Positions 1 through 42,142 of a DNA stretch of 42,142 bases are shown piece after piece. The stretch spans positions 1 through 42,142 of the forward strand of contig CAMBZX010000006.1 of assembly GCA_945872185.1 (NCBI GenBank). The letters are read 5' to 3'. Both the position numbers and the translations under genes were made by a program. The notes beneath the pieces were generated by a model. It was given only the letters and a program-made list of their open reading frames with translations. It was not told the DNA's origin and ran no database searches. Within the stretch, counting starts at the first letter, position 1, and the number at the start of each line of letters is the position of its first letter. The DNA comes from Synechococcus sp. UW140. Its GTDB lineage: Bacteria > Cyanobacteriota > Cyanobacteriia > PCC-6307 > Cyanobiaceae.

Positions 1-63
1 CGTGCAGTGGCAGCCCGGGCAGGCGCACTGCAGCGTGGCGGATTTCTCCAGGGTCGCGTTCAT
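1..63 (-). CDS. Metallothionein (SmtA/BmtA-like), N-terminal part only
   Basis: The first 21 codons read on the minus strand from an ATG at 63 and run off the left edge of the window. They contain a Cys-Ala-Cys-x-x-Cys-x-Cys cluster (residues 13-20), the N-terminal metal-binding pattern of cyanobacterial SmtA-type metallothioneins, small cytosolic proteins that bind zinc and other soft metals. The rest of the protein, including the expected second cysteine/histidine cluster, is outside the window. No SmtB-type repressor gene is seen in the visible flank. It may be cargo of the mobile element or chromosomal DNA next to it; the window cannot decide. Confidence 0.72.
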   Translation of the reverse strand, partial: MNATLEKSATLQCACPGCHCT

Positions 64-160
64 GGCTTCTCCTTGCTCTGTGCCGATGGGCCCAGTCTGG
101 TGCCGCCAGCGCCTGGAAGGAACGGCTTGCCGTACTGATCAGCAAGGCAGGCGGATCGAT

Positions 161-1267
161 TCATGAAGCAGGGGCCTCGACCAGGGCAGCGCGAGCCCAA
201 GCCCTGCAGCCGGCCGTAGCCTTTGCGAGCACCTCACGGGCTGCTGCAAGGGCTGGACGGTCGAGATGGTGCGGCAGCGGGGCTGGGCACCCGAGGTGGC
301 CTGAGCCAGCCATGGCCGCCAGCAACAGCAAACGGCCACCGCTCTCGCCCCAGGAGGGCTGGCTCAGCGATGGCCGCCAGGTGCTCCACTTCCGGCCGAG
401 CCGCTGGGTGTCCACCGGCCTGCGCCAGGGCAGGTTCAGGTCCAGCTGCAGGGCGGCGTAGCGGTTGGCCAGCAGCAGTTGCACGTCCTCCAGCGCCAGG
501 GGCTGAAGCACCAGCGGATCACTGAACACCGAGCGGATCTGGGTGTGGGTCTGCACCACCGTCCGCACCGCGTCTGTGGTGCCCACCACGATCAGGTGCA
601 GGCCATCGAGCAAGAGGGCCTGATCGCGGATGCTGCGCAACAGATCGGCGGCACGGTCGGCAGCGGCCTCGCTGAGGTTCTCGAGGTTGTTGAGGTGCAG
701 CACCAGGCCCTGGGCCCCCTGCTCCTGGGCATAGGCCAGCAGGTCCCGCAGCACCCGCGGTCCATCGAGCACCAGGGCGCTGGGAGGTGTTGACACGCTT
801 TCTGTCCGCGTGCCGCCTGCGCCAAAGCCCAAGGCCGACGCCGAAAAGCCCCCACCCCGCAGCCGAAAACTGCGCACCAGCTGCTGGGCGGCCTCCACCG
901 CTGGCCCGGCCGCGGTGGGGTAACTGGCCAGCACTGCGTCGAAGGCACCATGGAGTAGCCGGCCCAGCAGGTCTTCTGAGCTGCCTTCACTGCCCAGCGA
1001 AAGAATCTCGGCGGAGGTCCAGTAACCCGCCTCACGGGCATCGGCCTTCACCGCCTGCACCAGGGTGGTCTTGCCGATGCCGGGCCTGCCGGCCAGAGCC
1101 TGTCTGGAGCTGCGGCTGCTGCCAATGGTGGTGAGCAGCAGTTGCCGCTCCCCCTGCCGGCCCACGAAGAGACTCAGCGGCGTGGCCTCAGCGTCAGAGC
1201 GCAGCGTGGCCTGGAAGTAGGGGGAGGAACGCAGGTTGTAGAGCCCCCAGAGGTTCGGCAGCGCCAT
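161..1267 (-). CDS. AAA family ATPase (Orc1/STAND-like P-loop protein)
   Basis: The start is placed at the ATG at 1267; an open frame continues upstream but overlaps the divergent nuclease gene antisense. The 368 aa product has an N-terminal segment ending in a VGRQ motif typical of Orc1-like/AAA_16 ATPases, a Walker A motif GRPGIGKTTL near residue 65, a hydrophobic Walker B-like strand (GLVLHLNN), and a later strand (LHLIVVGTTD) fitting sensor 1. Such proteins couple ATP hydrolysis to DNA or effector remodelling, but the target here is unknown. The last 85 or so residues after LDLNLPW look unlike a folded winged helix and may be degenerate or frameshifted. It is divergent from the VRR-NUC gene, with 57 bases between the two start codons. 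Confidence 0.68.
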   Translation of the reverse strand: MALPNLWGLYNLRSSPYFQATLRSDAEATPLSLFVGRQGERQLLLTTIGSSRSSRQALAGRPGIGKTTLVQAVKADAREAGYWTSAEILSLGSEGSSEDLLGRLLHGAFDAVLASYPTAAGPAVEAAQQLVRSFRLRGGGFSASALGFGAGGTRTESVSTPPSALVLDGPRVLRDLLAYAQEQGAQGLVLHLNNLENLSEAAADRAADLLRSIRDQALLLDGLHLIVVGTTDAVRTVVQTHTQIRSVFSDPLVLQPLALEDVQLLLANRYAALQLDLNLPWRRPVDTQRLGRKWSTWRPSLSQPSWGESGGRLLLLAAMAGSGHLGCPAPLPHHLDRPALAAAREVLAKATAGCRAWARAALVEAPAS

Positions 1268-1324
1268 CGATCGAGGTATCAGCTGAGGGACCGACTCAGC
1301 CAATACTGCCCGGCAACAGGAGGC

Positions 1325-1702
1325 ATGGCCTCCTCCCCCAGCGAACACGAGATCCAGCAGCGCATCCGCCTGGCCTGCGGCCGCGGACCGGTGCGGCTCT
1401 GGCGAAACAACACCGGCGCCCTGGTCGACCAGCAGGGTCGCTTCGTGCGCTTCGGGCTGTGCAAGGGCAGCAGCGACCTGATCGGTCTGCGCTCGCTGGA
1501 GATCACGCCTGAGCTGGTCGGCCAGCGGCTCGCCCAGTTCGTCGCCCTGGAGATCAAGACGGGCTCCGGAACAGTCAGCCCTGAGCAGCGGGCCTTTCTG
1601 AAGTTGGTGCAGCAGCTGGGCGGGGTGGGGGCGGTCTGCCGCTCGATTGCACAGGCCCAGGCGGTTCTGGCCCTGGATCCCATGGACGGGTCGGGCCAAT
1701 GA
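1325..1702 (+). CDS. VRR-NUC domain nuclease
   Basis: This 125 aa protein fits the VRR-NUC family of stand-alone PD-(D/E)XK nucleases found in phages and mobile elements, where they act as endonucleases or structure-specific resolvases. Visible signature: an N-terminal helix with E-x-x-I-Q, the segment LWRNNTGA, KGSSDLIGL with the catalytic-type Asp, and FVALEIKTGSGTVSPEQ, which holds the E-x-K pair, followed by the usual QxxFL helix. The ATG at 1325 gives the family's normal N-terminus, although its AGGAGG (1318-1323) is unusually close, one base away. Its stop overlaps the start of the next small gene (ATGA), suggesting coupled translation. Confidence 0.82.
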   Translation: MASSPSEHEIQQRIRLACGRGPVRLWRNNTGALVDQQGRFVRFGLCKGSSDLIGLRSLEITPELVGQRLAQFVALEIKTGSGTVSPEQRAFLKLVQQLGGVGAVCRSIAQAQAVLALDPMDGSGQ

Positions 1703-1878
1703 ACAGGCCCGAACTCCGCAGGCAGCTGCAGGCCCTGGCCCACTGCCATCCCGGCATCCACCCCTACACGCTGGCCCTGCGCTTCCAGGCCCAGACGGGC
1801 CGGGCTCTCACCGGCCAACAGGTCAAACAGCTCTTGGCCGAGCCAGGAAACCACCGAAAGCAGCCTGCCAAGCTGTAA
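1699..1878 (+). CDS. Small protein, 59 aa, coupled to VRR-NUC gene
   Basis: A 59-codon frame begins with an ATG that overlaps the nuclease stop codon (ATGA at 1699-1702) and ends at TAA 1876-1878. The product is basic and helical in character, with a run HPYTLALRFQAQTG followed by LTGQQVKQLL that could be a small helix-turn-helix. I do not recognise a family. The coupling to the nuclease argues that it is a real gene working with it, perhaps as a DNA-binding partner. That role is inference only. Confidence 0.5.
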   Translation: MNRPELRRQLQALAHCHPGIHPYTLALRFQAQTGRALTGQQVKQLLAEPGNHRKQPAKL

Positions 1879-1921
1879 CAAGCTCTGGCTAGCAGTGCCA
1901 AGCAGTGCTTAGGATTGAGCT

Positions 1922-2635
1922 ATGACACAAGCAAAGAAGACCATCAGGCGCTCCTACCAAGCAGTCTTGGACTGGCAGGGCGAGTCTCGCAGAGCCTTCG
2001 GAAAGATGCTGCTCAACTGGCGACGCCGCAACGGCTGGACCCAGTACACCGCCTGCGAGTGGGGCACGGAAGCCGAGTTTGAGGTGATCTCCTACGGGAA
2101 CCTCTCGGTGATCGAGCAGGGCAAAGCCGGCGAGCTGCGCCAGAAGGCCTTCTTCCAGCTTGAGGAGCTCAACCGTCGCCTGGCGGAGAAAGACTGGGGA
2201 GCCGTCAAGTCCCAGCGGTTGAAGGATCAACTGAAAGATGCTGAACCTCTACGCGGAGACGATGGCAAGCTCTGGGACGCCGTGGACTTCTGGAGTTGCT
2301 ATATCGGTTATATGGCTGTACCCAAGCTGTACCAAGTGACATCAGCTCCGGCAATGACTCCCAAGCAGTCAGAAGAAGTATGCCAAAATATGCGGAAAAG
2401 GATTCGCCAGGTCATAAAGGAAGGTGAGTATGATGTCTCACAAGCCATTGAAGAACTTATTGCCAAAGCGCCACAAGAGCATCAGAAGCGTTTTCGCGAG
2501 GTGCTTGGTGTTGATGATTACACTCCGGCCGAGCTTTCACAGCTTTGGTCGCCGGATGCAGATGGGCAAGACTATCAGCCATGGAAGTGGATTGTTCTTT
2601 GGAATCACGAACATCCACCAGTTGAGTACCAGTAG
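1922..2635 (+). CDS. HTH-like protein, 237 aa, unknown function
   Basis: The N-terminal third (about residues 20-75) resembles an XRE-type helix-turn-helix: FGKMLLNWRRRNGWTQ followed by a glycine-serine turn, SVIEQGKAG and a helix of alternating Leu/Glu. This suggests a DNA-binding regulator. The C-terminal part (about 110-237) is not recognised; it carries several Trp and Tyr residues and ends in WNHEHPPVEYQ. The DNA of the C-terminal half (about 2290-2520) is visibly richer in A and T than its neighbours, a sign of different origin. The gene stands alone between short gaps, downstream of the nuclease pair and upstream of the six-gene block, where a repressor of the element would fit. Confidence 0.6.
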   Translation: MTQAKKTIRRSYQAVLDWQGESRRAFGKMLLNWRRRNGWTQYTACEWGTEAEFEVISYGNLSVIEQGKAGELRQKAFFQLEELNRRLAEKDWGAVKSQRLKDQLKDAEPLRGDDGKLWDAVDFWSCYIGYMAVPKLYQVTSAPAMTPKQSEEVCQNMRKRIRQVIKEGEYDVSQAIEELIAKAPQEHQKRFREVLGVDDYTPAELSQLWSPDADGQDYQPWKWIVLWNHEHPPVEYQ

Positions 2636-2774
2636 ATGAAGACACGTTGGGCGCTGAGCTCAGAACGGGCGCCTATTGGGCCTATGGCGACGCCGAGCCA
2701 TTCAAGGGCTTGCGCCTAGCGTCAGCTAGCCGCTAAGCTCAGGCCAGCGGGCACAAGCCCGGCTCTCAGTTGCC

Positions 2775-3500
2775 ATGACTCAACCCCTCGCACGCGCAGG
2801 CGTGCCAACCGACGCTCTTGAGCTGCTCGACGAAAAGGGCAGCGCCGAGCGCGCTCTCACCGCCGCCCTGGCCTCCTTCCAGGAACAGGTGCAGGCCGTT
2901 CCATCCCTTGATTTGGCTGCCGTGGTCGAAGCAGCCAGACCAGCCTTTGCTTCAGGCATCGCCTTCAGTGCCCAATTGGTTGACATCCGCGGCCGCAACA
3001 AGTTGCGCGTCACCGTGATGCATGCCGGCGGTGCTGAGGTCAGCAGCGAGGAGTGGGCCGACCAGGTCGACGACTTGTTGCAGGCTTCCGGCTGGATGCT
3101 GGCCATGTTGCTGGGCATTCCTTTGACCAGACAGGCTTTGCCTGTAGAGCCCGAGAAGAAGGGGGCGAGAAGCCTCGCAATCGTCGTGCATCCTGATGCT
3201 CCGACTGGGCCTGGGTCCAGCGAGGAGGAAGGGGCTGTTCCGGCGGCTGACATCGATGTCGCCCTAGAGCCGCTCACGCCCCAGGAGATCGAGGCCACCC
3301 ACCAGCGGATCCTCGCCCTGCCCCAGGCCGCTCGCCAGGAGCTGACCAAGTCGTTCCGCGAGCACTTTCAGGTGCCGCGCAATGCCCGCTCCATCGGTGA
3401 TCGCATCACCCAGCACCAGCACGCCGCCTTCATCGATCACTTCCTTGAGGAGTGCGAAGAACAGGGCCTCAATGGCGCCGCGGCGCCTGCAGAGCCATGA
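2775..3500 (+). CDS. Unknown 241 aa protein, first gene of overlapping block
   Basis: The product starts at ATG 2775 and has no motif I recognise. It can be divided into an N-terminal helical region (1-60), a central region with beta-strand character (FSAQLVDIRGRNKLRVTVM, about 70-90), an acidic low-complexity linker (about 145-165) and a C-terminal helical region with many Gln and His (about 170-235). The C-terminal pattern loosely recalls the helical tails of phage single-strand annealing proteins, but this is weak. Its TGA overlaps the ATG of the next gene. Its place directly upstream of a ssDNA-binding protein makes a recombination or replication role a reasonable guess. Confidence 0.6.
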   Translation: MTQPLARAGVPTDALELLDEKGSAERALTAALASFQEQVQAVPSLDLAAVVEAARPAFASGIAFSAQLVDIRGRNKLRVTVMHAGGAEVSSEEWADQVDDLLQASGWMLAMLLGIPLTRQALPVEPEKKGARSLAIVVHPDAPTGPGSSEEEGAVPAADIDVALEPLTPQEIEATHQRILALPQAARQELTKSFREHFQVPRNARSIGDRITQHQHAAFIDHFLEECEEQGLNGAAAPAEP

Positions 3501-3733
3501 AAGGACTTCGTCGCTACGGCGAGCAGCCCCGCTCCCAGGCCGGCCGCCACTTCATCCAGACCCAGGTGCGCACCGATGTGTACCTGCGGGTCCGAGAGGT
3601 GATGGAGCGCCACAACCTCTCCGCCAGCGGAGCAGTGCATCACCTGCTGCGTGAGCGCTTTGGTTTGCCGCCCCTTCCCCCTTTCGATCAACAGCCCATT
3701 CCCACCGTTCACCCCGATTCAACCCATGGCTAA
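3497..3733 (+). CDS. Small ribbon-helix-helix-like protein, 78 aa
   Basis: The ATG at 3497 overlaps the stop of the upstream gene (ATGA), which decides the start. The N-terminal two thirds contain FIQTQVRTDVYLRVREVMERHNLSASGAVHHLLRERFG, split here as a beta strand (TQVRTDVY) followed by two helices, the arrangement of MetJ/Arc-type ribbon-helix-helix DNA-binding proteins. The C-terminus is proline-rich. It overlaps the next gene by 8 bases. A role as autoregulator of the block is likely but not shown. Confidence 0.6.
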   Translation: MKGLRRYGEQPRSQAGRHFIQTQVRTDVYLRVREVMERHNLSASGAVHHLLRERFGLPPLPPFDQQPIPTVHPDSTHG

Positions 3734-4319
3734 GGACATTTTTCGCAGCCCCCTCGCCGAAGTGCGCTGGGCCCACTTGATCACCCCCCGGCACCAGCTC
3801 GACAAGAGCAAACCCAAGGCCTGGACGGCCGATCTGCTGCTTCCCAACAGCGATGACAAGGCCCAATCCTTCCTGCTGGCGATGGAGGACCAGTTCATCG
3901 CTCTGCACGGCAGCCGCAAGCGCCGGGCCGAGAAGGGCTTCCCCTGGAAGCCCGACAAGGAGAAGCCCAGCGAGATCACCGTGCTGCGCTTCAAGGTGCC
4001 GCAGTTCCAGCGGCGCGACGGCTCCCTTTCCGAGGGGCCGCGCATCGTCGATGCCAAGAAGCAGCCCTGGGATGGGGCCGCCATCGGCAACGGCTCGAAG
4101 GTGATCGTCGCCTTCGACATCTACGACTGGGACGGGGAAAATGGCTGCGGCATGACCTTCCAGCCGCGTGCCGTTCAGGTCGTGGAGTTCGTGCCCTACG
4201 AACAGGTCGACCCCACCGATGGCTTCGAGGAGGTCGATGGATACACCACCGGTAGAGCCACAGAGGCCGGAAGCTCTGCGGGTTGGGTCATGGATGACGA
4301 CGACGAGGCCCCCTTCTGA
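3726..4319 (+). CDS. Phage-type ssDNA-binding protein (Enc34/T7 gp2.5-like)
   Basis: The 197 aa product has the features of phage ssDNA-binding proteins of the Enc34 (DUF2815) / gp2.5 type: an OB-fold-like series of strands, including VIVAFDIYDWDGENGCGMTF and AVQVVEFVPY near residues 120-160, many basic and aromatic residues, and a very acidic C-terminus ending DDDDEAPF. That tip matches the conserved SSB tail (acidic residues then hydrophobic-Pro-Phe) that recruits partner proteins. It would coat ssDNA during replication or recombination of the element. ATG 3726 lies inside the end of the preceding gene, and its stop overlaps the next start (TGATG at 4317-4321). The family call is from sequence character, not a search. 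Confidence 0.75.
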   Translation: MAKDIFRSPLAEVRWAHLITPRHQLDKSKPKAWTADLLLPNSDDKAQSFLLAMEDQFIALHGSRKRRAEKGFPWKPDKEKPSEITVLRFKVPQFQRRDGSLSEGPRIVDAKKQPWDGAAIGNGSKVIVAFDIYDWDGENGCGMTFQPRAVQVVEFVPYEQVDPTDGFEEVDGYTTGRATEAGSSAGWVMDDDDEAPF

Positions 4320-4603
4320 TGGCCTCGCCACATGTGCGCAGCAACGGGGCCGTCGGGCCCCGTCCCCAGTTGCCTGCCTTCTGCCGGAACCGCCGGCCGG
4401 TCGTCATGGTCACGGCCACCAGCCTGGCTTGCCTGCGCGGCCTGGTGCTGCTGGGGCTGGCGTTTCAGCTCAGCACCCTGCTGCTCGTGCTCGTCGGTCC
4501 CGTGCCGCCACGGCCGGTGACCAGCACCAATACCGTCTTCCGCCCCGATGCCGGCAGTGATGCCGGTGAGCTCCAACCCGTCACACCGTTTTCAGACCGA
4601 TGA
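4319..4603 (+). CDS. Small single-pass membrane protein, 94 aa
   Basis: The start overlaps the upstream TGA by one base. Residues 1-30 are basic (RNRRP just before the membrane part), residues about 36-61 are a clear hydrophobic segment (Leu, Val, Ala), and the remainder is polar with several Pro and Thr. This predicts one membrane span with the basic end inside the cell. No family is recognised. A lone membrane protein within a replication-type block could be an exclusion or lysis factor, but nothing in the sequence shows this. Its stop overlaps the KilA-N gene start (ATGA). Confidence 0.5.
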   Translation: MASPHVRSNGAVGPRPQLPAFCRNRRPVVMVTATSLACLRGLVLLGLAFQLSTLLLVLVGPVPPRPVTSTNTVFRPDAGSDAGELQPVTPFSDR

Positions 4604-5403
4604 ACACCACGACGACGTCATCCCCTTTCGCTGCACCTGTCGCCTCGATGAATCACCCTGCTCTGGTCTCCCGCTCCTGGAACGGCACGCCGATCTCTCG
4701 GCGCACCGCCGACGGCTACGTCAATGCCACGGCCATGTGCAAGGCCAACAACAAGAGGTGGTCTGACTACCGCGAGTCGGACCGGTGCCAGCTCTACCTG
4801 GAAGCTCTGTCCCAAACAACGGAAATTCCGGTGTTTGATCTGATCCAGTCCCGTCAGGGGCACGGTGGTGGGACCTGGGTCCATCCCCAGGTCGCAGTCG
4901 ACCTGGCCCGCTGGATCAGCGCACCGTTCGCGGTCTGGATGGACGGCTGGTTCTTGGAGAGCGTCCAGCAAGCGCAAACGGCACCGATGGAGACGACTGC
5001 TGCGCCCCGGCTCCGGGAAGCCGAGGTGATCGCCCTGGTGGAACGCAGCATCGTCGTGTTCGAGCAGCTCGGCGGCCTGGATGAACGCGATCAGCTCCTG
5101 TTCAAGGACATTGTGCGCAGCAACCTGCTCACTGCGAGCTCGGGAATGCTGCCCGGTGCCCCGACTGACGAGGAGCTCACCTTGGGGGATGCCTGGCTGG
5201 AGGTGTTCCAGCAAGTGCTGCCGCGCAGCCAGTTCTGCGCAGCCGGCAAGCTCGTGGCCAGGGCTTACCGCGAGGAGTTCGACGAAGAACCCCCTCGTCG
5301 CCAACAGTTTGTGGACGGGGCCCCGCGCCAGGTCAAGAGCTATCGCCGCTCCTGGTTGATCGACACCCTCAAGCGCATCCGCGCTCAGCTGGCAGGAGGC
5401 TGA
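4600..5403 (+). CDS. KilA-N domain protein
   Basis: The 267 aa product contains a KilA-N DNA-binding domain at about residues 25-130. Hallmarks seen are DGYVNATAMCKANNKRWSDY (about 46-65), HGGGTWVHPQVAVDLARWIS (about 95-114) and the following FAVWMDGWF helix. KilA-N proteins occur in large DNA phages and mobile elements, often as regulators or antirepressors. The C-terminal half (about 140-267) is helical, lists toward acidic residues and ends with a basic RRSWLIDTLKRIRAQL helix; I do not recognise it. The gene overlaps its neighbours on both sides and is very probably co-transcribed with the SSB gene. Confidence 0.85.
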   Translation: MNTTTTSSPFAAPVASMNHPALVSRSWNGTPISRRTADGYVNATAMCKANNKRWSDYRESDRCQLYLEALSQTTEIPVFDLIQSRQGHGGGTWVHPQVAVDLARWISAPFAVWMDGWFLESVQQAQTAPMETTAAPRLREAEVIALVERSIVVFEQLGGLDERDQLLFKDIVRSNLLTASSGMLPGAPTDEELTLGDAWLEVFQQVLPRSQFCAAGKLVARAYREEFDEEPPRRQQFVDGAPRQVKSYRRSWLIDTLKRIRAQLAGG

Positions 5404-5633
5404 TGGACACGTCGACAACGTCATCCCGCCAGCGGGTCTGGGTCACAACGGCAGAAGCGTGCGCAGCTCTGGGGATGAGCCGGGAAACCCTCCGCCAGCT
5501 ACGGCTGCGGGGGGTGCTCACCCCGGGGAAGCACTACCGACGCTGGGGCTGCACCCAGGGCCGGGGGCCGCTGCAGTGGCACCTGGAGAACGTGGAGGCC
5601 ACGATCACTGGGTGGAGCCGGCGGCACTTGTAG
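5403..5633 (+). CDS. Excisionase-like HTH protein, 76 aa
   Basis: The ATG overlaps the KilA-N stop by one base (TGATG), with AGGAGG at 5394-5399. The product has a MerR/excisionase-type winged helix: VTTAEACAALGMSRETLRQL (about residues 14-33), then a wing with Gly and Lys residues and a short aromatic stretch, GPLQWHLENVEATI. Excisionases (Xis) bend DNA at att sites to steer a tyrosine recombinase toward excision. A recombinase gene lies about 1.2 kb downstream on the other strand, which supports that role. It could instead be a plain transcription regulator. Confidence 0.7.
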   Translation: MDTSTTSSRQRVWVTTAEACAALGMSRETLRQLRLRGVLTPGKHYRRWGCTQGRGPLQWHLENVEATITGWSRRHL

Positions 5634-5776
5634 ATGTCGACGACCGAAGTGGATCCGCAGACCATCTGAGCAGACCTGGGCCCCCTCCAGGCCGAGACAG
5701 CCCTACCCCGTCGCCCTTGCAGAAGCTGCGACTGCTGCGATTGTTTCGGTTAGCGTTCGGGAGGTCCGTCTCCCTG

Positions 5777-6256
5777 TTGCCCGTGGCCGTGGCTCTCTCC
5801 AGCTCCATTGAGCCCGTGGTCCCCACGGCTGAGGCGGCTGAGGCCGCGGGAGCGAGCTTGCGCGATCTCGCCTGTTTCCGTGCCAGCCATGGTCTGCGTC
5901 AAGCCAGCCTCTCCCTCGATCTGGAAGACGGCCAGCGCGCATCCATTCCGATCCCGGCTGCGGTGTTGGAGTTGCTGCAGGGAATCCTGGCGCAGATGGC
6001 CCAGGGCAATGCTGTGACGCTGGTGCCGGTGCACGCCGAGCTCACGACCCAGCAGGCCGCTGATCTGCTGAACGTGTCGCGGCCCTTCCTGATCGAGCGG
6101 CTGACGCAAGGGGAGATGCCCTTCCGCAAGGTCGGAACCCACCGGCGCATTCGCCTGGCCGACTTGATGGCCTACAAGCACGCCATCGACCAGCAGCGTG
6201 CCGCGGCCCTCGACGAGTTGGCTGCCCAGGCCCAGGAGCTGGGCATGGGCTACTGA
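5777..6256 (+). CDS. HTH antitoxin of a PIN toxin pair (start uncertain)
   Basis: The conserved part of this roughly 159 aa protein has an excisionase-type helix-turn-helix near its C-terminus: ELTTQQAADLLNVSRPFLIERL, then a wing MPFRKVGTHRRIRLADL, and the tail AAQAQELGMGY. Proteins of this form are found directly upstream of PIN ribonuclease genes as antitoxins. No ATG is available near the expected N-terminus; I chose TTG 5777 because GGGAGGT lies at 5758-5764. GTG codons at 5783 and 5789 are alternatives. The toxin start follows one base after the stop. The antitoxin would bind both its operator and the toxin. Confidence 0.75.
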   Translation: MPVAVALSSSIEPVVPTAEAAEAAGASLRDLACFRASHGLRQASLSLDLEDGQRASIPIPAAVLELLQGILAQMAQGNAVTLVPVHAELTTQQAADLLNVSRPFLIERLTQGEMPFRKVGTHRRIRLADLMAYKHAIDQQRAAALDELAAQAQELGMGY

Positions 6257-6257
6257 G

Positions 6258-6827
6258 GTGAATCGCTTCACCGCCGTCTACGACGCTTGCGTTCTCTATC
6301 CGGCTCCACTCCGCGATCTGCTGATGCGCCTGGCACTCACGGATCTCTACCGGGCCCGCTGGAGTGACCAGATTCACCAGGAGTGGATCACGGCCGTGCT
6401 GCGGAACCGGCCTGATCTCTCCAGAGCGCAGCTAGAGCGCACCCGCTCACTGATGAATGCTCACTTGCGTGATGCGCTGGTGGATGGCCATCAGAGCCTG
6501 ATTCCAGCCCTGGAGTTACCAGATCCGGATGACCGCCATGTTCTGGCTGCCGCCATCAAGTGCGGGGCCGATCTGATCCTCACCTTCAACCTGGATGATT
6601 TCCCAGAGCACGCCCTGGCGGGCTACGGCCTTGGCGCATGTCATCCCGATCTGTTTCTGGTGGATCAGCTGAACCTGGATGCCGAACGGGTCTGCACGGC
6701 GATGCGGCAGCACCGGGCCAGCCTGAAGAACCCACCCAAGACAGTCGAGGAGTACCTGGTAACCCTGAAGGAACAAGGGTTGAGCAGGTTCTCGCAGGCC
6801 GTGCGGCACTACGCCGCTGAGCTCTGA
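6258..6827 (+). CDS. PIN domain toxin (VapC-like ribonuclease)
   Basis: The 189 aa product begins with GTG at 6258, one base after the antitoxin stop. It has the PIN acidic cluster: Asp9 in VYDACVLYP, Glu42 (HQEW), Asp89/91/92 in LPDPDDRHVLAA, and Asp113 in TFNLDDFP. These residues hold the metal ions of a ribonuclease active site. The ending (SLKNPPKTVEEYL then LEQ/FSQAVRHYAAEL-type helices) matches the larger PIN proteins paired with HTH antitoxins in bacteria. The pair probably stabilises the element. The last 19 bases overlap the 3' end of the integrase gene on the other strand. Confidence 0.85.
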   Translation: MNRFTAVYDACVLYPAPLRDLLMRLALTDLYRARWSDQIHQEWITAVLRNRPDLSRAQLERTRSLMNAHLRDALVDGHQSLIPALELPDPDDRHVLAAAIKCGADLILTFNLDDFPEHALAGYGLGACHPDLFLVDQLNLDAERVCTAMRQHRASLKNPPKTVEEYLVTLKEQGLSRFSQAVRHYAAEL

Positions 6828-8080
6828 ACGCGAACAGACCCCTGGCCTAACCGCCGCTCTGCCTTGGCGAACGCGTCATCCACCACGTCGTCCCCACACC
6901 AGCGGCTATAAGCCGTCAAGTGGGTCTGCACGCTGTGGCCCATCGCCGCGGCCACCACCTTGGGAGGCAGGTCGCAGATCACGTGGGCCCGATGGGCGTA
7001 GCCGTGCCGGCAGGAGTAGGGCACGAGCTTCTCGCCTTTGGTCTCGTACTCCTGCCGGAGCTTGTTCCAGAGAGGACGCCGGTGCAGATACTGCCTGATG
7101 TCGTTGCCGCCAAAGCCAGCACGCATCGGCGGTAGGTCGTCCGGGGAGAACCGGTCCGCCAGCTGCCAGTCAGCTGCCCAGTCATCGCAGGGCAGCAGTC
7201 GCAGGGCGCGGGGCTTGGTCTTGCCGCGGGAGGCCACCTTTTCATAGGTGCACCACAGCCGCCCGTCTCTCAGCTGCAGGTGCTGCAGCTCCTCAGGGCG
7301 AAGGCCATAGGCGGCCATCAGCTGGAAGCCCAGACGCCAGCGCGGATCGGGCAGGGCGCGGTCCAGGGCCAGGATGTCTTCCACCTCCAGGGGAGTGGTG
7401 ACAGCTTTCGCGGTCCGAGACCGCCCCACGAACGGACTCAGGTCAGTCGGTGGCTCCCAGCTGGTGGCGGTCAGCTGGCCTTGGGTCACTGCCCAGCGAA
7501 GCAGGGCTGAGGTGGCTTGCATCTGGATCTGCCGGGTTCGCCCACCTGGTTTGTCCGCCCAGTGCAGGGTCAGTCGGTCAAGCAGTTGGCTGGCGCTTCG
7601 TGGCGGTTGACGGGCCGTCAGCGCTTCCAGCACCAGCTTCATGTGGTGGCGGTGCACCCGGGTCCATGTCGATTCCTTGATTTCGCCGCTGCGGATCTTG
7701 TACTCGCGATAGCGCTCTATCAGAGCATTCCAGTCAGTTAGCGGGACAAGAGCATCCTTGCCATTGGCATTAGGGCTGCCATTGATGCCCTCCGGAGGAG
7801 AGATTGTGATCCTCTTTGCCGCCAGGTCGGGTTCTATGCCGCTGCTGAAATCGTCGTAGATCTTGCAAACCACTTCGCCAATCTTCTTGGCATTGTCGAA
7901 GTGCCATGGGATTGGAAGTTGCAATTGATGGCGCTTGCCACCGCCCGCTTTGGCCGTGATGTTGAGTCGGGTGAAGCCTCGGTGCTCAGTAAGAGCCCAG
8001 CCCCTTGGACATCCCCTGCGGGACAAGGCATGAGCGGTTTCGACACGGATGGCGATCTCCCAGGGGGCTGCCTCAGCCAT
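6809..8080 (-). CDS. Tyrosine recombinase / phage-type integrase
   Basis: The 423 aa product is a site-specific recombinase. The N-terminal 110 residues fit an arm-binding region, about 115-215 the core-binding SAM-like helices, and about 225-410 the catalytic domain. Visible catalytic residues are Arg261 (AAYGLRPEEL), Arg358 in YSCRHGYAHR, His382 (MGHSVQTHL) and Tyr391 (TAYSRW). The first His of the usual H-x-x-R box is Tyr355 here, an uncommon but tolerated change. The gene starts about 130 bases from the tRNA-Gly 3' end and points away from it. It would integrate the element at that tRNA. A tandem 12-base repeat sits immediately before the start codon. Confidence 0.9.
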   Translation of the reverse strand: MAEAAPWEIAIRVETAHALSRRGCPRGWALTEHRGFTRLNITAKAGGGKRHQLQLPIPWHFDNAKKIGEVVCKIYDDFSSGIEPDLAAKRITISPPEGINGSPNANGKDALVPLTDWNALIERYREYKIRSGEIKESTWTRVHRHHMKLVLEALTARQPPRSASQLLDRLTLHWADKPGGRTRQIQMQATSALLRWAVTQGQLTATSWEPPTDLSPFVGRSRTAKAVTTPLEVEDILALDRALPDPRWRLGFQLMAAYGLRPEELQHLQLRDGRLWCTYEKVASRGKTKPRALRLLPCDDWAADWQLADRFSPDDLPPMRAGFGGNDIRQYLHRRPLWNKLRQEYETKGEKLVPYSCRHGYAHRAHVICDLPPKVVAAAMGHSVQTHLTAYSRWCGDDVVDDAFAKAERRLGQGSVRVQSSAA

Positions 8081-8104
8081 GTGAGAAGGTCTGTGAGAAG
8101 GTCG
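8081..8104. repeat. Tandem 12-base direct repeat at integrase start
   Basis: Two copies of GTGAGAAGGTC(T/G) lie head to tail (8081-8092, 8093-8104) directly before the integrase ATG on the other strand. Only the final base differs. Short direct repeats at this place are often recombinase arm-type sites or binding sites for an autoregulator. They could also arise by slippage. Confidence 0.6.
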
Positions 8105-8155
8105 GTCCTACAGCCTGGCACGGTCTGTCAGGGACAGTCAGCCGCTGGCAACCCT

Positions 8156-8178
8156 AAAGCCAATGCCTAACTGGCTTT
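8156..8178. terminator. Small hairpin between tRNA and integrase
   Basis: AAAGCCA (8156-8162) pairs with TGGCTTT (8172-8178) across a 9-base loop, and the right arm is followed by one more T on the plus strand. It lies about 30 bases past the tRNA-Gly 3' end and could end its transcription. The short T run makes this uncertain. Confidence 0.3.
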
Positions 8179-8206
8179 TCGGGAGATTTCTCAGGTCTGG
8201 ACTGAA

Positions 8207-8278
8207 AGCGGATGACCGGGCTCGAACCGGCGACGTTCAGCTTGGGAAGCTGACATTCTACCACTGAATTACATCCGC
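8207..8278 (-). tRNA. tRNA-Gly (anticodon CCC)
   Basis: On the minus strand a full cloverleaf can be read: acceptor GCGGATG/CATCCGC, D stem ATTC/GAAT, anticodon stem TCAGC/GCTGA enclosing the loop TTCCCAA (anticodon CCC), and T arm GCCGG-TTCGAGC-CCGGT. The discriminator base is U, and CCA is not encoded. It reads GGG codons. Its 3' half is the likely attachment site of the element to the left, because the integrase gene lies immediately beyond the 3' end. Confidence 0.95.
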
Positions 8279-8294
8279 ATCTTTGTAATTTACC

Positions 8295-8346
8295 ACGCCC
8301 TGGTCCCGGGCGGATCAGGGGATCCGCTGACTAGGGGCCAGGGCGT
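8295..8346. terminator. Nested inverted repeat downstream of the lipoprotein gene
   Basis: An outer 9-base arm pair ACGCCCTGG/CCAGGGCGT (8295-8303, 8338-8346) encloses an inner 7-base pair GCGGATC/GATCCGC (8310-8316, 8321-8327) with a 4-base loop. It starts 14 bases past the stop of the minus-strand lipoprotein gene and just before the tRNA-Gly 5' end. A terminator or an RNA processing structure is likely; there is no strong T run. Confidence 0.45.
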
Positions 8347-8359
8347 AGCGGCTTCGCCG

Positions 8360-8812
8360 TCAGGGCTTGGCGGGGTTCATGGCGGCAGGTTCCACGCACT
8401 TCACGGCGGCGGAGAGCTGGCGACGGGCGAGCATCACCGGTTGGGCCTTGGCCTTGAGTTCCACGGCCGCCTGCTCCAGCGTTTGCTTCTTGTCGCTGGC
8501 CACCTTGGCCACCTCGGCCTTGAACGCCTTCAGCTGGGTGTTGAAGTTCTGCAGCCGCAGTTGCTCCAGCTTCTGCTTGGAGGTTTCCAGGGAAGAGAGG
8601 GCTGTGGCCAGGGCCTTGTCGGCGGCGGTTGCGTCGCCAACGGTGGAGGTGGGGGTGAGGGCCGCCACTTGCTCCAGCGCTTTGCCGACGTTGCTCAGCT
8701 GGCTGCAGATCTGGCTTTCGGTCTTCTGTTCGCGCTCGGCGATGGTTTGTTTCTGGCAGCCGACGCTGGCCAGGGCCAGCAGACAGGTCAGGGCAAGCAG
8801 GGGGCGGCGCAT
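8360..8812 (-). CDS. Small secreted protein, probable lipoprotein
   Basis: The 150 aa product begins with a short basic end, a hydrophobic stretch (LLALTCLLALA) and a cysteine at residue 19 in ASVGCQ, which looks like a lipoprotein signal although the -3 residue is Ser rather than Leu. The mature part is a long helical, probably coiled-coil region rich in Leu, Lys, Gln and Ala (about 30-130), and two further cysteines (residues 36 and 138) could form a disulfide. No enzymatic motif is seen. The gene stands alone between tRNA-Gly and the aminotransferase and would act at the cell envelope. Confidence 0.75.
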   Translation of the reverse strand: MRRPLLALTCLLALASVGCQKQTIAEREQKTESQICSQLSNVGKALEQVAALTPTSTVGDATAADKALATALSSLETSKQKLEQLRLQNFNTQLKAFKAEVAKVASDKKQTLEQAAVELKAKAQPVMLARRQLSAAVKCVEPAAMNPAKP

Positions 8813-8872
8813 GGATCGAGGAAATGTTCGCAGTGAACCTTAAGTCGCCTGCGCCGGCCTGCCATCCCCCCC

Positions 8873-10024
8873 TCAGCGATTCAATTCCGCAGCGGCGGCG
8901 GCCACACCGGCACCGGTGGGCACCTTGCCCAGGCCCAGATCCTGCAGGGTCGCTTCAATCGCCGCCACGGCGGTGAGCACGTCGCGGTCGCAGACGAAGC
9001 CCAGATGGCCGATGCGGAACACATGGCCCTTGAGATGGTCCTGGCCGCCGGCGAGCAGGATGTCGAAGCGGTTCTTCACCTCCTTGCGCAGGCTCTCGGC
9101 ATCAATGCCTTCCGGGGCCACCGCGGTGATCGCGGGGCTGCCGTGGCCGGCGGCGGCATAAAGAGGCAGGCCGATCGCCTTCATCGCCGCCTGGGTGGCG
9201 CGGCGATGGCGATCGTGGCGGGCAAAGATCGCCGCCAGGCCTTCGTTCTGCATCATCTCGAGGGCGGCCTCGAGGGCGAAGTAGAGGTTGATCGCCGGCG
9301 TGAAGGGATTGCTGTCGGCCTTGGCCGATTTCCGGTACTTGCCGAGGTCCAGATAGAACTTCGGCAGGTCCGAGCGCTCATAGGCCGCCCAGGCGCGCTC
9401 GCTCATCGCCACGAAGCTCAGGCCTGGCGGCATCATGTAGCCCTTCTGGGATCCGGAGCCGATCACGTCGAGGCCCCAGGCGTCCATCGGCACATCGCAG
9501 GCCCCCAGGCTGGTGACGCAGTCGGCGATGGTGATGGCGGTGCCATGGGCGCGCACATGGGCGGCGATGGTCTGCAGATCGTTGATCACCCCAGTGGAGG
9601 TTTCCGAGTGGGTGAGGATCACGGCCCGGATCGCCTTGGCGGTATCCGCTTCCAGCGCCGCTTTGAACGCCTCCGGATCAAGGGGCTGGCCCCACTCGGC
9701 CTTGATCACCTGCACGTCGAGGCCGTAGGCCTTCGCCACCTTCACCCAGCGTTCGCCGAACTTGCCGTTGTCGCCGCAGAGCACCCGATCGCCGCGGCTG
9801 CAGGTGTTGATGATGCCCGCCTCCATGGCGGCAGTGCCGCTGCCGGTGATCACCAGCACGTCATCACTGGTTTGATGCAGCCACTGCAGTTGCTCGGTGG
9901 TGCGCTTGACGATCTTCTGGAAATCGGCGCTGCGATGGCCGATCGGATGGCGACCCATCGCCTGCAGCACGGTTTCCGGCACGGGGGTGGGGCCCGGAAT
10001 CATCAGAGTGAGCTTGTCCTGCAT
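8873..10024 (-). CDS. Class V aminotransferase (alanine/serine-glyoxylate type)
   Basis: The 383 aa protein is a pyridoxal-phosphate aminotransferase of the alanine-glyoxylate / serine-pyruvate family, also annotated in cyanobacteria as the small subunit of a soluble hydrogenase. It starts at ATG 10024 (MQDKLTLMIPGPTPVP, the family's usual N-terminus). Seen: SGTAAMEAG phosphate-binding segment (62-70), Asp168 in IADCVTS that would contact the cofactor nitrogen, Lys194 in GSGSQKGYMMPPG as the Schiff-base lysine, and Arg residues near the C-terminus for carboxylate binding. It probably transfers an amino group to glyoxylate in photorespiration, in the cytoplasm. Divergent from cbiD with a 189-base intergenic region. 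Confidence 0.88.
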   Translation of the reverse strand: MQDKLTLMIPGPTPVPETVLQAMGRHPIGHRSADFQKIVKRTTEQLQWLHQTSDDVLVITGSGTAAMEAGIINTCSRGDRVLCGDNGKFGERWVKVAKAYGLDVQVIKAEWGQPLDPEAFKAALEADTAKAIRAVILTHSETSTGVINDLQTIAAHVRAHGTAITIADCVTSLGACDVPMDAWGLDVIGSGSQKGYMMPPGLSFVAMSERAWAAYERSDLPKFYLDLGKYRKSAKADSNPFTPAINLYFALEAALEMMQNEGLAAIFARHDRHRRATQAAMKAIGLPLYAAAGHGSPAITAVAPEGIDAESLRKEVKNRFDILLAGGQDHLKGHVFRIGHLGFVCDRDVLTAVAAIEATLQDLGLGKVPTGAGVAAAAAELNR

Positions 10025-10213
10025 GGGAAGGCTGGCGAAGGGCGCGGCGATGGATGGGGCGGATGGAGGGGGCGAAGCGGTGCCCGGCTGAGTGATTGGG
10101 TGGGCGCAACTGGGCCCTTGCCTTGCCGTGCGGCGGCATTGCAATCCTCCACCATAAAAAACGGCCTTCCCGCCCCCGCCCCTGCTGGGCTTGCCCACCA
10201 ACGTCCTGAGCCG

Positions 10214-11392
10214 ATGAGCAACGATCACGCCCGTGCCAACCCGGCGGTTCCGGGGCCGAGCCGCGGGTTCACCCTGCCGGTGTGGCTGGCGGCCGCGGCC
10301 CGCTCCGCCCTGGCCGTGCTGCTGCAGGAGCCCTTCGCCGCGGCGTGTCCGCTGCAGTTGCTGCGGCCCGCCCGGATTGCGCCGGTGCCGGTGCGGGCCG
10401 CCGCCTGGCTCGACGAGGGCTGGGCCCTGGGGGAAACCTGCTGTGACCCGGGCGATGGTCTCGATCTCACCCGGGGCCTAGTGGTGTGGGTGCTGGCCCG
10501 CTGGCTGGAATCGGCGGACGGAACCGGCGTCGACCCAAGCTCCCCGCAAGCCTCGATCGTGCTGGAGGCGGGCGAAGGGGTAGGCGTGCTCGCCGATGGC
10601 GGCGCCGCCTGCCTGTCCGGGTACGCCTGGGACCTGCTGGAAGCCAACCTGCTGCCGCTGCTGCCCGCCGGACGGCGGCTGCAGCTGCGGGTGGTGTTGC
10701 CGGCGGGCCGTCTGCTGGCTGAGCGCACCAGCAATGCCGCCTTTGGCGTGGTGGAGGGCCTGGCCCTGATCGGCGCCCAGGCCGAGGTGCAGGCCAGCGC
10801 CGCTCCCGACCAGCTGCAGCGCACCCTGGCGGCCCTGGCCGAACGCTTGGCAGATTCCGATTTTGGCGGTGATCTGGTGCTGGTGATCGGCGAGAACGGC
10901 CTCGATCTGGCCCCCCGGCTGGGCCTGCCGGCGGCCCTGCTGCTCAAGTGCGGCAACTGGCTGGGGCCGGTGCTGGTGGCGGCCGCCGCGGGCGGGGTGC
11001 GGCGGCTGCTGCTGTTTGGCTATCAGGGCAAGCTGATCAAGCTGGCCGGCGGCATCTTCCACACCCACCACCACCTGGCCGATGGCCGCGCTGAGGTGCT
11101 CACCGCCCTGGCGGCGCTGGAGGGACTGAGCGGTGAGGCCCTGGCCGAGCTCCATGGCGCCGCCACCGTGGAGGCGGGCCTGGCAACGCTGGCCCTGGCC
11201 GATCCAGCCCGGGCCGAGCGCTTGCGCCAACGGATCGCGGCCACGGTCGAAGCGCGCACCGGCGCCTACCTGCAACGCCATGGGGTCGGCGGGCCGGCGG
11301 TGGGAGCGGTGCTGTTCGATCGTTCTCGCCAGATCCGGGCCCAGGGGCCGGTGGGCGCCACCTTGCTGGAGGCCTTCAGGGGCCCGACCTAG
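10214..11392 (+). CDS. cbiD: Cobalt-precorrin-5B (C1)-methyltransferase CbiD
   Basis: The 392 aa product matches CbiD, the enzyme of the anaerobic cobalamin/pseudocobalamin pathway that methylates C1 of the corrin ring. Evidence is the N-terminal GFTLPVWLAAAARSAL (the cyanobacterial form of the family's Gly-Thr motif), GDGLDLTRG around residue 80, a glycine-rich GLALIGAQ, a VIGENGLDLA segment and LLFGYQGKLIKLAGGIFHTHHHLADGR near 280-305, all typical. ATG 10214 gives the usual N-terminus. It is followed by guaA after 65 bases on the same strand, an arrangement seen in picocyanobacteria; the two may be co-transcribed. Confidence 0.88.
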   Translation: MSNDHARANPAVPGPSRGFTLPVWLAAAARSALAVLLQEPFAAACPLQLLRPARIAPVPVRAAAWLDEGWALGETCCDPGDGLDLTRGLVVWVLARWLESADGTGVDPSSPQASIVLEAGEGVGVLADGGAACLSGYAWDLLEANLLPLLPAGRRLQLRVVLPAGRLLAERTSNAAFGVVEGLALIGAQAEVQASAAPDQLQRTLAALAERLADSDFGGDLVLVIGENGLDLAPRLGLPAALLLKCGNWLGPVLVAAAAGGVRRLLLFGYQGKLIKLAGGIFHTHHHLADGRAEVLTALAALEGLSGEALAELHGAATVEAGLATLALADPARAERLRQRIAATVEARTGAYLQRHGVGGPAVGAVLFDRSRQIRAQGPVGATLLEAFRGPT

Positions 11393-11457
11393 GGTGCACG
11401 CAGCCAGCCAGCGGTTGACGGTCGATTGGACCGTTCAGACCGGAACCGACTCTAACG

Positions 11458-13050
11458 ATGCCCCCTTCGACGACTGATGCCCCCGCCACGGGTCGCCAAC
11501 CTGCCATCGTCATTCTGGATTTTGGTTCCCAGTATTCGGAACTGATTGCCCGCCGCGTGCGCGAAACCGAGGTGTTCTCGCTGGTGATGGCTTACACCAC
11601 CAGCGCCGAGGAGCTGCGGGCTCTGGCGCCCAGGGGAATCATCTTCAGCGGTGGGCCGAATTCGGTCTATGAGGAGGCGGCGCCCCTGTGCGACCCGGAG
11701 CTCTGGGATCTGGGCATCCCGATTCTGGGGGTCTGCTACGGCATGCAGCTGATGGTGCAGCAACTGGGCGGCTCAGTGATCGCCGCTGGCCGAGCCGAAT
11801 ACGGCAAGGCACCCCTGCATGTCGACGACCCCACCGATCTGCTCACCAACGTCGATGACGGCTCGACGATGTGGATGAGCCATGGCGATTCCGTGGAGGC
11901 GCTGCCGCCGGGATTCGTGCGTCTGGCCCACACCGACAACACCCCGGAAGCCGTCGTGGCGAACCACGATCGGCGCTTTTATGGCGTGCAGTTTCACCCG
12001 GAGGTCGTGCATTCCAGCTGTGGCATGGCGCTGATCCGCAATTTCGTCTACCACATCTGCGGCTGTACTCCCGACTGGACCACGGCCACCTTTATTGATG
12101 AAGCGATCGCTGACGTGCGTGCCCAAGTGGGTGAAAAGCGGGTGTTGCTGGCCCTCTCCGGCGGTGTGGATTCATCCACGCTGGCCTTCCTGCTGCACCA
12201 GGCGATCGGCGATCAGCTCACCTGCATGTTCATCGATCAGGGCTTCATGCGCAAGGGGGAACCTGAGTTCCTGGTGGATTTCTTTGACAAGCGTTTCCAT
12301 ATCAATGTGGAGTACATCAATGCGCGTGAGCGCTTCATCTCCCAGCTCGCCGGCATTTCCGATCCCGAGGAGAAACGCAAGATCATCGGAGCTGAGTTTA
12401 TCCGGGTGTTTGAGACGGAGAGCAAGCGTCTCGGCCCCTTTGATTACCTGGCCCAGGGCACCCTTTACCCCGATGTGATCGAGAGCGCCGGTACGGGCAT
12501 CGATCCCAAGACCGGTGAGCGGGTGGCGGTGAAGATCAAGAGCCATCACAACGTTGGTGGTTTGCCCAAGGATCTGCAGTTCAAGCTGGTGGAACCCTTG
12601 CGGCGGCTGTTCAAAGACGAAGTGCGCAAGGTGGGCCGCAACCTGGGCCTGCCGGAGGAGATCGTCGGCCGCCATCCCTTCCCGGGCCCCGGCCTGGCGA
12701 TCCGCATTCTGGGGGAAGTGAGCAACGACAAGCTCGACATCCTGCGCGATGCCGACCTGATCGTGCGCGAGGAAGTGCGTAACGCCGGCCTGTATCACGA
12801 CATCTGGCAGGCCTTCGCCGTGCTGCTGCCGGTGCGCAGTGTGGGGGTGATGGGCGACAAGCGCACCTATGCCTATCCGATCGTGCTGCGTTGTGTGTCC
12901 TCGGAAGACGGCATGACCGCCGATTGGTCGCGCCTGCCCTACGAGCTGCTCGAGCTGATTTCCAACCGCATTGTCAACGAGGTGCGCGGTGTCAACCGAG
13001 TCGTGTACGACATCACCAGCAAGCCCCCCGGCACCATCGAGTGGGAGTAG
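11458..13050 (+). CDS. guaA: GMP synthase (glutamine-hydrolysing)
   Basis: The 530 aa product makes GMP from XMP, glutamine and ATP, the last step of guanine nucleotide synthesis. The N-terminal class I glutamine amidotransferase has Cys93 (GVCYGMQL) and the [11 protein letters not shown] His/Glu pair near residue 180. The ATP-pyrophosphatase domain has the PP-loop SGGVDSS (234-240). The C-terminal dimerisation domain ends in [11 protein letters not shown], the strongly conserved GuaA terminus that signals a complete gene. The first 15 residues are a variable extension, so an internal start is conceivable, but ATG 11458 is the natural choice. Confidence 0.97.
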
Positions 13051-13134
13051 CCCAAGGCCTCACCATTGCAGGCAATGGAGTAAGGGCGTTACAGGGCTCT
13101 CTGGCTCCTGCCTCTATGGCGCCCTGCTGTCTTC

Positions 13135-13185
13135 GGGATGGCGATGTCGACGGGATAGCGATGTCTTCTGGATAGTGATGTCAAC
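13135..13185. repeat. Three 17-base imperfect tandem repeats
   Basis: The unit (G/T)GGAT(G/A)G(C/T)GATGTC followed by three variable bases repeats three times without gaps (13135-13151, 13152-13168, 13169-13185). It sits about 85 bases after guaA in non-coding DNA. It could be a protein-binding array or a slippage product. Confidence 0.65.
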
Positions 13186-13547
13186 GGCACTTCCAGACCT
13201 CTGAAAGAACCCCCCTGAGGCCAGGCCCAATCTCAGAGGGTTGAGCAAGAACCGCTTCTGAAGTTCCATGGATGGGACAGTGCCAGCGGGTGTGTTGTGC
13301 GCCGCTGGATGGCCGTCCATTCGGGGCAAGGCCGCGGGGCTGGGGGACATCAGCACCCACGAGATCCGAAGGCCTGAAACCCCGCTGCCTGAGGGGCGGA
13401 AGCTGGAGGGACTTCAGGGTGCAAGGACCCAGCCCCACGGGGATCCGTCCGCGCGCGCGCTTCGATCTGGCTGCGCCTTCAAGGGATTGGAGCAACACCG
13501 CCGCGCCCCCCGATCCCGGCCCCAGGGGCTGGCTGGTCGCCGACCCA

Positions 13548-13593
13548 GCGCTTGTCGCCGCTGTTCCGATCGGCGAACCGCGGCGACAAGCGC
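13548..13593. repeat. Perfect 14-base inverted repeat (hairpin)
   Basis: GCGCTTGTCGCCGC (13548-13561) is followed, after 18 bases, by its exact reverse complement (13580-13593). Inside the loop GTTC/GAAC can add four more pairs. No T run follows, so this is not a typical intrinsic terminator. It ends 83 bases before the GTG of the next gene, and its left arm overlaps a second possible hairpin, GCTGG/CCAGC (13532-13536, 13545-13549). Confidence 0.75.
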
Positions 13594-13676
13594 CCCTGTG
13601 CCGCTTCAGCCGGTCGTCGGTTGGGCTGGCTCAGGCAGGCTGCCGCCGATACCATCGGACACCGATCCCCTGGCCC

Positions 13677-14327
13677 GTGACTGCCGTACCACCTGTCGTC
13701 AGTACGTCATCCTCCGGCACCAGCGGTGCCGAGCCGGACGTGCAGCTGCAGCGCCGCCTCCAGCAGGACAGCATCGTGCTGGCCGGCAAGACCGTCTTCC
13801 TCAACCCCTTCCTTTACTGGCGCCGCTTTGACGCCAACACCGATCGCTGGCTGCGGGAGCCCGGCCAGCTTCCCGAAGAACAGATCGAGGCCAACCGCCT
13901 GCGCTTTTATCCAGAGCTCGACTGGGCGCTGATCGAGCCCGAGGAGCGTGCCGTCAAGGACGGTGCTGTTGAGATGTTTCTCAAGAGCCTGGAGCTGATC
14001 ATCACCTTCAATCCCGAGCTCAGCGCCGGCCATCTGCTGGAGGTGGAGCGCAAGATGGCGGTCACCAAGAAGAAGGCCTTCGAGCGCTGGGTTGAGCGGG
14101 CTCTGAAGCGCCGCCTGCAGGAGCAGCAGCGAGAGCGCCGTCGCTTCGATCGCGATCGGGCGCTGCGGGGCTGGATGGAGTGGTTTTCGCTCGACACCAC
14201 CCGCCAGGCCCTGCTGCCGCTCTCGGCCCTGCTGGTGATCGCCGTCGCGGCGGGCTGGTGGTTCGGCAGTCAGCGCTGTTTCCGTCAGGTGATCATCGAT
14301 CCCGGCATTCAGCGACCCTCCGTCTGA
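13677..14327 (+). CDS. Conserved cyanobacterial membrane-anchored protein, 216 aa
   Basis: I place the start at GTG 13677, where the sequence turns from low-quality to protein-like (VTAVPPVVSTSSSG). The product has a polar N-terminal region with VQLQRRLQQDSIVLAGKTVFLNPFLYWRRFD (split: a helix then an aromatic-rich segment), a charged central part with DGAVEMFLKSLEL, a very basic helix (about 140-175, Arg/Glu/Gln) and one hydrophobic span near the C-terminus (about 183-202, LLPLSALLVIAVAAGWWFG). It is probably tail-anchored with a cytoplasmic domain. Function unknown. It precedes a small conserved protein and PBP2 on the same strand. The stop codon lies inside a hexamer repeat. Confidence 0.7.
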   Translation: MTAVPPVVSTSSSGTSGAEPDVQLQRRLQQDSIVLAGKTVFLNPFLYWRRFDANTDRWLREPGQLPEEQIEANRLRFYPELDWALIEPEERAVKDGAVEMFLKSLELIITFNPELSAGHLLEVERKMAVTKKKAFERWVERALKRRLQEQQRERRRFDRDRALRGWMEWFSLDTTRQALLPLSALLVIAVAAGWWFGSQRCFRQVIIDPGIQRPSV

Positions 14328-14356
14328 ACCTGAACCTGAACCTGAACCTGAACCTG
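14324..14356. repeat. Hexamer tandem repeat across a stop codon
   Basis: CTGAAC repeats five times and then half again (14324-14356). The stop codon of the 216 aa protein (TGA 14325-14327) lies in the first unit. A change in copy number would not move that first stop codon but would change the spacing to the next gene. Confidence 0.85.
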
Positions 14357-14413
14357 TGCCTGCGCGTGGCTCGGCACGCCAGACTGCCGGCATCCTGCTA
14401 CTACTTCCTGGCC

Positions 14414-14824
14414 ATGGCTGCCGATCCCCTGGACGCTCTGCGGCTGACGCTGATGCAGGACGTGCTTCCTGTTGGTATGGCGATGGTGGATCGGGCCCGC
14501 CGTGGCGGCCCCAGGGAAGTGCTGGCGGCCTTTGATGGCAGCAGCGCCGATCCCCTCGGCCAGCTGCGTCAGGAGGGAGAGCCTGGGGCCTCCCAGGTGC
14601 GGGAAGGTCTGGACCGATTCCAGCCTGGTCTCGGCAATCCGGTGGTGAAGGTGGAGGTGCGTGATGTGGAGCCCAGCGAGCCGCTGGAACGTGCCGAGCC
14701 GCTGGAGCGCACCGATCCGGCCGAACTCCAGAGTGCCCTCACCCGCATTGCCTCACGTCTCAGCTTGCTGGAGCAGCGCCTGATCGCCGCCGAGGGAGCC
14801 GCCGAACCAGCCGCGCGCCGTTGA
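14414..14824 (+). CDS. Conserved small protein, 136 aa, before PBP2
   Basis: From ATG 14414 (MAADPLDALRLTLMQDVLPVGMAMVDRARRGG) the product has an amphipathic N-terminal helix, a middle region rich in Glu, Pro and Arg, and a predicted C-terminal coiled coil (about 110-130, LQSALTRIASRLSLLEQRLIAAEG). It has no membrane span and no catalytic motif. Its stop lies one base before the ATG of penicillin-binding protein 2, so the two are likely co-translated and the protein may help cell-wall elongation. That role is inferred only from position. Confidence 0.65.
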   Translation: MAADPLDALRLTLMQDVLPVGMAMVDRARRGGPREVLAAFDGSSADPLGQLRQEGEPGASQVREGLDRFQPGLGNPVVKVEVRDVEPSEPLERAEPLERTDPAELQSALTRIASRLSLLEQRLIAAEGAAEPAARR

Positions 14825-14825
14825 C

Positions 14826-16571
14826 ATGGGCTACGGCGGCCTGTCCTCACGCCAGACCGGTGTGGGTGCCCAACCGGCGCTGCTGCTGCTGCTGGTGCTG
14901 CTGTTCTCCGGCGCCATCGCCGCCCGCCTGGCCTGGTTGCAGTTGCTGCACGGCCGTGAGTACCGGGCAATGGCCGATGAAAATCGTATTCGCCTGATTC
15001 CTCGCGATCCGGTGCGGGGCCGGCTGCTGGATCGCCATGGCCGGGTGCTGGCCACCAACCGACTCACCTACCAGCTCTATCTCCAACCTCGTTTGGTGGA
15101 GGAGCGGCAATGGCCGGCCCTGAGGGAGCGGCTCAGTCGGCTGCTGGCCATTCCGCCGGCCCAGCTGGAGTTGCGGTGGCGCCAGGGCCAGCGCCGCTCT
15201 GACGCCTTCCGAATCCATCTGGCGGGCCCACTGACACCCGTTCAGGTGTTGCGCTTCCGCGAGCAGGCGGGCCTGCTGCCGGGGGCCGAGGTGGCCGCCG
15301 ATGTGCTGCGCTCCTACCCAGGCGGGCGGTTGGCTTCCCATCTGATGGGCTACACCAGCAGCATCTCCGAGGAGGAGTACCAGCGACTGCGCGACAAGGG
15401 CTATCGCCTCAGTGATCGCATCGGCCGCAGTGGCCTTGAAAAGGTCTTCGAATCCACCCTGCGGGGCGAATGGGGCGGCCAACAGTTGGAGGTGGATGCG
15501 GCGGGCCAGGTGCAGCGGGTGCTGGGTGACAAGCCCGCCAAAGCCGGACGCGATCTGCGCCTCACCATCGACCTGGACCTGCAACGGGCAGCGGAACGGG
15601 CCCTGGACTCCGTCGCCAAGGGGGCGATCGTGGCCATGGATCCCCGCACCGGCGCCATCCGGGCGATGGCCAGTCGGCCCAACTTCGATCCCAACATCTT
15701 TGCGGAGGGGCCCACCACGGCCCAGTGGCACGATCTCAACCGACCCGATGCGCCGATGTTGAACCGGGCCTTCCAGGGGTTTCCGCCGGCCAGCACGTTC
15801 AAGATCGTCACCACGATCGCCGGGCTCGAATCCGGCAAGTTCGGCCCCAACTCGACGTTGCCGACGATGAGCCAGTTCTGCTATTACGGCCAGTGCTACG
15901 GCGACCACGGCGCCTTCGGTTCGATCGGCTTTCAGAAGGCCCTGGCGGTGAGCAGCAACAGTTTTTATTACCAGGTGGGCCTGAAGGTGGGTCCCGACCA
16001 GTTATTCAAGGCGGCCCGGCGCCTCGGCTACGGCCAGCACACCGGCATTGAGCTCAAGGAGGAGGAGAGCGAAGGGCTACTGGGGGATCCGGCCTGGAAG
16101 CAAGCGGTGTTGCACGAGCCCTGGACTCCGGTGGACACCATCACCTCGGCGATCGGCCAGGGCGCCGTGACCGTGACGCCGATTCAGATGGCCCGGCTCT
16201 ACGGCGCCATTGCCAATGGCGGCACCCTGGTGACTCCCCATCTGGTGGAGCACGCAACCCCCCGCCACTGGCTGGCCCTCAAGCCGGAAACCCTGCGGGT
16301 GCTGCGGCAGGGTTTGCGGATGGTGGTGACCGAGGGCACCGGCCAAGTGCTCAACGATCCCACGCTGCCGGCGGTGGCCGGCAAGACCGGCACCGGAGAG
16401 GATCCCCCCCGGCCAGACCATGCCTGGTTCGGTGGCTATGCCCCGGCCGGCCGACCAGACCTGGTGATCGTGGCCTTCGGCGAGAACAGTGGCGGCTATG
16501 GCGGCACGGTGGCGGCGCCGATGGTGCGGGCGCTGATGAGCACCTGGTTCCGCAGCGGTCACGGCCGGTGA
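14826..16571 (+). CDS. mrdA: Penicillin-binding protein 2 (elongation transpeptidase)
   Basis: The 581 aa class B penicillin-binding protein cross-links peptidoglycan during cell elongation with the RodA/MreB machinery. It has a short cytoplasmic end, one membrane span (about 17-35), a dimerisation/pedestal region with RDPVRGRLLDRHG (about 60-72), and the transpeptidase domain with the three motifs Ser323-Thr-Phe-Lys326, Ser376-Ser-Asn378 and Lys520-Thr-Gly522. Length and domain order fit PBP2 rather than FtsI (no PASTA domains). Upstream are two small conserved genes on the same strand; the next gene, sqdX, is convergent, three bases away. Confidence 0.93.
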   Translation: MGYGGLSSRQTGVGAQPALLLLLVLLFSGAIAARLAWLQLLHGREYRAMADENRIRLIPRDPVRGRLLDRHGRVLATNRLTYQLYLQPRLVEERQWPALRERLSRLLAIPPAQLELRWRQGQRRSDAFRIHLAGPLTPVQVLRFREQAGLLPGAEVAADVLRSYPGGRLASHLMGYTSSISEEEYQRLRDKGYRLSDRIGRSGLEKVFESTLRGEWGGQQLEVDAAGQVQRVLGDKPAKAGRDLRLTIDLDLQRAAERALDSVAKGAIVAMDPRTGAIRAMASRPNFDPNIFAEGPTTAQWHDLNRPDAPMLNRAFQGFPPASTFKIVTTIAGLESGKFGPNSTLPTMSQFCYYGQCYGDHGAFGSIGFQKALAVSSNSFYYQVGLKVGPDQLFKAARRLGYGQHTGIELKEEESEGLLGDPAWKQAVLHEPWTPVDTITSAIGQGAVTVTPIQMARLYGAIANGGTLVTPHLVEHATPRHWLALKPETLRVLRQGLRMVVTEGTGQVLNDPTLPAVAGKTGTGEDPPRPDHAWFGGYAPAGRPDLVIVAFGENSGGYGGTVAAPMVRALMSTWFRSGHGR

Positions 16572-16574
16572 GCT

Positions 16575-17708
16575 TCAGGCCAGCTGCAGATCCCGCAGGC
16601 CGAGCACCTGGCGGTAGTAGCGGCGCAGTTGGTCGGTGGCGCCGGCCCAGCCCCAGCGTTCCGCCTCGGTGCGGGCGGCCAGGCGCAGACAGCGGCGGGT
16701 GTTGGCATCGCCCAGGAGCCGATCCACGGCCGTCACGAAGCTGGCGGGGCGATCGGGGTCGTAGAGGCAACCGTTCACGCCGTCACTGACGATGTCGGGA
16801 ATGCCCCCCCGGTTGGCCCCCACCACCGGGCAACCCGCCGCCATCGCCTCCAGCAACACCAGGCCCAGGGTCTCGGTACTGGAGGGGAACAGGAAGGCAT
16901 CACCGCTGGCATAGGCCGCGGCCAGATCCGCGCCGCTCAGATAGCCGACGAAGGTGGTGGCGGTGCCTTCGAACGTCTTTTCCAACTGCTGCCGGTAGGG
17001 TCCGTCGCCCACCAACGCCAGGCGCGCCTGGGGGATGGCCTCGAGCACCGGCCGGATACGTTCGATCTGTTTTTCCGCCGACAAGCGGCCGATATAGAGG
17101 AGCAGGTTGCCGCTGTCGCTGTGGCCGCCGTGCAGCCGCTCCCGCATGGCCGCCGAGCTCAGTTCGGGTCGGAACAGATCGGTGTCCACACCCCGCTGCC
17201 AGAGGGCTGTATGCTGGATGCCCTTGGCGGCCAGCTCGTCCACCATGGCGGTGGAAGTGCAGAGGTTGAGCTGGGCCTGGTTATGGGCAGCCTTGAGCAG
17301 TTCCCAGAGCAGCGGTTCGAGCATGCCCATGCCGTAGTGCTCGAGGTACTTGGGCAGGTGGGTGTGGTAGCTGGCCACCAGGGGCAGGCCGCGGGTCTTG
17401 GCCAGCCAGATGCCTCCCAGGCCCAGCACGGCGGGGTTAACCACATGCACCAGGTCGGGAGCGAAGTTCTCCAGGGCCTCCGACACCGCTGGCCGGGGCA
17501 GGGCCAGCTTCAGCTCCGGGTAGAGGGGCAGCGGCATCGCCGGCACACCCACCACCCTGGCGCCGCAATAGCTTGCCGGCGCCCCTTCCGGGCAGAAGAT
17601 CAGCACCTCGTCGCCGGCGGCCACGAGATGCTCCACCGTCTTGGTGAGTCGCGTCACAATGCCATCGACCTTCGGCAGGAAGGTTTCGGTGAAAAAAGCG
17701 ATCTTCAC
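16575..17708 (-). CDS. sqdX: Sulfoquinovosyltransferase SqdX (sulfolipid synthase)
   Basis: The 377 aa GT4-type glycosyltransferase moves sulfoquinovose from UDP-sulfoquinovose to diacylglycerol, giving the thylakoid lipid SQDG. It starts with GTG at 17708 (V/M-KIAFFTETFLPKVDGIV). Seen: the N-terminal Gly/Val-rich donor-side entry, SYHTHLPKYLEHYG (about 115-130), LLLYIGRLSAEKQIE (about 225-240) and the C-terminal E-x7-E motif in STETLGLVLLEAMAAGCPVV, with PDIVSDGVNG following. It lies 16 bases after sqdB, so the last two steps of sulfolipid synthesis form one operon. Confidence 0.93.
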   Translation of the reverse strand: MKIAFFTETFLPKVDGIVTRLTKTVEHLVAAGDEVLIFCPEGAPASYCGARVVGVPAMPLPLYPELKLALPRPAVSEALENFAPDLVHVVNPAVLGLGGIWLAKTRGLPLVASYHTHLPKYLEHYGMGMLEPLLWELLKAAHNQAQLNLCTSTAMVDELAAKGIQHTALWQRGVDTDLFRPELSSAAMRERLHGGHSDSGNLLLYIGRLSAEKQIERIRPVLEAIPQARLALVGDGPYRQQLEKTFEGTATTFVGYLSGADLAAAYASGDAFLFPSSTETLGLVLLEAMAAGCPVVGANRGGIPDIVSDGVNGCLYDPDRPASFVTAVDRLLGDANTRRCLRLAARTEAERWGWAGATDQLRRYYRQVLGLRDLQLA

Positions 17709-17724
17709 GCGTGCAGACCCCGGC

Positions 17725-18921
17725 TCACACTGGAGATTGGATCGCCTGGGCCTGACGGCTGGTCCAGGCGGAAACGCAAGGGATGCGCGAGCGGTCGCAG
17801 CGGTCGGCCCAGCGCCGGGCCACATCCACCACCTCGGCCAGCAGGCCGTCATCGAGGGTGGTGGGCCGCAGACCCAACTCAATGAAGCAACGATTGTCAA
17901 CGATCAGGTCGTTTTCGATCGCTTCCTTGCGCGGATTGGGCAGGTAGTTGATCTCGGCCTCGGTAAGGGCCGCCACCTTGCGGGCCAGTTCGCCCACCTG
18001 ATGGCTTTCGGTCATCTGGTTGAAGATCTTCACCTTCTCACCGTGACTGGGGGGATGTTCCAGGGCGAGCTGCACGCAGCGCACCGAATCACGGATGTGA
18101 ATGAAGGCCCGGGTCTGGCCGCCGGTGCCATGCACGGTGAGCGGATAGCCGATCGCCGCCTGCATCAGGAAGCGATTGAGCACGGTGCCGTAATCGCCGT
18201 CGTAGTCGAAGCGATTGGTGAGCCGGGGATCCTTCTCGGTGAGGGCGGTGTTGGTGCCCCAGACAATGCCTTGGTGCAGATCGGTGACCCGGATCGCGTC
18301 GTTCTTGTTGTAGTAGAAGAACAACAATTGATCGAGCGTCTTGGTCATGTGGTAGACGCTGCCGGGATCCGTGGGATGGAGGATCTTCTCGGCGAAGCGG
18401 CTGCCATCGGGCTGGGGCACCTCAACGGTGAGATAACCCTCAGGAATCGTGGCGCCGCGGTGGGAGCCATAGCCGTAGACGCCCATGGTGCCGAGGTGCA
18501 CGATGTGCACGTCCAGGCCGCTCTCAACAATGGCCGCCAGCAGGTTGTGGGTGCCGTTGACGTTGTTGTCGACGGTGTAGCGCTTAGTGGCGCTGCTCTT
18601 CATCGAATAGGGGGCTGCACGCTGTTCGGCGAAATGCACCACTGAATCGGGCCGCTCGCTGCGCAGCAGCTCCAGCAGGCGGTCGTACTCCTGGGCGATG
18701 TCGAGCAGCACGAACCGCATCGCTCGGCCTCCCACCTGCTCCCAGGCCCGCAGTCGCTCCTGCATGGTCGCGATCGGGGTGAGCGACTCCACCCCGAGGT
18801 CGATGTCGATCTTGCGCCGACTGAGGTTGTCGACGATGACAACATCGTGGCCAGCATCGGCCAGGTTCACCGCACAGGGCCAACCACAGAACCCGTCACC
18901 GCCGAGAACGAGAACCTTCAC
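17725..18921 (-). CDS. sqdB: UDP-sulfoquinovose synthase SqdB
   Basis: The 398 aa short-chain dehydrogenase/epimerase makes UDP-sulfoquinovose from UDP-glucose and sulfite. It begins MKVLVLGGDGFCGWP, the SqdB form of the NAD-binding Rossmann motif. Further marks are NLSRRKIDIDLG (about 32-43), HFAEQRAAPYSM, the GTMGVYGYG segment with the catalytic Thr, the YHMTK catalytic Tyr/Lys pair, and TDLHQGIVWG. The C-terminus (CVSAWTSRQAQA) is longer than the catalytic core but normal for the family. It is the first gene of the sqdB-sqdX pair, with a short promoter region of about 80 bases shared with the end of psb34. Confidence 0.95.
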   Translation of the reverse strand: MKVLVLGGDGFCGWPCAVNLADAGHDVVIVDNLSRRKIDIDLGVESLTPIATMQERLRAWEQVGGRAMRFVLLDIAQEYDRLLELLRSERPDSVVHFAEQRAAPYSMKSSATKRYTVDNNVNGTHNLLAAIVESGLDVHIVHLGTMGVYGYGSHRGATIPEGYLTVEVPQPDGSRFAEKILHPTDPGSVYHMTKTLDQLLFFYYNKNDAIRVTDLHQGIVWGTNTALTEKDPRLTNRFDYDGDYGTVLNRFLMQAAIGYPLTVHGTGGQTRAFIHIRDSVRCVQLALEHPPSHGEKVKIFNQMTESHQVGELARKVAALTEAEINYLPNPRKEAIENDLIVDNRCFIELGLRPTTLDDGLLAEVVDVARRWADRCDRSRIPCVSAWTSRQAQAIQSPV

Positions 18922-19003
18922 CCCAGTCTCCTGAACGAGCAGTTGCCCAGCCGCGTCAAGCTACTACAGGCCTTTGGCCGGGCCCCGGCGACGAGGCGCT
19001 GAT

Positions 19004-19168
19004 TCAGCTGATGGCCGCTGCCACAGCCAGCAGCAGCAGCACCAACACCAGGCCGCCGATCAGCAGCAAGCGGTTGCGGGAGCGGCCTTCGCCCGCCTCG
19101 ATCAGCACCATGCGGGGCTCGTTGGCGAAGGCATTGAGCCTGCCGCCGTCTTCTTCTGTCACCTGCAT
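19004..19168 (-). CDS. psb34: Psb34-type small photosystem II protein, 54 aa
   Basis: A 54-codon frame runs from ATG 19168 to TGA 19004-19006. The product starts MQVTEEDGGRLNAFANEPRM, a pattern I recognise from the cyanobacterial Ssl1498/Psb34 family (acidic, then GRLNxFAxEPxM), followed by a basic RSRNR stretch and one C-terminal membrane span (about 34-53). Psb34 binds the CP47 side of photosystem II assembly intermediates in the thylakoid membrane, near high-light-inducible proteins. It lies between thiG and sqdB on the same strand, 95 bases from thiG. Confidence 0.8.
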   Translation of the reverse strand: MQVTEEDGGRLNAFANEPRMVLIEAGEGRSRNRLLLIGGLVLVLLLLAVAAAIS

Positions 19169-19263
19169 GGAAGGAGTCCAGTGAGTCGCAATACGTTATG
19201 GATCCCCTGCCAGGGCTTGCCCACTCCGGCATGGTTCGTCACATGGGGGATGAGCGTCAGACC

Positions 19264-20187
19264 TCAGACGCCGATGCGCCCCTGCGTCGGCGAACTGGCA
19301 TTGGCGTCGGCCCGGATCGGCAGCCGCCCGCTCCGGAATGCGCAGCGGCCCGCCACGGTGGCCATGGCCATGGCGCCAGCCATGGCGGCAGGATCTCCCG
19401 CCAGGGCAATCGCACTGTTGATCAGCAGGGCATCGGCGCCCATCTCCATGGCCTGGGCCGCTTCGCTCGGCACACCCAGACCGGCATCCACCACCACCGG
19501 CACGCGCGCCTGCTCAATGATCAGGGCGATGTTGGCGGCATTGCGGATCCCCTGGCCCGAACCGATCGGCGAGCCCAGGGGCATCACCGTGGCGCAGCCC
19601 ACCTCTTCCAGGCGCTTGGCGAGCACGGGATCGGCATTGATGTACGGCAGCACCGTGAAACCTTCCTTCACCAGTTGCTCCGCCGCTGCGAGGGTGCCGA
19701 TCGGATCCGGCAGCAGATGGCGGCTGTCGGGAATCACCTCCAGCTTCACAAAGGTGTTGTCTTCCTGGCCGGCCAGCTTGGCCAGTTCGCGGCCCAGGCG
19801 GGCCACCCGGATCGCCTCCTCCGCCGTGGCGCAGCCGGCTGTGTTGGGCAGCATCCAGATGCGCTGCCAGTCGATCGCCTCCATCAGGCCGCCATGGCCC
19901 GCCGCCTGGCTCTGCACCCGCCGCACGGCCACGGTGACGATTTCGCAGGCACTGGCGAGCAGGCTGGCCTGCATCACGGCCAGAGAGGGGTACTTGCCGG
20001 TGCCCGTCATCAGGCGACTGCGGAAGCGGCGCCCGCCGATCACCAGGCTGTCCTCGACCGCCGGCACCGAGGGGGACAAGGCGTCGGGGCCCAGGGCCCA
20101 GGGGGCCGCTCCGGCGACCTTGGGGTCGTTAGGACCGCCGGACGGGGCTGTGGCTGGGGGGAAATCGGCCACGGGTGGATGCAGCAA
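19264..20187 (-). CDS. thiG: Thiazole synthase ThiG
   Basis: The 307 aa TIM-barrel enzyme makes the thiazole phosphate part of thiamine from 1-deoxyxylulose 5-phosphate, dehydroglycine and ThiS thiocarboxylate. Family motifs seen: [58 protein letters not shown] and [31 protein letters not shown] (given in parts; the last spans about 225-255). The first 45 residues are a Pro/Ala-rich extension not found in the core family, so translation could begin later, but no better start is evident. Its 5' end overlaps the upstream region of the divergent 178 aa gene. Confidence 0.93.
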
Positions 20188-20234
20188 TGGTCGTCTCGCC
20201 CCTAGTCTGCGCTCCGGACCTGCGAACGGACGAC

Positions 20235-20771
20235 ATGCCGCTGCCCCTGCTGCTTGCGGTCAGCCCGCTGCCCAGCGATGCGTTCGCGCCCTACGTCGCA
20301 CCGGCCGCTTCCGACAGTGCCGACGTGCTGTTTGGCAGCGGTCCGGTCGAAACCTTTGATCCCATCGGTCGCGCCGAGCTGCTGGCTCGCGATCTGCCGC
20401 GCACCTGGAGCGGGGTCTACCGCCCTTATGTGGGAGCCGCTGAGCTGCCGGCGGAGCTGCGCATCGCTTCGGCCACCGCGATCGGTCAGATGGTTGACAT
20501 CCGCGGCAGCCTGGCTGTCGGCGGTGTGGAGTCGCCGGTGCAAGGCAATCTCAACGCCAAATCCGATCAGCTGGATCTGCTGTTGTTGGGAGACAAGCTG
20601 GGGGGAGACCTTGAGCCTGGTGGCCAGCTTCTCGGCCTGCAGGGCTTTCCCCTTGTCACCTGGCAGCCACCTCGGCTCACCAGCATCGGCGGTCGCCTGC
20701 TCCTGGCTCCCCAGGCCTCCCCTGCCCCATCCCGGCCAGAGTCTGCACCCCCGATCCGCGGCCTCTGGTGA
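20235..20771 (+). CDS. Conserved unknown protein, 178 aa, divergent from thiG
   Basis: The start at ATG 20235 ([18 protein letters not shown]) is favoured over an in-frame ATG at 20175 that would overlap thiG. The product has no clear membrane span. It contains a central beta-rich region with [11 protein letters not shown] (about 55-65), [30 protein letters not shown] and a glycine-rich [13 protein letters not shown], which read like a small beta-barrel or lipocalin-like fold, and a Pro-rich tail. I do not recognise a named family. The N-terminal hydrophobic stretch is short for a signal peptide. It shares a short divergent regulatory region with thiG. Confidence 0.65.
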
Positions 20772-21488
20772 GTGGCTTTGAGCCCAGTGGGGTTGCGTTG
20801 CAGCTTCGCCCAGAGGGCCAATCGCCATTCCCCCATGGCGGCAGTTCACGGCGGCCAGAGCCTTGCTGCTGTTCGGATCCAGAGAGCGCTGGTCAAGCTT
20901 TATTGAGGGAGTTTTGAGTCTGGGGAGATCGCTCGAGGCGTCCGGTTCAAGCCGCCAGCGGTTGGCTGGGCGGTCCTGAATTCCGCCAGCCGATCAGCAG
21001 GTCATGGCGCTGCAGGAGCGGTTCAGAACCGGCCCATGGCCCTGCCTCCCAGACTGATCTTTGCGCCGCACCAGGACGCCAGGATCTGTTCCCGGCCAGC
21101 AATCGCAGCCTGCTGTTGAAGCTTGGGGCCCCCACTACCCCATCAGAAGACCTGCCCGATGTCTGCCGACCGGGCAGAGCCGATGAACACTGGGTGTGGC
21201 CGGGTGGCGAAGGACCCCCAAGGTGACCGAGACCGGTTTTCAGCAGTCTTCTAAGGGCGCCGAAGATCAGGCGGCTGAGTGGCCACGGCCTTTTTGCCTA
21301 CTGCCTTGTTGCCTACTGCCTTGAATCTCGGCCCAGGAGCCTGTTGCACACATACACCGTTCCGAGCGAAAAGACCAGACTCACTCCACGCCAATGCCAA
21401 ATTCGGTCTCAGTTCGGGTCCGGATGGCATCTCCTCGGCAGCGGCAGCGTCCCCATTGCTGCTCGGGGATCTACGTGCAACACGCTCC
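20772..21488. other. Gene-poor region with competing inverted repeats
   Basis: I see no confident protein gene in the first 480 bases. Inverted repeats include three interacting segments at 20952-20991, a near-perfect palindrome CGGTTC-A-GAACCG (21019-21031) and CTGCCCG/CGGGCAG (21152-21158, 21171-21177). From about 21251 to 21559 a minus-strand frame of 102 codons overlaps the end of ycf37; it is Ala/Lys-rich and contains a tandem repeat near 21290-21320. It may be a frameshifted extension or chance. Confidence 0.45.
20952..20991. repeat. Three-segment competing hairpin
   Basis: CCGCCAGC occurs at 20952-20959 and again at 20983-20990. Between them GGCTGGGCGG (20964-20973) can pair with either copy, with one bulged base. 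Only one pairing can form at a time, the layout of attenuators and switches. It lies in non-coding DNA downstream of the 178 aa gene. Confidence 0.5.
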
Positions 21489-22124
21489 TTAATCTCGGCC
21501 TTGATCTCGGCCTTTGCTGCGGCCGATGCCCTGGCCACCGCCTTTGAACGCCCGGCCATTGCCGGCGTCCTCAGGGCTGTCTTGATCCGTCAGACCACTG
21601 CGCCGATCCAGGGTTTTGAGGCGCTTGCGGGCCGTTTTGTTGTCGGGTTCGAGCTTCAGCGCCTGTTGATAAATGGCTCGAGCGTCTTCGGGCTTGAGCT
21701 GCTTCTCAAGCGCGAAGGCAAGATTGTTGAGGGCCACCGGGTATTCGGGCTTGGCCCGCAGAGCCGCTCGGTAATGGCGCACGGCCACCGGATATTTGTT
21801 CTGGGCCGCCAGGGTGAAGCCGAGGGCGTTCTCCATCAGCGCCCTGGCTTCGTCCGGGACGGGATCGCGCTCGGCAGCCTTGAGGGCCTGCTTGAGGGTA
21901 TCGGTGGCCTCGGCATAGAGCCGCTTGCGCAGCTGCACCGAAGCCAGTTCGTAGAGGGTGCCGGGATCGCTGGGCAGAGCGTCGCTGCCACCACCACCAC
22001 CCAGGCGCACCAACGCTGTCTCGTCGCGGCGCACCCGCAGGATCTGGCGGGCCACCACGAACGCGGCGCCGCCCAGCAGGACGATCAGGCCGATCAGATA
22101 GGCCTGGGGCAGCAAGTCGTTCAT
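21489..22124 (-). CDS. Ycf37-like TPR protein (photosystem I assembly)
   Basis: The 211 aa product starts at ATG 22124 (MNDLLPQAYLIGLIVLLGGAAFVVARQILRVRR) with one membrane span at about 8-28 followed by a basic anchor. From about 50 to 175 it carries tetratricopeptide repeats: YELASVQLRKRLYAEATDTLKQALKAAE, a second unit with ALGFTLAAQNKYPVAVRHYRAALRAKPEY, and a third ending ALKLEPDNKTARKRLKTL (given in parts). This matches Ycf37, a thylakoid protein that helps assemble photosystem I. The last 30 or so residues (Gly/Arg-rich) are unusual and overlap another open frame. It follows rplT after 23 bases and may be in the rpmI-rplT operon. Confidence 0.82.
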   Translation of the reverse strand: MNDLLPQAYLIGLIVLLGGAAFVVARQILRVRRDETALVRLGGGGGSDALPSDPGTLYELASVQLRKRLYAEATDTLKQALKAAERDPVPDEARALMENALGFTLAAQNKYPVAVRHYRAALRAKPEYPVALNNLAFALEKQLKPEDARAIYQQALKLEPDNKTARKRLKTLDRRSGLTDQDSPEDAGNGRAFKGGGQGIGRSKGRDQGRD

Positions 22125-22147
22125 TGGGGGCCAGGGAGACCGATCAG

Positions 22148-22492
22148 TTAGCCGGCGGCGTTGACCACGGTGGTGAAGCTGACGGGGTCTGCCACGGCCA
22201 GCTGGGCGAGCATCTTGCGGTTCAGACGCACGTCGGCCCGCTTGAGGCCACCGATCAGACGGCTGTAGCTCAGGCCGTTGAGCCGGGCAGCGGCGTTGAT
22301 CCGGGCAATCCACAGGCGACGGAAGTCACGCTTGCGCCGGCGACGGTCCCGGTAGGCATTGCAGAGGGCCTTCATCACCCGCTGGTTGGCCGTGCGGAAG
22401 AGGCTGCCGCTGCTGCCGCGGAAGCCCCGGGCCAGACGCAGAATTTTGTTACGGCGTTTGCGGGCAACGTTGCCCCTCTTGACGCGAGTCAT
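22148..22492 (-). CDS. rplT: Ribosomal protein L20
   Basis: The 114 aa product is the large-subunit protein L20, which binds 23S rRNA early in assembly. It starts [23 protein letters not shown] and contains the typical [21 protein letters not shown] block and [21 protein letters not shown] near the C-terminus (each given in part). Length is normal for the family. It is co-oriented with rpmI, 77 bases downstream of it, as in most bacteria; infC is not adjacent. In some bacteria L20 represses its own operon by binding the mRNA, which could hold here but no such site was identified. Confidence 0.97.
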
Positions 22493-22569
22493 GGCTGGAA
22501 CTCAGGAATTTTCAGGTAGTCGGACTGGGGGACGCAGAAAGCTTCCGTCCCGGCCTCGGGCCCAAGGGC

Positions 22570-22767
22570 TCAGGCGTAGGGAAGCATCAGCGAGACGTTG
22601 TCGTGATCGCGATCGTCGACCACCGCCATCGTGCCCAGATAGCGCTTGCGCTTGGGGCTCTTGTGATCGAGGAGGTGGTTGTGGAAGGCACGCCGGCGCA
22701 TGAACTTGCCGCTGCCGGTGATCTTGAACCGCTTGGCGGCCGCTTTGCGGGTCTTGAGCTTCGGCAT
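22570..22767 (-). CDS. rpmI: Ribosomal protein L35
   Basis: The 65 aa product is ribosomal protein L35: [21 protein letters not shown] at the N-terminus, then [22 protein letters not shown], the family signature, and a short acidic tail. ATG 22767 is the usual start; longer open sequence upstream is not protein-like. It is the first gene of the rpmI-rplT(-ycf37) group and is divergent from the SpoIID-like gene, with a 92-base space between the two starts that should hold both promoters. Confidence 0.97.
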
Positions 22768-22859
22768 TGCGGTCAGCGCAGGCACAAACAAGCAGAGTAC
22801 GACGTGGAGGATCCTTCTTCCAACCCCCCTGCCGCGCTCCGTCGCCCGCTTCGCTTTCG

Positions 22860-24494
22860 ATGCCTGTTTCCCTGCCTCTCCTCCCTGCCCGTCGGCTGGT
22901 CCAGGCCGCCTGTCACAGCCTGGTGGCTGGACTGGTGCTGGCGGGAGGTTGCCGGGCGTCCTCGCTGCCCCCAGCCAGCCCAGGCCCGGCGGCGCTGCCT
23001 GATCCCCCCTCACTCCCGGCGGCGGCGCCGGTCGCTGAGGTGCCAGCACCGCCAGGCCCCTTGCATTGGCCGGTGTCCGCTCCGGCGGCGATCCAGCCCG
23101 CCGATCCGGTGCTGTGGGTGGCCCTGGCCGCTCGTATCGGTCCTGGCAACGATGCCGCCGACGCTCCACCCCTGCGGCTGCAGTCGGCGGGCGGGGCGCT
23201 CACCCTGATCGATGCCAAGGGCCAGCGGTTCATGACGCCCCAGCTGCTGCTGCACTGGCGGCGGCGGCCCCTGCCGGCCCCGCTGGTGATCCAGCGGCGG
23301 GTGGTGGGCCCCTTCCCCAGCTACGAAAGCGCTGACCAGGTGGCCCGTGGCTGGCGAGCCCAGGGGACCAGCGTGCAAATCGCCAAACCCGGTGAGTGGG
23401 AGCTCTGGGCCCCCCCCGACGCCCCCGATCCGATCGGTCAGTCGGTGCGCTTGGTCACCAGTACGGAGACCAGTCAGCTGGTGCTGGAGCTGCGCCGCTC
23501 CCAGGGCACCGTCGACCTGAGCGGACCGCTGCGGCTCGAGGCACCCCAGGGGTTGAATTGGCAGGGGGGCACCTACGCCGGCCCCTTCCGGTTGCAGGCC
23601 GATGCCTATGGCACCTGGAGCCTGGTGGAGCAGGTGCCGCTGGAGCGCTATCTGGAGGGGGTCGTACCCCACGAGATCGGTGCCGGCGCCCCGCCGGCGG
23701 CCCTGGCCGCCCAGGCGGTGCTGGCCCGCACCTGGGCGGTGCGCAATCGCCACCGCTTCGTGGTTGATGGTTACCACCTCTGCGCCGACACCCAGTGCCA
23801 GGTTTACAGCGATCCGCGCTTGGCCGGCGCCGAGGTGCGGCAGGCGATCGACTCCAGCCAAGGGCAGGTGCTGGCCGCCGCCGGCCAGCCGATTCATGCC
23901 GTCTATCACGCCAGTAATGGCGGGGTGGCCGCCGGTTTCGAGGAGGCCTGGCGGGGCGAGGCGCTGCCCTACCTCCAGGCCTTCGCCGATGGCCCCGCAG
24001 CCTTTTCGGCCCGGTTCCCCCTGCCCCTGGCGTCGGCGCGCTTGCCGGAGCTGCTGAGCGACGGAGGCCAGGCCTGGGGTGCGGACCATCCCGCCTTTCG
24101 CTGGCGCCGCCGGGTCACCGCGTCCCAACTGCAGGAGGCCCTGGCGGGGGGCGCTCCCGGGGGAGCTCTGCCCAGCCGCTTGAAGGTGCTGAAGCGGGGC
24201 GCGAGCGGAAGGGTGCTGGCCCTGGAGATTGGCGGTAACGGCAGCAGCAAGGTGCTGCGCCTGGATGCCATCCGCCGCACCTTGCGCCAGTTGCCGAGCA
24301 CCCTGTTCCGGGTCAGCCCGGCGGGGCCCGGGGTGTGGCTGGTGGAGGGCGCCGGCTTCGGCCATGGCGCCGGACTGTCCCAGGCTGGGGCGATTGATCA
24401 GGCCCGCCGGGGCTGGAGTCGCGATCAGATCCTGCGTCACTATTACCGAGGCACGGAGCTCGTGCCGCTCCAGGCCCTTGGCGATGCCCTTTAG
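22860..24494 (+). CDS. SpoIID/LytB-like cell-wall protein
   Basis: The 544 aa exported protein has an N-terminal hydrophobic segment ending in Cys31 ([11 protein letters not shown]), which could be a lipoprotein or ordinary signal peptide, then a Pro/Ala-rich stretch. The SpoIID domain covers about 255-535: [52 protein letters not shown] and, near the end, [15 protein letters not shown]. SpoIID proteins are lytic transglycosylases acting on peptidoglycan or enhancers of amidases. A preceding region (about 155-210) looks like a SPOR/sporulation-related repeat ([20 protein letters not shown]). ATG 22860 was chosen because it gives a clean signal sequence. It is followed 24 bases later by mgdA. 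Confidence 0.85.
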
Positions 24495-24518
24495 AGTTCC
24501 TCAACTTCCGGGGATGCC

Positions 24519-25964
24519 ATGACCGGCGGCGGTAGTACCAGTGATGGCCGCCCGGATGGCCGACCAGATGGCCGCCGCGGCAAGGCCGCGCTGTTCCTGC
24601 TGTGCTGCACGGCCGCTGGAATGGCACCCCATGGGCTGCCGCCGCTGCTGCGGCTGGTGCCGGCGTTGATCCTGGCCGTGCTGCTGGGTGGCTACAGCTT
24701 TCGCACCGTGCTGCGCCAGGCCGCCCGCGGGGTTGTCAGCGAGCCGGAGAGCCAGGCCTGCGGCGGTGAGCGGCCGGAGTCCCTCGAGCTGCCCTTGCTG
24801 GATGTGGTGGTCGCAGCCCGCGATGAGCAGGCGGTGATCACCCGGCTGGTGCAGCGGATCATGGCGCTTCGCTACCCCGCTGAACGCCTGCTGCTCTGGG
24901 TCATTGATGACGGCAGCGAAGATCGCACGCCCGAGCTGCTGCTCCAGCTCCAGAGCCAGTACCCCCAGCTGCGGGTGCTGCGCCGTCCCCGCGATGCCGG
25001 TGGGGGCAAATCGGGAGCCCTGAACCTGGTGCTGCCCCAGCTCCAGGGCCGCTGGTTGCTGGTGCTCGATGCCGACGCCGATCTGCAGATCGATCTGCTG
25101 GAGCGCCTGCTTCCCTGGGCTGAGAGCGGTGGCTGGGCCGCTGTACAGCTGCGCAAGGCGGTGGCCAATGCCCAGGTGAATCTGCTGACCCAGGCCCAGG
25201 CCATGGAGATGGCTTTCGATGCCATCATCCAGCTCGGTCGCCTGGCCGGCGGCGGTGTGGCGGAACTGCGCGGCAACGGTCAGTTGCTGCGCCGCGAGGC
25301 CGTGATCGCCTGTGGTGGCTTCAACGAGGCCACCGTCACCGATGACCTCGATCTCAGTTTCCGCCTGCTGCTGCAGCGCCAACCGATCGGCCTGCTCTGG
25401 GATCCCCCGGTTCAGGAGGAGGCCGTGCTCAGCCTCAGAGCCCTCTGGCGGCAGCGGCAGCGCTGGGCCGAAGGCGGCCTGCAGCGCTTTTTTGATTACG
25501 GCCCCGGACTGCTTTCCGATCGCCTCGGTTTCCGCCAGAAGCTCGATCTGCTCGCCTTCTTCCTGCTCCAGTACGTGATGCCGGTGATGGCCGCCGCCGA
25601 TCTGATCGGCGGCTTGCTCACCGGCAGCGCGCCGACGATGTGGCCCTTCTCGATCGTTGCCCTGGGCTTGTCAGCCGTGACGATCGTGATCGGCTGCCGG
25701 CGCCCTTGCGAAGGCCCGGCCCTGCCGCTGATGACACCCCAGACCGTGGTGCTCGGCATGGTCTACCTGGTGCATTGGTTTGTGGTGATTCCCTGGGTCA
25801 CCGTGCGCATGGCGCTGCTGCCCAAGCGGCTGGTGTGGGCCAAGACCCTCCACCTCGGCGGCGACTCCCACGGCGAGACCGAACTGGCAGCCCTGGATTC
25901 CATGGTGGATCAGCTCGCCCTTGAAGCCGATCCCGATCTGGCGACCGAGGCTGGCCAAGCCTGA
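24519..25964 (+). CDS. mgdA: Monoglucosyldiacylglycerol synthase MgdA (GT2)
   Basis: The 481 aa membrane glycosyltransferase fits the cyanobacterial Sll1377 type, which moves glucose from UDP-glucose to diacylglycerol, the first step to thylakoid galactolipids in cyanobacteria. Seen: two N-terminal spans (about 24-40, 44-62), VVVAARDEQAVI (95-107), Asp130-Asp131-Gly-Ser, GGGKSGALN (161-169), DADAD (184-188), Asp275-Asp276 (TDDLDLSFR) and the Q-x-x-R-W motif at 312-316, and the typical end VYLVHWFVV then PKRLVWAKTLH. Length equals the family's. The acidic tail after residue 450 is variable. It may be co-transcribed with the SpoIID-like gene. Confidence 0.85.
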   Translation: MTGGGSTSDGRPDGRPDGRRGKAALFLLCCTAAGMAPHGLPPLLRLVPALILAVLLGGYSFRTVLRQAARGVVSEPESQACGGERPESLELPLLDVVVAARDEQAVITRLVQRIMALRYPAERLLLWVIDDGSEDRTPELLLQLQSQYPQLRVLRRPRDAGGGKSGALNLVLPQLQGRWLLVLDADADLQIDLLERLLPWAESGGWAAVQLRKAVANAQVNLLTQAQAMEMAFDAIIQLGRLAGGGVAELRGNGQLLRREAVIACGGFNEATVTDDLDLSFRLLLQRQPIGLLWDPPVQEEAVLSLRALWRQRQRWAEGGLQRFFDYGPGLLSDRLGFRQKLDLLAFFLLQYVMPVMAAADLIGGLLTGSAPTMWPFSIVALGLSAVTIVIGCRRPCEGPALPLMTPQTVVLGMVYLVHWFVVIPWVTVRMALLPKRLVWAKTLHLGGDSHGETELAALDSMVDQLALEADPDLATEAGQA

Positions 25965-26010
25965 GCCATTGGCAGGCCACGGCGAAGGCAGAGTCAGCGT
26001 TTGGCAGAGA

Positions 26011-26085
26011 CCGCGGAGATAAAAACCGCGGAGGCAACAACTGTGGAGGCAAAAACCGCGAAACTGAAAACCGCGGAGGTAGGGC
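26011..26085. repeat. Five 15-base tandem repeats between mgdA and dnaX
   Basis: The unit ACCGCGGAGGCAAAA, with up to several changes per copy, repeats five times with exact 15-base spacing (26011, 26026, 26041, 26056, 26071). It lies between the two convergent genes mgdA and dnaX. A 15-base period keeps a reading frame, like the five-residue repeats inside the dnaX linker, so this may be a remnant of former coding DNA. Confidence 0.85.
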
Positions 26086-26113
26086 CAGCGTCGCTCAAGC
26101 AAACGGCACCTGA

Positions 26114-28420
26114 TCAGGCCGCTTCGTTCTGCTCAGCGCTGCTGCTGCTGTCATTGAGCTCCACCACCTCGCCGTTGAAGAAATCAGCCAGACGCTTGGC
26201 CTTCTCATCGATCGGCGAGGGAAAGCCCAGAGCCTGATTGAGGGCGCCGGCGGGGGCTACGGCACTGGCGGCAGGCTGGGCTGGGCTGGTGGTGGGCTGG
26301 GCCGCTGGGGAAGCTGGCTTCGCTGGCGGGGGCGCATTGGCAGCAAGCGGATCGCCGGGGCTGCTGGCTGCTGGGCCGCTGCGTGCTGGGTGCTGGGCGT
26401 CGTTGGCCAGCGACGCCAGACCGGTTGGATGGATGGCGGCTGAAGCTCCAGGAGCAGACGCTGGGGGCGCCGACACTCCGGTTGCCGAAGCTGGAAGTGC
26501 CGAAGCGGTAGGTGCCGAACCGGTAGGCGTCGAACCGGGGTTGGCGGAATCCGTGGCCGGGGCATACCTGCGGGTCGAATCGATGGCCGCGGCAGCGGTG
26601 CCGCTCGGATCCGGGCTGACGGGGAGCGTGGTCACGGAGGGGGCTGCCGGCGGCGGCGGCGGGCCAGCGGTGCCCATGGGGTTCAGCGGCGGCTGGGGCC
26701 TTGCCGCCACGGGGGCAGGCCGGATGGGCATCGGGGGCGCCGAAGCCGTTGCACCGGCACGCGCCTCGCTGGCCCCTTCCAACAGCAGCTGGCGCGGGCT
26801 GCCCAGAGCCCGGGCCACGGCGCCCTCCAGCAAGCTGACCCGGCTCTGCACCATCGCCATCCAGGTGCCGGCGACTCGCACCACGGCGCGATGGTCGTCG
26901 AGGCGCACCAGCTGGGCCTGCTGGGAAAGCAACATGCGGGTGGAGGGCAGTTCCAGTCCGGCCAGGATCTGTTGCCAGAGCTCGGCCAGATCGGGGTTGG
27001 CCGCCGCGGCGGCTCCAGCGGCCTGGCCGGCGACCGCATCATCAGTGGGAGCGGCATCAGCGACGGCGGCCAGCGGCGGCGGAGAGGTCGCGATTCCTGC
27101 GCCTCCAGCCATGCCGGCACCACGAGCCTCCGGGGCTGCTCCGGTGACACCAATGGCGGCAGGAACATCCGCCGTTTCAAGGCCCACTGCCGGTACCGGT
27201 GCCACAGCCGGTATGCCAACAACAGCTGGTATGCCAACAACAGCCGTGCCGGGTTCCAGCACCGTGCCGGGCTGAGCTGGCGAGCGGGAATGGCGGCTTT
27301 CGGCGACCGGGGCGGCGCTGGCCAGGGGCTCGGCCAGCAGGCCCAGCACCAGCACCTCGAGCCACAGCCTCGGCTGCACGCTCAGGCGCAACTGCTGTTC
27401 GCCGCCCCGCAGCTGGGCCTGCCAGTGCAGCAGCTTGGCCTTGCCGATCCGACGGGCCACTTCGGGCAGGCGCGGCCGCAGCTGGGGTGAAACGCTCGTC
27501 AGCTCCAGTCGGTCTGGGGCCACGCCGGCTAACAGCAGGTCCCGCAGCATGCTGGCTAGACCTTGGAGCACCGCGCTCGGTTCCCGGCCCCGCTCCAGCA
27601 GGGCTCGGCAGGTTTCAATCACGCTGAGCGGTGCGGCCGCGGCCATCGCTTCGGCCAGCTCCAGCAGCTCCTGTTCGGGCACCGCTCCCAGCAGCTCCCA
27701 CACCGCGATCGCTTCGATCGGGGCCGGTAACAGGCTCAGTTGGTCCAGCAGGCTTTCGGCATCGCGCAATCCCCCCTGGGCCCGTTGGGCCACCACGGTG
27801 AGGGCTTCGACGCTGATGCCGATTTCCTCCTGCTCCGCGATCCAGCGCAGGTGACCCTCCAGGGCCTCCATCGAGATGCGCCGGAAATCGAAGCGCTGAC
27901 AGCGGGAGAGGATGGTGGGCAGCACCCGCTGGGGATCGGTGGTGGCGAGCACGAACACCACCCGCGGCGGCGGTTCCTCCAGGGTTTTGAGCAGGGCGTT
28001 GAAGGCTGCGGTCGAGAGCATGTGGCACTCGTCGATCACATACACCTTCCAGCGGGCCTGCACCGGCGCGAAACGGGAGCGCTCGATCAGCTCGCGGATG
28101 TTGTCGACACCGGTGTTGGAGGCAGCATCGATCTCGATCACATCGAGGGCGTTGCCGGCGGCGATGGAGGTGCAGAGCTCGCAGACGCCGCAGGGCTCGG
28201 GCGTGGGACCGTCGGCGCCGATGCAGTTGAGCGAGCGCGCCAGGATGCGGGCGCTGGAGGTCTTGCCGGTGCCGCGGGGGCCGCTGAACAAATAGGCAGG
28301 AGCGATGCGGCCGGTGCGCAGGGCGTTGCTCAAGGTGGCGGCGATCGCCTCCTGCCCCACCAGCTGAGCAAAGCGCTGCGGCCGGTACTTGTGATGCAGG
28401 GGCTGGTAGGCCTGGGCCAT
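26114..28420 (-). CDS. dnaX: DNA polymerase III subunits gamma/tau
   Basis: The 768 aa clamp-loader ATPase loads the sliding clamp on DNA. Residues 1 to about 370 hold the AAA+ core: LVGQEAIAATL, Walker A GPRGTGKTS (about 48-56), a zinc cluster with Cys residues in PCGVCELC (about 78-86), IEIDAASNTGVDNIRE, Walker B VYVIDECHML and the sensor LSRCQRFDF. After that comes a long low-complexity linker (about 375-470 and 575-735) of Ala, Pro, Ser, Thr, Gly with short tandem repeats, and between them a folded region (about 475-560, LAELWQQILAGLELPSTRMLLSQQA). No intein is present, unlike in Synechocystis dnaX. It is the last gene of the tig-clpP-clpX run. Confidence 0.95.
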   Translation of the reverse strand: MAQAYQPLHHKYRPQRFAQLVGQEAIAATLSNALRTGRIAPAYLFSGPRGTGKTSSARILARSLNCIGADGPTPEPCGVCELCTSIAAGNALDVIEIDAASNTGVDNIRELIERSRFAPVQARWKVYVIDECHMLSTAAFNALLKTLEEPPPRVVFVLATTDPQRVLPTILSRCQRFDFRRISMEALEGHLRWIAEQEEIGISVEALTVVAQRAQGGLRDAESLLDQLSLLPAPIEAIAVWELLGAVPEQELLELAEAMAAAAPLSVIETCRALLERGREPSAVLQGLASMLRDLLLAGVAPDRLELTSVSPQLRPRLPEVARRIGKAKLLHWQAQLRGGEQQLRLSVQPRLWLEVLVLGLLAEPLASAAPVAESRHSRSPAQPGTVLEPGTAVVGIPAVVGIPAVAPVPAVGLETADVPAAIGVTGAAPEARGAGMAGGAGIATSPPPLAAVADAAPTDDAVAGQAAGAAAAANPDLAELWQQILAGLELPSTRMLLSQQAQLVRLDDHRAVVRVAGTWMAMVQSRVSLLEGAVARALGSPRQLLLEGASEARAGATASAPPMPIRPAPVAARPQPPLNPMGTAGPPPPPAAPSVTTLPVSPDPSGTAAAAIDSTRRYAPATDSANPGSTPTGSAPTASALPASATGVSAPPASAPGASAAIHPTGLASLANDAQHPARSGPAASSPGDPLAANAPPPAKPASPAAQPTTSPAQPAASAVAPAGALNQALGFPSPIDEKAKRLADFFNGEVVELNDSSSSAEQNEAA

Positions 28421-28483
28421 CGCGGTCGCCCGTGGGGACGGGGTGGTGCAGAGCGCCCCGCGCGACGCCGCGGGCCACCCAGG

Positions 28484-29158
28484 CTACCGGCCCTCTCCCG
28501 CGTCAAGCAGCCGCTGCAGCTGGGCCTCCATCTCCTCCACCTGGCTCAGCTGATCCGCCAATTGCTGGGCGGCCAGCCGCAGGCGCCGAAATTGGTCCTG
28601 GCCCTCCTCGGCGGGCCAGCGCCGTTCGGCCTTGGCCAGTTCCTGTTCCAGCCTCTCCTGCAGGGAACGTCGCAGGCCATCAATCTGCTCCAGGCTGCGC
28701 AGCGCCAGGGTGCGGCCCTTCTCCAGTTGCTGGGGATCGAGGTTGAGTCCTTGGCGCAACAGCACCCGTGCGCCGGTGAGCAGGGCCGCTGGCATGAACT
28801 GACCCAGGGCCAGGGCGCCGAGGCTGCCGGTATGGAGCCAGTCTTCGACCTGGCTGCTGCGATGGCGGCCGGTTTTGCACCAGTGGGCGAAGTGCTCGCA
28901 GTTGTTGAACAGCAGGTTGTAGCGCTGCTCCCCCAACCGGCCCATGGCCCGCCGCAGGGTGACGCCGGCGGGGGAGCAGTCGGCCGGCGCGTAGGGCACG
29001 GCTGTGATCGGCTGGCCGCGGCTGAATTCCAGGCGAGGACTGCGCAGGATTTCGCGACCCTCCAGGTAGTGGGCCACGGTGCCATCCCCCAGGTCGATGC
29101 CGTGGTGCATGAACAGGCCGTGCTGGCGGGGGGCCTGGAGGTGGTCGGCGGCGGCCAA
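28484..29158 (-). CDS. LRAT-like (NlpC/P60 superfamily) acyltransferase-type protein
   Basis: The 224 aa product has a lecithin-retinol-acyltransferase-type domain at about 4-100. Seen: DHLQAPRQHGLFMHHGIDLGDGTVAHY, with the active-site-type His18/19 and His30 (shown in two parts elsewhere in the family), and NNCEHFAHWC with the nucleophile Cys87. This circularly permuted papain-like fold moves acyl groups or cleaves amide bonds. Residues about 130-224 are a charged coiled coil rich in Leu, Glu, Gln and Arg. The start is TTG 29158, chosen because the conserved DHL segment lies just after it; the ATG at 29110 would remove it. The gene lies between clpX (110 bases) and dnaX (63 bases). The substrate is unknown. 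Confidence 0.82.
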   Translation of the reverse strand: MAAADHLQAPRQHGLFMHHGIDLGDGTVAHYLEGREILRSPRLEFSRGQPITAVPYAPADCSPAGVTLRRAMGRLGEQRYNLLFNNCEHFAHWCKTGRHRSSQVEDWLHTGSLGALALGQFMPAALLTGARVLLRQGLNLDPQQLEKGRTLALRSLEQIDGLRRSLQERLEQELAKAERRWPAEEGQDQFRRLRLAAQQLADQLSQVEEMEAQLQRLLDAGEGR

Positions 29159-29268
29159 GGCGGTTCAGGCAGCGTTGACGCCCGATCAGCTTGGACCCGG
29201 CAGCCGCAGTGCTGGCCCCGGACCCAGGGGGGATTGCCCGACCCGAAGGCCGGCGACTGGCGCCGGCT

Positions 29269-30639
<1,371 letters not shown>

Positions 30640-30783
30640 CGGCGACGGGTGGGGCGAAACAAGGAGGGGACAGGGGCGGCCGCTGATTCCAAGGATCACC
30701 TGGAACTCAGCGGCGTTTGCTCTCCTTAAGGATCTGAATGGGGCTGGTCTGGCCCCAGGGCACGGATCTCCCGGGCAAGAACG

Positions 30784-31506
30784 TCAGTCTGGGGCCTGCA
30801 GGCCGCTGTCGGTCACAACCCGGTCGATCAGGCCGTATTCAACCGCTTCCGCCGGTGAAAGGAAGTAGTCGCGGTCGGTGTCTTCGGCGATTTTGTCCAG
30901 CGGCTGGCCGGTGTGTTCGGCCATCAGGCCGTTGAGCGTGTCCTTGAGATACAGAATCTCGCGGGCCTGGATTTCGATGTCCACGGCTTGCCCCTGGGCG
31001 CCACCGAGGGGCTGGTGGATCATGATCCGGGCATTGGGAAGGGCCAACCGCTTGCCCTTGGCGCCGCCCGAGAGCAGGAAGGCGCCCATGCTGGCCGCGA
31101 GTCCATAGCAGATGGTGACCACGTCGGGGGCCACCTGCTGCATCGTGTCGTAGATGGCCAGCCCGGCGGTGACGGAGCCACCGGGGGAGTTCACGTAGAT
31201 CTGGATGTCCTTGTCCGGATCCTCGGCCTCCAGGTACAGCAGCTGGGCCACGAGCGAATCGGCCACCTGATCGTCGATGCCGGTGCCCAGGAAGATGATC
31301 CGTTCCCGCAGCATGCGGGAATAGATGTCGAAGGCCCGATCACCACGGCCGGACTGTTCGACCACCGTGGGCAGGATGCCGGGTGCCGCGCTGGGGGGCG
31401 GCGCGGTCATGGCGTTCCAGGGCTGGGGGCCGCTCCAGTGGCTGTGCACCGGATGGCGCCGCAGGCCACCGGGGGAGGGGAACGGATTGGGTTGGGCGTC
31501 GATCAC
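30784..31506 (-). CDS. clpP: ATP-dependent Clp protease proteolytic subunit
   Basis: The 240 aa serine protease forms the barrel of the ClpXP protease. The catalytic triad is visible: Ser139 (GLAASMGAF), His164 (MIHQPLGG) and Asp213. The core starts near IVVEQ-type [18 protein letters not shown] (about 47-64). I use GTG 31506 as start because its extension (with HPVHSHW) resembles that of related picocyanobacterial ClpP; the ATG at 31410 is an alternative with a 208 aa product. It lies 41 bases after tig and before clpX, forming the usual operon. Confidence 0.95.
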
Positions 31507-31547
31507 GCGGACAGTCTCAGGCCTGGGTATGGATGCAATCTATGGGC

Positions 31548-33017
31548 TCAGTCCTTGCCGGCGGCCGTTGTCTCGGTCTTGGTGGGGCTGACCGTGGCTG
31601 CGGCGGCGTCATCCAGAGCTTCCGCATCGCTGGTTGCCGGGGCTTTTTCAGTGACGGTGCTGTTGGCCTCAAGCCAGGCGAGCAGGCGCTCGTTCAGCAG
31701 ATCGTCGCTGACGGCCAGGCGCAGCCGCTGGGGGTCGATGCTGCTGGTGTCGCTCAGGCCGAGGCTCACCTCCTTGACTTTGGCTTCGATGTCGGCCTCG
31801 GCCACCGCGATCGCCTCGGCGGCGGCCAGTGCCTTGAGCGCCAGGTTGCGACGCAGCCGTTGTTCCGCCTCCGGGCGGGAGGTGTCCACGAGGCTGCGCA
31901 CCAGATCCGGGGTGAACAGTTTCTTGACATCCATGCCCTGCTGCGCAATCTGGCTGGCGGTCTGCTCGATCAGGTTGCGGATCTCGATCTGGATCAGGCT
32001 TTCAGGCAGCTCCACTTCCAGCTGTTCCACCAGCGCTGCCACCAGGGCGTCATGGCGATTGGCCCGGTGACGCCGTTCCGCGTCTTCCTGCAGGCGGGTT
32101 TCGAGATCGGCTCGCAGCTCGGCCAGGCTGTTCTTGTCGCTGGCCTGTTGGGCGAAGGCGTCATCCAGCGGTGGCAGTTCCTGGGTTTTGAGCTCGATCA
32201 GGGTGATCGCGAACTCCGCCGGCCGGCCGGCCGCGTCCGCCTGGGCATAGGACTCGGGGAAGTTGCAGGCAATCGTGCGGCTGTCGCCGGGCTCCATGCC
32301 GACGATTCCCTCGATGAAGCCGGGGATCATGCGGCCCTCCTCCAGTTCCACTTCCATGCCCTCGGAGCTGCCGCCTTCAATCGCCTCACCGGTATCCGTG
32401 AAGGTGCCGCTGAAACTCACTTCGGCTACATCGCCGCTGGCCGCAGCGCGGCCCTCCACGGGCACCAGCGTTGCCAGACGGCGACGAGACTGGTCCAGTA
32501 GCTCATCGACCCGGGCAGGGTCGTAGCTGATCGCTTCGGCTTCGGCTTGCAATCCCTTGGTGATCCTGAGGCTGGGCGTGGGCTCCACGTCCAGCTCCAG
32601 GGTGAAGGTGAGCGCCTTGCCGGGTTCAAAGCGTTCGAGCACCACCTCGAAGGCTTCGTTCAGCTGGGGCTGGCTGATCGCCTCGATCTTTTCCTGGCCC
32701 ACCGCATCGCGGAAGGCGCTCTCCACCAGCTCCTCAAGGGCCGTGGCGCGGATGCGCAGAGGGCCGATCTGCTGCAGCAGCACCGGCCTGGGCACCTTGC
32801 CCTTGCGGAAGCCGGGCAGCTTGACGCTGCGGCTGAGTTTGGCCAGGGCGGCGTCGTAGCTGGCCTGGCAGCGCCCCCCGGTCACACCGATCTCCACCGC
32901 CAGTCGACTGCCCGGACGGGGGCTGGTGCTGACCTGCAGCGAGGCGTTGCCCTGGCTGGCCTCGCTCTGGGCGGTTGGGGTCTGGGCGGCTTTGGGGCTG
33001 GCGGCGGCAGGACTCAT
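31548..33017 (-). CDS. tig: Trigger factor (ribosome-bound chaperone)
   Basis: The 489 aa product is the folding helper and peptidyl-prolyl isomerase bound at the ribosome exit. The ribosome-binding segment is [17 protein letters not shown] (about 68-84, containing the GFRxGxxP signature). The FKBP-like domain is at about 195-280 ([38 protein letters not shown] in parts), followed by the helical C-terminal arms. The first 35 residues are a Ser/Ala/Gln-rich extension and the last 30 a Thr/Ala/Glu-rich tail. First gene of the tig-clpP-clpX run, divergent from asd. Confidence 0.96.
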
Positions 33018-33347
33018 GAATGGGGCCGATCAAGCAGGGCAGCCCGCGATCCTAGAAAGTGACGCGGCCGACCCTCGCCGGTCCACCGCAGGCGCGTATT
33101 GTCGGAAAGACGCAAGCGTGCGACATATTCCTGCCCCGGTGGTAACGGCATTGGGCCGAACCGTCATTCCAGTGAGCCTTCCGGCACCCGATTCAGGTCA
33201 GCAGCAAACCGTCAGCGCAGCAGCAAACCGCAACAGCCCTACCGGTCGTTGTGTGACATCTCACCCAAATCCAGGATCCGAGCGCAGCCTTCTTCGCCCC
33301 CTGCCCCTTCGGTTTCCGACAGTCCTGTTTCCATTCCGTCCCTTCCG
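33018..33347. other. Divergent tig/asd intergenic region
   Basis: This 330-base stretch separates the two start codons and should carry both promoters. A possible plus-strand pair is TTGTCG (33099-33104) and CATATT (33124-33129), with a long 19-base spacer; on the minus strand TAGGAT near 33050 could be a -10 for tig. CAGCAGCAAACCG occurs twice (about 33200 and 33217). An open frame runs through it in phase with asd but has no homology-like character. Confidence 0.35.
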
Positions 33348-34442
33348 TTGACCGCCCTTACTGCAACCCCTTCCCCCGATCTCCGCTCTGTCTGTCCCGG
33401 TGGCCTGCCCCGCCGGCCCTTGAAGGTGGCCGTGCTCGGAGCCACCGGAGCGGTGGGTCAGGAGTTGCTGCAGTTGCTGGAGGAGCGCGCCTTCCCGGTG
33501 GCCGAGCTCACGGTGCTGGCTTCACCCCGCTCCGCCGGTGCGTCCATTCCCTGGCGTGGCGAGAGCCTCACGCTCAAGCCGGTTGAGGAGGGTTGCTTTG
33601 ACGGTCTTGATCTGGTGCTGGCTTCCGCCGGCGGCTCCATTTCCCGGCAGTGGGCGCCCCGGGCAGTGGCCGCTGGTGCCGTGGTGATCGACAACTCCAG
33701 TGCCTTTCGCCTGGATCCGGCGGTGCCCCTGGTGGTTCCCGAAGTGAACCCTCAGGCCGCCTTTGCCCATCAGGGCATCATTGCCAACCCCAACTGCACC
33801 ACCATCCTGCTGACTGTCGTTCTGGCGCCGCTGGCGGCGCGGCGGCCGATCCGGCGCGTGGTGCTGAGCACCTATCAATCCGCCAGTGGCGCCGGCGCCC
33901 GGGCCATGGAGGAGCTACGCCAGCTCAGCCGCACGGTGCTCGCAGGCGGCGAGCCGGTGAGTGAGGTGCTGCCCCATTCGCTGGCCTTCAACCTGTTTCT
34001 GCACAACTCACCGATGCAGGCCAGCGGCTATTGCGAAGAAGAATTGAAGATGGTGAACGAAACCCGCAAGATCATGGCCCTGCCGGATCTGCGCCTGACG
34101 GCCACCTGTGTGCGAGTGCCGGTGCTGCGCGCCCATTCCGAAGCGGTGAACATCGAGTTTGAAGCGCCTTTCCCGGTGGCGGAAGCCCGAGCTTTGCTCG
34201 CCGCGGCGCCGGGGGTGGAGCTGATCGAAGACTTCGTCGCCAACCGCTTCCCGATGCCGACCGATGTCACCGGGCGCGATCCGGTGGCGGTCGGTCGCAT
34301 CCGCCAGGATCTCAGCGATCCGCAGGCGCTTGAGCTCTGGCTCTGCGGCGATCAGATCCGCAAGGGGGCAGCTCTCAATGCGATCCAGATCGCCGAACTG
34401 CTGATCGCCGGCGCACCCCAGGCTCAAGGAGGTGCGGCTTGA
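33348..34442 (+). CDS. asd: Aspartate-semialdehyde dehydrogenase
   Basis: The 364 aa enzyme reduces aspartyl phosphate to aspartate semialdehyde with NADPH, the branch point to lysine, threonine and methionine. Seen: NADP motif GATGAVG (31-37), the nucleophile Cys150 in [20 protein letters not shown], and the substrate-binding [11 protein letters not shown] near residue 265. No ATG fits the N-terminus, so I use TTG 33348, about 26 codons before the Rossmann fold. The stop codon overlaps the TTG of dapA (TTGA). Confidence 0.94.
34426..34433 (+). promoter_or_regulatory. Strong ribosome binding site deciding the dapA TTG start
   Basis: AAGGAGGT, a near-perfect anti-16S match, lies inside the end of asd, five bases before TTG 34439. 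It fixes the dapA start at TTG and suggests that ribosomes finishing asd restart on dapA. Confidence 0.8.
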
Positions 34443-35416
34443 GCTCCGATCTCCCCACCTCTACCGATTCCACTGCCGCTGGTTCCACAGCCGCCGGTTC
34501 CGCCTCTGCTGCATGCACAGCGGCTGGCCCCCAGGCCCCCTTCGGCCGGGTGCTCACGGCGATGGTCACGCCATTCAGTCCCGATGGGGCGGTGGATCTG
34601 GCGTTGGCGGCCCGCCTGGCCGAGCACCTGGTGTCCCATGGTTCCGATGGGCTCGTGCTCTGCGGCACCACCGGTGAATCCCCCACCCTGAGCTGGCAGG
34701 AGCAGCACCAGTTGTTCGCAGCGGTGAAAGAGGCCCTGGCGGGCCGGGTGCCCCTGCTGGCCGGCAGCGGCAGCAACTGCACCGCCGAAGCGGTGGAGGC
34801 CACCCGGGAGGCGGCGGCTCTCGGTGCCGACGGCGCTCTGGTGGTGGTGCCGTATTACAACAAGCCACCCCAGGATGGCCTTGAGGCCCATTTCCGGGCA
34901 GTGGCGGCGGCGGCGCCCGAGCTACCGCTGATGCTCTACAACATCCCGGGCCGCACGGGCTGCAGTCTGGCGCCGGAAACCGTCGCTCGCCTGCTGGATT
35001 GCCCCAATGTGATCAGCTTCAAAGCCGCCAGCGGCACCACCGAGGAGGTGAGCCAGCTGCGCAGCCTCTGCGGCAATCGCCTGGCCATCTACAGCGGCGA
35101 CGACGCCCTCACCCTGCCGATGCTCGCCGTTGGGGCCGTTGGTGTGGTCAGCGTCGCCAGCCATCTGGTCGGCCCGGCCATCCGCGCCCTGGTCCAGGCG
35201 TTTCTGGCGGGCGATAACGCCGCCGCCCTGGCCCTGCACGAGCAGCTGCTGCCGCTGTTCAAAGTTCTCTTCTGCACCACCAATCCCGTGCCGCTGAAAG
35301 CCGCCCTTGAAATCAGCGGCTGGCCGGTGGGTGCCCCCCGACTTCCCCTTCTCCCTGCTGAGCGCGATGTGAGACAACGACTGCATTCAGTTCTGGCCGC
35401 CCTGCGTCCCACCTGA
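34439..35416 (+). CDS. dapA: 4-hydroxy-tetrahydrodipicolinate synthase DapA
   Basis: The 325 aa TIM-barrel aldolase joins aspartate semialdehyde and pyruvate, the first lysine-specific step. Catalytic residues are Tyr167 (LMLYNIPGR) and the Schiff-base Lys195 (VISFKAASG), with the GTTGE loop (76-80) and Arg172. Numbering is 34 higher than in E. coli because of a Thr/Ala/Ser/Gly-rich N-terminal extension (about 4-30, with TAAGS repeats). The TTG start overlaps the asd stop and is set by AAGGAGGT five bases upstream. Gene order asd-dapA-rnj is common in cyanobacteria. Confidence 0.96.
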
Positions 35417-35481
35417 CGCCAAGGCTTGCTTCCAGCTACGGCACCACGTCCAAAACGAACGAATTATCCGGTTATCCCTTC

Positions 35482-37488
35482 ATGACGAGTCAAAACGGTC
35501 AAGGCCATGCAGCCCAAGTCAAACAGCCCTGCCTCAGGGTGATTCCCCTGGGCGGCCTGCACGAGATCGGCAAAAACACCTGCGTTTTTGAATACGGCGA
35601 CGACCTGATGCTGGTCGACGCTGGCCTCGCTTTCCCCAGCGATGGCATGCATGGCGTCAATGTGGTGATGCCTGACACCAGCTATCTGAGAGAGAATCAG
35701 AAGCGAATCCGTGGCATGGTGGTGACCCATGGCCACGAAGATCATATCGGTGGCATTCCCCACCACCTCAAGAATTTCAATATTCCCATCATCTACGGCC
35801 CGCGGCTGGCGATGTCCATGCTCCAGGGCAAGATGGAGGAGGCTGGTGTCACCGATCGCACCACCATTCAGACCATCAGCCCCCGCGATGTGGTGCATGT
35901 GGGTCAGCACTTCAAGGTGGAGTTCATCCGCAACACCCACTCGATGGCCGACAGCTTCTCGCTGGCGATCACCACACCGGTGGGGGTGATCGTGTTCACC
36001 GGCGACTTCAAGTTTGACCACACTCCCGTGGATGGCGAAACCTTCGACATCCAGCGCATGGCCCACTATGGCGAGCAGGGCGTGCTGTGTCTGTTCAGTG
36101 ATTCCACCAATGCCGAGCTACCCGGTTTCGCGCCGCCGGAGCGCTCCGTGTTCCCCAAGCTTGATCACCATATTTCCCAGGCCGAAGGTCGGGTGATCAT
36201 CACCACCTTCGCCAGCTCGATTCATCGGGTGGCGATGATTCTCGAACTGGCGATGAAGAATGGCCGCAAGGTCGGCCTGCTGGGCCGCTCCATGCTCAAC
36301 GTGATCGCCAAGGCACGGGAGTTGGGCTACATGCGCTGCCCCGATGATTTGTTTGTGCCGATCAAGCAGATCCGCGATCTCCCCGATCGCGAAACCCTGC
36401 TGCTGATGACGGGCAGCCAAGGCGAGCCCCTGGCTGCGCTGAGCCGCATCTCCCGGGGAGAGCATCCGCAGGTGCAAGTGAAGTCCACCGACACCATCAT
36501 TTTCTCTGCCAGCCCGATTCCCGGCAACACGATTTCAGTGGTCAACACGATTGACCGGCTGATGATGATGGGAGCGAAGGTTGTGTATGGCAAGGGCGAA
36601 GGGATCCATGTGTCCGGCCATGGTTTCCAGGAAGATCACAAGCTGATGCTGGCCTTGGTGCGACCCAAGTTCTTTGTGCCCGTGCACGGCGAACACCGCA
36701 TGCTCGTGGCCCACGCCAAGACCTCCCACTCGATGGGCATTCCCGTCGATCACACCCTGATCATCGACAACGGTGATGTGGTGGAGCTCACCCCCGATTC
36801 GATCCGCAGGGGTGAACCGGTGAAGGCCGGGATCGAACTGCTCGATGCCTCCCGCAATGGCATCGTCGACGCCCGGGTGCTCAAGGAGCGGCAGCAGTTG
36901 GCCGAGGACGGCGTCATCACGCTGCTGGCGGTGATCACCACCGATGGCGTGATGGCCGCACCGCCCCGGGTCAATCTGCGCGGTGTCGTCACCGCCGCCG
37001 ACCCCCGCAAGCTCTCGATCTGGGCGGAACGGGAGATCGGCTGGGTGCTCGAGAACCGCTGGAATCAGCTCTCCCGCAACACCGGCGGCAAAGCGCCCGA
37101 TGTCGACTGGGTGGGCGTGCAGCGCGAAGTGGAGGTGGGCCTGCAGCGCCGTCTGCGGCGTGAGCTGCAGGTGGATCCCCTGATCATCTGCCTGGTGCAG
37201 CCGGCTCCTGCCGGCACACCTGCCTACAAAGGCCGGGCCGACAGCGAGCCCGACAGCCGGCCGGCCCCCCGGGTACGCCGCGAGGGTGCAACGCGTGAGG
37301 TCGTTGTCCGCGATGGCGGTCGCCAGGGCCGCAGCGACCAGGCCGCTCCCCAGCGTCAGCTGGTGACGGCCGCGGCTATCGCCGCCCCAGCCCCAGCCCC
37401 AGCCCCGGTGGCGGCCAAGGTTGTGGCGGAGGAGCCCGAGGTCAACGGTCGGATCCGTCGCCGCCGTTCAGCCGCCGTCGCTGGCTGA
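35482..37488 (+). CDS. rnj: Ribonuclease J
   Basis: The 668 aa metallo-beta-lactamase/beta-CASP ribonuclease has 5'-3' exo- and endonuclease activity on RNA. The zinc site is at HGHEDH (83-88), with a further His in RNTHSMADS and Asp in FTGDFKFDH; the beta-CASP part shows TTFASSIHRV, LLMTGSQGEP and FSASPIPGN, then HVSGHG and VHGEHRML. The last 90 residues are Ala/Pro/Arg-rich, disordered, with a short (CCCAGC)n-coded Pro-Ala run, and basic at the end, possibly for RNA or partner binding. Its 3' end overlaps the opposite-strand gene by 21 bases. Confidence 0.95.
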   Translation: MTSQNGQGHAAQVKQPCLRVIPLGGLHEIGKNTCVFEYGDDLMLVDAGLAFPSDGMHGVNVVMPDTSYLRENQKRIRGMVVTHGHEDHIGGIPHHLKNFNIPIIYGPRLAMSMLQGKMEEAGVTDRTTIQTISPRDVVHVGQHFKVEFIRNTHSMADSFSLAITTPVGVIVFTGDFKFDHTPVDGETFDIQRMAHYGEQGVLCLFSDSTNAELPGFAPPERSVFPKLDHHISQAEGRVIITTFASSIHRVAMILELAMKNGRKVGLLGRSMLNVIAKARELGYMRCPDDLFVPIKQIRDLPDRETLLLMTGSQGEPLAALSRISRGEHPQVQVKSTDTIIFSASPIPGNTISVVNTIDRLMMMGAKVVYGKGEGIHVSGHGFQEDHKLMLALVRPKFFVPVHGEHRMLVAHAKTSHSMGIPVDHTLIIDNGDVVELTPDSIRRGEPVKAGIELLDASRNGIVDARVLKERQQLAEDGVITLLAVITTDGVMAAPPRVNLRGVVTAADPRKLSIWAEREIGWVLENRWNQLSRNTGGKAPDVDWVGVQREVEVGLQRRLRRELQVDPLIICLVQPAPAGTPAYKGRADSEPDSRPAPRVRREGATREVVVRDGGRQGRSDQAAPQRQLVTAAAIAAPAPAPAPVAAKVVAEEPEVNGRIRRRRSAAVAG

Positions 37489-38622
37489 GCCGGCGCTCAC
37501 CAGCACCCGCAGCAGCCCCAGCAGCAGTTCAGGGTCCTCCTCCTCCACGGGAGCTGGAGGATTCCGGAACAGCGCACAGAGCCCTTCCACTTCCTCCTCC
37601 AGGTCAGGGGCTGGCTCCGTCTGCGCCGTGGGGGGCTCCAGGCGCTGGGGGTCGGTAGGCGCTGCAGGCGCCTGGTTCCGTTGCCGTGGTTCTGGCACCA
37701 GCTTCTGATTGCGGTCCAGGGACTCCTGCCAGTCCAGGCGCGGCAGGGATTCGGCCTGGGCTGCGGGGCCAGCCTGCGCCTGGTTTCGCAGGATTTCGGC
37801 ACTGGCGAGCGCGGCGGCGACCGACAGCGCTGTGGCTGACGCCGTTCTGTCCTCGTCAGGCCGGCCCATGGTGGCTGGTGGCTGCAGCTCCGTGAGCTCC
37901 AGTTCTTCGGCCAGGCTGGGATCGGCCTGGTGGATCTCAAACAGTTCCGGTTCCTCCACCACCTCCGGGATCAGGGTGGCTTGTTCGTCACCTGGCACGC
38001 TGACTTCGCTTCCAGGAGCGCTGGCTGCGCTTCCAGGAGCGTTGGTTTCGCTGGCGGTCGCCTCTGGTTGGGGCGGTGGGCTGTTCTCCGGAATCGCCGC
38101 TGGGGTCGCCACCGTGGTCCAGGGGGTTGGCGCCGTTGAAGCGGCTGCAGCAGCTGCCGTGCTGACCGCAGCGCCCGCCTCCAGCCAGGGCATGGCCAAG
38201 GAGCTGGTGGCCGCTGGGGCCGCTGCTACCTCCGGCTCCTGTGCTGCCGCCCCAGGCCGCGGGGATCGCGCCTCTGTTGCACCAGCCTGGATCACGGCGG
38301 CGGTTGGCTGGAGCCCCAGGCTGCACTGCTGCAGGCCCTGCTCGGCGATCTGGCGCAGGGCCAGCTCGGCTTTGCTGTGGAGCACATCGCTGTAGAGGTC
38401 TTCGGCCGCAGCGCGATCGTTGAAGCCATAGAGATGGGCGTGGGCCATCAGCAGTTGCACCCGCTCCTTCAGCCCCTCGGGGATGGGGGCGCTGCGGCGT
38501 GGGATCTCCTGCAGCAAGTCCTGGCCCTGGTCGATCACCTCGGCCCACTGATCAGCGCAGTAGGCCTGTTCGATGGCGCCGTAGCGTTCGGTGGGATTGC
38601 GGCGATCGGCAGACTCAGCCAT
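37468..38622 (-). CDS. Unknown protein with helical N-terminus and long disordered region
   Basis: Starting at ATG 38622 (three codons inside a longer frame), the 384 aa product has a conserved-looking N-terminal 95 residues of paired helices: RYGAIEQAYCADQWAEVIDQGQDLLQEI and LKERVQLLMAHAHLYGFNDRAAAEDLYSDVL, in parts, similar to TPR units. From about 110 to 300 it is Ala/Pro/Thr/Glu-rich and probably disordered, with a near-duplicated stretch (APGSAASAPGSEVSVPG). A C-terminal helix EDPELLLGLLRVLVSAG ends it. Function unknown; the form is that of a scaffold. The start overlaps the tilS stop by 8 bases (38615-38622), so it is coupled to tilS. Confidence 0.7.
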   Translation of the reverse strand: MAESADRRNPTERYGAIEQAYCADQWAEVIDQGQDLLQEIPRRSAPIPEGLKERVQLLMAHAHLYGFNDRAAAEDLYSDVLHSKAELALRQIAEQGLQQCSLGLQPTAAVIQAGATEARSPRPGAAAQEPEVAAAPAATSSLAMPWLEAGAAVSTAAAAAASTAPTPWTTVATPAAIPENSPPPQPEATASETNAPGSAASAPGSEVSVPGDEQATLIPEVVEEPELFEIHQADPSLAEELELTELQPPATMGRPDEDRTASATALSVAAALASAEILRNQAQAGPAAQAESLPRLDWQESLDRNQKLVPEPRQRNQAPAAPTDPQRLEPPTAQTEPAPDLEEEVEGLCALFRNPPAPVEEEDPELLLGLLRVLVSAGSASDGG

Positions 38623-39730
38623 GGCCCTCAACGTCTCGGATCAGCCTCAGTGTGGTTCGATCCCAGAACAGTTGCCAGCGTTTCGCCAGGCAGAGCCGGC
38701 CCGGGCCCCGCTCTGGGACCAGGCGTGAGAGCAGGATTTCCAGCGGTTGGCTCTCGAGGCCGGGGCCCGTGTGCCGCTCCAGCCAGTGCCGCAACAGCCG
38801 CCGTTGTCCCGCGACCGAAAGTGCCAGCAGGCCTGGGCGTGACAGGGTCGGCCTGGCCGGATCGCTGCCCTGCGTGAGGGCGGCCAGGGCCAGGTCCAGC
38901 AGCTCCTGCTGCTGCTCCAGTTCCGCTGCCAACCGTTCCGCCTGGGCGCTGATGCGCAGACTGGCGCCGGGATGCAGGGTTTCCAGCACCGGCAGCACCG
39001 CCGTGCGCACCCGATTGCGGCTGAGTCGTGCGTCGTCGTTGCTGGGGTCGTGCCAGATCGGCAGCCGCCGTTGCTGACAGATGCGGGCCGTATCGGCCCG
39101 CGAAAAGATCAGGAATGGCCGCACCAGCTGCAAGCTGTCCTCGCGGCGCCGCTCGTCAGCTTGCGGCTCGTCAGCTAGGCGCCCGCCGGAAGGGCCGAAG
39201 AGCGGACGGCTGGTCCGCAGGCTGGCGAGACCGCGCCGATGGCTGCCGCGGGCCAGATTCAGCAGCACGGTTTCGGCCCGGTCGCTGGCGGTGTGGGCCG
39301 TGAGCACGTGGCGGCAGCCTTGCTGCAGGGCTTCCCGGGCCAGGCGGTCGTAGCGCCACTGGCGGCCGATCGCTTCACGGTTACCAGCCGCCTGGCCGCC
39401 AGCGGCACTGGTTGGGGCCCGTTCCACGTGCAGGCCTAGTCCCTGGCTCCGGACCCAGGCGGCCAGCTCCAGGGCCTGCTGGCTGCCCTCGGGCCGCCAG
39501 CCGTGGTCGCCATGCCACAGCCGCAGCGTCCAGCCATGCAGGGGTTGCAGTGTGCGCAACAGCTCCAGCATCGCCATCGAGTCCTGGCCGCCGGAGATGG
39601 CCAGCAACAGCGAAGCGCCCTGGGGCAGCAGCTGGGGCTGGCGGAGCAGATGGCGATGCAGCCGGTGCTGATCGGCACCCCAGCGGGCGGGATCCGGGCC
39701 GGCTTCGGATGGGAGAATCGGCTCAGCCAT
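38615..39730 (-). CDS. tilS: tRNA(Ile)-lysidine synthase TilS
   Basis: The 371 aa N-type ATP pyrophosphatase changes C34 of the minor tRNA-Ile to lysidine so that it reads AUA. The PP-loop is SGGQDS (46-51), followed by LWHGDHGWRP, the RYDRLAREA helix, LTAHTASDRAETVLLNLARGS (in parts; the conserved His-x-x-(N/D)D-type motif is here HTASD) and RPFL; IWHDPSNDD with RNRVR at about 230-250 is also typical. The product is divergent from the DUF561 gene, 14 bases apart. Confidence 0.92.
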   Translation of the reverse strand: MAEPILPSEAGPDPARWGADQHRLHRHLLRQPQLLPQGASLLLAISGGQDSMAMLELLRTLQPLHGWTLRLWHGDHGWRPEGSQQALELAAWVRSQGLGLHVERAPTSAAGGQAAGNREAIGRQWRYDRLAREALQQGCRHVLTAHTASDRAETVLLNLARGSHRRGLASLRTSRPLFGPSGGRLADEPQADERRREDSLQLVRPFLIFSRADTARICQQRRLPIWHDPSNDDARLSRNRVRTAVLPVLETLHPGASLRISAQAERLAAELEQQQELLDLALAALTQGSDPARPTLSRPGLLALSVAGQRRLLRHWLERHTGPGLESQPLEILLSRLVPERGPGRLCLAKRWQLFWDRTTLRLIRDVEGHG

Positions 39731-39744
39731 TCCGCTCGCCGTCG

Positions 39745-40527
39745 ATGACGCGTCTCTCCAGCCTGCCCCCTTCCCTGGCCCGTGCCATCGAGGAACGCCG
39801 CCTGCTCAAGGTCATCGCTGGCCTGACCAATCATGATGGCGTCTCCGTGCTGGCGATCGCCCGCGCCGCCGCCGCCGGTGGTGCCGATCTGGTGGACATC
39901 GCCTGTGACGCCGCCCTGGTGCGTCAGGTGGCTGAGGCGACTCCCGGTTTGCCGATCTGCGTGTCCGCTGTCGATCCCGAGCTGTTCCCGGCGGCCGTCG
40001 CCGCTGGCGCCCAGCTGGTGGAGATCGGCAACTTCGATGCCTTCTACGCCGAGGGCCGTATTTTTTCTGCCGCCGAGGTGCTGGCACTCACCCGCCGCAC
40101 CCGGGAGCTGTTGCCCCAGGTGGTGCTCTCGGTGACGGTGCCGCACGTGTTGCCCCTTGATCAACAGGAACAGTTGGCGTTGGATCTGGTGGCCGCCGGT
40201 GCCGATCTGATCCAGACCGAAGGCGGCACCAGCGCCCGGCCCTTCAGCCCTGGCGTGCTCGGCCTGATCGAGAAAGCGGCTCCCACCCTGGCAGCGGCCC
40301 ATGCCATCAGCCGGGCCCTCGCCGCGGCCGATCTGACCTGCCCGGTACTGTGCGCCTCCGGCCTCTCCAGTGCCACCGTGCCCCTGGCCTTGGCGGCCGG
40401 AGCGGCTGGCGTGGGCGTCGGCTCAGCGGTGAACCGGCTCAGCGATGAACTGGCGATGCTGGCTGTGGTATGTGGGCTGCGGGAGGCGATCACCCCGGTG
40501 GCCAGCCGCGTCGCCGGAGCCGCCTGA
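39745..40527 (+). CDS. DUF561 / Ycf23-like protein
   Basis: The 260 aa protein is the TIM-barrel-like Ycf23/DUF561 family of cyanobacteria and plastids. Seen: LKVIAGLTNHDGVSVLAIARAAAAGGADLVDIACD (about 21-55, in parts), LPICVSAVDPELF, VEIGNFDAFY (with Asp of a phosphate barrel), LIQTEGGTSA and, near the end, VPLALAAGAAGVGVGSAVN, a phosphate-binding type Gly loop. No enzyme activity is established that I can name. ATG 39745 gives the family start. It is divergent from tilS. Confidence 0.88.
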   Translation: MTRLSSLPPSLARAIEERRLLKVIAGLTNHDGVSVLAIARAAAAGGADLVDIACDAALVRQVAEATPGLPICVSAVDPELFPAAVAAGAQLVEIGNFDAFYAEGRIFSAAEVLALTRRTRELLPQVVLSVTVPHVLPLDQQEQLALDLVAAGADLIQTEGGTSARPFSPGVLGLIEKAAPTLAAAHAISRALAAADLTCPVLCASGLSSATVPLALAAGAAGVGVGSAVNRLSDELAMLAVVCGLREAITPVASRVAGAA

Positions 40528-40780
40528 GCTGGGCGTACTGAGGTTGCCAGCGCTCCCTGAATCCTCCAGGGGCAGTGAGCTCTAGCCAGCGGCCCTGCAC
40601 GACAAAATCACTCCGGGTTCGATCCCGCACCTGGGAGCCGCCCTGGCACTTCAGCCCCCACACCCTGCCAAAGCCTGGGGATGGTGATTGACGGCCGGGA
40701 GCTCCCGAATTGCGACATGGCGTTGTGCCTCGAGCTGGCCCTCCTTAGGTTGAAGCCCGGAACCTTCAAAGTGTCACCCC

Positions 40781-41209
40781 ATGGGCGCGCTCATCTGGCT
40801 GGTGCAATGGCCCATCCGGGCCTTGATTCTGTTGCTCGTTTCCAAGTTGCCCCTGGGGGTGGAAATGGTCAGCTTCCCGATCGCCTTGCTGTCAGCCGTT
40901 GTCATCGGGCTGCTGGGCACGTTGCTGGTCTTGCCGCTCAAGTTCCTGTTGGCACCGATCTGGGCGATCACCTCCCTGGGAGGCCTGATCGGCCCGATCT
41001 CCTTCCTGTTCAACTGGCTGATCACGATCATTCTGTTCGGGCTGGCGGCCTGGCTGATCCCAGGGTTCCGGCTCAAGAACGGACTGGTGAGCGCCGCCCT
41101 GGGGGCCTTGGTCTACAGCGTGCTCAGCTACTTCATCCTCAAGGTGCTGGGCCTGGAAGTGCCGCTCACCCGGGCGATGGCCCAGCTGCTGTCCGGCTCC
41201 ATTGGCTGA
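40781..41209 (+). CDS. Four-TM membrane protein, phage holin 4_2 (superfamily IV) family
   Basis: The 142 aa product has four hydrophobic spans (about 8-24, 35-52, 62-88, 102-122) and a short basic loop, RLKNGLVSAALGALV, between the last two. This is the small integral membrane protein family called phage holin 4_2/IV in databases, found widely in bacterial chromosomes without phage context. The function is not known; here there is no lysis gene nearby, so a holin role is unlikely. The upstream 253 bases hold no gene; the downstream 271 bases before uvrB also hold no convincing gene. Confidence 0.75.
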   Translation: MGALIWLVQWPIRALILLLVSKLPLGVEMVSFPIALLSAVVIGLLGTLLVLPLKFLLAPIWAITSLGGLIGPISFLFNWLITIILFGLAAWLIPGFRLKNGLVSAALGALVYSVLSYFILKVLGLEVPLTRAMAQLLSGSIG

Positions 41210-41480
41210 TCGGCTGAAGGGTTGCCAACGTTCTGCGGGCTGCCGCCGCGGGGCTGATGTCGGAGGCCATGGACAGCGAGGGTTGGGCCATGCAGCCCGA
41301 TGGATTGCCGAAGCGTGGATCTGGGGACTCTGACAACGAGCACCCGCAGTCTTCTGGACTCGCCCAGGCAGCCACCGGTGCGCTGATCGATGGCGCGATC
41401 GGGCTCGGTGGCAGCGGCTTTTCTGTCTGGACGGTTCTCCCCAGGCTCGCACTGCAGACCAGCGGCCCCAGAATGGTCGG

Positions 41481-42142
41481 ATGCTTTTTCAGCTTCACGC
41501 CCCCTACGAACCCAAGGGCGACCAGCCCACCGCGATCGAGACCCTGGTGGCCGGGGTCGATGGTGGTGACCCCTATCAGACCTTGCTGGGCGCCACCGGC
41601 ACCGGCAAGACCTTCTCGATCGCCAATGTGATCGCCCGCACCAGTCGGCCCACCCTGGTGCTGGCCCACAACAAGACCCTTGCGGCCCAGCTCTGCAATG
41701 AGCTGCGTGAGTTCTTCCCGAACAATGCGGTTGAATATTTCATCTCTTATTACGATTATTACCAGCCCGAAGCCTATGTGCCGGTTTCGGACACCTACAT
41801 CGCCAAGACGGCTTCGATCAACGAAGAGATCGATATGCTGCGCCACTCGGCGACCCGTTCATTATTTGAGCGGCGTGATGTGATCGTAGTGGCCTCGATC
41901 AGCTGTATCTACGGTCTGGGCATCCCCTCGGAATATCTCAAGGCGGCGGTCAAATTCAAGGTGGGCGAAAGCCTGGATCTACGGAGCTCCCTGCGGGATC
42001 TGGTCAACAACCAATACTCCCGCAACGATGTGGAGATCTCCCGCGGTCGTTTCCGAGTGCGGGGCGATGTGCTCGAGATCGGGCCGGCCTACGAAGATCG
42101 GCTGGTGCGCATTGAGTTGTTCGGCGACGATGTGGAAGCGAT
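41481..42142 (+). CDS. uvrB: UvrABC excision repair subunit B (5' part)
   Basis: The first 220 codons are visible; the gene continues past the right edge. UvrB is the helicase-like damage-recognition subunit of nucleotide excision repair, in the cytoplasm with UvrA and UvrC. It starts at ATG 41481 ([20 protein letters not shown]). Walker A GATGTGKT is at 37-44. The beta-hairpin that inserts into DNA appears in [20 protein letters not shown], with RHSATRSLF and [11 protein letters not shown] following. The earlier out-of-frame ATG at 41473 is not used. It is on the same strand as the holin-like gene, 271 bases away. Confidence 0.97.

Follow-up and report, generated by a model that had tools for sequence, protein, structure and literature searches.

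Six genes on the forward strand of a Synechococcus sp. UW140 contig overlap one another from first to last, and the question is whether they form a functional unit and, if so, what the unit does. The window, i.e. the whole stretch of DNA analysed, measures 42,142 nucleotides, and the genes (g1 to g6) occupy positions 2775-5633. The initial annotation had described six overlapping genes translated together and probably sharing one task, such as excision and replication of an element. The gene ends, read from the sequence, confirmed the arrangement: successive genes overlap by 4, 8, 1, 4 and 1 bases, with the joints ATGA (g1/g2), 8 bases (g2/g3), TGATG (g3/g4), ATGA (g4/g5) and TGATG (g5/g6). 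A true gap of 139 bp separates the block from the upstream gene at 1922-2635.

Conservation of the joints was assessed in the window and loci L040-L105, with copies carrying an identical g3 (the single-stranded-DNA-binding protein, SSB) counted once (7 were dropped); the window and L040-L091 constitute the close family and L092-L105 the distant loci. Among the readable distinct close copies, g1/g2 was -4 and g2/g3 was -8 in 38/39 each, with L073 as the exception at both joints (+75 and -55), and g3/g4 was -1 in 40/41 (exception L069, -86). The joint between g4 and the gene in the position of g5, hereafter the slot, was -4 in 34 of 39 distinct close copies, and that between the slot gene and g6 was -1 in 32 of 38. 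Some copies are broken (L069, L073, L074 and L077); g2, g3, g5 and g6 are under purifying selection (omega 0.13-0.24). Since the gene order was kept in relatives, the scattered homologues that would have spoken against a linked block were not what was found.

The first gene, g1 (241 aa, 2775-3500, forward strand), belongs to no family by sequence. No ERF match was obtained in a Pfam scan of 33 members, PF04404 (ERF) was found in 0/3 carrier genomes while the E. coli control was positive, and hhalign against 8 ERF proteins gave an E of 0.61 (prob 0.1). The predicted structure contains a domain of the order helix-helix-three strands-helix with high pLDDT, and a structure search returned 36 viral models at E≤1e-3. 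Of these, 19 bear the name ERF or essential recombination function and 1 the name recombination protein; 2 are uncharacterized and 14 unnamed. Whole-chain TM-scores were low (0.2-0.4), and Foldseek against the PDB yielded no match at E≤1e-3. VIA-align placed phage Gp77 (9y6u, Z 7.9) in the top row and RAD52 (Z 4.8) among the middling rows; its rows for g1, mostly dsRNA-binding domains with Z <8, were not accepted as relatives. Overall, g1 is predicted from its model to share the ERF/Rad52-type fold of annealing proteins and, because a sequence match to ERF was not obtained, it is termed here 'ERF-like fold' and not 'ERF member'.

The product of g2 (78 aa, 3497-3733, forward strand, omega 0.20) resembles a ribbon-helix-helix protein by eye alone, with no significant match in Pfam, PHROG or NCBIfam. 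By its sequence, g3 (197 aa, 3726-4319, forward strand) is a T7 gp2.5-like SSB: it matched phrog_112 over almost its full length (E 7e-15) and the T7 gp2.5 structure 1je5 (E 0.0068), and it has the acidic C-terminal tail of its family, whose tails end in an aromatic residue (e.g. DDDDEAPF). Searches for this SSB gave no match in plasmids and 14 matching phage records, every one below 60% identity. The fourth gene (g4, 94 aa, 4319-4603, forward strand) shows a coding signature (omega 0.68) and encodes a protein with one transmembrane segment (TM), the single hydrophobic segment being present in 40/40 distinct intact copies. A membrane protein had been thought unexpected in a DNA-processing block; it proved to be a regular member, and it is less unexpected because the annotated early genes of phage P22 also include some for small membrane or host-directed proteins. 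The last gene, g6 (76 aa, 5403-5633, forward strand), encodes an excisionase-like (xis) protein that matched HTH_17 (30.1 bits, cut-off 27) instead of Phage_AlpA, for which no match was obtained.

The slot is occupied in the window by g5 (267 aa, 4600-5403, forward strand), a KilA-N protein (PF04383, E 1e-20; 73.9 bits against a cut-off of 23.8). Of 48 distinct copies, 22 carry a KilA-N gene in the slot and 18 a Bro-N gene. The Bro-N gene of the FGCU6 copy matched PF02498 (E 5e-24) and the antirepressor family phrog_130 (E 6e-55); in the remaining copies Bro-N was assigned by tblastn against the FGCU6 copy. The two types gave no significant alignment to each other, and the idea that they are diverged relatives was dropped. 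The joints were mostly unchanged by the exchange: g4/slot was -4 in 20/21 KilA-N and 14/18 Bro-N copies, and slot/g6 was -1 in 19/22 and 13/16, respectively. Judged from these copies, g5 is an exchangeable cassette that is swapped on its own. Slot type was not tied to lineage on the SSB tree (12 changes versus a shuffled mean of 11.5), nor to gap class (Fisher p 1.0, near-copies included). A structure model of the KilA-N protein was poor (mean pLDDT 60.6) and was set aside. The block thus consists of at least two sub-modules, the set of an upstream helix-turn-helix (HTH) gene, g1 and SSB, which mostly together with g2 recurs in distant siphophage-like contigs, and the separately exchanged slot gene. 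In those contigs no TM or slot gene was seen, and a single xis-like protein lies away from the block.

Upstream of g1, a promoter-like TTGCGC-N18-TAAGCT (2710-2739, forward strand) was read by eye and is conserved in most of 16 aligned 'long gap' copies; a consensus scan did not call it, which counts against an early operon. A palindrome, CGGGC-N4-GCCCG (2748-2761), whose loop bases vary among loci, is a candidate operator; it occurs at most 140 nt before g1 in 39/49 distinct loci, and 8 of the 10 misses are distant phages. In two elements a second CGGGC-N4-GCCCG is found close to the far end; two others have a form with one mismatch, and the remaining four stretches examined have none. This second copy stands in another context, and a two-operon regulon with a shared operator was dropped. 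An RNA hairpin before g1 was also rejected, its fold being no more stable than shuffles, and this too was counted against the early-operon reading.

Whether the overlaps reflect functional coupling or mere compact gene packing bears on how the block is expressed. Overlaps are frequent elsewhere in the elements: in three complete related elements, 24/123 same-strand neighbours outside the block overlap (12 by 4 bases and 7 by 1 base), compared with 1/19 in the window's host portion, both with starts taken from a simple gene caller. Distant phages, moreover, keep the order g1, g2, g3 without the -4 joint (g1/g2 -4 in 0/10 and g2/g3 -8 in 2/11 of the loci L092-L105). Packing alone is nevertheless unlikely in our view, as the exact joint values persist when an unrelated gene occupies the slot, and a 4-base Shine-Dalgarno word is absent at the starts of SSB (0/44), KilA-N (0/22) and Bro-N (0/18). 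The word is frequent at the TM (38/40) and xis (25/38) starts. At the g1 start, which heads the block and has no upstream overlap, it was found in 0/41 copies, which counts against this argument. The pattern as a whole is compatible with coupled translation at some joints.

The carrier is a tRNA-inserted, phage-derived integrative element of freshwater Cyanobium/Synechococcus relatives; the length of three complete copies is 45-62 kb. In the window, a 47-bp att repeat (8206-8252) lies in the 3' end of tRNA-Gly(CCC) (8207-8278), with an exact copy at G000:C17:1627-1673, and a tyrosine integrase (6809-8080, reverse strand; phrog_1, E 1e-19) is read inward from the att site. Two neighbours of the block are conserved in 6/6 elements: a 237-aa gene (1922-2635, forward strand), HTH-like by eye and with no significant family match, and a VRR-NUC nuclease gene (1325-1702, forward strand; PF08774, E 1.5e-6). 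The nuclease gene itself shares an ATGA overlap with a 59-aa ORF at 1699. Complete relatives carry terminase, portal, scaffold, capsid and endolysin genes like those of cyanophage PSS2. No tail tube or tape measure was recognised in them, so they may be capsid-encoding satellites; for many of their late proteins no family match was obtained. Against the satellite reading, neither capsid nor primase was found in the incomplete genome to which the window belongs. Our literature search, to which most subscription papers were out of reach, found no publication on this element family.

Parts of the block have counterparts in known systems. P22 annotations place erf, kil, xis and int on the same strand, and arc next to ant; kil and sieB lie among the early genes, and sieA by arc and ant. 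The block resembles the P22 early genes in combining an annealing protein with an excisionase, and immI (mnt, arc, ant, sieA) in setting an antirepressor beside a small repressor, with small membrane or host-directed proteins in both. It differs from P22 in forming a single overlapping block that includes an SSB, in having KilA-N or Bro-N in the slot, and in a g1 related to ERF by fold only. The freshwater siphophage-like IMG/VR contigs G067, G072, G073 and G074 share the HTH-g1-SSB order, mostly with g2, but have other head genes and a sigma factor after the SSB region in place of TM, slot and xis; a tail was recognised on scanning G067, unlike in the elements. The hallmark of tycheposons is a deep-branching tyrosine recombinase. 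By general description and PMC10872708, the Prochlorococcus tycheposons are likewise tRNA-inserted, cargo-carrying picocyanobacterial elements with a tyrosine recombinase; the head genes here, however, are PSS2-like.

What kind of element carries the block can be read in two ways. It may be a temperate phage whose tail escaped recognition, or a prophage in decay, with the block as its ordinary early operon. This is favoured by the PSS2-related head genes, endolysin, sigma factor and integrase, the homologues extending over terminase, sigma factor, portal, scaffold, capsid and endolysin (identities of 42-46% for MCP, 33-36% for TerL and 29-34% for portal), and likewise by the broken copies and the PSS2-like relic prophage islands that PMC2784084 reports in Synechococcus RS9917. 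General decay fits poorly with the same core in 6/6 elements and purifying selection, and tail genes were not recognised: PSS2 has a tape measure, a long tail and an annotated RecT-like protein, none of which was matched in the elements, its tape-measure genes having no counterpart in six elements at E≤1e-4 (first 100,000 of 107,530 PSS2 bases). We consider the chances of this reading about even. Alternatively, and more tentatively, the block would serve as early operon in a satellite that encodes its own capsid and resembles phage-inducible chromosomal islands (PICIs), with its own replication proteins and head and a helper's tail, the slot proteins acting on repressors of the helper or the element. 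Apart from head genes without a recognised tape measure or tail tube, this draws on the gene maps of six elements, which show the zone order given for gram-negative PICIs in PMC10111431 (Integration - Bro - Replication - Late, with HTH_17 counted in the integration zone, an inward integrase and a dynamic Bro zone). Against it stand the size of 45-62 kb, compared with the 10-20 kb quoted there, the endolysin, the lack of a match to the AlpA family and the block running opposite to the integrase; genes in both directions and the cyanobacterial hosts are further differences from these PICIs. Moreover, the tail proteins may simply be unrecognised, given the many late proteins without a family, one baseplate-hub-type match and fibre-like proteins.

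We think it fairly probable that the six genes serve as early operon in an integrative element of phage origin, with the following roles. We infer a single transcript, which would begin at the promoter-like site ahead of g1 and be translated partly by coupling across the overlaps. The ERF-like g1 and the gp2.5-like g3 would be responsible for annealing single strands and for replication linked to recombination, together with the nearby-encoded nucleases. The antirepressor-type protein of the slot (KilA-N here, Bro-N elsewhere) would relieve repression, and g6 would shift the integrase towards excision. The putative repressor g2 probably restrains the operon via the palindrome, as Arc limits ant in P22, and g4 probably targets the host cell or competing phages. 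This reading is favoured because of the conserved joints, the ERF fold of g1, the gp2.5-like SSB, Bro-N in the slot, HTH_17, the palindrome, purifying selection and the P22 gene arrangement; it is weakened because g1 lacks a sequence-level ERF match and g2 a family match. The shared excision and replication task first proposed agrees with the conserved order and the SSB and excisionase content, and less well with sub-modules of which one is swapped separately; it is better read as annealing recombination and replication plus an induction-and-excision switch.

The six genes thereby gain roles that can be tested, among them that of a likely annealing protein missed by sequence searches, and the slot constitutes a natural swap experiment in which unrelated regulators are exchanged and the translational joints are still exact. 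More speculatively, the carriers could be a family of satellites of freshwater picocyanobacteria, 45-62 kb long and inserted at tRNA genes, that encode a capsid but no tail. In this family one overlapping operon would link annealing recombination to excision, and a KilA-N, Bro-N or empty antirepressor slot would be exchanged at base-exact joints, perhaps tracking the repressors that helper or rival phages use. If the carriers are such satellites, freshwater picocyanobacteria would possess a widespread vehicle for cargo whose kind the literature covered has so far reported from these hosts only as relic prophage.

The six reading frames at 2775–5633 and their junctions, as claimed in the initial annotation, were borne out, with overlaps of 4, 8, 1, 4 and 1 bases. 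Outside the block, three complete related elements have 123 same-strand neighbours, of which 24 overlap, and the window's host portion has 1 overlap among 19; a run of five is thus unusual, yet alone not decisive. The decisive evidence is the conservation of the joints. Matches to the SSB (g3) occurred in 11 of the 60 genomes searched (own genome counted), all inside one of 24 genera, with 40 loci in named genomes and 26 in IMG/VR. Within the close family, taking copies with identical SSB as one, the joints were kept, in gene order, in 38/39, 38/39, 40/41, 34/39 and 32/38 readable cases. Among the copies, L069, L073, L074 and L077 are broken.

Sequence searches with g1 gave no family. Its predicted N-terminal domain is a confident model, and the fold search matched 36 viral models at E≤1e-3 (19 ERF/essential recombination function, 1 recombination protein, 2 uncharacterized and 14 unnamed); at the level of the predicted fold, we take g1 as a divergent ERF-like annealing protein. 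Its C-terminal region is similar to that of the Rad52-family protein encoded at the far end in Cyanobium FGCU6 (E 3e-14 when the two sequences were compared directly). The sharing of this region between g1 and the far-end Rad52-family protein (L120:5506–6351, minus strand, and relatives) suggests a common partner. The g3 product is gp2.5-like with an acidic tail, and g6 encodes an HTH_17 protein (excisionase-like, xis). The one-TM gene g4 behaves as a coding gene, since third codon positions are the most variable in its core and the other five frames are interrupted by stop codons in between 28 and all of the 40 copies; one hydrophobic segment is present in 40/40, and g4 is the fastest-evolving gene of the block (omega 0.68). 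Between xis and the integrase, an HTH gene recognized by eye (5783–6256) is followed directly by a PIN_3-domain gene (6258–6827). The two look like a toxin-antitoxin pair, and the arrangement recurs in several relatives.

The fifth position is an exchangeable slot. Of 48 distinct close copies, 22 carry KilA-N there, 18 carry Bro-N and 8 showed neither, the label being that of higher identity where both matched and some of the 8 copies stopping before the slot. Despite the lack of any significant alignment between the KilA-N and Bro-N proteins, the −4 and −1 joints are the rule for both. On an SSB tree of 41 genes (20 labelled KilA-N, 15 Bro-N) the label changed 12 times, at least four of these by well-supported branches; shuffled labels gave a mean of 11.5 changes, with 376/500 as low as observed. 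Recombination of the SSB itself may add to this scatter. By eye, a decayed TM tail and a Bro-N remnant lie behind KilA-N at L041, L051 and L064; a Bro-N remnant precedes two KilA-N-type genes at L066, and IMG/VR contig G066 has a diverged block in which TM overlaps xis directly, without a slot gene. From these cases, it seems that cassettes pile up, replace one another and drop out. The 76-kb G066 contig (L139–L142) carries one element beside the second, diverged one. In the block of the latter, HTH, g1 and a g2-like gene are followed by a gene for a 217-aa protein whose acidic tail is SSB-like, then by TM and xis.

The integrase (6809–8080) runs into the element, away from tRNA-Gly(CCC) at 8207–8278. 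The window covers one entire contig; the draft genome to which it belongs is 85.6% complete and has 234 contigs. A 47-bp piece of the tRNA has an exact second copy on contig C17, the end of which encodes, by eye, a gene resembling the far-end gene of other copies; the window's element therefore appears to be divided between contigs. Both ends are marked by tRNA-derived repeats in the copies of Cyanobium FGCU6 (~62 kb), Vulcanococcus Clear-D1 (56 kb) and Cyanobium FACHB-13342 (45 kb). A tRNA lay within 600 nt of the integrase hit in 19/38 cases (window and L040–L091; near-copies kept, some hits at contig ends), and four kinds were used: Gly-CCC, Gly-TCC, Arg-TCT and Val-TAC. Six elements, three with both ends known, all have the integrase, xis, SSB, g2, g1, the 237-aa gene, VRR-NUC, helicase, primase, exonuclease, terminase, portal and scaffold, and four of the six also have a recognised capsid gene. 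Against a capsid-encoding carrier, neither capsid nor primase was found in the window's own 85.6% complete draft; this part may be unassembled or lost. Where FGCU6 carries the helicase, VRR-NUC is adjoined at the contig edge by an opposite-strand gene for a 368-aa ATPase (161–1267, minus strand) with weak BrxD-like matches. The own genome has two further pieces of related elements. In one (L038, G000:C147) an integrase comes after a KilA-N end; the other (L039, G000:C234) is short, joins parts of HTH, g1 and xis, and looks like a deletion relic. In Clear-D1 (G060:C18, L112–L117), two copies 56,093 bp apart show no difference across at least 40,412 bases; they may be a tandem insertion or the assembly of an excised circle. 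The cargo region of the FGCU6 element (L119) encodes large helicase-like proteins and an 889-aa protein that, by eye, may be a nitric-oxide-synthase-type fusion.

The late genes (terminase, sigma factor, portal, scaffold, capsid, endolysin) resemble those of cyanophage PSS2. No counterpart of the PSS2 tape-measure genes was found in the elements (PSS2 1–100,000 of 107,530 searched), and PHROG scans of selected proteins and of FACHB-13342 and Clear-D1 leftovers (64 of the 68 listed proteins, all but four from the cargo region; 8 further genes fell outside the loci) matched no tail tube or tape measure. The same scans did match fibre-like, endolysin-type and one baseplate-hub-type protein, and siphophage-like contig G067, in contrast, gave a clear tape-measure match. 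In zone order and inward integrase the elements agree with gram-negative PICIs, as a PICI-like satellite would; their size, the endolysin, genes running in both directions and the absence of a match to AlpA argue against that reading. PSS2-like relic prophage islands were described in RS9917 by Sullivan et al. 2009 (PMC2784084), so elements of this type are not entirely without precedent.

Upstream of g1 lie a promoter-like site and a palindrome, the latter in 39/49 distinct loci. SD words are absent ahead of the SSB and the slot genes, in keeping with reinitiation where these genes are joined; none stands before g1 either, making weak SD use an alternative to reinitiation. Distant siphophage-like contigs contain HTH-g1-SSB, mostly with g2; neither TM nor a slot gene was seen in them, and their one xis-like protein (in G073) is encoded away from the block. 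The block thus unites two sub-modules, and its nearest functional analogues are, by annotation, the erf/xis and arc/ant arrangements of P22. We infer that a single early transcript would provide the proteins for annealing and replication as well as a derepressor and the excisionase, with g2 probably acting as a brake on that transcript.
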